From NCBI GenBank assembly GCA_001792895.1, contig MARA01000012.1:1116001-1180000 (forward strand): a stretch of DNA of 64,000 nt, read 5' to 3'. The translations under genes and the position numbers were made by a program. How positions within the stretch are numbered: position 1 is the first letter of the stretch; each line of letters opens with the position of its first letter. The notes below the pieces were generated by a model, which was given only the letters and a program-made list of their open reading frames with translations, was not told the DNA's origin and made no database searches. The DNA comes from Lentinus brumalis. Taxonomy: Eukaryota > Basidiomycota > Agaricomycetes > Polyporales > Polyporaceae. Positions 1-64,000 of the stretch are shown piece after piece.

Positions 1-425
1 ACGTAAACATGATTACGCTACGCTTCCAAATTGGGTTAATTCGGAACTTGCCGAGACGCGCTCAGACGCGTCCTCGACGTGTCGTGCTTCTCCTGTCCTC
101 GACGTGTCCACTGCTGTAGACTACCGGGCATCCCAATAGACATGTTTTCCCTGCTGCTTGACTGCCAGCTGGTTGTCCCCGGGAGTCTTTTGGTGAGTCT
201 CTCTTGCTTGCAGCCCAATAGTAGTTAGTACCACGGCACCCCAATGGCCCGCCCATGGACCCTGACCTTCAGATTCCGAGAATGGAGAAAGGCGGGCACG
301 TTTGCCGCTCGGCTGTGTCTACGGTGTGTCTCTACAAGCCTTGTCATCTCCTGCGAGCTCACCTACTGCGAGCATTAGCTGCGTGCACAAACCTGCCTGT
401 CTGTATCACCACCAGGAAGTCCCGG
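1..425. other. 5' flank, no gene supported
   Basis: No ORF here has a recognisable domain. A short phrase, cctcgacgtgtc, occurs twice (near 72 and 97). The stretch probably holds the promoter of the large plus-strand gene that begins near 426. Confidence 0.4.
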
Positions 426-3275
426 GATGGAAGTCATGGAAGATCAGGACGACACAGCTCTATTCGACAAGCTTTCCGACGGCGACTTCGGGCACGCGAT
501 GGATGAGTGGGAGACGAACTCACCGTTCGTGGAGGAGCAGCTACCCAGGTACGCCGTGAATCTCATTTTGCTGCACCAGTTGCAGCTCGCCTCACTTACA
601 GCTTAATATTATAAAAGGTCTAGAGTTATTGAATTCATCACTGGCACGGAGTTGGAGGGCAGTGCGTCAAAGGATGACGATGTTGCAACCTCCGCGACCA
701 GCCTGTCGAAGACCATACTCCCAACTACCCCTCCACCCTCATCCTCACGACGAGCAACGCGTCTTCCGAGACCGAAACTCGACGAGGCAGGCCGCTCGGC
801 AGCAAGAACACTCACGCGGCTACTCAAGCTGAAGGCTCGCCGTCTGGGGAGGTACCTGTCAAGCGAGGGCCGGGTCGTCCGCGTGGTACCGGTCCGCGAC
901 AACTTGCACGCAAGGCAGCTGAAGCGGCGGGCGAGGTACTCGACGTGCCCAGACGAAAACCGGGGCGGCCGCGTAAGGAGTTGCCGAGCAACCCTGGACC
1001 GCAGAAGCAACTTGAGTACACCGTCACCGTCTCGGTATGTTCTCACCTATCCTCGCTTACTCCTGAGTCCTCGTGCTCATATTCGTTCATAGGGCAAACT
1101 ACGTGTCCCTGGGATGCCCTCGGCTCAACAACTGCGGCAGGATAGTGCTCGGGATGGCCCTGCACACCCAACGCACGCACCACTGGAGCGTCATGCACTC
1201 GGACGTGCCACTGAGGCGGCGCCAAGTACATCGTCCGAGGCCACCTCTGATTTACCTCCGCAAGAAGACAGCAGGGACGGCAGCAGTGTTCTAGGTGATC
1301 AGCATAGCATAACAAGTGCGTATGCTTCGCCTCTCCAGCTCCTATCTACTGACATAGCTCGGAGTCCAGGCGGCGAGCATATTCGTGTCTCAGAGCACCC
1401 ACCTGTGGCTAACCGCGTTCAAGTTCCCCACGCGGTGTCCGTCGTTGTCCCTGATGAGGACCCCTCACAGCTGTTCATGGATTCTCCTCCTGAGGGCGAC
1501 AACGACAACTTTTACAACGCCTTCGTCCTTGATGGAGTCGGTCAGGAGGATGACGACCCAGATGACGATATGGGTCAAGACCCGCTGGCTGATGCTGGCC
1601 GAGGAGTTCCAAACACGCAGACTCAGCGAGCGCGTCCCTCGTGGCTCATGGAGGCCTTCAATGAGAGGATTGCTGAAGCGCGCGATCGCTCGGGGCCCAA
1701 CAAGCTTCCAAATCCTTACCGACAGGGAACCTTCTGGTTTGCGCAAAAGGCGACCTACTTCCTGCTTCGTAATAAGAAGCCTAGCCCTCAATCTCTCTAC
1801 GCACCGCGATTCTTCCTCTGGGACCCACTTTCGCTAGTCTCCCAAGGCATCCCCTGTCCAAATTGTCGCAACGCGCTCTGTCGTGACGGCCACGTTCGTT
1901 ATCCTCGACGGGTTGTGGATCTCAAGCAATCTTTCTGGGTCATTGGGTACATATACCGCTGCAGCGTGTGTACCAACCCCAACACTGGACGGAAAGGAAC
2001 CTTGACATTCCGAAGCTGGGACGCGCGGATCCTCGCCGTGCTCCCACCAGAGCTTCGTGCGGAGTTCCCTGCCCGTCTGAGCTACAGGAGTGGCCTCTCT
2101 GTACAGGCGTACGACCTTCTGCGCTCATGTGTACAGAACGGAATGGGTGCGAAGCAGTTCTCAGACACCTTGCGGGTGCAGCATCTGCGGCATCACGATC
2201 AGACGCACCTTCAGTATCTTCACTACCTCCAAGGACGACGGCACACTGCAGATTGGTTCCCTGGCGAACACTTCGCTCCCTTCCTTCCCTTCGACGACAT
2301 GTCTCTCAATGGGTACCATGGCTTTGTTCCCAGCTCACAGTGGCTTCGAGACCTCTATGATCGTGGAGTCGAGGACCATATGCCGGATATAGACCAGCAT
2401 ACGTCAATGCTGTCTGGTGAAATCTGTGCGATCGACCATAGCCATAAAGTCAGTGACCTAGTACCGCTAACGCCGTCTGTTCATTCGGTGATAAACTAAC
2501 TTGGTCATTTTTCTGGCAGATCACAAAGCACGTCTTCAAGATCAACAGTGTTGAGATCTACGTCGGTCTTCTCTCGGTTACCAATGAGAAGGGCGAGCTC
2601 AGAATATGCGACCTTGTCGCCACGAAGGCTCACTCGCAATTCGAACTTGCACTCAAGCGGATGCGGGAAGCTCTGACTCGCTATGGACATTCCCAGCCCA
2701 AGCTCTTCTACACCGACAACATGGCCGACAAACAATTCCTTGAGACATGCTTTCCTTCTTTGCGAGAGGACATTGTCCCGGTCGAGAAGTATGCGCATCT
2801 TGACCCGCTGGCTCTCCCCGACGATGTCACAGTATTCGTTCACGGCGACACTCAAACCATCGACCAAGCCGTACTCGCTATCATGGACGATGTTGAGGAT
2901 CCAGACTCAGAGATTGTAGTTGGTCTCGATGCCGAGTGGAATGTTGACCTCCTCGCGGCTGGCATGCAAACCCGCAGTGGCGGTCGATCCCGGACGGCGA
3001 TACTACAAATTGCGTACAAGAAGCGTGTCTATATTCTGCAGGTCAGTGCAGCAGTTCTAGTAATGTGTGTCGCCTGTACTGACTTCATTTGTGTCCGGGG
3101 ATCTACGTACAGATTGGGAGGCTGCTTGCCTCGGGGGTTTTTCCGGCGCAGCTGCGCACATTCCTGCTGAACCCTAATGTCCGCAAAGTAGGCCGTCTCA
3201 TACACACCGACTTACGACACCTTCAAATGGAGTGCGGATCATCAGCACCATTCGTCGGTGCGCTTGACCTTGCTC
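426..3275 (+). pseudogene. DUF6729 / transposase-like / WRN-type exonuclease gene, 5' part (split by transposon)
   Basis: This is the 5' part of a large multidomain gene that resumes at 8679. The first ATG is near 426. An exon ending at 1034 carries three AT-hook cores (RRGRPLGSKN, KRGPGRPRG, RRKPGRPRK), which suggests DNA binding. Introns are read at 1035-1092, 2449-2519 and 3042-3112; the N-terminal splicing between about 540 and 690 is unclear. Exon 1093-2448 encodes a Cys-containing region (CPNCRNALC, CSVCTN) resembling DUF6729. Next come IDHSHK (Asp codon 2434) and FYTDN (Asp codon 2715), which look like the two Asp residues of a DDE/RNase H-fold transposase. A DEDD exonuclease domain follows, with motif I GLDAEW (2922-2939) and motif II VGRLIHTDLRHL (near 3190). 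The reading frame is open up to the insertion at 3275. The domain names are family knowledge; the transposase reading is my inference. As it stands the gene is broken, and splicing across the 5.4-kb insert is unlikely. Confidence 0.7.
3272..3275. repeat. 4-bp target duplication, left copy (GCTC)
   Basis: GCTC here is repeated at 8679-8682, exactly at both ends of the outer inserted element. Joining the host at this tetranucleotide keeps the exonuclease frame. Confidence 0.6.
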
Positions 3276-3845
3276 ATCAGGAAAAAAATACATGTCTAGC
3301 TAGACCTATCCCGTCTAGCTAGACGTGATAGGCTGAGAGTATAGTCCCCCTTTCCATAGCAGTAGATAGCCCTGTGCATAGCCTCTCTAGTACTACATAG
3401 CACTGCGATAGCTCTTGATATCTTTTTATATCCTTCATATTCGAGGTAACACGCGCTGGATATACACTGATGATCGTCCTCAAAAAATATATATTGCCAA
3501 TGATACTACACTATACATGGTACATCTACGCTGCCCACACCCCCATGTAAGTCAAAGCTGTCAGCAACAACAGACTTGGACAGCTGGCAGAGCTAAGGAA
3601 GTCGGTAGCAGGCGAGACCAAAGACATGATAGCTGAGGCAGATGACGAGCAAATAGGCGAGAGCAGGGCACGAGTGAAAGGCAGCAAGCAGAGTCACTAG
3701 GCGTGTGCAGATCGACAGATTGAGTCCAGCGCGTGGTGCTTGCTTGGCGGTATAGGGCTTGCAAAGAAGGGTGTGGCGGTGAGTCGACGTGGAGCGAGCT
3801 AACGGCAGACAGGACATGCAGGCTGCAGACAAATGGCGGGCAGGG

Positions 3846-3990
3846 CAAGCGAGCAGCGGGCAGGGGCAAGCGAGCAGCGGGCAGGGGCAAGCAAGCAGCG
3901 GGCAGGGGCAAGCAAGCAGCGGGCAGGGGCAAGCAAGCAGCGGGCAGGGGCAAGCAAGCAGCGGGCAGGGCAAGCGAGCAGCGGGCAGGG
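3846..3990. repeat. 21-bp minisatellite, about 7 copies
   Basis: Seven tandem units start at 3846, 3867, 3888, 3909, 3930, 3951 and 3971. The unit begins caagcragcagcgggcag and differs mainly at one A/G site. The sixth unit is 20 bp. Because the unit is a multiple of three, it produces spurious repetitive ORFs on both strands (for example CPLLACP repeats on minus), which I do not call as genes. Confidence 0.85.
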
Positions 3991-3999
3991 CGGGCAGAG

Positions 4000-4500
4000 C
4001 GAGTCAGCGGTAGAAAGGGCACTGGAATGGCGGACTGAGCGTGGGAGGTGCAAGCAATGCGCGAGCAGCGGGAATGAGCAAGCGACGGGCAGGGCAAATT
4101 GAAGGCTGGCAGGGTGAGCGGATGGCGTGAAGTACGAGCGAGCGGTGGGCAGTTCAGGCAAGTGGGGGGAAGTACGAGGAGGCGCAGGAAGTGCCAGCGA
4201 GTGACGCGGAGTACGAGTCAATGGCGGGAGGTACGAGTCAATGGCGGGAGGTATGAGGAGGCGGCGGGTTGGGTTGAGTAGGCGGTGGGCAGGGTGAGTA
4301 GGTGGCGGGCAGATCAAAGTGGGCGAGCCGGGCTAGCGTGTGGTTGAAGATACAAGGAAGCGGCAGGAGGTACAAGGACGTGACACGAGATACGAGCAGG
4401 CGGCGGGCAGACAGTGGGCAGGGCAAGTAGGTGGCAGGCAGGGTCCAGGACAAGTAGGCAGGGGGCAGGACGACACTCACAGAGCGTCCAAAGACTATCT
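4000..4500. repeat. GC-rich degenerate repeat tract
   Basis: The tract is purine-rich, with diverged repeats of the type gtacgagtcaatggcggga (near 4211 and 4232) and gcgggcag. It lies in the left arm of the outer element. No coding signal is convincing. Confidence 0.5.
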
Positions 4501-4852
4501 TCGAGCTGCCCGTGCATCAGATAAGTAGGACCTTGATTATATCTTGCGTGTTGACGACGCCGGGCAAGAGACGAGGCAGGAGGTGGAGAGCGAAGGGACG
4601 AAAAGTCTGCCAGCGCAGCCAAAGCGCAGGCGCACGTAAGTCACGTGTGACATTTAGTCCAGCCATGACTTGCAGCCTGCAAGTGCAGTTTGGCGCTCGA
4701 ATCCGACCGCGCTCCAGCACAAGATAAATGTGCTATTTCTCACCCTCCCGTGTGTCACTGATCTGCGAGTACGTAGTACAGTAGTTTTTCGCTGTTTGAC
4801 ACTATTCTGCACAGACTCACAGACCGCACAACTATCGAGAGCTATCTAGCTC

Positions 4853-4861
4853 TTGGTGGCT
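4853..4861. repeat. 9-bp target duplication of the MULE, left copy
   Basis: TTGGTGGCT occurs here and at 8593-8601, immediately outside the terminal inverted repeats. Nine bp is the typical target duplication length of Mutator-like elements. Confidence 0.9.
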
Positions 4862-5076
4862 GGATGGTGAGCCTGACCAAGGAACTTCCTTTTTTGGACG
4901 GCATCTAGACGCCTCAGATAAGACATGCGCTTATCTCTCCCGCCTGCCTTATCCGGAGTCCCCGCGCGCCCCTGCCCGCCCTGCCCGCCACTCTTCTCCT
5001 CCTCGACGTCGCGCACAACAACGGACGCGAATGACGCGTCCAAAACGCGTCGTTCCGATAGAATAATCATGTATGC
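4862..5076 (+). repeat. MULE left terminal inverted repeat
   Basis: It matches the reverse complement of 8389-8592 along its whole length apart from an 11-bp insertion and one G/A difference. Confidence 0.9.
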
Positions 5077-5256
5077 ATCTACTGAGGGAAATATAGCACG
5101 CATATGGCGCTCAATACCATAGAATGTCTGCAAGGTGTATGTTTTTCAAAGCACAGGCCCTCCAGAAAAATATAGCCGGGGCCTGTGGCGTCGAGCCAAC
5201 AACATGGGTGGTCTGCGCGAACGGGAAGACACTCACCACTCTGCTTGACATTTGCG

Positions 5257-8200
5257 ATGGCTTACTCTGGCAACAAACCTGCTCAATTCCGTGCTGTTCG
5301 ACCTGCAGAAGCAAGTGGTCAACAAGTCCAGCTCACCACCCGTCGCATAGCGTCGAAGGTCTACATCTCAAAGTTGTGGCTCACCAAGGGACAGCGCGCT
5401 CAAATCGACGCGTTCTACGCGAATCCGGACGCGTCACCGCTTGTAGTCCGTGTATTTGACGCGAACAATGTGGACGAGCAGCGGGCAGCTGCTGCGCTTC
5501 TTGCTTCTGAGGGGCTGGATCCGGACGGGCGCGAGGAGCTTGGGAATCGCTGGAGTTCTCTCTGGGATGGGGAGACAGAGAAGCGTGGAATTCTGACAAG
5601 GCGGGAGCTGTTTCAATGGTAAGTCACTCACCTTGCACCGAGGTACTTACCGCTAAGTAAGTACTACTGGTCTAGTGACTGCGGATATGACCATACCACC
5701 CGGAAGTCGAAGACACGACGTGTTCCCGTCGATTTCACCGGCTGCTTAGCACATGCCGAGATCCTGTGGGAGGTTGCGTCAGGGAAGATATTGATGGTTC
5801 GAGGCTTCTTCGGACACAATGAGGCGTGCAAGGAAGCTTTCATAATGCGCATTCCCCCTCTACCCCTCCACCCATCCGTCTACTCGCTCGCTCTAAAGCA
5901 GCTTGGAATGGGAGCTCAGCTCACGGATATTCAAGCCACCAACCGCACCATGTTCGCACAGCATGCATACCCGGAGCAGCCGCACGATCTCCGAGTCTCG
6001 AAGTCTCCCTACCGCTGGCTCCTTCAGAAATACGACACGCGCTCCCTCTATCGCCAATTCAATCGACTGCGGGGACTACGCACGGTAATTGCGCCTCACA
6101 TCAATGTCCATGAATGGTTAGATCCTTCCTCCCCTTCGTACAAGGAGGAGATCGCATCTGCAGTCTTCTACTACTCGGCTCGCGCAGAGAAGGACGACCG
6201 CTTCGAGGTGTGTATTGCCACCAAGGCAATGCAAGAGTCGGCGTGGAAGTACTGTCACGCGTCGCAGCTCATCCTGGACGGGACCTTTGGGGTCTGCGAT
6301 CGGAAGATGCTCCTCTTCATAGCCATGGGTGTGGATGAACGGGGACATGGCGTCCCTGTTGCATTCTTTCTCTTCTCCGCACCCTCAGGAAACAAGAAGA
6401 CAGACGCTGGGTACAATACGGAGATCCTGGAGAAGCTACTGCTTCGCTGGAAGACCACGCTGGATGCCGCGGACTTCAAGCCAAGCCCAGAAGCATCCTT
6501 TGCGCCGAAGGTCGCGATCACGGACACAGATCTGAAAGAGCGGAACGCCCTTGTCCGCGTCTTCCCAGATATCTGGTTGCTGATATGCAAGTTCCATCTG
6601 CGACAGTCTTGGCGGAACCATCGCGCGCGTGTTCTCAAGGGAACTTCCACGCTCCACGCAGACGTTCGCAGCTGGCTTCGCCAACTGGAGGAGAAGCTCA
6701 TTGACTCCCTCAACCATGCGGACGGAATGGCAGCGATCGAACGCGAGCGTGCACTTCTGACCAGTGAGGTTGCACCTCAGGACTCGCAGCTTGCAGCCGG
6801 CGCACTCGAACATCTCACGTATCTCAGTGGGTACTGGATGTCGGAGTCCCTCTGGAGGAGCTGGTCTGCCTTCGGCCGCCAAGTGGCTGCTGACAGGCTT
6901 GGATTCGAAGTCAATGCAGTACTCACCACTACAAATCACCTGGAGTCTTTCAACGGAATCCTCAAGCGGAAGCATCTCTCCCGCTGGCAACGCGGAAACC
7001 GCCGCCTCCGACTCGATGTTCTACTGCATCTGTTGATCACCAACATCATCCCATCAATCTTCAAAGCGCGCTCGCTGCAGGACACGGAAAGCACCCGCTT
7101 TGTTGCCATGTTGAAGGCCCTTCCGGGAGGGGATGCTCTTGTGCAGCAGATGGAGGCAAGAGAGAGACGAGGAACCGGCGGACAACAGTCGCAGTCACCC
7201 ACGCTGCCATGTGCTATTCACACAGACGATTCCACGCGTGATGCCGCTGCGTCCGAGATGTTCTCCGAGAAGCAGATAAGTGTTCCCATCCTCAGCTTCG
7301 AGGGCGAGACGCGCATCTTCGAATTTGATTGCTTCTCCTCCCGGGCTCTGGAATCCGACATACTCCCCATGCAATACAGGATAGCTGTTGGCGAGGACGG
7401 CTCGGCAGCCTGCTCGTGCCCCGACTTTCTGCACCACATGCATGCCTGCAAGCATATCCGTGCAGCACTCCTCCAGCTGGATGCGCTGCGCAGATCTGGA
7501 CTCAATCTACCCTGCATCTCCCTTCCCACCAGCGCAGACGAGGCTCACACGCGGTTTGATGATCAGCCTCCCGCTGTATCTCCGCGCTCAACCGTTACGG
7601 TTTCCCCTCCCACCCTTTCACCTTCCGAGCCAGCTTCAGCACGCATCATGCAGCGCGCGAGCAACCTAGTAGCCGACCTGCTCAGGGAGTCGGGTGACGC
7701 CTTCGAAGGGCACGATGAGGCCGTCCACATTGGCACCCGCACACCGGACGCAGAGCCCGAGCGCTCGCGTACTCCCGATTCGTCGCAAGTCCCGAGTCCC
7801 GTGCCCGCCGTATCTGCAGTAGATGAGGTTCGATGCGGAACTGCTTCAGCTTCAGACGTTCCTGCCATCATGACGTCTACTGCTGCGCCGAGCAGTGCAC
7901 GGGATGGCATTGACCGACAGGCAGTCGGGCGTGTCCTCCACGAGCTAGAGTGCATTGCACCACGCCTCCGCGAGATGCAGGCCCATCTGGAGGGCGTCTC
8001 GCTCGTACCCGCAGAGGTTGATCGGACAACCGAGGCAAAGAGACAGCTTGACGCTGTCTCAAAACGACTCTCACAACTGCTCGGCACTGTGTCGAGTTGT
8101 CCGGACTCCGCAGCATCTGTGATGCCCTCCACAGTACCCCAGAAGAGAGCAGCGGCAGACTCTCCCCCCTCTCCAAGAAGCCTGCAGAAGCGACGTGAAA

Positions 8201-8358
8201 CTTACCTTACCCCAATCACCGAGCCCTCTAACATCCCTACTATCACGTTCCCTACCCATTCCCGCTCTCAGAAGCTTCGGAAGAGGCCAGCCTTGTCGCT
8301 CTTGCCGCCCTCCCCTGAGAAATCCCAGAAGAGGAAGGATTCCTACGGTATTCATTAG
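5257..8358 (+). CDS. MULE transposase with SWIM zinc finger (2 exons)
   Basis: The predicted protein is about 1014 aa, from exons 5257-5618 and 5676-8358; the intron starts gtaagt and ends tctag, and joins a codon to give Cys. Start choice: the ATG at 5257 begins MAYSGNKPAQ and no in-frame ATG precedes it inside the element. The N-terminal region contains a CxC/His-rich stretch (CDCGYDHTTRK) that is probably the DNA-binding finger. The MULE catalytic core is visible: LILDGTF (first Asp, about residue 322), AITDTD (second Asp, about 405) and TTNHLESFNG (Glu, about 544). A SWIM finger CSC-x8-CKH follows near residue 700-715, then a Ser/Pro-rich tail with basic patches. It would catalyse cut-and-paste transposition in the nucleus. 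No stop or frameshift is visible. Confidence 0.93.
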
Positions 8359-8388
8359 TAGAAATACGCTGTGTCGTCCTAAATACAA

Positions 8389-8592
8389 GCATACATGATT
8401 ATTCTATCGGAACGACGCGTCATTCGCGTCCGTTGTTGTGCGCGACGTCGAGGAGGAGAAGAGTGGCGGGCAGGGCGGGCAGGGGCGTGCGGGGACTCCG
8501 GATAAGGCAGGCGGGAGAGATAAGCGCATGTCTTATCTGAGGCGTCTAGATGCCGTCCAAAAAAGGAAGTTCCTTGGTCAGGCTCACCATCC
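8389..8592 (-). repeat. MULE right terminal inverted repeat
   Basis: Inverted copy of the left repeat, lacking its 11-bp insertion. It begins immediately downstream of the transposase stop codon. Confidence 0.9.
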
Positions 8593-8601
8593 TTGGTGGC
8601 T
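8593..8601. repeat. 9-bp target duplication of the MULE, right copy
   Basis: TTGGTGGCT, identical to 4853-4861. Confidence 0.9.
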
Positions 8602-8678
8602 ATGCTGGTCATCTCCCGAGCCCTCGGAGAACTTGATAGTTCAGCGGGGCTCTACCTAGCATTTCGGTTTTTCCTGAT

Positions 8679-11458
8679 GCTCGGCTTGCCAAAGACCGGC
8701 GGATTGTGTCGAGCGCGCGGGCAAGCCTCTCAGAGCTCTGCGCAACCATTCTTCACCGTCGCCTCAACAAAGCAGTATCAGAACGCGTAAGCACTGCTTG
8801 GGAGAATCAAGAGCTCTCGAAGGAGCAGCTGTCGTACGCTGCACTGGACGCATATGCCTCTCTGCGTATCTATGAGGAACTAGCGAAGGTCTCCGCGCCA
8901 GTACCTCTACTGAGCAACGCAGCTCTCTTCCCCTCTCTCCCTGTTCTACTCTACCACGCCGATAACACGCGTGTCATTGCGTCTGGAGCTATATCGACTC
9001 ACGCAACAGATGCCAGATACGACAACATCAAGATCACTCCCACACGCACAGTCATGACCGTCGAAGAGGTCTTGATTCCTGGAGCACTTGTAACTACACA
9101 CCATAATCGCCCTCTTCAGTCCTTTGGCCCCCCACCTTTTGACATCGTATGTCTACGTTCGCACCTTCGCACCAAACCTACAGGGCCTCAGCCACCACTG
9201 TCCGTTCCACCGGGGAGCTCGTCGGGCGACTCGGGCCCGGAGCCGCATCAAGAGCCCACGGCCGCCGGTGGCATATCACTCGACTCAGACGACTCTCATC
9301 CTGCCATGTCCCTCTCAGACGACTCTCATGAATCATCATTAATCGCTGCAGCTCTGTATGACCAGGAGGGCCCAGATGATCCGAGCGGGAACGGCGCGGA
9401 GGAACTGTTGCTAGACTCGGCTCCTGTCTATCCCCGTGATCCTCAAGATCTCTCGAGCTATGAGCGGGACCCTGCTGGAGAGTCGCACGCGAGAGAGCTC
9501 GAAGCATCAAGTCAGGAGAGCATCATCTCTGGATGGGAAGCCCCTATCCGCAGCCGCGTTCTGAAGGACGTGTGGCACGTTTTCAACATGCTCTACATCT
9601 CCAGAGTACACGGCCTGAGGTACGCCTTCGCAAATGCACTGCGTGATGCAATCTTTGTCCCGGACAAGCAGGACAAAGATAATATCACGCGCTACCTCTC
9701 GACGCTCCCAGCTCCTCGGAACTCCTGGGATTATATGGTCCGCACAGCACCACGATGGGTTTGGCGGCACTGCAAGCGGCTCATACCGCCCCCGGAGCTT
9801 CTCTACCCTCAGGTTTCACGTGTCTTTCAGACGTACGGGCCCCTGAAGGATGCGAAGACAGCACAGCCGCTCTTCAATGCTGCTGCATGGCACACAGCCA
9901 AGAACATCCTTGCGCTGATCCAGAATGGCTTCGTGTCCGACCCGCCAGGTATCGCACTCTACTACGTCATTGGCATCGACCAGAAAGCCGGGTACCTTCC
10001 GCTCTACCGCTGTATGCGCGGAACAAATTGGACGGAAGGCGGAGTCCATCGTCATCTTCGAACCCACCTCCCTACATCCGGTACTTCGCCCCGCCATATG
10101 TTGTGTTGTTTATACGAATTCATTTTACGACACAACCTTCTCGTAAGTGATTGCCGACAGCATCTCAGTGTGGCACAACGCTGATATGTACGATAGGTTG
10201 GAACATTCAATTCGACAGGAAAGCCATATCGGAACCATTACGACATCTGGCTCACGAATCAACTGCAAGAGATGCTTGCACTTACAGCAGATATCATCCC
10301 CGAGGCTCGACAGCTCAGCGGCTGGGTAAACGGTAACCTGTACTCACGGACAACGGAAGTCTTCGGCATCCTTCCAATTCCCGAGGACGTCCGTGTTTCC
10401 AGCGGCATGCAGAAGTACACCGCCGGGCTCGATAGCAAGCAACGTCACGGATTCCTCGCCTCGAAACAAGGGTCCCGGAAAGCTGTTCTGCCTGTGCATA
10501 CCGCGGCAGAATACCATCTATTCAGGCGGCTTGTCCAGGACGAGCCAGCTCTGAATCCACAGACGGGTGAGCCAGACTGGGACGGTGCAGTTGTCACATG
10601 GAACCGCGAGGCAGAGAGGAACGACGAGGTTTACTACAAGGTTCGCCTACAGCTGTGCTGGCTTCCGTGCTCAGTCTGTTGACTCTGATCGTCTTGCAGC
10701 TTGTGGAACATCTCAGGGCGTACTTCACGACATGGCAGTCAAATATGAACATCAAGAACACGCTTGCGCAGACAAGCAGCGCGCGCAAGGGAGCTGACTT
10801 GGCGGTCCGTGATCCTAAACGGTCAGATGGTGCCCCGCCCGCGCCTGAAAGATCGAAGCCGGCTCAAATGGCACGCAGCGGAATATTGAGACTTGAAGAC
10901 ATGGAGGTGAGCGTTCACATCTGTCGACTCTGTCGGTCATGCACGCGCAAGCCACAGCACCATATTGATCCATCACTTACGCAGGACTCTCAAGACTACA
11001 GGTCTTCTACAGACCGTCGAGGAACGCCTTCGCATCCGCAGAATCTGCGGCCTACAGGTGCAGTATCGCAACACACGAGGTCCAGGTTACTATACCTGCT
11101 GATGGCGAATTTCACAGATTCAGCACCTGGAGTAGTGGCCGGAGAGGCTGAAGATCATCATGGCGATAGACAAGCTTCAGGGACTACTGGTCCGTCGCCA
11201 GGAACATCGACCACATCCCACTCCGAACACCTCAAAGCTGTAGCGCGCAAGCATGCACTCACCGACGGATACACGCCCCCTCCAGCGAAGAAACCCCGCC
11301 AGAATCGGACCTGCGCCAAATGCGGCGACTCCTCTACTTGTCCGGGACGTTCTGCAGCCAAGTTGTGCCCCAAACCGTGCCAGGATTGCGGGCGGAGGGA
11401 GTGTCGAGGGCGGAACTCCAAGCGGCCGAAGAAGCCCTGCTTTGAAGGGTGGGATTGA
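8679..11458 (+). pseudogene. DUF6729 / transposase-like / WRN-type exonuclease gene, 3' part
   Basis: This continues the gene interrupted at 3275, in the same frame. It opens with LAKDRRIVSSARA, then exonuclease motif III YAALDAY (Asp codon 8847). After a Ser/Pro-rich acidic linker, a conserved block includes MRGTNWTEGGVH (Glu codon 10035), which resembles the TNxxESxNxxL segment carrying the catalytic Glu of MULE-type transposases. Introns are read at 10143-10196 (joining HNLL to VGTFNSTGKPY) and 10641-10699. The 3' end is ambiguous between about 10905 and 11150, where two frames look coding. The last coding stretch has a Cys-rich knuckle with CAKCGDSSTC and CQDCGRREC, and stops at 11458. 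It lacks its own start and should be read together with 426-3275. Confidence 0.65.
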
Positions 11459-11773
11459 CGAGAGAGGCTGCTAGAGTACATTCTTGGAAGATGTCAAGCA
11501 CAGAGAGATGCCGTAGGATTGAAAATGGACAGTCGTTCTTGCTGTGGTTATCCGAGGGAGGGAAAAGACAAGGACGCCGCGGTGAGTATCGAACCGCAGC
11601 GCCTTCCCAATTGGCTCCCTTTATTTATTTATTATTTAGTTTAATTTCACCCAGCACAATCGCTATCCAGCCGAACACAGCCTCCAAAGTCCTGACTGAT
11701 ACGAAGCCGGCACTCCTATACCTTGCCACCACCACTATCTCGCCCATCCTCCAGTATTCCAGCATCGCCGCCG
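11459..11773. promoter_or_regulatory. Intergenic, presumed promoter of the RHS/CRN-like gene
   Basis: AT-rich patch with tttatttatttattatttag near 11620-11640. No ORF with recognisable content. Confidence 0.3.
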
Positions 11774-13792
11774 ATGAATCAAACAGTGAAACGAGGCCGC
11801 CGAGCTCATGAGTCCAAAACTGACGAGCAACTATCACATCAGGCTCGACGTCGCAACGAACGCGCAGACGAGTGGGAGGTACATGTGCATCCCCTTCTGT
11901 TCCCTACCTACTCTGATGGGTGTATGCAGAAAGAGGGATGGACGCGCCTTGACACCGACCACTGGGTCGCGTTTCTCGAGGAGCGGTGGGGAGAACCTGG
12001 CAAGGCGCTCCTCAGGTCCGAGGACCGGATAATCGAAGTGGGACAGAAAGGTGTCTGGCAAGACCTCGATGTCCTCAGCGAGACGGCTGGCAAGCTTTAT
12101 CGCCGTGAGTCGGAGTACGACAGAGCATACACTCGCTTCCGCAGTGCCCACAAGCAGGAGGATATTTCCGGTGTGGTCCTGTCGGGCTCACCCGGGGGTG
12201 GTGCGTGTCCCTGGCTTTGAGCGAGGCCCGCGGACTGATCTGTCGAGCTATGCCAGGCAAGTCATACTGTTCCTTATACGTCCTCCTCAAACGCCTTGCG
12301 CACAAGCGGCCAGTTCTCTTCACTACGAAACGGGGGAAAGTGTTCTATTTCGACGAATCCGGCGTTAGGACCTGTAGGGTCGAGAAGGTATCCCTTCCGC
12401 GGTGTCTTCAACATCTCAGCCATCATCCTACAAAGCGAGTCTGGTCGCTCATCGACCCTGGTGTGGTCGTTAGGCCAATCCTCGGGGAAATCACGGCGTC
12501 TGCAGTCTTCCACGTCGTCTTCGCTTCCCCAGACCCAACCAGATACGGCCATCTTCTCAAGCAGTCAACTGTCTATCACATCATGCAGCCGTGGACAGTG
12601 AGCGAGATTCACGTATAGTGATTACCATTCTCTCATGTCGTGACTGCGCCTTGATGCTGACCTCCTGTCTAGCTTGTCGCTAATACGTAAAACGTCCCCT
12701 AAGACTGGACTGCCGTACACCCTTGAAGAAGCCCGAGACATTCAGCGGGAGGTTGGCCCGTGTCCCCGTGACATCAGGACGGCATTGCGCGGTGGCCTAG
12801 AGTCTTACAAGACCAACGTGCATGAGATCGTCGCCCGCCTCGACATCGCCGAGATCAACCGGGTCCTTCTTGCGCTGCCAACGTTGTCTTACCACAACTC
12901 TGACCACATCGCTTTGCTCGGTAGGGGTGGTAGGGATGGCGAGATCGACGCTACCAGTGTTCAAGACGATGTCGCCGTCGTCAACTTCAAAACCGAGCAC
13001 ATTGCGGAGCTTGTGAGAAGAGGTTTCCTGCAATACGAGTTGCATAGTGCAGCACAATTATTCAGCACGTGCAGTACACTGGTGCAGGGTCGGACCGCGG
13101 CCCTTGCCGGCATCTTGTTCGAAGGCATGAATATTGCTCTGCTATGCGACCTCGACTCGTACAAGATAGATCGCTCCAGAGGGTTTTCGCCAATGGAGGA
13201 GGTCCAAATCAAGAGCGCGGATCTCCCGCGTCGCTTCGAGTACCACAGCGTTCGTTCGGAGACCACGCTGCTCGTCGACGAGGATTGGACTCTCAGACTC
13301 ACCCCTGAGACTCAGACCTTCAGCTCGCGCCGTGCTCCCTCCACCCTACCCGCAACCAACCCCGACACGCAGAAGCTTGCTCTCCATCGCTATACGTCCT
13401 TCGAGGACATCACGGAGCTCGCCCTCGGTGGATGTTACGTCCCCAGAGAACCCAACCCGCACTTCGACGGCTTCTTCTTACTCCATGCCGGAGGTCAGAT
13501 CGAACTCTGGGTCATGCAGGCCACAGTCAGTCGTCCGCATGCAGCTGTCCCCGGGAGCTTCGAGACGGTGCAGAAAGTGTTCGCGAAGGCGAACAGGACC
13601 TTCAACGGTAAAGTCCAGCTGAAGTACCTCCTGGTGGCGCCATACCAATCCGGGCTGTCCGTCGTGTTCAATATGGCCAAGGAGTGGAGTGCCGTCAAGA
13701 CCAAGTTCCAGGTATATCTACAGTTCATCGAGATCGCCCCCAACTGGACCGCGGAGGATATCATCCGGCCGTGTTGCTCAGCGAGATACTGA
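11774..13792 (+). CDS. Crinkler/RHS-type P-loop NTPase with C-terminal nuclease-like domain
   Basis: The ATG at 11774 begins MNQTVKRGRRAHES. A possible small intron lies at about 11877-11930. The Walker A motif SGSPGGGKSY is assembled across a clear intron at 12201-12256. FYFDESGV and FHVVFASPDPTRYGH follow and are typical of the CRN/RHS NTPase family. A further intron near 12613-12672 (or up to 12703) has an uncertain acceptor. The C-terminal half contains FDGFFLLHAGGQIELWVMQAT, which fits the D..(E/Q)x(K/T) core of the restriction-endonuclease-fold domain described for this family. The stop is at 13790-13792. Family knowledge: these proteins are proposed nucleic-acid-targeting effectors or conflict proteins, often multicopy and close to transposons, as here. 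The function in this organism is not known. The exact exon join near 12.6-12.7 kb could instead hide a frameshift. Confidence 0.75.
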
Positions 13793-14407
13793 GAACGGAC
13801 ATGGCCACTGCCAGAGTCGCACCATGGCCCTCAGGCTCTCTTCCGCATGCATGTATGCTGTTGTTCCGCGTTGGAGCCACCGGGGGGCTGTCCTATGGAG
13901 AGCCTAGGTGAGCCTTAGGTGTCCAACGGCCAACGTCCGCACTCACCTTACGACGAAACGTACACACAACAGTCTCATACTTATCCCGTGTGGTTCCCTA
14001 TGCGGTGCACCTATGTAGTGCACTCCCTCCATCGCACTCGTTGTCTCCTCACCTGCTCTGCCTCCTCTTTTATCGTCTATGTACATTGAATATCGCGGCA
14101 CTCGCATTGCACTTACGCGCGTCGCGCCTTGGGCTCGCGACCTGCCGACGAGAATCTTTCATGCGTCGCCAACATGACATCTCGCACAGGCAGGTATCCA
14201 GAAATCCAACGTGCACATTTAACTATCTATCTCTACATGTTTTGGTACAACAGCGAATCTTCAAGATGCGGAGCAGAGTGTTGCGACAGGACAAGGAGCA
14301 GTTGTAATACAAGTACACACAGAAGAGTGGAGCAACGACGACGATGTCAACGGTAAATCAAGGCTTGGTGAACCTCACAGGTAACTTCTTCGCACAACCC
14401 ACTACGC
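13793..14407. other. Intergenic between convergent genes
   Basis: It holds the 3' regions of the plus-strand RHS/CRN gene and the minus-strand trehalose phosphorylase. Short ORFs only; nothing recognisable. Confidence 0.4.
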
Positions 14408-17400
14408 TCAGCCCTGGACGTTGAGGCCCGTGCGCGGGAGACGGGGCTCGCCAGGCTCGTACGGCTCGCCGCACTCCGTGCGCATGAGGTCGTTGAGCCA
14501 CGCGCCCTTGGGCTGGAGCTTCACGCCGCGCGAGACGTACATGACCGCGAGGTACATCCACGCCGCTGCGTTGCCGACCGTCGAGACCTCGTCCGAGACG
14601 TGCGTGCGCGCGTACTCGGACATGGTGTCGAACAGGTCGTCGTCCGTGTACAGGTCGAACATGTGCTTCGCGACCGCCGCGTTGTCTCCGGGCTCGCAGA
14701 GGTACCCGCTCTTCCCGTGCTCGATCTGCAAGGGGATGCCGCCCGTGCGAGACGCGATGACGGGCTTCCCGGCGTGTAGCGCCTCGGAGACCTTGACCTC
14801 GAAGCCCTCGCGAGTGGAGAGCTGGAGCGCGAATTTGGAGTTCTCCATGAGCGCGTTGAGGACTGAAGGAGGGGGTCAGCCTCGGCAAGCTCGGAAAAGA
14901 TAGGGAAGATACGCACGCTGGTCGCTGGGCGGGCAGCGCATGACGACGAAGTCTTTCGCGTACTGAGGGTACTTGCTATGTATGAGCTGCATGGTCTCGT
15001 CGTAGATGATGCTAGCATCAGGGTCGTCGACAGCACCGTGACCGCAGATGAGCATTTGCGGCGGCTCGACGTTCGGCTCCTTCTCGAGGAGCTTGCGGAA
15101 GCGAGCATAAGAGTCGATGACGTTCGGAATACCCTTCGAGGGGTCGAACCGGGCGATCTGGACGATGTAGTCGCGCATCGGCCACCCGAGCTCGATCATC
15201 TTCTCCTTGACGCAGAGCTGGCGGAACTCGCCCATGTAGTACTGCGCGTCCCAGTCGCCGAGGTGCTTGTTGAGCCCATCGAGCCTGGGAGAATCAGTAA
15301 GGCGAGGGTCCGATGATGGGTGCAAGGGACATACCAGTCGGTAGCAGCACCGAGCAGCGCGAGCTTTTCGGGCGGGACGTCACTCGGGACGAACTTGTTC
15401 ACGGGGTGAGAAATGAACATATCTGCGTGCTGGATGTTGTTCCAGAGATACTTCCAGACCTCCTCCTGCGGCGAGCCAGCGACGTGCACGAGGTCACTCC
15501 GGATCTCGATGTGGGAGCGGTAGATGATAGGGAGGTCAGGGCGTACGCGCTTGATGAGCGGGATGAGACCAGGCATCTGCGGGTCATCTGTAGGAGCAGT
15601 CAGCATAACTAGGTAGAACTGTATGCCGGACGAACTTACCGATGAATGCAATGTCAACACCGCCCGGCGCGAGCGGTCCACCCTCGCCGGTCCATCGGAG
15701 GCCGTTCTTGAGGATCCAAGCATCGAAGTTGTCCTTTGCCTCCTTCGAGAGACGGAGGTTGGGGTCGGCGACGCCTTGGAGGATGTTGTGGTTGTTCTTC
15801 GTGGTCCGGAAGACGCTTGGAGACGGGTTCGGAACATACCTGCGAGATTCGGTCAGCACGTTGAACCTCTACTCTCACGGAGATGGTGATAGCTGCAGCG
15901 CGACGTCCTGGATAGGATTCAGATTACGCGCGCTCCGTCGAAGTGACGGAAGTAAACCTTGCAGCCAAGAAGAGCCAGGGCGACTCACCATGCGCAGTCG
16001 ACGTCGAGGAGAGCCAGGAACCGGATCAGCGCGTGACGCATCTGATATTTTCAGCATTAGCCACGGTGTGGACCCATGAAACGAGCGGACGCACCAAAGC
16101 GACACCACCTGCAGACAGAAGTGATCAGATTATGCGTGAGAAAAGACGTTCAATTGAGATTGAATACGCGAAGCAACGCTAGAACCGATCAATCCCCGCA
16201 ATGCGGGGTAATCACATGCCTTCCGCAGAACAGGGGAGCACCAGTGTGTCATCGCCATGTCTCTCGCACGGTCGCGGAATAAAACATACACGCGCAGACG
16301 ATGCGAGCTTACGAGTAGAAGCATAACAAAGGAGAGAGTACTCACCACCCTGCGGCGTGGACGAGAAGAAGCCAATCTTGATCTTCTTCTCGCGCAACTC
16401 GTCGGCCAGCTTAATGACCGAGTTCCACGTCCCCTTGTGCACCGACTTGCGATATTCGTCGATGTCGTCGATGAGGTGGATCTTGCCGCCAGCGTCGACC
16501 GCGACCTGGTTGCGGGGACCAATCTGAAGACGCGGGTTGTTGCCGGGCCCGAAGTACATGATACACTTGCGAGCCGCGGAATCGGCCTGTTCGTCGACCG
16601 TGCGCGGGATGGGAAGCTTGTTCTCGGTGGCGCCGGCGGTGAGGTGCGCACCGCTAGGCAGCTGGGAGGGGTCGTAGTAGACCGTGGGGGTGTCCGCGCC
16701 TGAGGGTACATACGAGCCGGTTGTGGAGGAGATACGGTGCTTGATGTTCGGGCGAGTCACGGAGTCGGTGTGGTACGGCTTGATGTTGAACACGATGGGG
16801 ACAATGTCCAGGTCAAGCCAAAGCCGCGTGCAAAGGTTCGGTGCCTGTAGTGCATGTTTAGATTATGGCACTACGCGTTGAGACCGGTACAGGGACGGAC
16901 TGCGGCCGTCGCCGGGTCGCAAAACGCTCGCAGATCATGGCTACTCCGCGAGTGCTGCAAGCCCAGCTTGCGCACCAATGATGTTACTTGGACCAGGTGG
17001 ACGTTGCCATTTAAGCTTACGAAGATCGTGAAGAAGCTTCGTAGAAGCCGCAACAAAGCAGTCAGGAACCCAAAGACATTCCTCGAGGAAGCTTCGCCAG
17101 AGGAATCTAGCCAGGTCCTTCCCGGGTTTCGCGCCGCAGAACCAATAGGAATGCAGAAGCATATTCCACGCGCGAAAGCAACGCGTTGCGGCTGCAGTGG
17201 GACCCTGGACGCGCATCCCCGACACAAATTGCAGAAGGGGGGGATCGCAGACGTACCTCGCGCAAGAGACTGACGGTGACACCCGCACCGAGGAACTTGC
17301 ACAAGTGCTCGGTCGAGAACTTGCGCAGGATGTCGAGGACATGCTTCTCTATCTCTGCGGCCTGAGTCTCGGGGTCGTTGGCGTTGTACGAGATGGTGGA

Positions 17401-17679
17401 GGAGGCGAAGTCGGTGTTGTAGACGGAGTCGTGGATGGAGATCGCAACTTCAAAGCTCTTGCCGTTGTTGGTGACAGTTCCGGCGATACCTGCCCACATC
17501 GGCTAGTGATTATGGACAACGGATGGATGAGGATCTGGCAGGGGGACAAGGGGCAAGGACCGGCGCACCGTGAGGCTCGAGTAGGCGTGGACATTGGGCC
17601 GCTTGGTGGAGACGACGCTGGAGAGGCGGCGCCGAATGGCGTCGGAGGGCTTAGACTGGAACTGGTGCGGGGGCGCCAT
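14408..17679 (-). CDS. Trehalose phosphorylase (fungal GT4 type)
   Basis: It catalyses reversible phosphorolysis of trehalose to glucose and alpha-glucose-1-phosphate in the cytosol (EC 2.4.1.231 family). The start ATG at 17679 gives MAPPHQFQSKPSDAIRRRL. Exon 1 is 17569-17679 and exon 2 is 17257-17502 (PMWAGIAGTV ... GAGVTVSLLRE). A 412-nt intron (16845-17256) follows, then exon 3 from 16844 (APNLCTRLWLD, VFNIKPYHTDSV, GFFSSTPQGG). Smaller exons carry GVAL, MRHALIRFLALLDVDCAW, YVPNPSPSVFRTTKNN and DLPIIYRSHIEIRSDL. The C-terminal GT4 block has IARFDPSKGIPNVID and REGFEVKVSEALHAGKPVI (the nucleotide-sugar-binding E(x7)E-like region). The stop is at 14408-14410. The layout and length match basidiomycete trehalose phosphorylases of about 730-740 aa. 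Very confident on identity; small exon edges are approximate. Confidence 0.95.
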
Positions 17680-17909
17680 GGCTGAGCGAGGGAGAGGAAG
17701 GAGGGACGGGAGGAGAGATGAGGAGATAGCGGGGATTATATACCTTGCAGGCGTGGGGCGTGCATATTCCTGAGCGAGAAGAGCAGCCAGGCCTCGCCCG
17801 ACTCGCCGAGCAGTGTAGCGCCCGCACCACTGTCACGCTCACCGTCACTGCCGTCTCTCTCTGCCTCCTCCGCCATCGGCTCGAGTCTGTCCGACTCCTC
17901 AAGGCCTCA
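17680..17909. promoter_or_regulatory. Trehalose phosphorylase promoter region
   Basis: Upstream of the minus-strand start codon. A TATA-like string, gattatataccttg, lies near 17734-17747 (tataatc on the minus strand), about 60 bp upstream of the ATG. Confidence 0.35.
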
Positions 17910-19431
17910 ATGACCAGCAGCTCACGTTCGCCGGCCTACGACCACGAGGGGAATCGTGGGTCTCACCCTTTCTTAATGCTCGCACGAGACTCATCACCTT
18001 CTGCCATAGTCAACCAGGTCATGCGTCCACCTTTCAGCATGCCGCCCCTCCCTTCGTCCTCATCCGACCGAGTTGGCTCTCTCGCCGCATTCCTGGGTTA
18101 CCAGAGCATGGGAACCCCTGCGATCTAACCCCTCCTGCGTTCCCCATCGAACATCCTTCCAGGAACTCTCGGCTCTTGGTGCTGTCACGAAAGTCACCTC
18201 CGAACTCAGGCTGGGAACGCGCAGGTTGCTTGTTTCCCGGCAATCTTCTCCGCCCGACAACGCTCAGAAGCAGTTGCTCTCTGCCATGCTCGCCTTTCGA
18301 AGCTCTTCGAAGACTCGCGTGTCGACGGCCGCTCCAAAGACCGCCAGCGAGATGCCACGTCCGGCGACCCCAGGACGTCCCCGCGTCTTCGTGCATTCCT
18401 GGTCGTAACCCTCCCGGTCATCAGACCACCCCCAGCACGGCTTCTAGCAGTTCGAACGCACCGACAGGCGCATCTTCTCAAGCTCCGTGTCGTAATTCAC
18501 TCAAGCGAGTCAGGATAGCCCAACGCATGCCTTCTTCCCTCTCCTCGCCGTGCGAACCGGTCGGGTCAATGAGCTCAGCCACGAGATAGACGTACAGTCG
18601 AATTCCAAATTCAGATCCTCCGGCCAGCTGCCACGACAGGGATACCGGCGTTCTGGACGCGCCAAAAGTCGAGGTAAGTATACTTGTCCACCGCCCGTGG
18701 TTACCTTCACAGTTTCACTCGGGAGGGCCTCAGAATATATGAACTGGTATTGTACGTCGAAGACAGACCAGGATGTCCCGTCTTGTTCCTCATGCCAGTG
18801 GTCTGCAGGTTGAGCTCGCACCTTGTACTTATCCCGGAACCTACTACGGTCTCCACACGATCCGGTGTCAAAGCGGACATTGCTGCCGCTCGGATGGCCA
18901 CGGTCTAAAAGCACTGGCTCGCCGCACTGTGTCTGCTCATTCTCCCCGGCCAGACTGAACCTCGCGAGAAGGCTACCTACGAATACAACTTCAGCGAGTC
19001 CTCTCTGCCATGTCGCAACACAGCGCGAGTGCGCCCTACAAGCTCCGCAACCGGCGAATAGGCGACTGAAACATAACCTCGTGCGGCGACCCCTCGGCCT
19101 TTGGCGTGCATATCTTCTGCTGGATCGGCCGCAGCTGGACATACCAGGACGCGTTACTGCCGTGACCATACGCGTGACGTCACAGCGCGTCTCGGGTAAC
19201 TAATGAGTGTGTCGCCTTTGTCTCCCCTAGGCAGCCCACGACCCGACAAGTCGTATGTGGTGTCGCCTCGCGGGTTTCGTCCTCGCTGCCCCAGCCGACC
19301 ATGGCCCATCATGGATCTCGGTCTACGCCCTCCGAGATCCAGTCGCAACCAATCGAGCGACAGGACGCTGCGTCGTCGTCCGCAAATCCAGCCTCTTGAA
19401 GCGGGCACGGTGTGCCGGCCGCTGACGTAGC
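17910..19431 (+). other. Possible hypothetical multi-exon gene, not recognised
   Basis: The ATG at 17910 opens a 72-codon ORF (MTSSSRSPAYDHEGNRG ...) that ends at 18128. Several Ser/Pro-rich ORFs continue on the plus strand to about 19431, with plausible splice signals such as gtaagt near 18672. No domain is recognisable and the codon pattern is weak. It may be a poorly conserved gene, a decayed gene, or non-coding. Confidence 0.2.
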
Positions 19432-19629
19432 CCCGCACTGCGTTCCATGCGTTAACCGAGCTCGGCCATGGCGAGATGGGGCGGGGACAGCGGACGGATG
19501 TCCGTCAAGTTTCTCTCGGCACATGGGTTGTTTGCCTAGGGCAGTCGAGGACGCACCCGAAGTGGTGGCATACGGTCCTCGAGGACGTGTGGGTCAGTGA
19601 GAGCAACTCGTGCCACGCATAAAATTTGA

Positions 19630-19860
19630 CAATCGAATGTACAGTAGATATTACACTATGCGAAAGATACAAATAACGGAACATGTCTAGATTGTCCTCC
19701 AAAAGCAACTGAGATCTTGCTCAAAAGTCATACCAATCCTCCTCCTCCGGGCGACAAAGGCCTCCTCGTCGTCCGCGCCTTACATTCTACTGACGTCGTG
19801 TTTACAGATCGGTCGACTGTGGACCCACATCATTCTCTTTCCAATCGTAAAGTCTTTCCG
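19630..19860 (-). pseudogene. Decayed duplicate of the 3' end of the TFIIB-like gene
   Basis: 19685-19860 aligns by eye with 20164-20380. Shared pieces include gtgtctagattgtcctccaaaagc, tactcaaaa/tcgtaccaatcctc, cctcctcgtc, ctgacgtcgtg and ggtcgactgtggac. The flanks upstream (from about 19630 versus about 20105) also match. It corresponds to the C-terminal codons and 3' UTR of the neighbour and has indels that destroy the frame, so it is a relic tandem duplication about 480 bp away. Confidence 0.7.
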
Positions 19861-20208
19861 ACGCCTTCCTGATCTCCAAAAATGCGTAGAGTCCTCGAGC
19901 TCCACTGGAAGGAATTGGCTGCACTAGCTTGATGTGTACGACGTACGTAGACTGCGCACCGCCTCCCATGAGCTCACAGTGGCGAGGCGAGGCGGAGACA
20001 ACGGACGAACGTCCGACGGCTGATTGCTTGCGTGGCAAAGGTCTAGGACGGCCCCGACCTGATCACAAGCGGGAGTAGCACACATCGAGGGCAGGAGTCC
20101 GAACAATTATCATCGAATCTACAATGCGGATTAGGGTATGCAAGATGATATACAAATGACAAAACGTGTCTAGATTGTCCTCCAAAAGCCAACGTTCTGA
20201 GATCCTAC

Positions 20209-22304
20209 TCAAAAATCGTACCAATCCTCAGCGGAACCACCGCCTCCTCCAGGCGACAGAGGCCGCCACTCTTCCACGACCTCCTCGTCTGCACCGCAGG
20301 CTCTTCTGACGTCGTGGTCATACAGACTGGTCGACTGTGGACACACATCGTCCTCTTTCCCATCCTTCGTCGCTCCGACTTCCGTATAAGTGTAATAGCC
20401 CACGTCGTCCCCCAAGCCCTCCGCGTCGAGGTCCGCATCCGGGTCCAGCAACCGCGCCAAGGCGTCCATGTTGATCTTCGTCGTGCCACGGGCCTTGCCC
20501 TTGGCACCCTCCACGCTGGGACCTTGTGCCCCCTCTTCCTGTGAACTCCTCTTGCGCTTCTTCCCATGCGTGCTCGTCTCTGCGTGTGCCGCATCCAAGT
20601 CGTAAGGGCCGGCGGACCACCCCATGGCAACGCGCACGGCTTCCGCTTCCTCTGGGGAGCGCATGAACCCGTCCAGCTCGTCCGCAGTGAAGAGCTCGTC
20701 GTCGGCGATGTGCCGCTCGTCCGTGCCGCCTCGCTCGGTCGCAAGCAGCTGTAATCGGCTCGGAGCGTGCGTAAACATGTGCGGCAGGGAAGACGCGTCC
20801 GCAGTGAGCAAGTGTGTGAGCAGGTCGGGCGGCACTGCGCCACCCGTCGCCGTCGAGGGCGGGACGGCCGGCACGCTCGCCGACAGGGGGTTCAGCAGGA
20901 ACTGCGACGCGTCCACGACGGATCTCGGGTGAGAAGCCTTGGCTCTCTTCTGAGGAGGGGCGGACTCGTGACTTGCAGCTGACGGAGTACGAGATGGCCG
21001 GCTATGCTCAGTTTTGCCATCTTCGCTGCTGTCCCACTCGTCCCCGCTCCCGTCCTTCTCGTCCATGTCAGCGTCGAGCTGCACAACAGGCCGTCTGCCG
21101 CCATTCTCAAGCCGCTTCCGCCATATATCTTCCTGGAACTGCACGACGTCCTTCAGGCCGCGCGCGACGACGACGCGCTTGGCGACCTTGGAACGGCCCT
21201 CGCCTTCCCTCCCTTTGGCCTTCTTGCGCTGGTGCGCGTCAAGCCAAGGAACGTCCCGGATCCACTCCTCCACCAGGTCGTATACCTGCTTGTACCGCTG
21301 CATCACGACGCCTTTGCCTGCTCCGAGGCGGGCCCCGAGAGCTTGCGCAAAGACCGCGGCGTTGGGCAGGGACTTGGTGAGCTCCGCTTCCAATGCGAGC
21401 ATGAAGAGCGCACAAGCAGTGGGTGGGGTGGGAAGGTGGTTGAACATGTCCGTGCGCGCGATGAGGGCAGAGAGCGAGGACGCGGTCCGCGAAATGCTCG
21501 GGAGGTGCGAGATGAGCGGGGACAGCACCTTGGTGAGCTGCGTAGGAAGAGCTGTCCCTGTTCCTTGCAGCAACGAGACGAAGTGCGTCTGAAGGGTTGG
21601 GATGTGCACCCCCGGGTCCGCGACCGAGAGTCCCAGATGCAGCAGCTCCACTACCTTGGTGAACGCTCGCGAGACGGCAACGGGGGGTTCGTCGAGTAGG
21701 TACTGTGAGACACAGCCGCACGTCAACACATGCTCATGCACCCTGGAACAGCTGAGACAACTAGGTAACACGAGTTGGAGAAGGAAAAACTCACTGCAAT
21801 GTCACGGATAGAGTCGCTCTTGTGCGACTCGCGGAAGGATATCGCGAGCGCTGCCCCGGCGGTCAACTTCGCCTTGCGACCCCAGCGATACTGCCCGACC
21901 CGCATGGCCTGGTCGAAGATACCCTGTGCGCGCGCCGTAGCTCCGGGACTACCAAGACGTGTCGCAAGCGTACGTATGAAGTCGTGCATGGACAGCTGAA
22001 CGCGCACGTGAGTCCACACGACCTGGCCCGTGTATTGGAGTGGCACGCGTACCGTGTTCCTGCGGTCCCGGGCTTCCTTCCCCTGACCAGCGAGTACCCG
22101 TCCGTTCCTGCCACGCAGAGTGGTCCCACCAGATACGTTGCTCCATTGTGAACGGTCGTGACCAGAGGTGTCGGACTGCTCGAGGTGCATCGTGAGCACG
22201 CTCTGTGTAGGGTCCGCGAGTGTCCCGCATTGCAGGCAGATCGCAGACCCTATGTCCTGGTCCCATTCTGTGCTGGCGCCACATTCTTCACATCTCCCAC
22301 TCAT
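20209..22304 (-). CDS. TFIIB/BRF-like general transcription factor
   Basis: A likely RNA polymerase initiation factor of the TFIIB superfamily (TFIIB or BRF-type), acting in the nucleus. The start ATG at 22304 begins MSGRCEECGAS. The N-terminus has a zinc ribbon, CEEC-x15-CLQC. One intron lies at 21703-21794 (gtgag ... ctcacag), joining DSIRDIA to YLLDEPPVAVS. The first cyclin-like repeat spans roughly residues 90-190 (AQGIFDQAMRVGQYRWGRKA). A second alpha-helical block follows (LSPLISHLPSISRTAS), then a long acidic and basic tail. The tail contains a conserved-looking DELDGFMRSPEEAEAVRVAMGW segment, and the protein ends EDWYDF at 20209. It is divergent from SEN34, with only 122 bp between the start codons. 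It could be a basidiomycete paralogue rather than the canonical BRF1. Confidence 0.8.
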
Positions 22305-22426
22305 CCCACGAGGCTCTGAGAGACGAGCAGCAAGTGAGTAAGAATAGGGAGGATGACTGAAAGAGTAAGATGGTGGTGGACGACAAGCACGTTCCAAGGC
22401 GCTCAAACGCGCTTAGCAGGGGCTCT
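22305..22426. promoter_or_regulatory. Shared divergent promoter (TFIIB-like / SEN34)
   Basis: 122 bp separate the two divergent start codons, so the regulatory sequence must be shared. Both products serve the RNA synthesis or processing machinery. Confidence 0.5.
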
Positions 22427-23567
22427 ATGGGCGCTAACGGTAAGATGACCTCTGACTCCGACCGCGAACATAAAATCCGACTACGTGTCTCTAACCAGAA
22501 GGCTTACGTCTGGGATGTGGAAGGTACGTGTTGATTGTGTTGTGTAAGATGCCCCGGTGCTGAATACTAAGAGAAGGATAGATATCGCGACGCTACGCGC
22601 GAAACACCATGTCTGCGGCGTTTTGACCGGAACTCTGCCGCATCTCTCGCAGCAGAACGTATTCCTCGGAGTGCCGCTCGTGTTGCTACCAGAAGAGGTT
22701 GTGTTACTACTGGAGAAGCGTACGTCCAGGTTGTGGTTGTTGTTCAAGCATAGCCGCTTACCAGACTGTAGAACTCGCGGTGCTGATCGATGACCGGAAT
22801 GCACACCATCCCCCCTCCGCCGAAGCACTCGCGGAATGGAACATGGCACGAGAGGCGTCTGTCACCGCTCAAATAATTGCTGCAGAAGCGGAGAAGGCTT
22901 CTGAAAAAGCGACAAAACACTCCACTTCCGAGGAGGCGATCCGGAAACGCAAGGAGCGCGAGGCGAAGAAGGCTGCTGCTGCTCAGGCAAAGGCCCTGGC
23001 GGAGGGCTTGTCCCTTGATGACTCCTCATCAGCTCCTGTCCTCCCGGTTCCCGTTGTGGAGGACCGACCAGGAACTCCAAGCAAGAATGCCGCGCACGCG
23101 TTCACTGTGACGATTCCGGCGAGCTCCTCGGACCTCCAGTGGTACGCTCCCGATTCTGCTGCATACTCTACGCTGGATTCCGCGCGCGAAGCAAGCATCT
23201 GGACGTACCCCACAACTCCGTTTGAGTACGCGAAATGTCGAGTCTTCCAGGACTTGTGGGAGAAGGGCAACTACATGGGCGGCGGTATCAAGTTTGGTGG
23301 CGATTTTCTGGTGTACCCTGGTACGTCCCATTGCGTCCAAGCGCAGTCGTGCCGTCTGCTGACATCGATTCAGGTGATCCGATGCGGTATCACTCGCACT
23401 TCGTTGCGTCAGTCGTCGAGTCACCCCACGCGGCTTTGAGGCCGATGGAGCTCGTTGCACATGGACGGCTGGGAACCGCTACGAAGAAGTCCCACCTGTT
23501 CTGCGAGTGGGACGAGAAAACGCAGGCGGTGACGTATCTCTCTGTTGAATGGGCTGGGTTTGGCTAG
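22427..23567 (+). CDS. SEN34: tRNA-splicing endonuclease catalytic subunit SEN34
   Basis: Cleaves pre-tRNA at the 3' splice site within the SEN2/15/34/54 complex. The start is at 22427 (MGANGKMTSDSD); an alternative ATG is at 22445. Introns are at 22524-22581 (contains a tactaag branch site), 22720-22753 (only 34 nt) and one near 23320-23372. An N-terminal domain (IATLRAKHHVCGVLTGTLP) is followed by a long charged Ala/Lys/Glu linker. The C-terminal nuclease domain begins at FQDLWEKGNYMGGGIKFGGD. The catalytic triad is visible as Tyr in FLVYPGD, His in RYHSHF and Lys in TATKKSH. The stop is at 23567. Length and motif order fit fungal SEN34. Confidence 0.92.
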
Positions 23568-23839
23568 CTATCGTGCCGCCGTGTATGTACCTGTCGACGC
23601 CGCTGAACATCTACATATCAATATTCGCTACGTGTAACGATCCTTCGCAATATTGCTCATGATAGCTTCAGGGTAGTGTGCGGAGTACATACACGCCGCG
23701 TAACAAAGGACAGTAGACCGACTTGCGACGCATACGAGGGTATGTGCTGTTGACGAGACGATGTGGTCATCACAGTAAAGAGGTATACCAAAATCCAAGA
23801 CATCAGACCTCCCGATAAACCTCATACCTACCCAGCCGC

Positions 23840-25540
23840 TTAATCAAACTTCCTCCCTAACCTCCCTGTACTCCCAGATGTCCCGACACCACGGGTTCTT
23901 ACCCTCCCGGAGTCACTAAGCGCGCTCCTCACGCTCATGGTATCCATCTCTACCGCCTCACCCTCCTCGATGCTTTCTACGCTGTCGCTCGGGATCCTCT
24001 GGTGCCTTGTCCCAATCCCCACACCGCGAGCTCCGCCATAGTTAGCACTCGCACTGCCACCCGTGCCCACGCTGAGGATCCGTACGATCCAGTCGTTCAG
24101 CCAGATGACGGGAGCAAACACCGGGATGCGGATAGGTACGAGTGGCGAAGGGTAGCGGACTATATCGTCTCCACCGGTCGCACCTCTCACGGATGAAGTT
24201 GGGTTGAAGGGGTCAAGTGGGACGGGCCGAGCGTACATCGCCATGATGATGTACTGAGACTCAAGTCAGGATTGCGAAATCGCACTGACTGGCCAAAACT
24301 TACGGCAGGGAAAAAGAGGGCGAACAGAGCCACGTTGGCTAGACTGCTACCCCACATGCATAGCGCCGCGGAGGGCAGTCCTAGGATCGATATGAGCCCG
24401 TGCTGCGGTTATAGCGTAGTGTCGCTGACATACCAAATGCGAAGTAGTATGCCCAACGTTCCTCGAGATGCCGTACTCGCCGCGCTAGCGACAGTCCTCG
24501 AGCTATCCATATGAACCTGTGCGTGCTCACTGCTCAGCTGCAATCAATGATGCCATGTCTCGTACTCACTCGAAGCAGTAATAACTGAATATTTCTCCGT
24601 CAGCAGCATGCCTCTGCCTTGGTGAGGAGGCACACACTCACGCATCAACCCAGCACAAGAAGGCAAATCCGACAGGCGGTCCGACGTATGGTATGTATGC
24701 AAGCGCAAACGAGACCACCACGGACGTGAATACCATCACGACACGGTATGCAGACGTTGCGAGTGCATTGAGCATGCCATTATAGGTCGACGGTGGTTGC
24801 GCGGCCGCTCGAGTGCCGTGTTGGAGAGTGAAGGCGCGTTTGGCTATGAGCGTGCACCATGAGCTCTACGGTGATCACAAGTACATGAGCAAGTGAACGG
24901 GCCATCGAGATGAACAACGGGGAGGCAATACCTCCGCCTTTGTTCACAGTTCAGTGACATGATATAGATCATCTCATCGGACACACTTGTCCTCGAGGAT
25001 GTGGATTTCATGGAATGCATCATATTGCAGGGCTGGGCACGACCGGAAGTGGCTAGATACATGGAACACGATACTCACGTTGAGATAGAACGAGACTCCA
25101 ACGACAGGCAGAAGCCAAAGGACTTGGTAGAACCAACCGAGATTCCGATGGAACCACTTCTGCTGACTTTGTGCGAGTGGAAGGAGTAGCCAGTCAAAGA
25201 AGTAGATGGACACCAGTGATACAGTGTTCAGAATCAGGGACTTGAACACGTTCGCACGGACCTCCGAGTCACTAAACATGAGCGGAATCATGATAAATAC
25301 GATGCATCGAGCTTCTGCAGCACAGACAACGCACCTTGCAACAAGTCTAGCGACGGTGTCCCACCGAAAGGCATCAACCAAGCCGCGCGCCGCACACGAT
25401 AGCTGCAGCCAGGCGGTCTCTTGTAGAGATAGAAATGTCGGGTATGCAGACCGTGAAGAGGTATACTGAGGAGCCTGGATGAACTCCGAGGACGGCGTTG
25501 ACGCGTAATGCGGCCGTGGCTGCCTGCTCGGCCTGGACAT
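23840..25540 (-). CDS. EI24 / etoposide-induced 2.4-family membrane protein
   Basis: The start at 25540 gives MSRPSRQPRPHY. The first exons encode FLSLQETAWLQLSCAARGLVDAFRW, then, after an intron near 25290-25355, SEVRANVFKSLILNTVSLV and IYFFDWLLLPLAQSQQKWFHRNLGWFYQVLWLLPVVG, which holds two hydrophobic segments. Middle exons lie at about 24270-24980. The last exon (23840-24244) contains PVPLDPFNPTS, IRYPSPLVPIRIPVFAPVIW and a Ser/Gly-rich tail ending GRKFD. This multi-pass organisation matches the fungal EI24 family, whose animal member is an ER protein linked to autophagy and apoptosis; the role in this fungus is inferred only. The exact middle exon borders were not resolved. Confidence 0.8.
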
Positions 25541-25767
25541 GGTGGTGTGCGACGCGACGCGGGGGACGGAAACGTGCGCCACAAGCGGAGCGCCCGTGGG
25601 TCTTTGTCCCGTCCCACTATGGAAGGTCACGTTGTTCGTTGAAAGCTGATCCGAACCACTGTTACTCTGTTTTGGACCCTGGCCAACGATACATGTCGAC
25701 ACGCGTAAGATAAACTATACATATGTAAGTACCAGGACTGGCGACCCGCGAATTTGTCGGTTTGAGA

Positions 25768-27843
25768 TCAGGAGTCGTCGGGAGGATAGTCCACCTTATC
25801 GTATAACCTGAGCACCTCGTTCCAGCACCTCTTCCTCCTCCTGAACACTGAGAAGTAGGGCAGAATCCTCTTCAACCCTATTAAGCCATCAGCAAGACTC
25901 TCCGGATCCTCCGGTAACCCTAGCTCAACGAGGGCCACTGCAAAGACTCGATCGCGGATGTCTTCCCTCAAGGCCCGTAGATCCTTCAATTCAGACTCCG
26001 GAGTGAGCAGAAGTCTGCCTGAGGCCGTCGCACGACGAAGGGAAGCTATGGCGTCTTCCATCCACCGCAGAGACATCCACATGACTGCGGCGACGGCGAT
26101 CGGGGAGTAGGGGGAATAGAAAGAGCCGGCCAAAGAGGCGAAGAGGAAGAGGGGTATGCCAGCGATGACGCCAGATGATACCTTGATTTCTGCGATTTCG
26201 TCCCATGTATCCGTCACTGGGCCTTTGCACAGGTGCCGCCGTAAACTGCGCCTGGAGAGGATGATGGCAGGAAGCCATAGCAAAAGGCCAGGGAGGGACA
26301 GTAAGCCGAGCGTCGTGCCCCAGAGCAGACGGAGAATGAGACAGATGAGGTTGTTTGTACACTGGGGAGGGTCGCGCACAGAGTCGTCAGTGAGTCTCCG
26401 CGATGAGAGGTGGACTTGATATTCCTGTTGATGGTCAGACAGACTCACCGACCTAGCCAATACTCGGTACGTACATTCAGATCCCTCTGTAAGCCAAGCA
26501 GCACTTCACCGGTCACCATTCTTGCATGGCCACCTTCGAACACGTCGACAAAGCGCTTCACCAATCGCACATGAGTGCCGAGACTCAGCCTTGCTCCCAA
26601 GGGTGCGTATATGTTCGCTGCAAGCTTTGCAGCCCGCAGCACCTTCCACGAGGGCGCATCCAGGGTGCCAGAGCAGATAGAATGACGCATTCGCTCAGTC
26701 ACCGCATGAACGGCGTCCTCGCTGACGGGAGAAAGGAGTTCTGGATTCATCCACGGATGTCAGTCATCTGACGGGATCGCATGGAAGCCAAACATACCTT
26801 CGGAGTGAAGACCATGGGCGGGTGGAACGTAAGCAAGACGTCCGACCGAAAGTGTTCACGGTGTCTGCGGAGTAACTCAGACGTACTGACACTTTCTGGA
26901 ACATATGTGGACGGTGCATCACGCACGTATATGTGATGGAACAAGTCGCCACAGTCACCTCGAAATCCGCATTGTCGCGGTTTCGTGACAAAACGTCCGA
27001 GACGATACGCGCAACTGCACATCCGAGAAGGTCATGAGTATCGCTCACAGTCGCGTCAGCCGTAGCCGCGAACATACCTCCCGTCTTAAGCGGAGACATG
27101 GAAGGATGATATCTGCTCACTCCCTCTGGGTACATGAGAACCATGTCGCCAAGCTCGAGTATCTGTCGGTACCCACATCAGCGTACGTTGCGAATTAGAC
27201 GTCCCAACGGGATATACCTCTAGTATCTTCCCCATAGTCTCCATATTATCAATGGGTCCGTCCTTGAAATCTCGACGCCTCTTCACCGGCACCGCACCCG
27301 TGTTCTCCACAAGCCAGCTCCCGAAGTTACGCTTGCCCCAGAGAGTCGACTTGGCCACAGGGCGGATGAACTCTCGTCTCTACAAACACCATAGAGTACA
27401 ACGAGTTCGTGAGTATCGCGTGGAGTGTTGAGGTGTGCGGCCTCTGCGAACCTCGGCTGGTATCTGCGTGCAAACAAGTCTGGGGCACATCGACAGCGTC
27501 AGTCCTTCATCAGCACAGAACCGGCAGATCGGCTCACAGAGAGTCCACCAGGGAGTTACTGTGGTTTGGGCACAAGATGCTGAACCATTGGTTAGATCTG
27601 AGTATCGGCGAAATAACCTCAGACCATGTCAGCTGACCAGGGCACACCTCTGGAAGGTATATTCTCCACATTCTCGAGTATGATGTTGCCGTAGAACACC
27701 CGCAAAGAGAACTTGAACAGAAGCCTATTCGAATGTGAATATATGAGTGAGTAGTGGTAAATGGTCGCCGGGATCTGATTTTTCACATGTACGCACCGAA
27801 TTGCCCAATATGCCCATGGCGTCGGCGATCCTTTGAGGGTCAT
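25768..27843 (-). CDS. Glycerol-3-phosphate / DHAP O-acyltransferase (SCT1/GPT2-like)
   Basis: First step of glycerolipid synthesis at the ER: acyl-CoA transfer to glycerol-3-phosphate or DHAP. The start at 27843 gives MTLKGSPTPWAYWAIR; an intron (gtgcgt ... gaatag) then joins to LLFKFSLRVFYGNIILENVENIP. PlsC-type motifs are visible: CPNHSNSLVD (HxxxxD catalytic motif, near 27545-27575), ENTGAVPVKRR (motif II region, near 27285-27325) and LMYPEGVSRYH (motif III, near 27105-27145). The C-terminal exons carry a hydrophobic hairpin (LLSLPGLLLWLPAIIL and VIAGIPLFLFASLAG) and end YPPDDS at 25768. At least six exons. Domain order and two-helix membrane region fit SCT1/GPT2 rather than lysophosphatidic acid acyltransferases. 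Confidence 0.88.
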
Positions 27844-28516
27844 AGCACACCTTCTGATATGATTCGGACTGACAAGACTGACAACGTCTTCACATGCATA
27901 TATAGCCCGCGGCGCGCCCGCCACGATGAGCGGTTGCGCTGCGGGTCGTCGTAAGACCCATACCGCTACCCGCCCGGTGTAGGTCGAAACGGTGGAGTGA
28001 AACCGGTTGCCACCGGGGTATGTGGTACGAGGACCAATTCTCGATGGAGGTACAGAACATTGACTTGGAGAGGCAGAGCAGGATCTCCGAGGCTTACGCA
28101 ACGAAAGGCAATGCTGCGACGATCCTGCTGAAATTCATCTTCGGGTATGCAACGGGGGGCGCCGCCTGCCACTGGCGTTATAGACATTGACGCCGACGTT
28201 ACCGTTGTACGGAAATGTAGGTGGATATGGTGATGCTGAGAGGCAGCCCTGACGATCACACGTAGAAACTGAATCAAGTTCAATCAACGCACGGGTCCAC
28301 CATACACACACAATGATATAACACGCTCACCGGCAACCTATGGACACAACAGGGGGTAGGGTAGGTAAGTACGGATACGACGACGATGATGCTAGATGGT
28401 GGAGATAACGAGCAGAGTACGATCACAGCAGCAGACGTGAATGGGTTATCGACGCGCCATATGGAACAACACGAAAGGGCGAATATGAAAGGACGATCCG
28501 TCTAGAGCCACGTCCT
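27844..28516. other. Intergenic, 5' region of the acyltransferase gene
   Basis: Located between the BTB gene stop and the acyltransferase start, both on the minus strand. No conserved ORF recognised. Confidence 0.4.
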
Positions 28517-30128
28517 CTAGGGGTTGGTAACCTTCCAGAGCTGACGCCTGCGCAACTTGCGGGTGACGAGTACGCCGCTCGGGCCGCCGCCGAACGCGAG
28601 CACGACGGTCTCCTCCGCACCCTGACCGCGGGCGATGCCCTGCTTGCGAATCTCGATGGCATCTTTTGCAAATTTGAAGCGCGCATGAGTGGACGCTGTG
28701 CCATGTACAGATGAACACGTCAGCACATTGCGTAGCATACTGCTGTAGTCACTCACCAAATTGGAATGTTGGCGACTCAACCGCAGCTTTGAAGAGGTCG
28801 AAAGGCACGCGTGCAAAGACCTGGAGCAATGTTTCACGGCCCGCGTCGGCTTGCTGGCTTGCACCTTCAGACAGGGGCGTGGTGGGCGTCGCCTGGCCAC
28901 CGAAGTTGACTAGGTTCGGCAGCGTTACTACTAGGAAGCTGAAGACGTCATCGCGAAGGCGCTGCGCGTACGGCCCGAAAACCGCTGTACGCGTGTGATG
29001 ATGCTGCTCGACAACAGGGGTGGACGAGCCGTCGGATGACGGTGAGAGGGTTTCAATGAACTCCAACCAGACAGGGAGCGTGTCGAGGCTGATGGATTGT
29101 CGACAGATTTCGTATGCGTAGTTGCAGAGATCATCCATGCGGCCGAGAAGGCAAGCCGCAGCGAGGACACCTCGTGCATTTTCAGGGCGGATATTAGCAA
29201 GAGCATGAGCAGAATAGAGATATGCCAACGCTACAGAGACAGTCAGCCGAAGAACACCTCCGCCAAGCAAGATACGAACCATGATAGAATCCCTATGGAC
29301 ATATTGAGTACGGACAACTTTGTTCCGACGAAGAGGTTGCACGCACCTCATCGGTGACCTCGGGCTCATGGTCCAGATTAACATGAATTTGATGGGGATG
29401 ACTGGTTTGGGGGGTTGTGGACATGAGATGCGCGAGGTAAGGTGATCGAGATAGGATGAGAGCGTGTAGGCGGTATGCAGTTCCACGGACATGCTGCAGG
29501 AGCCGATCAGTCTGGTATGGGAAGAGCGCACCCATGCGATGCGTACCAATATTGTATCGGCGTAGTTCTGGAATGAGCCATTAGCCGAAGGTGACGTATA
29601 CGAAAGGAACGAAATCTCTTACGCCTGTTTGCCATCCGGATTGGAACAGATGGGTAATGATTTCTTCGTTGTGTATTTGGTACAGAGATGGGGCTCTAAC
29701 GACGGTATTAGTCCGAAGTTGTCACAGGAGAGATCCGCTCGCGAACACGAGATAGCCGCCAGCCATGTATGAAAGCATGCATGAGCGTGACACAACGGAA
29801 GACGCGACCTCGCAGCTGAAGACCTGCGATCATATGTAACGTTGCGCTACAACGCTTCACGTCGGCACGACCTACGAGCGTGAGCCACGCTAACGGGTCT
29901 CACGCGCCACCAACTATTTAGCGACACATTCAACCGCATACTCCTCTGTGTGCCATCCCGCGCGAGCCCGCAAACAGAGTATTGTTATATCTTCCGAAAG
30001 ATTACTCACTGGACGTAGCCATTTACATGACCGCTTGCGCTGGTTGACGGCCCGTTGTGACTCGTGGAAGAGTCTGCCGCGCTGGTAGTCGCCACGCCTT
30101 TGCTGGGTCCGCTGTGTCCGTTCATCAT
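28517..30128 (-). CDS. BTB/POZ domain protein
   Basis: Probable start at 30128 (MMNGHSGPSKG); an upstream in-frame extension without ATG exists to about 30278. A separate exon near 29640-29700 encodes SLYQIHNEEIITHLFQSGWQ. The BTB-like part follows (LLQHVRGTAYRLHALILSRS, PYLAHLM) near 29420-29535, then a BACK-like helical region (ALANIRPENARGVLAAACLL, LCNYAYEICRQSI). The C-terminus is a conserved-looking basic end: RFKFAKDAIEIRKQG, VLAFGGG, VTRKLRRRQLWKV, with the stop at 28517. Proteins of this class usually act as scaffolds or CUL3 adaptors; a specific role cannot be read from the sequence. The exon boundaries in the first third are approximate. Confidence 0.75.
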
Positions 30129-31393
30129 GTCAAGCAAGTCGAGATGGGTACGTTCAAGTGTGATGGGTGGCGACAGGAGCGTAGACACAGAGGAGAACTG
30201 AGCTGCAGCAGAGCTTGAGCGGAAGACGTTAGCGGAGACAAAAGCTTTGGCGCCCAGCACCACAAAGAGCGTTGTCACCCAACGTGACGGTCATGTGAGT
30301 GGTCACAGAATCGCGTCGCGCCTGCGCGGAGTCCTCGGACTCCGAGTCGTCGTCCATCCTAATTCTTCCCACTACACTAGGCAGCGAGAGATTCAAGTCG
30401 AAGCCACGTCGAGAAATTGCTACTCACTCTGAAGCTCTTTGGGGCTCCCTCGGCGCAGGCAATCAAGTTTGACAGTACTGTATCGTTACGCGTTCAAGGC
30501 TGCGCAATCACGGACTTCGTGGCATTCTGCCAGTGCACTCCGTAGCGGACCTGGTGGCAGAGGGTGGCAGAGGGTGCACACGCGGCGAGCCGCGACAGAG
30601 AGTGGCTCCGAATTGTTGTCGTGAAAGTGCCAGACAATGGACCGAGCAGGTGTGGTGACGACGCGTGAGTCCGAGTCCTTGCAGGCCTCCCCACGTCCAT
30701 CGCCCTCATCAACAGCCTTGGCCTCAGTGAGAGTCTCACACTTAAGGCTCAAGGATTGAGTGTAAGGTAAGGTCTGCACTTGTGGTAACCGGATGATACT
30801 GCTGAGCCCCTGATAGTAGCTTTGGGGAATTGCATCTTTCGTTCCGACAATTCGAATTGAAGGTCGGACCTACAAATGTGTGCGTACATAGGAGACAAGG
30901 TCGAGACAGATCCCTATGCTCAAGGTCTGGTGCGTCCTCGCTTGCGTCTCCCGTACGCCTCTTATTTGCGTCCAACACGTCATACTTAGGTTGAAGTTCG
31001 GAGTGCGCCTTGCCTGCGTAGCCCGATGGCATAACCTGTCAATACTAATGGGCCTTCCGACCGGTCGGCGTGGGCACTCCAGCCTCGACTATCGGCCGCG
31101 TAGGGTGCCTTCGCACTTCTCACTTCTACAATCTGAGGCCCGAGCGTGGCCAGAGGAACGAAGCACGGACGACCGGACCGACACGTGGACGTCGTGGGCA
31201 CGAAGCGTGAACAGCTCAATTGAAAGGGCCTCACACACGTCAACCACCCCGTCCGAGTCTGGAAAGCCGAGCAATATATAGAGGAACGCGCGCAGCGTAC
31301 CGCCAACGGAGCGCGCACTTCACCCGTCGGCTTCTCATGCCTGCCTGCGATGCACCCTCGGATCGGGGGTCGGATACATGGGCGACTCCGGCT
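30129..31393. other. Intergenic, no gene supported
   Basis: Upstream of the BTB gene and downstream of NTAQ1. ORFs on both strands are short and without recognisable motifs. Confidence 0.4.
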
Positions 31394-33139
31394 TTAGCAC
31401 CCCAAGTCCTGGTCGGATTCCCCAGACACTGACAGCCATCGGACGAAGCCCGCCACGTCCATCACCTGCCCATACTGCACTGCGGTCGCGCTCGCGTTCG
31501 CCGCCTTCCCGGCACCCGAGTGATCTGGGGACCCCACACTTCGAAGTTCGGCCGCTGGGGCAGGACCCTCTTCTTCGGCCAGAGAGACAGAAACCGGCTT
31601 GATGTCCATCGCCACGAAGGACTCCATCAGGTTGTGCGCGATTCCCAGCTCTTTCGCCTTGATGCCGCACAGCGGTGGGTACGGTGGAGGCGGCATGGAG
31701 TAGCTTGGCGCAGAGCCTGCTTCGCAGACAACAGCGGCCGGGCACGGGGTACGGGGGACCAGTTGACATGTCAAGTTGTCAGTTGTGGCATGGGTGTGGG
31801 TGAGACCTGGAGCAGAAGAGAACAGCTGGAGCGGGGCACATACTCAGACAGCTTCCGATTGTCCCCACAAACGCATTCTGATTCTCCAGATGGATGCCCT
31901 CCGGCGCGTGTGCAAGCTCGCCGCCGGTGCCAGTCCCGCCATGGGTCTCCGTCTCCGCAGCGCCGGACCCGGCCACGATCTAGCACGAAAGGAGCCGCAG
32001 GAGCACGTCGACGGGGGGATCGAAACGCGATAGGAAAGACAGAGTCAGCGTCGCAGCACAGCAATGGGTACGTAGTACGGAGCGGGGGACGTCTGCTGAC
32101 CATGTGCGACCGGTCGGAGGCGAAGTAATCGAGATATATGCCCGCTGGGATGACTCTGAACAGGCTGCAGAGATTCGCGAGAGATGGGCCGGAATATGTG
32201 CAAGTGGCGCCACATGTAGGAGAAAGTGTGCAGGTCAGCATCGGAGATCAGAGGTCCACCACCAAACATCTTGGGCCTTGGGAAGCACAGAGCTGACTGC
32301 TGAGCGGCGACAAGGGGGACTGCGGGGCGGATGAGGATTGGCAGACGCACCTCCGGAACTGCGGGTCAATGCGGTCGGCCAGGGCATCGTCGAAAGCGTA
32401 TGGAAAGGTACCGGCGATGTACTCTGGGCGATGGTCACGGCGGCGGCGGTGGTGGTGCACAACGGTCCGGTGCCGATGTCATCAGTGGTGGACGGACGCG
32501 CGGTGCGCACGCGATGTGTATCAAGGGGCACGAGAGCAGACCAATCGCGGGCAATGTGTCAAGGGCAGCGTGAGCCGGCGAACAAGCCAGAGGGTGATCC
32601 CATCCATACCTCGCCATGGACAGGGCACGGGCAGCGTCGTATCAAAGTCGTAGACCCATGCCTGATCGCCGCCATCCGGGTCCGGGTCAGAGTGAGCTTG
32701 CGATGTCGCAGCATTCGGGTGGGGTGGCGGGGGCGGGGAAGGACCACATGCTGCAAATTCGTGATCGCCTTGGGTGTTCGCGTGGGGTCGCAAGACCAGG
32801 ACGACGTGGTAATCCCAAACTACGACTCCTGCGCGGGCCTTCTGGCTCCAGAGCGCGACCTAGAGTATTCGAGACGTGCAGTCAGCGGAGGCCAATAAGC
32901 AGCCGGCGTGGTAGTTGGGCTTGTGGCCACAGCCTGAGAGAACGAGCAAAGAGAACTGAATTGCGGACCGTTTTCCCGCCGTTGGAGATGAACACGACGT
33001 AGATCTCCCAGGGCCAAGGCTTTGCGTGGCTCGAAGCACTGGCTTCTTCGACGAACGTCTGCGCAAGGAGGTAGATGTTCTCTTCGCAGTAGCACGAGGT
33101 ATATGTTGCGCCCGGCGGGAGCGGGGGAGACGAGGGCAT
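31394..33139 (-). CDS. NTAQ1: Protein N-terminal glutamine amidohydrolase
   Basis: Converts N-terminal Gln of proteins to Glu, feeding the Arg/N-degron pathway. The start at 33139 gives MPSSPPLPPGATYTSCYCEEN. The catalytic residues can be seen: Cys in TSCYCEEN, His in VVWDYHVVL (near 32800) and Asp in WVYDFDTTLP (near 32645). Family signatures follow as GTFPYAFDDALADRIDPQF and FRVIPAGIYLDYFASDRSHM (near 32110-32170). The last exon carries PPPYPPLCGIKAKEL and YGQVMDVAGFVRWLS, homologous in position to the C-terminal tail of the family, with the stop at 31394. A proline/aspartate-rich insert sits between the His and Asp motifs. At least five exons; the join before the last exon was not pinned down. 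Confidence 0.88.
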
Positions 33140-33585
33140 CTTCCGGTGGCGCGCACACGATGTGGTGAGAGATGAGAGCAGAATCCAGATAGTGATTGCA
33201 ATGCGGGTAGTATAGATAGATGAGCAGATGCAGAGTGCGCAGAAAGCAGATGCGAGCGATACGTGTGACCAACACCCCATATCCTAGCCCATTACCCTTC
33301 GTCGATGATAAACGCTATCCCTGTAGTAATACAATGCCGCCATGGCACTTTGTTTTCAAGCTATTGACTCGATGCGTCCGGGAAGAAGCCCCGCGGAGTG
33401 CTTCCTCCTGCGCCACCGCGCCGTCGTGTGGGGAGAACGATTGATCTGCACAAGTCGCGTTGAGCACGGGGGAACGATGACGGAGACAAGGAGCAGGAAG
33501 ACCAGACGCGGAGCGGGGGCGGAGAGGAAGGATTGAGAGCAGGACTCACAGTGGGTATAGAACATCACATGGGTATTGAGGGCGA
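33140..33585. other. Intergenic, NTAQ1 upstream region
   Basis: No supported ORF. It lies between the NTAQ1 start and the stop of the small minus-strand gene. Confidence 0.35.
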
Positions 33586-33992
33586 TTACATCACTGTGCC
33601 TTGCCCTGCCTGCCCGACTGACTGAACAGAGGGCGCGAGAGGAACGGCGTCGATGCCCCAGGAAGCCTTGCCCTGGAACGCGTCGGCGAACTTCTTCTTG
33701 AGGAGGATGTCCTCGAGGTCCGGGAAGAGCGTTCTGGACGGAAGGGGACGAAGACGGGCTTGCGCCCGGACGAGCTCGACTTGGCTGGGGACGCCCGCTT
33801 GGGCTGTGGTGCGTGCATGGGCGTAGTGGTGAGGATGATGGGCCCGGGGGCGGTATGACTGGGATGCGCGTTCGACGCGGGGACGGCGTGCGGGAACTGT
33901 GAAGGGGCGGCAGGCTTGGGTAGGAGGCCCGAATTGTTCGTGAAGGGATGGGTGGCGAGGGGATCGAAGGAGGAGAGCGTAGAGTTCGGCAT
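33586..33992 (-). CDS. Small Ser/Pro-rich hypothetical protein with apparent frameshift
   Basis: The start at 33992 gives MPNSTLSSFDPLATHP and the frame runs through a Pro/Ser-rich region to PVFVPFRPERSS. The conserved-looking continuation PDLEDILLKKKFADAFQG, then ASWGIDAVP, lies in another frame and ends at 33586. The switch happens in the run tcttcccgg (minus strand, near 33729). One additional C there would join the two frames smoothly, and no intron fits in the space. It is either a one-base assembly error or a recent disabling mutation. The protein family was not recognised. Confidence 0.5.
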
Positions 33993-36690
33993 GTTGGCTG
34001 GTGGTCGGGGCGGGTTGCGGTGGTTGGGACGCGGTGGTGGGAGATGTGGTGGTGGATGCGAGTGCAAGGGAGTTGAGTCTGGTGCGAGGTGGAAGGGAGT
34101 TGAGTGCGAGTACTCGGGGGAGGTGAGTATGAACGGTAGGAGGAGGAAGGCCGGGGTATTTATGCTCGGGAAGAATAGGGAGATGATAAAAGGACTATAG
34201 AGGGATATAATAGGCGAGATGGAGGCGAGATGGATGAATCGCTGTGGCCCAAACCCGAAGCCGAACCAGGCGGACGGAGTCGAGGACCGGGAAAACTACG
34301 GCGGGTCGCCTCTGGATCACATGCCTTACTGGGCTCGCGTGCTGCCCGCATTCGTCAAGACCTCCCCGAGCCTCGTCGCACATCGCAATCTCGCATTCTG
34401 TCTTCCAAGACGCTCCACAACGCCTGTCTGCTCTCCATCGCAGATCTTCCCCCACCTCGTTCCCTCCCAACTGTTTCTACCCATCCGCGTGTGTATCACC
34501 CAGGTTATCCCGAGCTGACAAACCCGCTGCGATGCGCAATATTTCGAGGGACCGAGAGGCGGCTCTTCGCGAGTAAGTACCGACGCGTGGCTGCCCCGGA
34601 TTGTCCTTGTGGCGTGCAGTAAGTTTCGGACATCGTCCGGACGCCAACCGCGCGCGATCCTTTCTCTTCCTTACGGCAATAAGACGCTTCAGAACGCGGG
34701 GAAACTCATCGAGATGACAGCGCGGAAAGATAACCTGTCCCTCGTGTCTCTGGTCCGTGTACACGCTCTTGTAGCTGGTACAGCCAGATTTAGACGGACA
34801 TGAAAGATGTTGGGGACAACTCACCGTAACCGTGCGTCTTCTTACATGCATGACAGTCATGATTGCGTGTCTGGCTTGCAGTGGTTGTAGGATCCGGCCT
34901 TGGGATTGAGTAATAGGAACATGAAGACCGAGCGCGAAGGTGGCGGACAGGACGGTGAATGCAACACTGGTTTGACGCTGCAGGCTGTCTGACGGCTTCT
35001 ACCCCGCAGCCGCCACCAGTGTTCTCGGGTCGGAAGAAGCCTGTAGGTAAACTCGAAGCGACGTTGACGGGAACACGCCCTGGTCATGTGGGGCTCTCCT
35101 TGGTATCCTGTCGTAAACGGACGGACCAAGGGCCCGCACTCATGGGAGCCTTGGGAGGAATCGTTCTGCTTTACATGTAAGGATACGGCCCAGCCTGCCG
35201 ACCTCCCGTCTTCTTGATTCACCACGTCGACTCATCGTCCCAGACTCTCAGCCTACCGCCCTTACCGCCGTATTGTCCGAGCCATTTCACGTCAGGAATG
35301 GCCCGGAGCGCTGGCAGCATTCATGCATGGACCAGGACATCGGGCTTCCGTGAGTCAACGCCACGACCCGGACGTTCCGAGCGCACATGCGTGTGTGTTG
35401 CCTGTCTGGAGACAACGTCAACGACACCCTCGGACGACGCTGCCTCTGCACCTCACCGGCACCCCATACGTCGTTGGCGGCCGCCCCGCAGTCTACCGAG
35501 CAGCCCACATCGCGCCCGTCGTCGCTAACAGTGAGGGGCCCCACGGCTATCCCAAGCTATCGAAAGTCTGCAGTGGAGGAGATAAGGGTGTCTATTTGAC
35601 GAGGTACGTTGACCTGCTATGTATGTCTGTGGAGTGCCCATTCTGATACTTACATACTCGCGGGCGATCAATTGCACACAATTTAGCACTTGACGTGCGC
35701 GCTATGACAATGCTCGTCGAGGATGCGACGTCTCTCCAATCAGCGTGCAGGCGGAAGGCCGCCCTCCCGCCCTTCCGCCTCCCCTACATCACACCGGCGA
35801 CCAAGACTCGGAGTTGTGGAGGACGCACATGTTATTGAGGACGACGGACGTTGCTGCGAAAGGACTAGTGCTGCCACGGCTACTGGTACTATGATTCCAG
35901 GAGGATCTTCCCTCTTCCCCTGATCAGCGCACTCGCGGGAGTGTTCTTCGTCACGACGTCATGAACATCGATATCTTCCGATTCCGAATCGTCGCCGATG
36001 CACGCTGCCCGACGCTGCGACCAGAATTACAACACCGCGAACGCTCTGCCCGATGTCTTTTCTAGGCCCGCACAGCTCCCCGCCCACGCTTATCTTGCTT
36101 CTTCAGCCTCGGTTCATCTCGACCTCCCACACGGCGTTAAGCACGCGGGGTCGCGACCGAGCACTCGCAGCTCTGATCTTCGTGGATGGAAGGGTACGTT
36201 GTGAGTTCTATGATGTGCGCTGCCCGCTTTGGTCTCTCATCCACGCTTCCTTGCTTCCTTGCTTGGCCAGCCCAGACCGTCTTATACAGGTCTGACCCTT
36301 CCTTTGCGTCATAATTCATTTGTCCCTGGCCCGTGGGTGCTACGTAGTACGTCGTGCTCACGGTGGTCGGGCGGGTGCGTGGAACTGATCTGGCATTTGT
36401 GGTGGACTGGTCTGGTATTGTATCTCCTCCGCGATGTTACATAGTATATGGGCATATACTTAGAACGTCTCACTAGGTAGTTTAAATTTCGAATGAGACT
36501 GAGAGAAGAGCTCAGCTGCGCCTCAACTTTCAACAAGGTTGCGCCGGGATTGTTGCAGTCGACCAAAAGATAAGATATGTAGTCGTCCCGACCGTGCGCG
36601 CCTATCTAATCTCTCGATCATTGCCGGCGCCTCCATAATTTTTGAGAACGCTGCACGCCGGGAACTGGTCTGCACTGTGCAGCCACCGCC
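33993..36690. other. Gene-poor 2.7-kb interval
   Basis: A short plus-strand ORF near 34244-34575 ends AAMRNISRDREAALRE just before a gtaagt, which could be an exon of an unrecognised gene. Otherwise only short unrelated ORFs. The last few hundred bases should contain the POL5 promoter. Confidence 0.35.
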
Positions 36691-39600
36691 ATGTCCACTA
36701 CCCTCCCTCTCTTCTGGAATCTCTCGTCAGCCAACAAGAAGGAACGTCTTGATGCGTCTGTGAAACTGGTCTCTGCTCTTGAACACTTCCAGTCGAACTT
36801 CGTTCCAAAGGGCTCCATAGAGACGTCGGAGGATGAGGATGAGGGCAAGAAGTCGGATGGTCTAGACGCACTCAACGCGGTTGACGTGGCGTACTCGTTG
36901 AGGCGATTGATACGTGGACTGGCAAGTCCGAGGGAGAGCAGCAGGCTTGGCTTCGCGGTTGCTTTGACGGAGGTGCGTAGCATTCCCCTGGTCAGGACGT
37001 TTGTCCCAGGTTCCGCAAGTTCATACTGGGAGTGCGATAACGTCAAATCAGTACGCACCCCTACCCGCTATGTGGGATGTCCAGTGCGTCCTGTGTGACC
37101 TAGGACAAATGTCGGGCCTCAATATCACGGCCAAAGTTGCTGAACAGCGTCGCATATAGCTCTTGTCCCGCCTCGACACGGTGACATGCTCCCAGATCGT
37201 CCAGCTCATCTTGGACTCGTCCAAGACCCAGGGCGCTATGACTGGTCAGGAAGAACGCGACGTCATGTTTGCTCGTCTGTTCGGTCTCACCTCCGTCATC
37301 CAGTCCGGCCTGCTCCTGCGCGACTCTACACTTCCCTCTTCGTCTACGGCTGCCTCCGACCTCGCTAGCTACAAGGAAGTACTGGCGCAACTTCTGGAAC
37401 TCGGGGAGAAGAAGTCTTGGCTACGCGAGAGCGTGTGGTGGTCCATCGGTCTCGCGGTGGATGCACTCGCTCAATCAGACGTTTCCTGGAAGGACGAGGC
37501 CGTGGACGCAACAATCGCCGCACTTTACTCGGAGTCCAAGGCATGGACGCCCGAGAAAGTGGCACTAACGTTGAAGCTGCAGTCCGCCTTTCCATCTCGG
37601 GAGTGGAAGAAGCTCCTTTCTCCGACGTTCAAGAACCCTGACCTGCTCAGCACGGGGAATTTGAGCGCTATTGCGCGGATCTTGAAGGTATATCTCGAAT
37701 CTGTCTCGGAGGAATAGTCTTATCCCCCGTGCAAGGTTGGCTAATCTGCGGCGCTCTGTACAGGAATCTGATGCGGACGAAGACGAGGAGTCAGATCTGC
37801 CGAAGGCTGGCTCGTGGAAGCCGCAGGTGCACTTCGTCTGGGACATGCTTCTCGATCAGGTCTTGCCAAAGACTGGTACGCAGAGAGAGCGTGCCCCAAA
37901 GGGTCGTTCCCAGAGTTTTTCCGGATCGTCGTTGATGGTGCGTCGTTTCCCGCTGCGCATGCTTCGGCAAGGCTAATGCTAGATGCGGCATCCCACAGAG
38001 TCATTGTTCGCTTCGACATCTTCACCAGAGCGCAAGTACTGGGGTTTCCAGGTGTTCCAAAAGGCGCTGCCTCGTGTCAGTGCGGACGACATGCCCATGC
38101 TGTTCACGAAGAACTTCATGCGCTCGTGGATCAACCATCTCTCGAATAGCGACCGCTATCTTCACAAGGCCGCCAGGCAAGTGGTACGTTCAGCGCAGGC
38201 TGTTTCTGTCTCCGGTCCCATCTCAGATGAGTTTTGATCTCCTGTCGATACCTGCAGGTTTCGGACATGCAGAATGCTGTGAAGAGCAATCCCAAGATCG
38301 GCTTTTCGCTGATCCTCCAGCTCACTGGAGTCAACGGCAGCCGGCAGTTTGACAAGCTCACGAAGACCAAGACCGTTGAGTCAATTCTGACGTCAATGGA
38401 CGACGAAGGGATCCAGAGCTACATCGAGTACCTTCTCAAACAGGTCGACGAAGAGCCTTCCGCTTCCGCAGAGTACGTACAACGGGCTCACAACTCTCTC
38501 GTCCATTCCATTCGAGGCGTCGCTGATCAATCATATCATTCAATCTGGCGCTATTCTTGTATATACACAGGGCGGAAGCGGACGTCCACGCTCTGAACAC
38601 GCGCCGCGCGTGGATCATCGACCAACTCAGTGCACTTATCCGCAACGGGGCGGTTCCCAAGAGCGATGCGTGGATACAGACGATTCTCGACTGGTTCACC
38701 GTCCACGGGCTCTTCATCATCGCGAAGAAGTCGGAGAAGGGAGCCATCGCCGCGGTAAGTTCAGATATACCCTCCCATCCCGTGTCCATGTACTCGGGGT
38801 CGACGTGTGTTTTCTTCCCCGTGCATGACGCAGATCGCAGATTACTGAACCCGGATGCTTTTTTTCGCCCCTTAGCTGCGCAGCGTTCCCAGTCCCGCTT
38901 TCTCGGAGGAATTGCGGAAGAACTGTCGCGAGCGACTGCTTGCGTGCTTAGCCGATCTGACAGGGCAAACCACTATCATCAAAGGTGCCGTTCCGCCTCC
39001 TGAGATAGTGTTGCGATGGAGATTGACCGCTGCTGGGTAGGAGATAGCAAGGCGACTAAGGTCGCTGCGGTCGCCTCTGACGGACGGTTCTGGGTGTCCC
39101 GAGTGCTGGCGACGATCGAGCAGCTTGAGAAGGATACCAAGCATGTACGGCCGCTCAACGAGCCCGAAGCGGAGGAGGTGGAGCAGCGCCAGAAGGCCCG
39201 CGAGATCATTTCACGGCTCAAAGATGTAAGTGCCCTGACACCACCGTGATGACCACTGAATGCTAAGGACAACCAACTGTATAGGCGTCCGAGGAGCGTC
39301 GAGAGGAAGCACGCGGCGTCGAGCTTCTTCTCGCAGCAACGCTTGTGCACACGTACTGCGCCGATGACAATGATGCAGATCTGGAAACGCTCGAGGTGAG
39401 CACGCTACGTCACTCTGCTCGGTACCGCCACTTGACATAGTCTATCTCACAGAATTGCCTTGACGGGGCCTCACGCCTTTTCCCTGCCGAGAACAAGAAG
39501 GGAAAGAAGGGCCGCAAGTCAATGGGCGAAGACAAGGGCAAGGACAAGGAACTTCCCGAGCCGGTCGATGTTCTCGTCGACACCGTCATCGGCTTCCTCG

Positions 39601-41286
39601 AGAAGGGTACGGCATATCTGCGCGCCGCGGCCAATCAGGTCTTTGCGTTGCTGTCGGGCTCTGTGCAAGAGAGCACGATTGATCTCATTCTCACCGTGAG
39701 TTCTTTCCGCGGCTGGACCGGCGTGTGCGCGGTGGTAGCTTATCTACCTCGGTGATTCCTCTACAGCAATTGGAGCGCCGCGATCCCGAAGAGCTTATGG
39801 CCGACGAGGATGAGGACGTGGATATGGAAGACGCGGAAGATAACGAAGACGATGATGCAGAGGATGACGAGTCGTCGTCCTCCTCGTCATCCGCCGGCGA
39901 AGAAGAGGAGGAAGAGGAGGAGGCTGATGAGGAGGCTGACCTGGAACTCCGGCGCAAGATTGAGGAAGCGCTGCGAGTCAACGGTATCTCAGCGGCGACA
40001 GGCGACTCCGACGACGAATCGGAGGAGGATCTGATGGACGACGACCAGATGCTCGCTATCGACGACAAGCTCGCCGCGGCATTCAAGGCGCGTGCTGCCG
40101 AGAAGGGGACCAGAAAAGGCAAGTAATTTAGCATCTGTTTCCCCGTATCGGGTCCGTCTGCTTACACTGCGTATAGACGTCGATGCGCAGAGGGAGGCGA
40201 CGCACTTCAAGAACCGCGTGCTCGACCTCATCGACATCTTCGTCAGGAAACAGCCGACGAACCCCCTGGTTATCCGCCTCATCATGCCGCTCGTCGAGCT
40301 GATTGTCGCCACCGGTCCTGACGAGAAGCAGCTCTCTGACAAGGCGACAGGTATCCTCCGGAACCGGCTTGGCAAGTCGAAGGACATCCCGACGTCTGTA
40401 GCGGCCGAGGACGCAGCGAAGATTTTGGAGGAGCTGCACGAACTCGCGAGGAAGGCGTCAACTTCGGACGTGCTAACGACGTTGAACCAATCCAGCCTCT
40501 ATCTGGCCAAGGTTCTCCTGCACGCCGATGCCGTGGAACCGGTGCAGAAAGCGTATCGGGAGTCATTGCACGACTTCGTTGCTCGCAAGTCGTCGAAGCT
40601 CAATACCGCGTTCTTCGATGACTTCGTAAAGAGGCATCCCCAAGCAGCTTGGGGCATCCGCGATGATCTTGTCAAGGCCACCGGAGACGCGCTCAACGTC
40701 TACCGGCAGATGCAAGCCTTCCATCTCCTCCAGACACTGATCAATCAGCTCCCGGCCATCGTATGTGTCCTGTCTATCGTCGTAGTCCTGACGTCATACT
40801 CATGGCTCACAGGGTGACCGCAAGGCGGAAGTACTGGCGTTTGTACCAAAACTTCGCCAAGCTATCCTTGATACGCTATCGAACGCGTGCTCCGCAACGG
40901 GCGCAACGTCCGTCCAACCTGCACAGGCCAAGGAAATCCTCAAGCTCGCATTAATGGCCGTTCGCCAGACCAAGCGCGTCGCTCAGAACGATGCGGAACT
41001 CTCCTCAGCTTGGGAGCCCTCCAAGTGGTCCGACCTTTCCGGCAGTCTAGCTTCCAGTGACCGACTCAAGGCATCCGTCGGGTTGCAGGCGATGTGCAAG
41101 CAGATTATTCAGCTTGTACAAGATGACAAAGCGGGGTCGAAAGCATCAGACAAGAGCAAGGACAAAGCTAAGGCTACTGCTGCCAAGAGGAAAGCGGGGG
41201 ATGCAGGGGTTGATGGGGAGGGTGACGAGAAGGAGAGTGGGAAGAAGGCGAAACACAAAAAGGCGAAGAAAGCCAAGTCCGACTAG
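36691..41286 (+). CDS. POL5: POL5 / MYBBP1A-family nucleolar protein (DNA polymerase phi)
   Basis: Essential nucleolar protein of the POL5/MYBBP1A family, needed for rRNA synthesis and ribosome assembly; despite the name it is not expected to be a replicative polymerase. The ATG at 36691 gives MSTTLPLFWNLSSANKKERLDA. The first intron is 36973-37159, then LLSRLDTVTCSQIVQLILD and many alpha-helical repeat exons follow (HFVWDMLLDQVLP, RKYWGFQVFQKALPRVSADD, FTKNFMRSWINHLSNSDRYL). A strongly acidic Asp/Glu/Ser tract is encoded at about 39790-39945, which is typical of the family. The C-terminus is basic (KKAKHKKAKKAKSD), consistent with nucleolar localisation. At least nine introns. Convergent with MSH3, about 190 bp apart. 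Confidence 0.9.
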
Positions 41287-41348
41287 TCGACTCGTGTAGA
41301 CGATTCGCTCGTAGATAGCGTAGATATCGACTCCACAACATTTCTCAG

Positions 41349-41429
41349 GTCATCCAATGCGGCATGCTGTTCTACGACATGAGCGCCGCTCGCAAGGCAT
41401 TTCTGGACGAGTTGCGCGCACTTGCGTAA
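41349..41429 (+). other. Orphan exon-like ORF between POL5 and MSH3
   Basis: Immediately after tttctcag, the plus strand reads VIQCGMLFYDMSAARKAF and so on for 26 codons to a TAA at 41427-41429. It looks like a terminal exon but POL5 already has a stop at 41286. It could be an alternative POL5 3' exon, a relic of a lost gene, or chance. Confidence 0.25.
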
Positions 41430-41476
41430 CCTGCCCCAGAGGTTTGTATGAGATCACGGATCAATACCATAAAGAC

Positions 41477-44400
41477 TCACTTTTTCCGCCTTAACCGCTC
41501 CTCAATGACCTGCTTCATGTTTGCAGCCTTCCCAGCGGCGACCTGGAGGACGGATTCCGGAAGGCCGGCGAGCCGTGCACACTCGACACCAAACGACTCC
41601 ATGACGAGTCCGCGCTCTAGTCGGTACAGGAAGGTGACTTCCCTTGTGCCGTCGATGCGCGTCTCCTCCGTAAAGCCCATGTGCATGTTACCCACGTCGG
41701 ACGGGAACATGCGCTCCAGGTCGGTGGCAACCTGAGGGTAGTGGGTGATGAATAGCGTCTTGCACTTGACTACCTGTACAAGATGCTGTAATACAGCTCC
41801 TGCGATGGCCATCTAGGGACACAGCCTGATATAAGCTCTCATGAGAATCTACTGTGGTTGCACCCACTTACCCCGTCGAACGTGGAGGTCCCTCGGCCCA
41901 GCTCGTCGAGTACTACGAGCGTCCTGGGCGTAGCCATCTGGAGAATGTCGCTCGTCTCCTGCATCTCCACCATGAAGGTCGAGCGGCCCCGAGAGAGCTC
42001 ATCGGACGCTACGAATATACGGCATGAAGGTCAAGTTAGTGGATGATTTGGGGGCACTCACCGCCCATCCTGGTGAGCACACCATCCAGCAAAGAGAGTC
42101 TCATTGACTCAGCAGGCACGTATGATCCAACTTGTGCCATCTGCAGATTGGAGGTCAGCACGGACCACCAAGCGTTCAACTCTCAATGTCGCTTACAATC
42201 GTGCACAGAGCAGTCATCCGCACGACGGAACTCTTCCCGCCCATGTTCGGCCCAGTGATGATCTTGTGCCTTGTGTCGCTGGCACCCATCTTCAACGAGT
42301 TCGGCACGAACGGATCTGTTCGTACGGCCTCGATCATAGGATGGCGCCCCTTCACGATCTCGAGCACGTCCTCATCCCCGTCCGTTCGCTCCACAAACTG
42401 TGGTCGGCAGTAACCCTCCTGTGCGGCAACCTGTGCGAGGCTGAACAAGCAGTCCGTGACTGCGAGCTTGTTCACCGCGTCCCGGAGTAGCGCATAGTAC
42501 TTCTCGATAATTTCGTCCAGGAAGGACAGGAAGGCCTTGTGTGCCTCCGCGGTAAGAGCTTCCTTGTGTTGTGCTCGTTCTTGGAGCATCGTGCGAACTT
42601 CGGGGGTGTGGTACCGCCGCTTGTACTTCGTGCTTGATAGAAGCGTCCAGGTCGGCGGGATCTCCCGACGCTCGCTCTTGTCTATCTCGACAACGTACTG
42701 TTTCGTGCATAAGTACCCATCGTACCGCCAAAGGCGCTGTAGGAAGTGCGCTCACCTCTTCACCATTCCACTCCGCGTACTTGAGCGCAGGCTTCTTGAT
42801 GGCCTTACGGATGCGCTTCAGCTCTTCGAGCAGATTCGACTCGACCACTGATATTGCCTTGCAAATATCCGTCAGTACTTTCTGAATGACATAACTAACG
42901 GACCACCTCTTACCACCATCAACGAGTCCACCGCGGGGAACCTGTCCTCGACATCCGTCCACATCGCGTCCTCTCGTCCGGCCTCTGCCTCCTTGAAGAT
43001 GAGGGCCTCGCACAGCTCCTTCACCGGGTCCTTCAGCTTGGGGAGAGCGTCCAAAACGCCCGCCAGCAGCTTCGACTTCAGGGTCGCCGACTGCGATGGC
43101 TGGCTGGGATGCGGAGGAGCAAAAGTGGTCCCGACTTTGTTGAATGCCCTCAGCAGTGTGACGAGTTCCTGCGGAGTGCACTTCCCGTACTGGATGCGGC
43201 ACAAACCTCGAGCGAGGTCAGGAAGACGGCGGAGGAGCTCGCGCAATAGTGTGAGTTTGGGGGATCTGTTGGACAGGATCTCCTCCACTGCTTCGGTGCG
43301 TTCGCGGAGTGCGCTGCGAGTGAAATGACGTGAAGAAGAGGTGAGGGAGGAAGGGATGCAGGGACGTACTTGTGGTCTACCAAAGGCTTTCCGACCCAGT
43401 TTCTCAGCAGTCGTGCGCCGAACTTGGTGGACGTCCGGTTGAGGATCCACATGAGCGAACCCTTGGCAGTGAAGTCAGTGTCGTTCCGGTAAATTTCCCT
43501 GGGGGATTACGCTGGCGTCAGTCTGATACACACAGCAGGGTTGATCTCCATACAGGTTAGTGAGTGTGTTAGCGTTGAGCAGCATGTGCGTCCTCTCGGT
43601 GAACTTGGCAAAGAAGCGGGTCTCTCGCAGAGCGTCGGCAACATTGAACGCAGAGAGATACTGTAGGGATTGTGCTAGAGTAATGACGACCAGCTTGGAG
43701 AAGTCTGTTACGGCTGCCATGAGGTCACCTGTCATTGTATTTGAGTCTCGGGCTCTCCACGCACATAGGCGGAGACAAACCATTATTGAAGCTCTCTGAT
43801 GCTGCCGCATGTCTCTTTGTGTAGAACTTGGAAAGCAATGCGAATGCATCCGTGTAAGCCATCTGCTTCGAAAATCGCTCTATTCGAACGCGATGCTCGG
43901 TATGCGAGTGCCTATGTCGCAGAGGTCAAGACTGTTTTCGACGAGCAGTCATTGAAACAATCAAAGTACGCACTCTGTGAAGTACTTGATCATCTTCTCT
44001 GTCGCGGTGCTGAGCTTCTTAGCAGGCAAGAGGAGTTCGAACGGTTTCGTGTGGACCATTCTCGTCTGAAAGCCTCTCAGCACATTGGCCATTTGACATA
44101 AGGAACCGTAGCCTCACGAACCTCCAATTCGGTGCGCATGTGGTTGTCTACGTGACCTGTTAATCTTATGACTACGGTCCCATAAGTCGGACTGACCTTC
44201 GAACTCATCCCATACCACGTCACCAGTGCTCGGGGATATCGAGACCATAGCCATCAAGACACGTTCGTCCGCACCCATTCCTCCACGTTGTTCTTCTAGC
44301 AAGCACATCATTGGCGGTGCAATGTTCGCGTCCAGCTCGTCAGTCGTATTCAGGTCGTCCACGTATCTAGAGAAAAGTTAATTAGCCTCTATGTTGCGCT

Positions 44401-45518
44401 ACCGACGTGGACGTACGTCGCAGCAGTGTACAGGTTGGTCACTTCTCGAGCGAAGAGTTCGTTGCGGTTGTCGCTGACCTTCTTCAGCGCAGCCGTCTCA
44501 GTCTGTTCGACGATGCCAACCTTGTATCCTTGCGACAATAACCTGTTGGCGCAAAGTCGGGATAGACACTTCAGACTTCAGGCTCACTGACGTACTTCTT
44601 CAGGTGCACGTCTCGTCTGTGTAATGGTATCATAGCCGTCAGGAGGTTTCGCTTGGGGAAGCAGACCATTCCGAGCTCCTTCGCGGCAATCTGTAGTCCT
44701 TCTTAGTCACAAGCCAGCGATGTCTTGACCATGGCGAACCTTAGCATCCTCCTCGAAGAAGAGCATCTTGTAACCAGACTGAATCATGAGCACCGTGCCG
44801 GGGTGTTTTGCTTTCAGTTCTCGTACCTGCGCAAGCAGTCAGAGGATGGGCGAATATATTCCACTTCCGGACATACTTGGAGCTCGAATGGCGTATAAGT
44901 CTGCCCGCTGGGGCCTACTTCTTCCACCTTCTGACCCCTCGAGCGACTAGGACCCGCCACCGGTGGCTTCGCCTTCTTGGCCGTGGACTTGCCCTTCTTC
45001 TTCGTACCAGCATTCGAGAACATCTCCAAAAGCTCACCGAACTTCTCTTCAGCCTTGTTCTCCTCTTCTGACTGCGGATCCCCGTCCCCGACGGGGTCAT
45101 CTCCTCCTTCGGACGGAAGGGGTGCATCATCCGAGTACTTCGTACGATTGAAGATGTTATCTCCTCCCAAGAGAATCTTCTTGGCCCTCTCGTGCGCACT
45201 GCGTTGCTGCTCGCCGTCTGCAGAACGAGAGGATTTGGTGGGAGATGCGGGGTCGAACCGCCATTGTTCAGCATGTCCAGCGCTGCTCGCAGCCTGCGTG
45301 GCTGGCTTCGGTGACGGCGCCGCGGCGTGCTTCGAGCCAAAGAAGCTACTTGTCGTCCTTTGCCGCTTGCGAGGTGGCGACATCCCCTCCCCGTCGGAAT
45401 CGAATGTGAGGTCAATAGGAGTGCCTCCCCTGTTGCTCCTTCCGCCTGTCTCGCCGCTCGGTGTGGTGGGCGCTGTACTCTGAGAGAAGTACGAGGAAAT
45501 TGTAAGCTGTGTGCTCAT
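41477..45518 (-). CDS. MSH3: DNA mismatch repair protein MSH3
   Basis: MutS-beta subunit recognising insertion/deletion loops with MSH2. The start at 45518 gives [13 protein letters not shown], which contains a PCNA-interacting Q/S-x-x-x-x-FF-like motif (TISSYFSQ) at the N-terminus. A charged, disordered region follows. The MutS I mismatch-binding domain then begins at TYTPFELQ, continues across an intron with [20 protein letters not shown], and includes [29 protein letters not shown]. Later exons show [23 protein letters not shown], lever/clamp domains, the Walker [13 protein letters not shown] (near 42232-42270), and the C-terminal ATPase [19 protein letters not shown]. The stop is at 41477. 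Around a dozen short introns. Motif order and length are as expected for MSH3. Confidence 0.94.
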
Positions 45519-45611
45519 GCTGAGTATGTCACCGAGACTAATCCAAGCTAGGCAGAGGAGGAGGAAGAGGAGGAGGCCGACGAGGTGGCGCTGGCCACCA
45601 GGGCGTGACAG

Positions 45612-45629
45612 ACGCGTGACCATACGCGT
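45612..45629. promoter_or_regulatory. Two ACGCGT (MCB) boxes upstream of MSH3
   Basis: ACGCGT occurs at 45612-45617 and 45624-45629, about 95-110 bp upstream of the MSH3 start codon. In fungi this palindrome is the MBF site that drives G1/S expression of DNA replication and repair genes. The role here is inferred. Confidence 0.5.
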
Positions 45630-47163
45630 TTTCCGGATCGCTACGGCCCGGGAACGCCGCACGGCCCGTCCACTGGGAAGTCCTCCTAAAGTACTATGTA
45701 CTAGTGGGGACCCGCAACGCCTGCGAGGCTCGAGTTGTTTGTCCGTGTTTGTATTTTGCTTAAGCGCTGTGTGGATGTGGTCGCTGGGCTGCGCGAAGTA
45801 TTTGAGGGTTTCAGAGTATGATATGGCCACGAACACAGGCGGGTTCTACTCTCGGAAGGTCTCTCTAGAACATGTATTGAACAAACTGGACGCAAGTAAG
45901 CTACTAGCACCCACGCTCTGGTGTTCACCAGGGTTTATGATGAATGTTAGAGCTCGACAACGTTGCTCTCCAGATTTACTCAATACAAGTTCTAAATGTA
46001 TGCTGTCCAAATGGAAGGCGAGACCTTGTGTAGTGCGCGGATGGGGAGGGAGAGCAGAAAACTTCACGCATACCGAAGTCTACCCAGACGCGTCGCGCGC
46101 AGGGGCAACCCACGCCACCGACGCGGTAAATTAGTCACGTGGTCTCGTCAGTCTCGCCTCTCTTCCCCGCTGCGCGTGTTGGTGAGGTGTCTTCTGACCC
46201 CTAATGCATTCAAAATAAATCGCGACTACTTCTAAGAGTCGGATCACACTATGGGAACTCAAAAGCACCACTAAAATGGGCTCTAGAATGCCCACATAGC
46301 AGAAATGGACCCTGAACTCTCCTTGCGCGCAGCTTCTCCAGAGCTCCAAGCTTGAGACAAGCTTACAATGCAGAGCATAGCTTACAATGGTCAATTACAA
46401 GTCAATTCTCACTTCGCGCGAAGCGGAGGGATTTGCAGATGGGTCAAAACTCGAGGTGGAGCCAAACCTTGCATCGCGCGCAAGCGTCGCGTCCCAGAGC
46501 GCAGCATTAGCGCCCGCAAACACCACGACCATCCTTTTGCTGAGCGTCTGCTGACTAAGTGTGCCAAAGGGATGGCAGGCGTTGCGGGTCCCCATACATT
46601 ATGTAGTTTCAAGTTGGTACTTTGCTTATCATGGCTGGAGATGTCGTTTATGCACGAAGTCCGGTTGTGCTAAAGTCAGATGTAGATGTAGCACAGGACG
46701 GCCCGGAGATGGCTTCTCTGTCGATACTTACACCATTCCAGTGCATTTTTCCAAGGTTGTGCACACGCACGTCGCATATGCAAGAGCAGCACATTGCCAG
46801 GACTCGAAGGTGCATCAGGCTGGGGGACCTGAGCCTCATGCGTACGGTGGATGTCGCGCGGCCCTTCTAATATCTAGCAAACCATAGCATGGTACTAAGT
46901 AACTCATCCTCAGCTGCTGGTGATAAGTCATAGTAACTTAGTGTAGAACAGCGGAGAAGTGAGATAATGCGTACTTACATGCAGGAGAATAGTCCTCACG
47001 CGGTGCGTCGGATGGTTATGAGGTGCTCTGCACGCGTGGCTATGTTACTAGGCATGGGGGCAACGAGTGAGCTGATATACATCGAGAAGCACGCGCCGCG
47101 AGTGTCGGCGAGGATCATACTGTACCTGTTGACATGTTTGAGCTAAGACATATTCAACGATCG
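45630..47163. other. Intergenic, no gene supported
   Basis: Contains a long plus-strand open frame up to 46134, but it starts inside the MSH3 5' region and shows no domain or bias. I see no RNA gene here. Confidence 0.35.
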
Positions 47164-48097
47164 TCAGCTAGCATTACAAGTCCGATACACGTGAAAAAGT
47201 GTAGGACGTACCAGCCTGTCGAGTATTAAGTGTTTGTGCACTCCGTCAGACTCTTCAAGCAGAGGATCGTTACCACTGCAAGCACAAACTACCGGACCAC
47301 TCTCCAAACATTGTCTCAACCTTGAATGTCTCTTGACTCTCAGTCTGGAGATTTGGCTCAACGCTGTCAGGAGGCGATCGACGGACCATGCCGAAGGGAG
47401 TTGGACGTGTTGCGATGCCCATGGAGTTGTCGTCTGTACAGTCTGCCAGTGTTCCAAGATGCCAAGATATGACATCGAACAGTTGCACAATGTGCAGCGA
47501 AACAGGATAGTGGGATCCTCTAGAAGTGCCAACTGTGCTGCGGAAACGTTCCCGTCGTCGGGGTCCATGTTGTTACCACCATCTGCCAGTGTACTCGTCG
47601 CCCTTTCCGGATACCTGGCCAAGACTAGCTGTACTAGGTCGCTGTAGACCCGTGCACGGTAGACGTGAGACTCCGTGAGGATGGTCGGCTCGAGCATCGC
47701 GAACTGAGCCTCGGTGTTATCGACATGGGGGGTCTGAGCCACGAGGAGCGCACGCATGCAAGGGAGCTGCGAGGCATCTTCGAAGTTCGCAAGGGTGCGC
47801 TTCTGGATGTCTGATGCCGCGACCAGTCTGCCACTGCGGCAGAATGAAATGTAATATCCTCTCAGCAGGTCTCTCCGCTTCTTCCACTTCGCCTTCTCCC
47901 GACGTGAACGCTCGGCTTCGAGGTGCTCGAGGAGTTTGGGCCGTATGATCTGCCAGACTACGATGACTCCATGTCAGCAATCATCCGAGCTGGCTAGTAG
48001 ACGAAACGTACTCCGCGGTTTCATATACCGCGCGTCATATCGGAGCATATAGAACTCGGGATCCACCCCTCTGCTTGGATAATCCGCGACTTCGTAG
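47164..48097 (-). pseudogene. F-box gene 1, 3' part (split by retrotransposon)
   Basis: The 3' half of a minus-strand gene paralogous to that at 55210-57377. It encodes YEVADYPSRGVDPEF then MLRYDARYMKPRS, an intron, a Lys/Arg-rich helix (AKWKKRRDLLRGYY) and QLPCMRALLVAQTP. Further on, the part EDPTILFRCTLCNCSMSYLG matches SPSSVFRCSPGWL and VMSYIGLLEH in the paralogue. It ends RTCNAS at 47164. It is separated from its 5' half by the 4.9-kb element at 48098-52993. Confidence 0.65.
48053..48097. repeat. 45-bp direct duplication flanking the retrotransposon, left copy
   Basis: Identical to 52994-53038. The sequence is coding DNA of F-box gene 1 (YEVADYPSRGVDPEF on minus). The ancestral gene presumably had one copy. 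Confidence 0.85.
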
Positions 48098-48160
48098 TGT
48101 AGATACATGAGACGTAGCAAATCGAAACACTAAACAAAGTAGGGATAGCGGATGGGAGGG

Positions 48161-48513
48161 TGAAAAAGCAGAAGAAGTGCTCGAAGTCGATGGACTTGCG
48201 AGCACACGAGTGAGAAAGGTGGTGATAGAGGAGACTATCGTAAATCTACAGTACCTTGCGAGCACACGAGTGAGAAAGGTGGTGGAGGGAAGAGAACTAC
48301 CGGGGTCCTATATATACTGTCCGTGACTCTATGAAGGGGAAGCCCGTGAAGAGCCGTCCATGGCTGAATGGTCCGCCAATGCGTCCTTTGACAATGGCTG
48401 TCAAAGCACGCGCAGGGACAAAGCGCGCTTTGCTCCGCGCCACAAAGACAAAGGCCCGGGCGGAGCAAGTCACGCCTGTCATAGACCCTCGACAATACTC
48501 ATTGTCCAATCCA
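48161..48513 (-). repeat. 353-bp direct repeat, 3' copy of the retrotransposon
   Basis: Base-for-base identical by eye to 52642-52994. It contains an internal ~30-bp direct repeat (cttgcgagcacacgagtgag, near 48204 and 48266) and a TATA-like tatatata. Confidence 0.92.
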
Positions 48514-48641
48514 TCTATCACTCGGCGTGACTTGGGCAAGCAGAACTCGGTGGATTCGAAGATGTCCGAACAGACATCGGAACCGCGCGAGTCGGTCCGC
48601 GTCGCTACCGCTCTCTCGCGCGACCCACAGCGGGGCCGAGC

Positions 48642-49710
48642 TCAAGCCAAAGGTGGAGGAGCGAAAGGAAGAGCCGGAGGCTCGAAATCTTGAGTGCGAG
48701 GATCGGCCCAATGGAGTCGAGTGGATAGGTGCAGGATGCGGTCGCGGGAGACATCAATGTACAGCCGGTACGCATCACTGCGCCAGCGCCCAAGCTGTTG
48801 AATCTCATGGTCGGCGTATCCCACTGAGGCTGCAGAGGTCGCGGCTCCGCGACGGAAGCTATGTCCGGAGTACTTCGCACCATCAAAGCCTAGCGCAGAT
48901 AATAGTGACTTGAGGCGGGTTACGAAAGAAGAACGAGTGAGAGGGGAACCTGGCCCTAAATCTCCAAAGAACATCGGTGCTGCGGGATCTTGTGGGTCCA
49001 TTTGAAAGAGACGGCGAAGCGCAGAGACAGGGCATGTGGCAGCACCTGGAGCTGATGCGACGAGGATAGAGACGCCCTTTCGAAATGGGTCAGTCTTGGA
49101 CGCGGGGAGGGATAACACTACATGGGTAGCAGTGGCGATATCCGGGAGGAACTGCGCGGATCCACGAGAGAGGCCGGTAGACGGGCTATAAGCCGAGTCT
49201 TTGCTGACGGTGAATTCTCCGCAGCGGAGAAAGCCTGCAAATGCTAAGGTGATGGCAGCTTGAAAGTTGACATCCTGAAGAGAAATTGGAGAAAGGGAGG
49301 AGCACAGGCGCCGCAGAATGTCGAGGGTAATAGGAAGCTTTGGGTTGCGTGCGCGTTCGCCGTGGTAGCGCTTGATCCCGCGGATGAGACGCTGCACAAC
49401 GGGAGACTCGCACACTGCGAAGGGGAGATCAGCATCGACGTGAAGGGAACGGACACCCGTGAGATAAGACTTGATTGTTTTCGGCTGCAGGCCGCGCGCG
49501 CCCAAAGCTGCGACCCACTCCATGACCGCACGCTGGGAGGCGGGAAGAATGGAGCCGTCAGGGTTGGCAAATGCCGGGTTCAGGCGCACGAAATCAATGA
49601 AAGACTTTTGGCCAGTGCCATAGGTCTTGCGGGTACTGGAAGCGAGTCCGTGCCAGAGGTAGAAAGCGACATGTCGAGAGTACTGAGAGTGCGTTTCATA
49701 CCAGTGAGCG
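48642..49710 (-). CDS. Retrotransposon tyrosine recombinase
   Basis: Cuts and rejoins DNA to integrate a circular element copy. An N-terminal SAM-like core-binding region reads HGLASSTRKTYGTGQKSFIDF. The catalytic domain shows FLRCGEF (first Arg) and YSGHSFRRGAATSA (HxxR), then DAYRLYI with the probable nucleophilic Tyr. The stop is at 48642. The frame is open upstream into the reverse transcriptase ORF for over 100 nt without an ATG; the only near-start is a GTG at 49589. Expression may therefore depend on frameshifting or on an unseen intron. Confidence 0.88.
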
Positions 49711-51523
49711 GGGGGTGCGGTGAGGAGGGTTTCGGGGAGAGGTGCGGGGCGAGCTGGAAAAGCTGGGTGTACTGGAAACGGGACGCTGCGTCAGCTAAGG
49801 CGTTTTCTTTCGATGATAACCAAACAGAGGAGAATGAGAAGTCGAGGCAAGCAGCCATCATCAGGAGGGTGCGAAGCACGGACATCGTAGCCCGTGAGCG
49901 GTTGCGGTCTGTTTCTATGGCGTTGACGATGACCTCATTGTCGATGTGGAAAACCACATGTTGACCGCTCCAGGTATGACCCCAGCGTAGGGTTGCTTGA
50001 AGGGCCGCGTATATCTCCTTGAACTGGATATCGCGCTTCCTAAAGCGCCGTGGGACTCGAGTGGCAAACCAAGAGGTGCCAAAGATGCCTCCGATACCTT
50101 TGGACTCTGCTCCGCTGGCATCGGTGAAAACGTGAATGGTTGCTCGTGAAGGGGTGATGAGCATGATGCCGTTCCACATGGAGTGGAAGACGGACCACCA
50201 ATGAATGTCGGCGCGTGCGTATGCGGGGATGTGACGGACAGAGAAGGCGGACTTGAAGGTAGCGGAGAACTCAATCAGACGGCGGATGAATGCACGAGCG
50301 TGCGGGATGACTTGCGCCGAGAACTGTAGGAACCCAATCAGGCTCTGCAATTCCCGAAGTCGGCATGTCCGCTTAGTGCGCCAAGTCGCGAGCATGTCCC
50401 CGAGCCAGGCCAGCTTGTCTGCCGGCATGCGGGCCTCCATTGCATCTGTGTCGAGTTCATGACCAAGAAACTCGAGACAAGTGCAGGGCCATGTGGTCTT
50501 GAGTTCCTGAAACTCCAGTCCGAGCTGTTTCCCAAGACCCATCATCCATTCCACAGCTGCATGAGCAGTGGGCAGAGGAGTAGATGGTGCAAAGATTGGC
50601 AGAAAGTCGTCGAGGTAGTGGCGGAGTGAGGCGGGGATGTGTCGCTGAATAATCCAGTGGAGTGCTTCGGCGAACAAGTTGAATATATACGGAGCAGACT
50701 TAGCACCAAATACAAGAACAACGTGATAGTAGAACTTGTCGAGCCAGTGGCAGCCCAGCAAGTACCAGTCGTCGCGCCGAACCGGGATGTGTCGAAAAGC
50801 GTCCTTGAGATCAAGTTTGGCAAGCAAAGATCCGCGACCGAGACGTCGAACCTCTGCGACAGCAGAGTCGAAGGATTCGTAAGAAATATGACTTTCGGAG
50901 TCAGGAATACCATCGTTTACTGATGAGCCGGGTGGCCAAGAGAGGTGGTGAATGACACGGAGCTTGGCGGGGTTGCGAGGGCGGGACACAACGCCGAGGG
51001 GTGAGCAGCGGAATGGGTTCAGCAGCGGAGCTGGAAAGGGACCATGTATGCGATGGCGGGGGAGCAGCGCGGCAATGTCAGCGGAGACGGTTTCAGGATG
51101 TTCAAGAGCAGAACGCAAATTGCGGCAGGACTGGGACTGCGACGGGCCAGAGTATCCGAGACAAGCACCATATTCTATTATGTGGAGTATGGACTGTACA
51201 TAGTCTTGGTCTGGATATTCGGCGAGGTAATGTGCCCAGACGTCACGCTTCAGTGATGACTGAACGCGGAACGTGTCGTCGACTCGTCGTGCAATATGGT
51301 TGCACCGAGGGTCGGTGTTGGGGCGAGCGGAAGGGGGCGGACCGGGCGGAAATAACGGTGCATGCGGGAGCGGCGGCGGCTGGGCCGCGGGAGATGTGGA
51401 GTGTGGGGGAACAGAAGTAAATGGAGGCCGGAATACGGGGGAGAAACCGGTGCTGCCGTCCTTTTGGCGAGGACGAGCGGGTTGGCAGGAAGCGGTACAG
51501 GAACCACTCGTCCTGCCACGCCT
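49580..51523 (-). CDS. Retrotransposon reverse transcriptase-RNase H
   Basis: Copies element RNA into DNA. The frame is open directly after the gag stop codon. It includes HIARRVDDTFRVQSSLKRD and SILHIIEYGACLGYSGPSQ, then the RT domain: LRVIHHLSWPPGSSVNDG, LAKLDLKDAFRHIPV, FGAKSAPYIFN and the YLDD box in LRHYLDDFLPIF. The RNase H domain shows HVFTDASG, FKEIYAAL, HIDNEVIVNAI and NALADAASRF. The C-terminus overlaps the recombinase frame and stops at 49580. No ATG is evident at the beginning, so it is probably made as a gag-pol fusion. Confidence 0.9.
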   Translation of the reverse strand, partial: RRGRTSGSCTASCQPARPRQKDGSTGFSPVFRPPFTSVPPHSTSPAAQPPPLPHAPLFPPGPPPSARPNTDPRCNHIARRVDDTFRVQSSLKRDVWAHYLAEYPDQDYVQSILHIIEYGACLGYSGPSQSQSCRNLRSALEHPETVSADIAALLPRHRIHGPFPAPLLNPFRCSPLGVVSRPRNPAKLRVIHHLSWPPGSSVNDGIPDSESHISYESFDSAVAEVRRLGRGSLLAKLDLKDAFRHIPVRRDDWYLLGCHWLDKFYYHVVLVFGAKSAPYIFNLFAEALHWIIQRHIPASLRHYLDDFLPIFAPSTPLPTAHAAVEWMMGLGKQLGLEFQELKTTWPCTCLEFLGHELDTDAMEARMPADKLAWLGDMLATWRTKRTCRLRELQSLIGFLQFSAQVIPHARAFIRRLIEFSATFKSAFSVRHIPAYARADIHWWSVFHSMWNGIMLITPSRATIHVFTDASGAESKGIGGIFGTSWFATRVPRRFRKRDIQFKEIYAALQATLRWGHTWSGQHVVFHIDNEVIVNAIETDRNRSRATMSVLRTLLMMAACLDFSFSSVWLSSKENALADAASRFQYTQLFQLAPHLSPKPSSPHPPLTGMKRTLSTLDMSLSTSGTDSLPVPARPMALAKSLSLISCA

Positions 51524-52522
51524 TCAGGCAGATGCCTTCGGACAAGCAGACAGTCCGTGGTCAACGGACCCGCACTCGGAGCACTTGTGGATGCGCTTGT
51601 TGCGGCATGGGGACGTGCATGCGCCTCGGTTGAAGAGGTGGCAAACCTCCGTCGCGGTGTTGCTACCTCCAGACCCTGAGGCGTTCTTCTGTGTCCCACG
51701 CGCCGCTGCCATGCGCTGACGTTCCTTGCCGCAGAGATGTTGCGCATGCAGAGCGGAATCGACCTGAGCCCATCCAGAATAATCGCCGCGTGCCATCTCC
51801 CGTCGTCGCTTGTGGTGGAAATTGATGTGATACAGCAATACCGCGGACCACTGATACTCGTCGTTGAACTGCTCGAGCTGAGACATGTAGAAGAATGCTC
51901 CGCTGGCCACTTGATACTGGTATTCGGTGTTGCCGCTTGAAGCCGCGAACGCCGTGAGGATGTTGAAGTATGTCATGAGTGGCGCGAAAACAGAGCGGAA
52001 GGAGGGATAATCTTTTGTGGATGGGTCCCGCAAAGTGAACGTTGTGCCGTCGAAGTCCAGGACCGACCGAGCTGCCTTATCGCGATACTTCGGGTCCAAT
52101 TTGTACAGGTCGCTGGGCTCGAAGTCGTGCCTCGCGATGTCCAAGAGGATGCTTGCCTTGACAGAAGGAAAAAGATCAAGGAGAGACGTACCCGAAGAGG
52201 GAAGGTTGACCGCCGGTGCGAACTGTGGGAAGGAGCTAGCTGTGACGGGCTCCGGAGCTGAACCCGTAGTGGTAGAACCTGGCCCCGGTGCAAGTCCCAA
52301 GGCCGCCGGGTTGACTTGAAGCCTTGAAAGTGCGCCGAGCAGAACGGCCACCTGTTCCTGGGAGAACGAGATCGAACCTCCGTCCGCTGAGACGGGGGTG
52401 GTCGGCGGAGGTGTGGCTGGGGATTGACCCGGCTGGTTAGAACCTGTTGTGCCTGCGCCTGCTGGTGTGACCGGCTGCGAGGAAGGTCCAGCATCGTTCG
52501 GGTTTACGATGCCGTCGGGCAT
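51524..52522 (-). CDS. Retrotransposon Gag-like protein
   Basis: 332 aa from the ATG at 52522 (MPDGIVNPNDAGPSSQPVTP). A low-complexity Pro/Ala/Gly N-terminus is followed by a helical segment (LLDLFPSVKASILLDIARHD) and a capsid-like region (YFNILTAFAASSGNTEYQYQ). The C-terminal zinc-binding part has CHLFNRGACTSPCRNKRIHKC and CSECGSVDHGLSACP. It ends in TGA at 51524-51526, after which the same frame remains open into the reverse transcriptase. The frame is also open upstream of the ATG to the repeat boundary near 52641. Confidence 0.85.
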   Translation of the reverse strand: MPDGIVNPNDAGPSSQPVTPAGAGTTGSNQPGQSPATPPPTTPVSADGGSISFSQEQVAVLLGALSRLQVNPAALGLAPGPGSTTTGSAPEPVTASSFPQFAPAVNLPSSGTSLLDLFPSVKASILLDIARHDFEPSDLYKLDPKYRDKAARSVLDFDGTTFTLRDPSTKDYPSFRSVFAPLMTYFNILTAFAASSGNTEYQYQVASGAFFYMSQLEQFNDEYQWSAVLLYHINFHHKRRREMARGDYSGWAQVDSALHAQHLCGKERQRMAAARGTQKNASGSGGSNTATEVCHLFNRGACTSPCRNKRIHKCSECGSVDHGLSACPKASA

Positions 52523-52641
52523 GGCTGCCTCAGGAGTTGGGAGAAGATCGGGAAGGGGCTCGAGAGGCGGAGTGGATGGCCTGCGGAGGAAGCGTCCGTC
52601 GGGCCCGCGAGGTGGAGGCGCTCGGCGCGGAGCCGTAGTCC

Positions 52642-52994
52642 TGAAAAAGCAGAAGAAGTGCTCGAAGTCGATGGACTTGCGAGCACACGAGTGAGAAAGG
52701 TGGTGATAGAGGAGACTATCGTAAATCTACAGTACCTTGCGAGCACACGAGTGAGAAAGGTGGTGGAGGGAAGAGAACTACCGGGGTCCTATATATACTG
52801 TCCGTGACTCTATGAAGGGGAAGCCCGTGAAGAGCCGTCCATGGCTGAATGGTCCGCCAATGCGTCCTTTGACAATGGCTGTCAAAGCACGCGCAGGGAC
52901 AAAGCGCGCTTTGCTCCGCGCCACAAAGACAAAGGCCCGGGCGGAGCAAGTCACGCCTGTCATAGACCCTCGACAATACTCATTGTCCAATCCA
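52642..52994 (-). repeat. 353-bp direct repeat, 5' copy, with TATA-like promoter
   Basis: Identical to 48161-48513. A TATA-like string at about 52790-52797 lies some 270 bp upstream of the gag ATG on the minus strand, a suitable place for element transcription. Confidence 0.85.
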
Positions 52995-53038
52995 ACTCGG
53001 GATCCACCCCTCTGCTTGGATAATCCGCGACTTCGTAG
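52994..53038. repeat. 45-bp direct duplication flanking the retrotransposon, right copy
   Basis: Identical to 48053-48097. It continues on its right into upstream F-box gene 1 coding sequence (VDHRLEEYG on minus). Confidence 0.85.
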
Positions 53039-54395
53039 CCGTACTCTTCTAGCCTATGGTCAACCCTAGTTTTGATCGCGTCAGTCCACAAACCGATGCA
53101 ATCCAATGTATGTGTCCTGACATGTGATGCCTATAGACCATCCTATCGTGCTCCCAATTCAGGAGGTCTCGATGGAACTGCGATATTGGAAGTCAGTAGT
53201 ATCACACGACCCGGCCGCTGGCGAACTCACGTTCAGTCTAGCCAAGGTCACCGCTGAGCGCTCCACGACGAACTCTCCGAAGCCTTGCTCATCTCGCAGC
53301 TCACATACTTGCCGATATTGCTCCGCAATAGCGGAGAACTCTATCCAATAGTAGCGATCTGTCTGGGTTTGCTTCACGGCTTCTACATGGGCAATCGAGC
53401 GGTCATCTGCAAGCGGCCGTGAGACACGAGCGGATCGATTTGGACGCGAACTCACCCTTCCGTGTGAGAGTGTGACGGGGACGTGATTCCGCAGGGAGTA
53501 GGCTGAAGAACTCGTCGAGTATGTAGTCCTCTAGTGCTGCCTTGGCTAGATCCTTCCCCCGAATAACGCTGTATCGCGCGTCCAACGACTATGTTCGTGC
53601 TGGAAAATCAAAGGAAGACTTACTGTACCATTTCGAATGGTTCGACCAGTCACGCATAACAGGCCCTCAATTTGGTCGAAAATTGGGGACCTGTAACACG
53701 TCACAGCGAGGCTGGTCGGAACCACTCTCCGGGCGCTAAGACCTCCCGGGGGCGGCGCGCTGTCGCGCGCCCTGATTTTGGTCGAAATTTGGCCCGTGTC
53801 ACCTGTCACCGGCCTCCTGGTCGAATACTTACGGCCAAATTTTGGTGTCACATGTCACAGGCTTGGTTGAACCATTCGAAATGGTACAGTACTTCTCGTT
53901 CCAACAAGGCCGACAGAATCTCACCTGCAAAGCGTAATCAACACTCAAAGCTCGTGAGCCGCATGCCTGTGAACAAGAATTATATATGGAATACCAAGCA
54001 GTATGGGGTACTGACCATGCACGTGGGCTGGAATACGAGCGCAGCATACAGTGGCTCGCTTAGACCTGCTGGCGCGTCTGGAAGTGCTCGGGAGCGATGC
54101 GTTTACGCGCCGTAATCCAGATATGCCGAGATGTGCGGGACAGCAATAGACGTCTGAGGGCCTTCGACGTGCGGGAGAGCTGGAGGATGTCCAAGGGCTC
54201 TAAGTGACATGCAATCTGTGAAAGTCGAAGTTGCGGGATGGTAGTTAACATGGCGAGGGGACGTCAAGGCAGGTCTCAGACGGATAGCTTATACCTCGAA
54301 GAATATGTCCAAGGGAACGTTCAACAACCCAGACAGACTCCCAGTACTTCCCCGCCTTGACTTCTTCCTCGTATGGACACACTGGCTTCGGGACT
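53039..54395 (-). pseudogene. F-box gene 1, 5' part (contains a MITE)
   Basis: The 5' half of the minus-strand F-box gene. The F-box is LLNVPLDIFFE, joined across an intron (54220-54280 region) to IACHLEPLDILQLSRTSKAL, then SRHIWITARKRI. A short exon reads VRFCRPCWNEK (near 53895-53935). Further exons are RYSVIRGKDLAKAALEDYI (near 53530-53580) and VEAVKQTQTDRYYWIEFSAI (near 53330-53390), then VDHRLEEYG running into the 45-bp duplication. The start codon was not located; the first visible exon begins near 54395. Family knowledge: such proteins recruit substrates to SCF ubiquitin ligases. This copy is broken by the retrotransposon and disturbed by the MITE at 53623-53889. Confidence 0.6.
53623..53889. 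mobile_element. 267-bp MITE with TA duplication
   Basis: Terminal inverted repeats start CTGTACCATTTCGAATGG and are perfect for about 21 bp. TA flanks both sides (53621-53622 and 53890-53891), as in Tc1/mariner-related elements. The interior has repeated motifs ttggtcgaaa and gtcacctgtcac/gtcacatgtcac but no ORF. It lies at or beside an exon/intron border of F-box gene 1. Confidence 0.85.
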
Positions 54396-55209
54396 GGAGG
54401 GATCAGACGTTCAGTCCAGGCAAAATAGCAATATAACTGGCCATCTACAATCCACGCACCTTGTTCATCGGCTCTTGGTCAGCGCCTCAATTACGGCCGC
54501 GGAGTTTTCGCAGTTACTGGCAAGACGTCCGATGCAAAACCAGGGGGACAGACTGATGTTGGATGGCTCAGTGGAAGGAACAAGTTGCGCCGATGATCCT
54601 TTTATGCAGCAGTGGAATCGAGGCTCTTCTAACGCGAACTCTATCGGCGTCCATTAGTAAGAGTAGAACGTGAAGAGTACTTATGAGATGACATGATCAC
54701 AAAAATGACAGCTGTCTCCGAGTTACGGTTCAAGAAGGTCTACTCTGACATACGGTGCACTTCTCGAAACTCGTCACAGCACTGCGTTTGGCCAATAGCG
54801 AACACAGACTTCCATATCAATCCGATGTAGGATAAGTACCCACCTTCCGTTATCTCGGACGACACCGCCGGACTGACTCGCCCGACTAGACACCCAGGCC
54901 GAGGCTCGCGCATGAATATCGACGAGTGTCAAATACCTGTACATGTCAGACAGCAACGTCACCAGACGAAGATGCAATCGCAGCATCCGGGACCGCGAAC
55001 GGCGTGAAGGTGATATGATGTTCGTCCAAGTTCTCTGCGGGGTCTGCTTGGCGGCTGTACAGGAGCATATGCACCATGAATAGCTGAACGCTTGACAGTA
55101 CTCACTGCAAAAACACCTACCCCTTTATCCAGGACTGTTGGCGGTATGCCAGCACCAGATGTTGTATCTGAGAGGCCGCATGGGCAAGTTATATCAACGC
55201 GACACGTCA
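54396..55209. other. Interval between the two F-box genes
   Basis: Contains the presumed first exon/promoter of F-box gene 1 and the 3' flank of F-box gene 2. Nothing else recognised. Confidence 0.35.
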
Positions 55210-57377
55210 TTACGATGAAAATAGACGCACCAGCCTTCCGAAGATCGCCGGCTTAGGCTCTGATTCGAAGTTGGGGATCGGGTCCTTCCGGCAACTGCAT
55301 TGTGGCCTTCCAGAGTGAACAATAACATCCAACTCCGAGTGTGTCGTGCCCTCTTCGAGTCGAAGTGAAGAAAGTAGTCGCCTGGCGAACTGAGCGTCAA
55401 AGAGGTCACCATACCCTGGCTTCGTGACGAAAATATCGTCATTATTCCATGTACCGTGCTTAGCCTGCCGGTGCTCCAGGAGTCCGATATAGGACATGAC
55501 GACTTGTGAGTTGCATTTGTCGGGGTTCAGCCAGCCCGGAGAGCACCTGAAGACAGAGCTGGGGCTCTCGAGCAGCTTGGATACCTCGTCCGAGTCCATG
55601 CCGGCGTCGTCCGAATCGTCAGCAGCTGATGCCCGCTGTTTCCCCTTCGCCACTAACTTGGCGCCCGGTAGACGGCGACGCTTGCGCGGTGGGAGGGTGG
55701 AGGAGGCGACAGGTCTGGCCGCAGATGCATCTGCAAGCTTTTTAGCAAGCTCCCTCTGGACTCGTGCTCGATACTCTTCGGCCTCGAAGAGCATTGTGTC
55801 CCGAATTGTGAGGAAATTTTCCTGCGTCAGATCGACGTGTGGTTCTTCGCCAGTCATGATATCTTTCATGCAAGGCAGTTCCACCGCATCATGGGGACTG
55901 GGCAACGTCCGCGTCTTGATGCTGGCCCGATCCTCCAGCAGGAACTGTTTATAATGCGCCTGAAGCTGTTCACGCCGCTTTGCCCACTTGAGTTGGAAAG
56001 CATCCGCTTCTCGTTGTCGTCGTCCTTCCTCGAGAATGACGACTAGCTTCGGACGGATTGTGTTCCATACTGGGCATATGGTCAGTTGTCGCTCTCTCAC
56101 GGTCACAGAAGTACTTAGACGCACTGCGAGGCGTCAACTTGCGAGGCTGGTTCAGCATTTGATCCCAATCGGTATTGCGCCGAGGAAATTCTGTTGGGTC
56201 ATATCCAAGCTCACGGAGTTCGTTCGTGATCCTGAGAGATATAGAGGTCAGCGACGTCGAAAGAACAGCAACATAGTTCTCACTCGGAGATTCGCTCGGC
56301 TTGGGCATCGGCGCCGGCTGCATACTTGATGTTGCCGCTCTTTACCTCCCAATCAAGAAGTGTTCTATGAAACTGGCGACACTATTCAGCTCGTCAACCG
56401 TTCCGAATGCTAACGCGCACGTACATTTCTCCTGACCAGAGTATCCGCTTGGCGTTTCTCGACGAAATCCTGTAGTGCCGTTTGATTGCCGCTTCTGCGC
56501 AGGGCAAGATATTCCCTCGCAACGGAAAGAAACTGAGGAGAGTAGTACCAGTGGTGCCTCATCTGGTCTAGGCTCTTTAGAGGCCCATCGTGCCATTCCG
56601 AGCCTGGAAGCTGCTGAGATATCGCCATGGAAGTCTGGGCAGATGCACATACTAGACCATGAACGAGTTCCTCTCGGCACCAATGTACACAGTATTTCTT
56701 GGAGCTCTTTTTGTCTTTGCAGCTGCAGAGTCTTGCACAGTTCTGATCCCTTTTGTGCCCTACACGGGCGGTCAAAAAGTGGATGCGATGCGAGTGTGAT
56801 ATTGAAGAGACGTACTCCGCAGTCCAGCAACCGCCACACAACCTGACGCGAATTGCGTAGTCGACATTCTGTGCTCGACCTTGCCCACAGAGCTGTCAAC
56901 GCAGGTGATTCTTCAGTCTTGTGTTTGAGACGAGTAGGGCACACTTCTACCTCACAGAACCGCTCGAATACGAGGAAGGCATACCGGGGCTCGCTCATAT
57001 CCTCGGGGCAATCGGGAAGTGGAGGTACCACGTTGTTGCGAGCTGCGACCCAAAGGTGACGCGTATCCTCCTTCGAAAGTAGCAGGGCTCGGAGCTCCTT
57101 GGAAGCACGGGATAATTGGAGAAGGTCTTTGGGCTCCATATGCGAGACAATCTTCGAGAGCCGGGGCGAAGTGAGCGAAAGCGACAAGATGGATGCTTTG
57201 CGCTGCTCACCTCATAAAAGACGTCCATGGGAACACTCATCATCAGCATTAGCTTGCCTGCATTCCGCCCTTTCGGCTTGTGGCTCGCCATGTTGTCGAT
57301 CGACTGCGATTTGGCCGTCTTGTAAAGCGGGAGTCAAGTCTTGACGCGGTTTCGCAACTTACCTCAACCTTCATCAT
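55210..57377 (-). CDS. F-box protein (F-box gene 2)
   Basis: Probable SCF substrate adaptor. The start at 57377 is MMKVE, spliced to TAKSQSIDNMASHKPKGRN, then MMSVPMDVFYE joined to IVSHMEPKDLLQLSRASKEL to complete the F-box. LWVAARNNVVPPLPDCPEDMSEPRYA follows, the typical basidiomycete F-box continuation. Downstream exons include ITNELRELGYDPTEFPRRN, the counterpart of the 45-bp region in gene 1. A basic helix (LKWAKRREQLQAHYKQFLLE), an NLS-like PPRKRRRLPG and a Cys-containing tail come next, ending FGRLVRLFSS at 55210. The order of pieces mirrors gene 1, so the two are tandem paralogues; this copy is uninterrupted. Internal splice sites are approximate. Confidence 0.72.
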
Positions 57378-58300
57378 TGGTAGATATTGGGTGATAGTAG
57401 GCTCTGGTCGTGTATGGCGATAGAGTCTAGTGAGCTAACGGTGGTTGTTATCATAGGAGAACGGGACAGGAGTCTGTCACTGTGTCAGGATTGGGAACGA
57501 GGTGGTCAGGACACATGGCCAGAGATGGCCAGGGGCCTTCATTAATGCAAGACGGTGTCCTGCCTCTCGCCACCACCAGTACTCCTTGTCAACGTCAAGC
57601 TTGACGCGGCTCACTACTATTAGCTAGAGCTGAAGCGAAGCCCACGGGACGGAGGTCAAGTGCAATACCCTCCGACGGCTCTGATGGCAGCTGGATTTAC
57701 GCGATTCGTTCGCTGCTGGCGGAGGGCTTTGGTATTTGTTGCTCTTGACAGCCCTGACTCGGTCGGAGCAAGAAAGGAGGATGTTGTCGACGCGTTGTCT
57801 GCGGGCGGGACGCGTCGGACGCGGGTGGCGTCGTCGTTTGCAGCTGCCATATAGGGGCAAAACTCGGTCACGTGGGGACGGACAATAAGAACGCGGTTGA
57901 AGGCGTCGGGTAAGGCGATACGTGGGATGTTCTCTGAGGCTCTCCGCGCGCACAGCGGCCGACGGCGTTCTAAAAGCTACCCTCTCCCTTTTGCGAACAA
58001 GCCCGCGTCGTCTCCTGGGATGAGCCTCCGCAGAGCCGTCCTCCAGCGTATCACGCCCGCACCCAGCAGGACACCATCCCCATCGCCCAACCTCCTCCCC
58101 GACTGGCCCCAATCTCCAGTCGAGAGCGACCCCGACCCAATTGCACATCCCATCGCCCCTGACGAGCATCTCGCAACCTCAGCCAGAGGCACGACCTCGT
58201 ACGTCCTCTTCCTTTGTCCTCACTCTACGAGCGATGCCAACGACGGCAGACACTGATGCCCCTCTTCTTCTTCCGTGCAACCCGCGCCAGCAGAGATTTG
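57378..58300. promoter_or_regulatory. Divergent promoter region between F-box gene 2 and BTB gene
   Basis: A plus-strand ORF at 57897-58256, rich in Ser/Pro (RITPAPSRTPSPSPNLLPDW), could be an upstream exon of the BTB gene. Otherwise no gene recognised. Confidence 0.35.
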
Positions 58301-59651
58301 ATGAGCGGCAATGGCAACCTGAACGCCAACAGCAGCAGTTCCAGCAATGGCGTCGTGAAGCGGTGGAGAGTTAACATTGCCGACCATGCGAACGCCCTCC
58401 CCACCGAGCTTGCCAACATCTCACTCAACGGAACCGTCAAGCGCGACTCCGATCTCTGGTTCGAAGACGGGAACATCATCCTCCTGTGCCGCGATGTCGC
58501 GTTTCGCTTGTACCACGGCCTCCTCACAAGACATTCGGTCATCTTCAAGGACCTCTTCGCGATGGCCCAACCGTCGGGCTCGGAGACGATAGAGAGCTGT
58601 CCTGTCGTGCACATCTCCGATCCGCCGGACGACCTTCGTTATTTGCTTCGGGTGTTGTGTGGACTTCGGAAGTGCGTCGTTCCTTCTTGCTGCTTTAAGT
58701 GCTTCGATTGGCTTGCTTCTTCCGTTCGTACACGTTCTCGCTTCTTCTTCCTCCGACCCTTCCCTCGTCTTTGTCCCTCCTTCCACGGCTTCGTGCTGCG
58801 CTACGGACTGCATGTGACATGCGCACGCTTGGTGGCGGTTCGTTTCCTGTCATAATTCACCATGACGACATGGCATTCACGTCCTCCCAATCTTCCGCCA
58901 TGCACGATCCTATGACAGAACTTAACCCTCCTCACCGCGCAGGTTCCCAGTCGTCCCAAACGAGCGCATGGAGTTCGCCGAGCTCGCCGCGCTCGTCCGC
59001 ATGGCGCACAAGTACCACGTCGAGGACGTCCACACCCGCGCCATGCAGCACCTCAAGCTCTACTTCACAAACGACCTCGCCACCTGGGACGCCGCAGGCG
59101 CCGACGGCAACCTTTTCCTCCACATCACGCCCCCCGACGCGATCATGGCAGTCAACCTCGCCCGCCTCACACATGCTGACTCCGTCCTGCCAACCGCACT
59201 CTACCTATGTTGCCAGCTCGACACGGAGCTTTCTACGGGCGTCGAGCGCTCCGACGGCACGACAGAGAGACTCGAGCAGCGCGACCTCGAGCTCATCCTC
59301 CGCGGGCGCACGGAGCTCGTCCGCGCGAGCACGCGCGGGGCGTGCAGCATCTGCAAGCCACTCCCGAGCTCACAATGTATGAATAAGGGTTGTGAGAGGG
59401 CGCTGCGCGAGATCCTCGGCATGATGCTCGACGGGCTGCAGAAGGACCCGATTGGCGACATTGCGGGATACGCGGCGCTCGACTCTTGGGAGCACTGGAT
59501 TGAAGACGTGGTTGAGCTGTGGCCGCTGTGCGAGCCGTGCAGAACGATGCTGCATGCGCGCGATCTGGAGGTCCGGAAGGACGTGTGGAAGCACCTTCCG
59601 CAGTATATGGGCGTTGCGGTGGACGATTGGAAGGATCCTACAGCAAAATGA
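58301..59651 (+). CDS. BTB/POZ domain protein, basidiomycete type
   Basis: The ATG at 58301 gives MSGNGNLNANSSSSSNG. The BTB domain follows: KRDSDLWFEDGNIILLCRDV, FRLYHGLLTRHSVIFKDLF and VVHISDPPDDLRYLLRVL. A 271-nt intron (58672-58942) joins LRK to FPVVPNERMEFAELAAL. The C-terminal region is helical (LVRMAHKYHVEDVHTRAMQH) and has Cys-containing stretches (GACSICKPLPSSQC, WPLCEPCRTM). It ends KDPTAK at 59651. The layout matches the expanded BTB family of mushrooms, usually of unknown specific function. An extra 5' exon upstream of 58301 is possible. Confidence 0.8.
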
Positions 59652-60176
59652 ACCAGGGAAGTGTTTTCGAGCTGGTGAGTCTCCCAAACGAGGTCTTTGT
59701 GTGCTTTCGGCATAGTGTGAGGCTCATCGCTTGCACGACAGATCATACCTGCATGATTTACTGATTTACGGGACCGATTACGTTAGGAGGAAATTGAAGA
59801 CTACACACATGCGCTCACTTACGACCTCATCTGCCTCGAGTTCACCTATCTCTACTTACTTCGACTAACTCTTTCTCTAGCTGCACGTGCATTGTCAACG
59901 GCATTGACCCCATTTACTCACACCCACTGCGGTGTTGTACTCATGATATGCTCCATCACTCAATCCCCATCCACGTCTCTACGTACTTACATCCGTCCGG
60001 CTCAGCTGTAAAGCATAAGTTGGTATAACATCATGCGACATATGGTCGCGAAGTACTTTACAGTGTAAGAATCTCCGGGGTATGTATCCGTACAGGTCGT
60101 GGCATCCAGCCGGGTCGTCATACTTTTTTTAAGATCATAGGCGTAGGCCTGAGGGGAGAAGCACCTATCGCTTCGC
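59652..60176. other. Intergenic between convergent genes
   Basis: 3' flanks of the BTB gene (plus) and the fucosyltransferase-like gene (minus). No ORF supported. Confidence 0.4.
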
Positions 60177-60220
60177 GGCGATGGCGATGGCGATGGCGAT
60201 GGCGATGGCGATGGCGATGG
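60177..60220. repeat. GGCGAT hexanucleotide microsatellite, about 7 copies
   Basis: A tandem GGCGAT run abuts the stop codon (60221-60223) of the minus-strand gene, so it lies at the very start of its 3' UTR. Confidence 0.9.
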
Positions 60221-62565
60221 CTAGAAGAAACGCGTCGTGTCCGGGTGGAAGCGGTTCGCCGTCCGCATCACGACGATACCACCAGTAAGACTTGACCACT
60301 GCAATGCAACTCATCAGTTACTTGTGATACATTTCAGAAAGTGTTGCATGTCGCACCCCATTGCCGATGAAGACCTGCGCACGCTGCCCCACAAGCATAT
60401 CCATCGCCTGCGCAACATACTTCTGCTCCCAGTTGAGCACCAAGTCCCTGCTGCTCGCGACGTGCTTGAAGCCGCCCGCGTGTGTGAGCGCCGTCTTGAG
60501 CTCCTCGACCCACTGCACGGCGCCGTTCGTCATGATGTACACCTTGTCGAGCCCGTGCGCGGCCTCGCTCTGCTGCACCTCGCGCACGCGCGCGACGATC
60601 TCCTCCGTGTTCGGGAAGCAGTGCTTGCGGTAGATCGCGTAGTTCTCGGGCGTGTTCTCGCCCCAGGTTCCGCCCTCTGGTGGGTCGAACTGCTCGAGCT
60701 GTGGGAGGCCGTTGAAGGCCAGGAAGGAGCTCGACCACTTCGCGAGGTGGTTGCAGTGCGCCTCGTAGTCGCCCCGCCGAAGATGTAGCACGAGCAGGCC
60801 CTTGAGCTCCGTGTACCGCTCCGCGTTGGAGGTGTAGGGGATCGTGGAGAGCGGGGGCTCGAAGACCGTCGTGGGCGAGATCACCTCCCGGTTGTTGTCG
60901 AAAGCCAGTTCGACGAGTGAGGACCAGCCGAAGTGTGTCACGATCGGGGAGGCTGCAAAGTCGGTCCAGGCTTCGTGGAGGGCGTGGCGGTCGCCGAAGG
61001 TTCTGTCGTGCATGGGAGATACGGCCCGTTCAGCTACGGGTTGTAACGTGGAGGACGTCCGAACGCTTACAGCCAGTCGTAGATGCTCGCGCCGTCGGAG
61101 ACCGCGACGCACTGGTCGTCGATGGCGACGAGCTTGCCCACCCAGGCTCTCGTGATGGGCTCGACCATCCATGAGCCGATCTCTTTGTGCACGCCCTCCC
61201 GGTCAATGGAAGTCGTGCGGTCGTCACAGACTGTGTGCCAGTACTGTTCTGCAATGGCGGGAGGTGCGTGTTGACCGGGCGGGAAGGGTGCGCCGACTAT
61301 CGGACCTAAATCACACATTGTAGTGAGCTTTCTGTACTCAGAGTCGAGAGGGGAGACCGACTAGATGGTGGCAAAGGATGAACAGATAGATCAGACGTCG
61401 CCTGCTGAGGATGTCTGCTCTAAACGCGCATCATCTACGTTCAGCAACCGTATAATAGGTCCCGCAATTATGCATGGAGATTCACTCTCAGAGCTTTCGA
61501 TCTGAATATCAGGTGGGTGCATGTGTACTGCGATGTTGCTGAATGCGAGACCCGTACCGAGATTAAGGCACCTTGCCAAGAGTCAACAAGCTAAACTGAG
61601 TAGCAGCCTAGTACCACGGCGAGTCCAAACTGACAGTAAGGAGATGAACATGAGGCGCTTATCGGTGACGTTGTGGAACAGGTGCAAGACGGTTGTCTGA
61701 AGTGTTCCTCTCGACGCGAAGATTGATGCGGGGCGAACCCATCGGGCGTGCGTACTCACCTCGAATCAGCGCCGTCAGAGGGATGCGAGACGGGATAGGC
61801 TTCCCAGCGTAGTCGGCGTAAGCCTCGGATGGGTTGTCGTTCCAGGTATAGTTATAGAAGACGAACCTGTAAAGGGCTTCAATAGACCTGTCAAGCTAAG
61901 CAAGAAGGCGGACTTGCGCTCTATCCGTCTTGTAGGCCAAATACGCGTTCAGCAGGACCTCCTGCATGATGTTACCCCATCCGGAACCTGTCCGTCAACC
62001 CAGTTGAACATAGGTTCTCCAGGGCATGGAAATGGATGTAGATCATACCTCGACTGTGGCCGGGCACGAAGAAGAACTTAGGCTCAGCCTCGTGCGATGA
62101 CGCATGCCAATGGTGCTGTGGTAACCGGAGCTCGTATTCGTGGTATTGCGAGTACAGCGGTGGCGACCTTGCACCCGGCCATCTTGCAGATGACTGTTCC
62201 TGACCAGCAGCGGGCGATTCCAAGATGACCTCGGTGCGGACATAGAGCATGCGTAAGAGAAGCGTGAAGGCCACGAAGCCTGTCAACCCGAAGACGAGGT
62301 ACCTCCTGGCGACGAAGCGGAGGAACATGAGGGCGTTTTCGGGATTCTGTGGATAGCCATTGCCGTTCTTGACGTTCATGGGCAGGACTGCCATGGCGAG
62401 GACGAGGGCAACGACGGGGAGGGGGGCAAGCGCGGCGACTGCGGCGAGTACGGCGACATTGTCACTTCTTGATGCAGCTGGTCTGACAGCCTGAGACCGG
62501 GGTGGACTTACAGTTACCTGAGTTAGTGTCAGACGCCGTATGGGCGTCGGAAGCTGTGTTCCCAT
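60221..62565 (-). CDS. O-fucosyltransferase-family type II membrane protein
   Basis: Probable start at 62565 (MGTQLPTPIRRL); an internal MNVKNGNG is an alternative. One membrane segment, RYLVFGLTGFVAFTLLLRML, near residue 90 fits a Golgi/ER type II anchor. Later exons read GEAEPKFFF-like linker, FVFYNYTWNDNPSEAYADYA and IGSWMVEPITRAWVGKLVAI. The main exon (near 60315-61010) contains VTHFGWSSLVELAFDN, GLLVLHLRRGDYEAHC (the HxRRGD-like donor-binding motif of GT65/68-type fucosyltransferases) and VYIMTNGAVQWVEEL. After an intron near 60300-60345, the end is WSSLTGGIVVMRTANRFHPD and TTRFF. The stop is at 60221. The acceptor substrate is unknown. Confidence 0.8.
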
Positions 62566-64000
62566 ATGTTCCCATCAATTCAGATCAAGAGGCGCCGCTG
62601 ATCCGTCTTCGGCAACTCACGGCGACTGCACTCGACGCGCTGAGCTTGCAATTCATCGTCGCAGCATTAAAGACAGCAGCTTCGCTCAGATAATACCACC
62701 TTCGGACCATCGAGTCTCTAAATCATCGCCTAACTGAAGCACCCGGCCTCGGAATAGGACGCGGTCTGTTCTGCAAGTCGATGACAAGGCTCAGCGGCAC
62801 TGCATCATACGACGCCGAATAGACCTACACAGGGAGAGACCCCAATGTGCCGTTTGCTGAAGTTCACCGTGGTCACCGTCGGGTCATGGGGAACTTCCCC
62901 AGCGACTGCGCTGCGTGTTTCCTCGGGGTATCCGCGTCATTTCACGAGACGCATGTCCGCAGATGTGGGATCGACGCGCTCTACAGGGTCATTGGACCAA
63001 ACGTAGCGTTCCGCGCGGTAGCCGTACCCCTGACAAATCTCAATAGGATCAAATCATCCCTGGCGAAGCTGGCGCGGCGACTGTGGTTAAACAGGAACTG
63101 GGCTCTCCTTATGCGTCCGTGGAGCTACAGCTTCCGAGAAGCACCCTGTCAGAGGAACGTGTCTTTCTCGTGTTGGTCACGCAGGGCGTGACCGGTGCCA
63201 TAGATCGTCAGCGTATATTGCACTCTCCGACAGCCCTTCACTCAGTTAATCATAACCACCATGAGCAACTAGTTATGAGCTACACCGTGACTCCCGCCAC
63301 AGCGGCGTCATGTCTGAAATTGACTTCAGCACCGCATTTTGCTGTATCACCGATACATTGCACACCCAGTGCTACTCAAGCTGGCAGTGCTTTCCAATGT
63401 TCGTGAGTCGATTCACTATCCATGCTGTCGCAAGTCTGTTCCGCCACAACGCTGTTCGGAGTCGCCCCAAGCTCAGAAGATGAAAATGTTGTGGGGCAGT
63501 CGCTGGCAGTTGCCACTCCGTCCGGAGCAAGACAATCGCTGTTGAAGCATTGTGCCTTGAACGAGGGCGCTGCTGACATAAGTGTGCATTTGCTGCACCG
63601 TTCATCACGCGAAGACTCGGTAATGAGAGAACCTCACTTTTAGGCCCCGTTTGTTATCCGCCAAACTTCCCTCACAAACCGACTCCACTCCCATCACGAG
63701 AAGGATCCGGCCAATGGCAGGCAATGCATCTCTAAATCTAGTCTTAACCCGGTTGCTGAACGCACTCTGTCTTGGAAAGGACATCTGACAAGGCTTGTCT
63801 ACGTGCTTGCTTAGCTGAAGTATTTAGAAACCTCCTTGTCATGATCCCCTTGATAACGGAAGTGTATGAGACGCCGACACATTTACTATGTATATCTGCA
63901 CACATACCGCTCATGACATGGCAAGTTACGCGGCTCGGATCTCGGGCGTGACCAGACGTCGGGTGAGCTTGAATCACAGCAAGGTAATATAGTCGTTGTA
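62566..64000. other. Right-end region, no gene supported
   Basis: ORFs of 60-115 codons occur on both strands but none shows a domain, consistent exon structure or compositional bias. The first part presumably holds the promoter of the fucosyltransferase-like gene. Confidence 0.4.

Follow-up and report, generated by a model that had tools for sequence, protein, structure and literature searches.

A Dada-like transposon of the basidiomycete Lentinus brumalis has relatives in the same genome that form head-to-tail arrays, in which an 8-bp target duplication encloses the whole array and each internal spacer is exactly the last 6 bp of that duplication. These arrays are the element of our finding that looks new, as no report of such an 8/6 rule in a eukaryote was found in the open-access literature consulted. 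The explanation that best accounts for the data as a whole, and which we consider probable, is that a Dada-like transposase acting in an IS256-like manner built the arrays in place. The first copy was identified in a stretch of 64,000 nucleotides (contig MARA01000012.1, hereafter C24, positions 1,116,001 to 1,180,000 of the forward strand), which is referred to as the window.

The unit found in the window is a whole transposon copy on the forward strand, spanning positions 1..11672 with its first 43 bases just outside the window (contig C24:1115957-1127672). Its ends, GGGTCGCTACGGATTGTGCTGG on the 5' side and AATCGCTATCCAGCC on the 3' side, are sharp limits of homology to a copy on contig C77. 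From GGGTCGC to CCAGCC the copy has an exact 8-bp duplication, GAACACAG, on both flanks, the right copy lying at 11673..11680 and the left one outside the window. The termini are imperfect inverted repeats matching at 16-18 of 22 or 21-22 of 24 positions (random mean 5.6, maximum 15 in 20,000). A 382-codon open frame with no Pfam match lies just 3' of the element (12644-13792, forward strand). Farther along, on the reverse strand (48642-51523), a tyrosine-recombinase-like ORF (PF00589, E 1.6e-4, below the cut-off) stands beside a reverse transcriptase ORF (PF00078, E 8.7e-12); we presume that this is probably a DIRS-like retrotransposon.

The gene of the window copy is on the forward strand and, its first exon left out, contains introns at 1035-1092, 2449-2519, 3042-3112, 10143-10196 and 10641-10699. 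Three GRP cores (GRPLGSK, GRPRGTG and GRPRKE, 786..980), which resemble AT-hooks, are followed by exon 1093-2448. This exon encodes the DUF6729 domain (PF20499; 1735..2364, residues 215-424 of the exon; E 1.7e-18, 67.5 bits), on which no paper was found in the open-access literature and which contains the Cys pairs CPNC and CSVC, and then the first catalytic Asp, D1 (2434..2436), in DHSHK (2434-2448). Exon 2520-3041 carries the second catalytic Asp, D2 (2715..2717), in YTDN (2709-2720), and motif I of a WRN-like DEDDy exonuclease (DAEW, 2928-2939); the following exon, beyond intron 3042-3112, carries motif II (IHTDL, 3200-3214), which completes the first half of the exonuclease (2928..3214). 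Downstream of an interruption are found, successively, exonuclease motif III (YAALDAY, 8835..8855; PF01612, E 1.6e-7), a DxxH motif (DVWH, 9567..9578), the catalytic Glu (10035..10037) in RGTNWTEGG (10017-10043) and a C-terminal Cys-rich knuckle (CAKCG...CQDCG, 11312..11392). An initial annotation of this DNA had named DHSHK, YTDN, DAEW, IHTDL, YAALDAY and RGTNWTEGG, and had placed AT-hooks in front and a zinc knuckle behind; the motifs were recovered at the positions that it gave, as were the GRP cores and the knuckle. It had also described the gene as a single reading frame, whereas the gene comprises several exons separated by five introns and its exonuclease is broken by a 5.4-kb insertion.

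An alignment of 46 homologue rows, in which counts refer to the rows bearing a letter at a given position, showed that D1 is Asp in 39/41 rows, D2 is Asp in 44/45, the catalytic Glu is kept in 36/38 and the His of DxxH in 41/43. The exonuclease residues are similarly retained: Asp (42/46) and Glu (43/46) of motif I, Asp of motif II (43/44), and Asp and Tyr of motif III (44/45 each). This conservation indicates that the motifs are more than chance and, together with their order, it bears out the proposal that an exonuclease is embedded in a DDE transposase, between its D2 and its Glu. Simple patterns jointly detected D1, D2 and E in 31 of 152 homologues; the D1-D2 spacing, limited by the pattern to 55-90, is 70 residues in 30 of them and 67 in one, and D2 and E are 500-653 residues apart. 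No natural homologue without the exonuclease that might serve as an insert-free control was seen among the 152 proteins. Narrow patterns detected no exonuclease motif in seven of the 31 pattern-complete homologues, but in these seven D2 and E are still more than 500 residues apart, and P0031 and P0076 among them carry a precomputed PF01612. D1, D2, E and the long D2-E distance are kept in P0029, P0048, P0071, P0072 and P0074, which show neither the exonuclease patterns nor a precomputed PF01612; their exonucleases have possibly decayed or diverged. Cys is near-invariant at two positions of P0089. P0065, a DUF6729 protein from a 2.8-kb contig assigned to a metagenome-assembled genome of Legionellaceae, is likely a fungal contamination. 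In viral contigs, 25 stretches fit the pattern for relatives and none was confirmed.

The insertion that breaks the window gene (about 3276..8678) separates exonuclease motifs II and III, which leaves this copy dead. The empty site is preserved in the C77 paralogue, which is ∼76-77 per cent identical to the window in DNA: window 1-3273 aligns to C77 10835-14114 and window 8678-9187 to 14112-14621, the C77 coordinates being unbroken. The inserted DNA is a dispersed repeat whose ends read ATCAGGAAAAA and TTTTTCCTGAT; it is likely flanked by a 4-bp GCTC duplication, and related stretches are present on C132, C36, C47, C13 and C69. Its non-coding part (window 3276-4852 and 8602-8678) contains a 21-bp minisatellite (3835-3990), and the C132 and C36 matches to the repeat share one pattern, as if duplicated. 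Nested within it is a MULE (4862..8592, forward strand) with inverted repeats at 4862-5087 and 8378-8592, a 9-bp duplication (TTGGTGGCT, 4853-4861 and 8593-8601) and an ORF (5623-8358) encoding PF10551 and SWIM domains; a genome search for its terminal repeat gave no further copy. The MULE had been regarded as a neighbour of the gene but in fact lies inside the DNA that interrupts the exonuclease, and ∼5.4 of the 7.6 kb originally assigned to the chimeric gene are unrelated inserted sequence.

The initial annotation had suggested looking for multi-copy homologues with shared terminal repeats; the genome contains coding and non-coding copies with 8-bp duplications. A genome search located the 5' terminus of the window copy on C77, C88, C82, C63 and C54 as well. 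It caps elements of 760-765 bp on C88, C63 and C54, while the C82 element is scattered over several kilobases and the DUF6729 exon of the single C77 copy, a member of this first subfamily, contains either an in-frame stop or an additional intron. The second subfamily, whose proteins are 34-39 per cent identical to the window exons, is represented by four identical 5,963-bp units on C77, each with 1,460 codons free of stops across five consecutive exons, by 653-bp relatives on C2, C51 and C43, and by partial or one-ended copies on C72, C70 and C126. An exact 8-bp duplication was found at 8 of the 12 loci examined (C24, C54, C88, C63, the C77 array, C2, C51 and C43); fragments beyond these 12 lie on C126, C56, C1 and C115. 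The two flanks of the single C77 copy agree only imperfectly (AAAATTCGG versus AAAATTCA), and C82, C72 and C70 show a single end only within the stretch examined. An RNase MRP RNA gene (L046 1138-1502, reverse strand) lies 118 bp from the non-coding element of C54, the element being on the 5' side of the gene.

Head-to-tail arrays occupy five of the 12 loci: C88 (2 units), C63 (3), C77 (4), C2 (4) and C51 (2). Each array has an identical 8-bp duplication on both outer flanks, and the spacer at every one of the 10 internal junctions consists of precisely the final 6 bp of that duplication. The five duplication/spacer pairs are GGCTTCTG/CTTCTG, GGAGATGA/AGATGA, GAACCGTG/ACCGTG, GCGAGGAT/GAGGAT and CCTCCACT/TCCACT; such an agreement is expected by chance ∼1 time in 4,096 per array. 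Because every spacer agrees with its own flank, and flanks vary from array to array, the arrays were formed in place. As the spacer corresponds to the last rather than the first 6 bp, the right end would have acted as donor in all five. The arrays are known from the genome assembly alone; as five separate arrays follow one rule, assembly errors are unlikely.

Could such arrays have formed without the transposase, if the two target duplications of one insertion had undergone unequal exchange or replication slippage? The units are identical inside an array, bar one gap in C88, and differ between arrays, the identity being what local duplication predicts, and replication slippage has been proposed for tandem coral MITEs (PMC2872659). 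However, exchange between 8-bp repeats would leave 8-bp spacers, and the 10 junctions of the five arrays have the last 6 bp instead; simple exchange between duplications thus fails to explain the arrays, and we consider this origin unlikely. Somewhat less probable still is that multimers, assembled at a donor site or in the form of circles, were inserted ready-made. Circles with flank-derived junctions are described for IS256-type elements (PMC7780238), and fish Dada-tA seems to take 6 bp of old flank along (PMC8869645). Ready-made multimers nevertheless predict spacers from the donor flank, whereas in 5/5 arrays the spacer agrees with the local duplication, which itself varies from one array to the next.

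The initial annotation had read the gene as a possible chimera, with a nuclease inserted into a MULE-like fold, and as a candidate for a new class of fungal mobile or selfish gene. The embedding and the mobility are real, and a MULE match (PF10551) does cover D2. This match scores 13.6 bits against a curated cut-off of 27.6, further profile comparisons of the Dada-like transposase gave no MULE match, and hhalign against the MULE of the window returned 0.3 per cent; sequence-based MULE kinship was therefore rejected. Moreover, the identical architecture was already known, since Kojima and Jurka (2013, PMC3706591) reported Dada transposons of Laccaria and Ectocarpus whose DEDDy exonuclease lies between the second D and DxxH. 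The proposed new class is accordingly very improbable. A domesticated host gene, which the single-copy-like window locus and the multi-exon gene might suggest, is a negligible prospect in view of the target duplications, inverted termini, non-coding derivatives, four identical tandem copies and the broken state of the window copy.

We return to the IS256-like action of a Dada-like transposase. ISCth4, an IS256-family element, encodes a copy-out/paste-in transposase that combines a DDE triad with a C/DxxH motif located in a helical insertion (PMC7780238). One terminus uses its 3' end to attack the flank beyond the other terminus, so that the resulting end-to-end junctions contain 6-8 bp of flanking DNA; integration is best from a 6-bp junction, and integrants have 8-bp duplications. 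The IS256-type combination of an 8-bp duplication with a 6-bp flank-derived junction is present in 5/5 arrays and at 10/10 junctions. Since the exonuclease filled the PDB match lists of the full-length model, an exonuclease-free natural homologue of 431 residues, ending 56 residues past D2, was searched instead; its top fold match was ISCth4, and the match is weak. No hAT transposase was among the PDB matches listed, an absence that is uninformative. By analogy with ISCth4, we infer an asymmetric strand transfer in which the 3'-OH of the right end of the element would attack the flank at a point 6 nt beyond the left end. Attack on a sister copy, or repeated copying of the joined intermediate, would then yield arrays in place, and integration at a new site would proceed with an 8-nt stagger; tandem dimers formed from two copies are described for IS30 (PMC9333248). 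The exonuclease might trim the 3' ends made in the transfer reaction, a role suggested for Dada by Kojima and Jurka (PMC3706591) and the weakest of these inferences.

It is a broader proposition, on which we are evenly divided, that fungal exonuclease-bearing Dada-like transposons move and amplify by IS256-type copy-out, that the arrays are fossils of this process, that one 8/6 rule extends from bacteria to fungi and fish, and that the 6-bp duplication published for some Dada is a misread junction spacer. DDE transposons of eukaryotes are usually regarded as moving by cut and paste. If the proposition is true, a C/DxxH family copying out like IS256 would explain how some transposons seed tandem arrays, the 8-bp duplication with a 6-bp spacer would provide a genomic test applicable to every assembly, and Dada would be described with a corrected duplication length. 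The four identical C77 units, with their five consecutive open exons, are candidates for a biochemical test, including one of the role of the exonuclease.

Set against Dada by its published description, the Lentinus elements are probably a Dada-like variant, a judgement made jointly with that on the array mechanism. Both share the DDE triad, DxxH, a DEDDy exonuclease between D2 and DxxH (in Dada-1_LB and Dada-2_LB of Laccaria bicolor and Dada-1_ES of Ectocarpus; PMC3706591), N-terminal Cys pairs, introns and internally deleted derivatives. The last three are also reported for zebrafish Dada-U6 (D567, D635, E811, with an N-terminal CCCC finger; PMC3706591), whose D1-D2 spacing is 68, compared to near 70 in the Dada-like elements. 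The CPNC and CSVC pairs of the DUF6729 exon correspond to the N-terminal CCCC pattern and form a putative zinc finger; the C-terminal knuckle is Cys-rich, with a spacing and a third ligand other than those of the published CCHC. The label remains Dada-like because of three departures: (i) the duplication is 8 bp rather than 6-7 bp, (ii) imperfect inverted repeats stand at the very ends, whereas Dada has sub-terminal ones instead, and (iii) a screen of the scanned loci gave no tRNA and no Rfam match at the insertion site, whereas Dada elements with definable termini target snRNA or tRNA genes. The in-place arrays with their 8/6 rule are likewise unlike the published Dada traits. Zebrafish Dada-U1 nevertheless shows an apparent 8-bp duplication, CTGCGAAT, with GCGAAT between tandem copies, for which the authors chose 6 bp with 8 unexcluded (PMC3706591); this and the 6-bp flank of Dada-tA fit the 8/6 rule, while two tandem Dada-U1A copies with zero added bases if the duplication is 6 bp (PMC3706591) fit less well.

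MULE (PF10551) transposases likewise belong to the C/DxxH group of DDE transposases and make 8-9-bp duplications, but have no significant sequence match to the Dada-like transposase. ISCth4 shares the DDE triad with C/DxxH, the 8-bp duplication and the 6-bp flank-derived spacer. It differs (PMC7780238) in being bacterial and exonuclease-free and in the variable length and polarity of its junctions: either end is the donor (5 versus 3 of 8 junctions), and IS256 spacers measure 5, 6, 7 and 19 bp. The fungal junctions, in contrast, have one length and one polarity and lie in chromosomal arrays read from an assembly, whereas IS256-type elements make circles. KolobokP (PMC9587614) is another DDE transposon of the C/DxxH group in eukaryotes; it carries an extra nuclease and forms tandem multimers enclosed by a single duplication, and its authors noted a resemblance to IS256 copy-out on other grounds. 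However, it makes TTAA duplications, its units have long terminal direct repeats in common, its nuclease is of the His-Me finger type and its spacer, according to its authors, typically equals the duplication in length, as against 6 bp to 8 bp in Lentinus.
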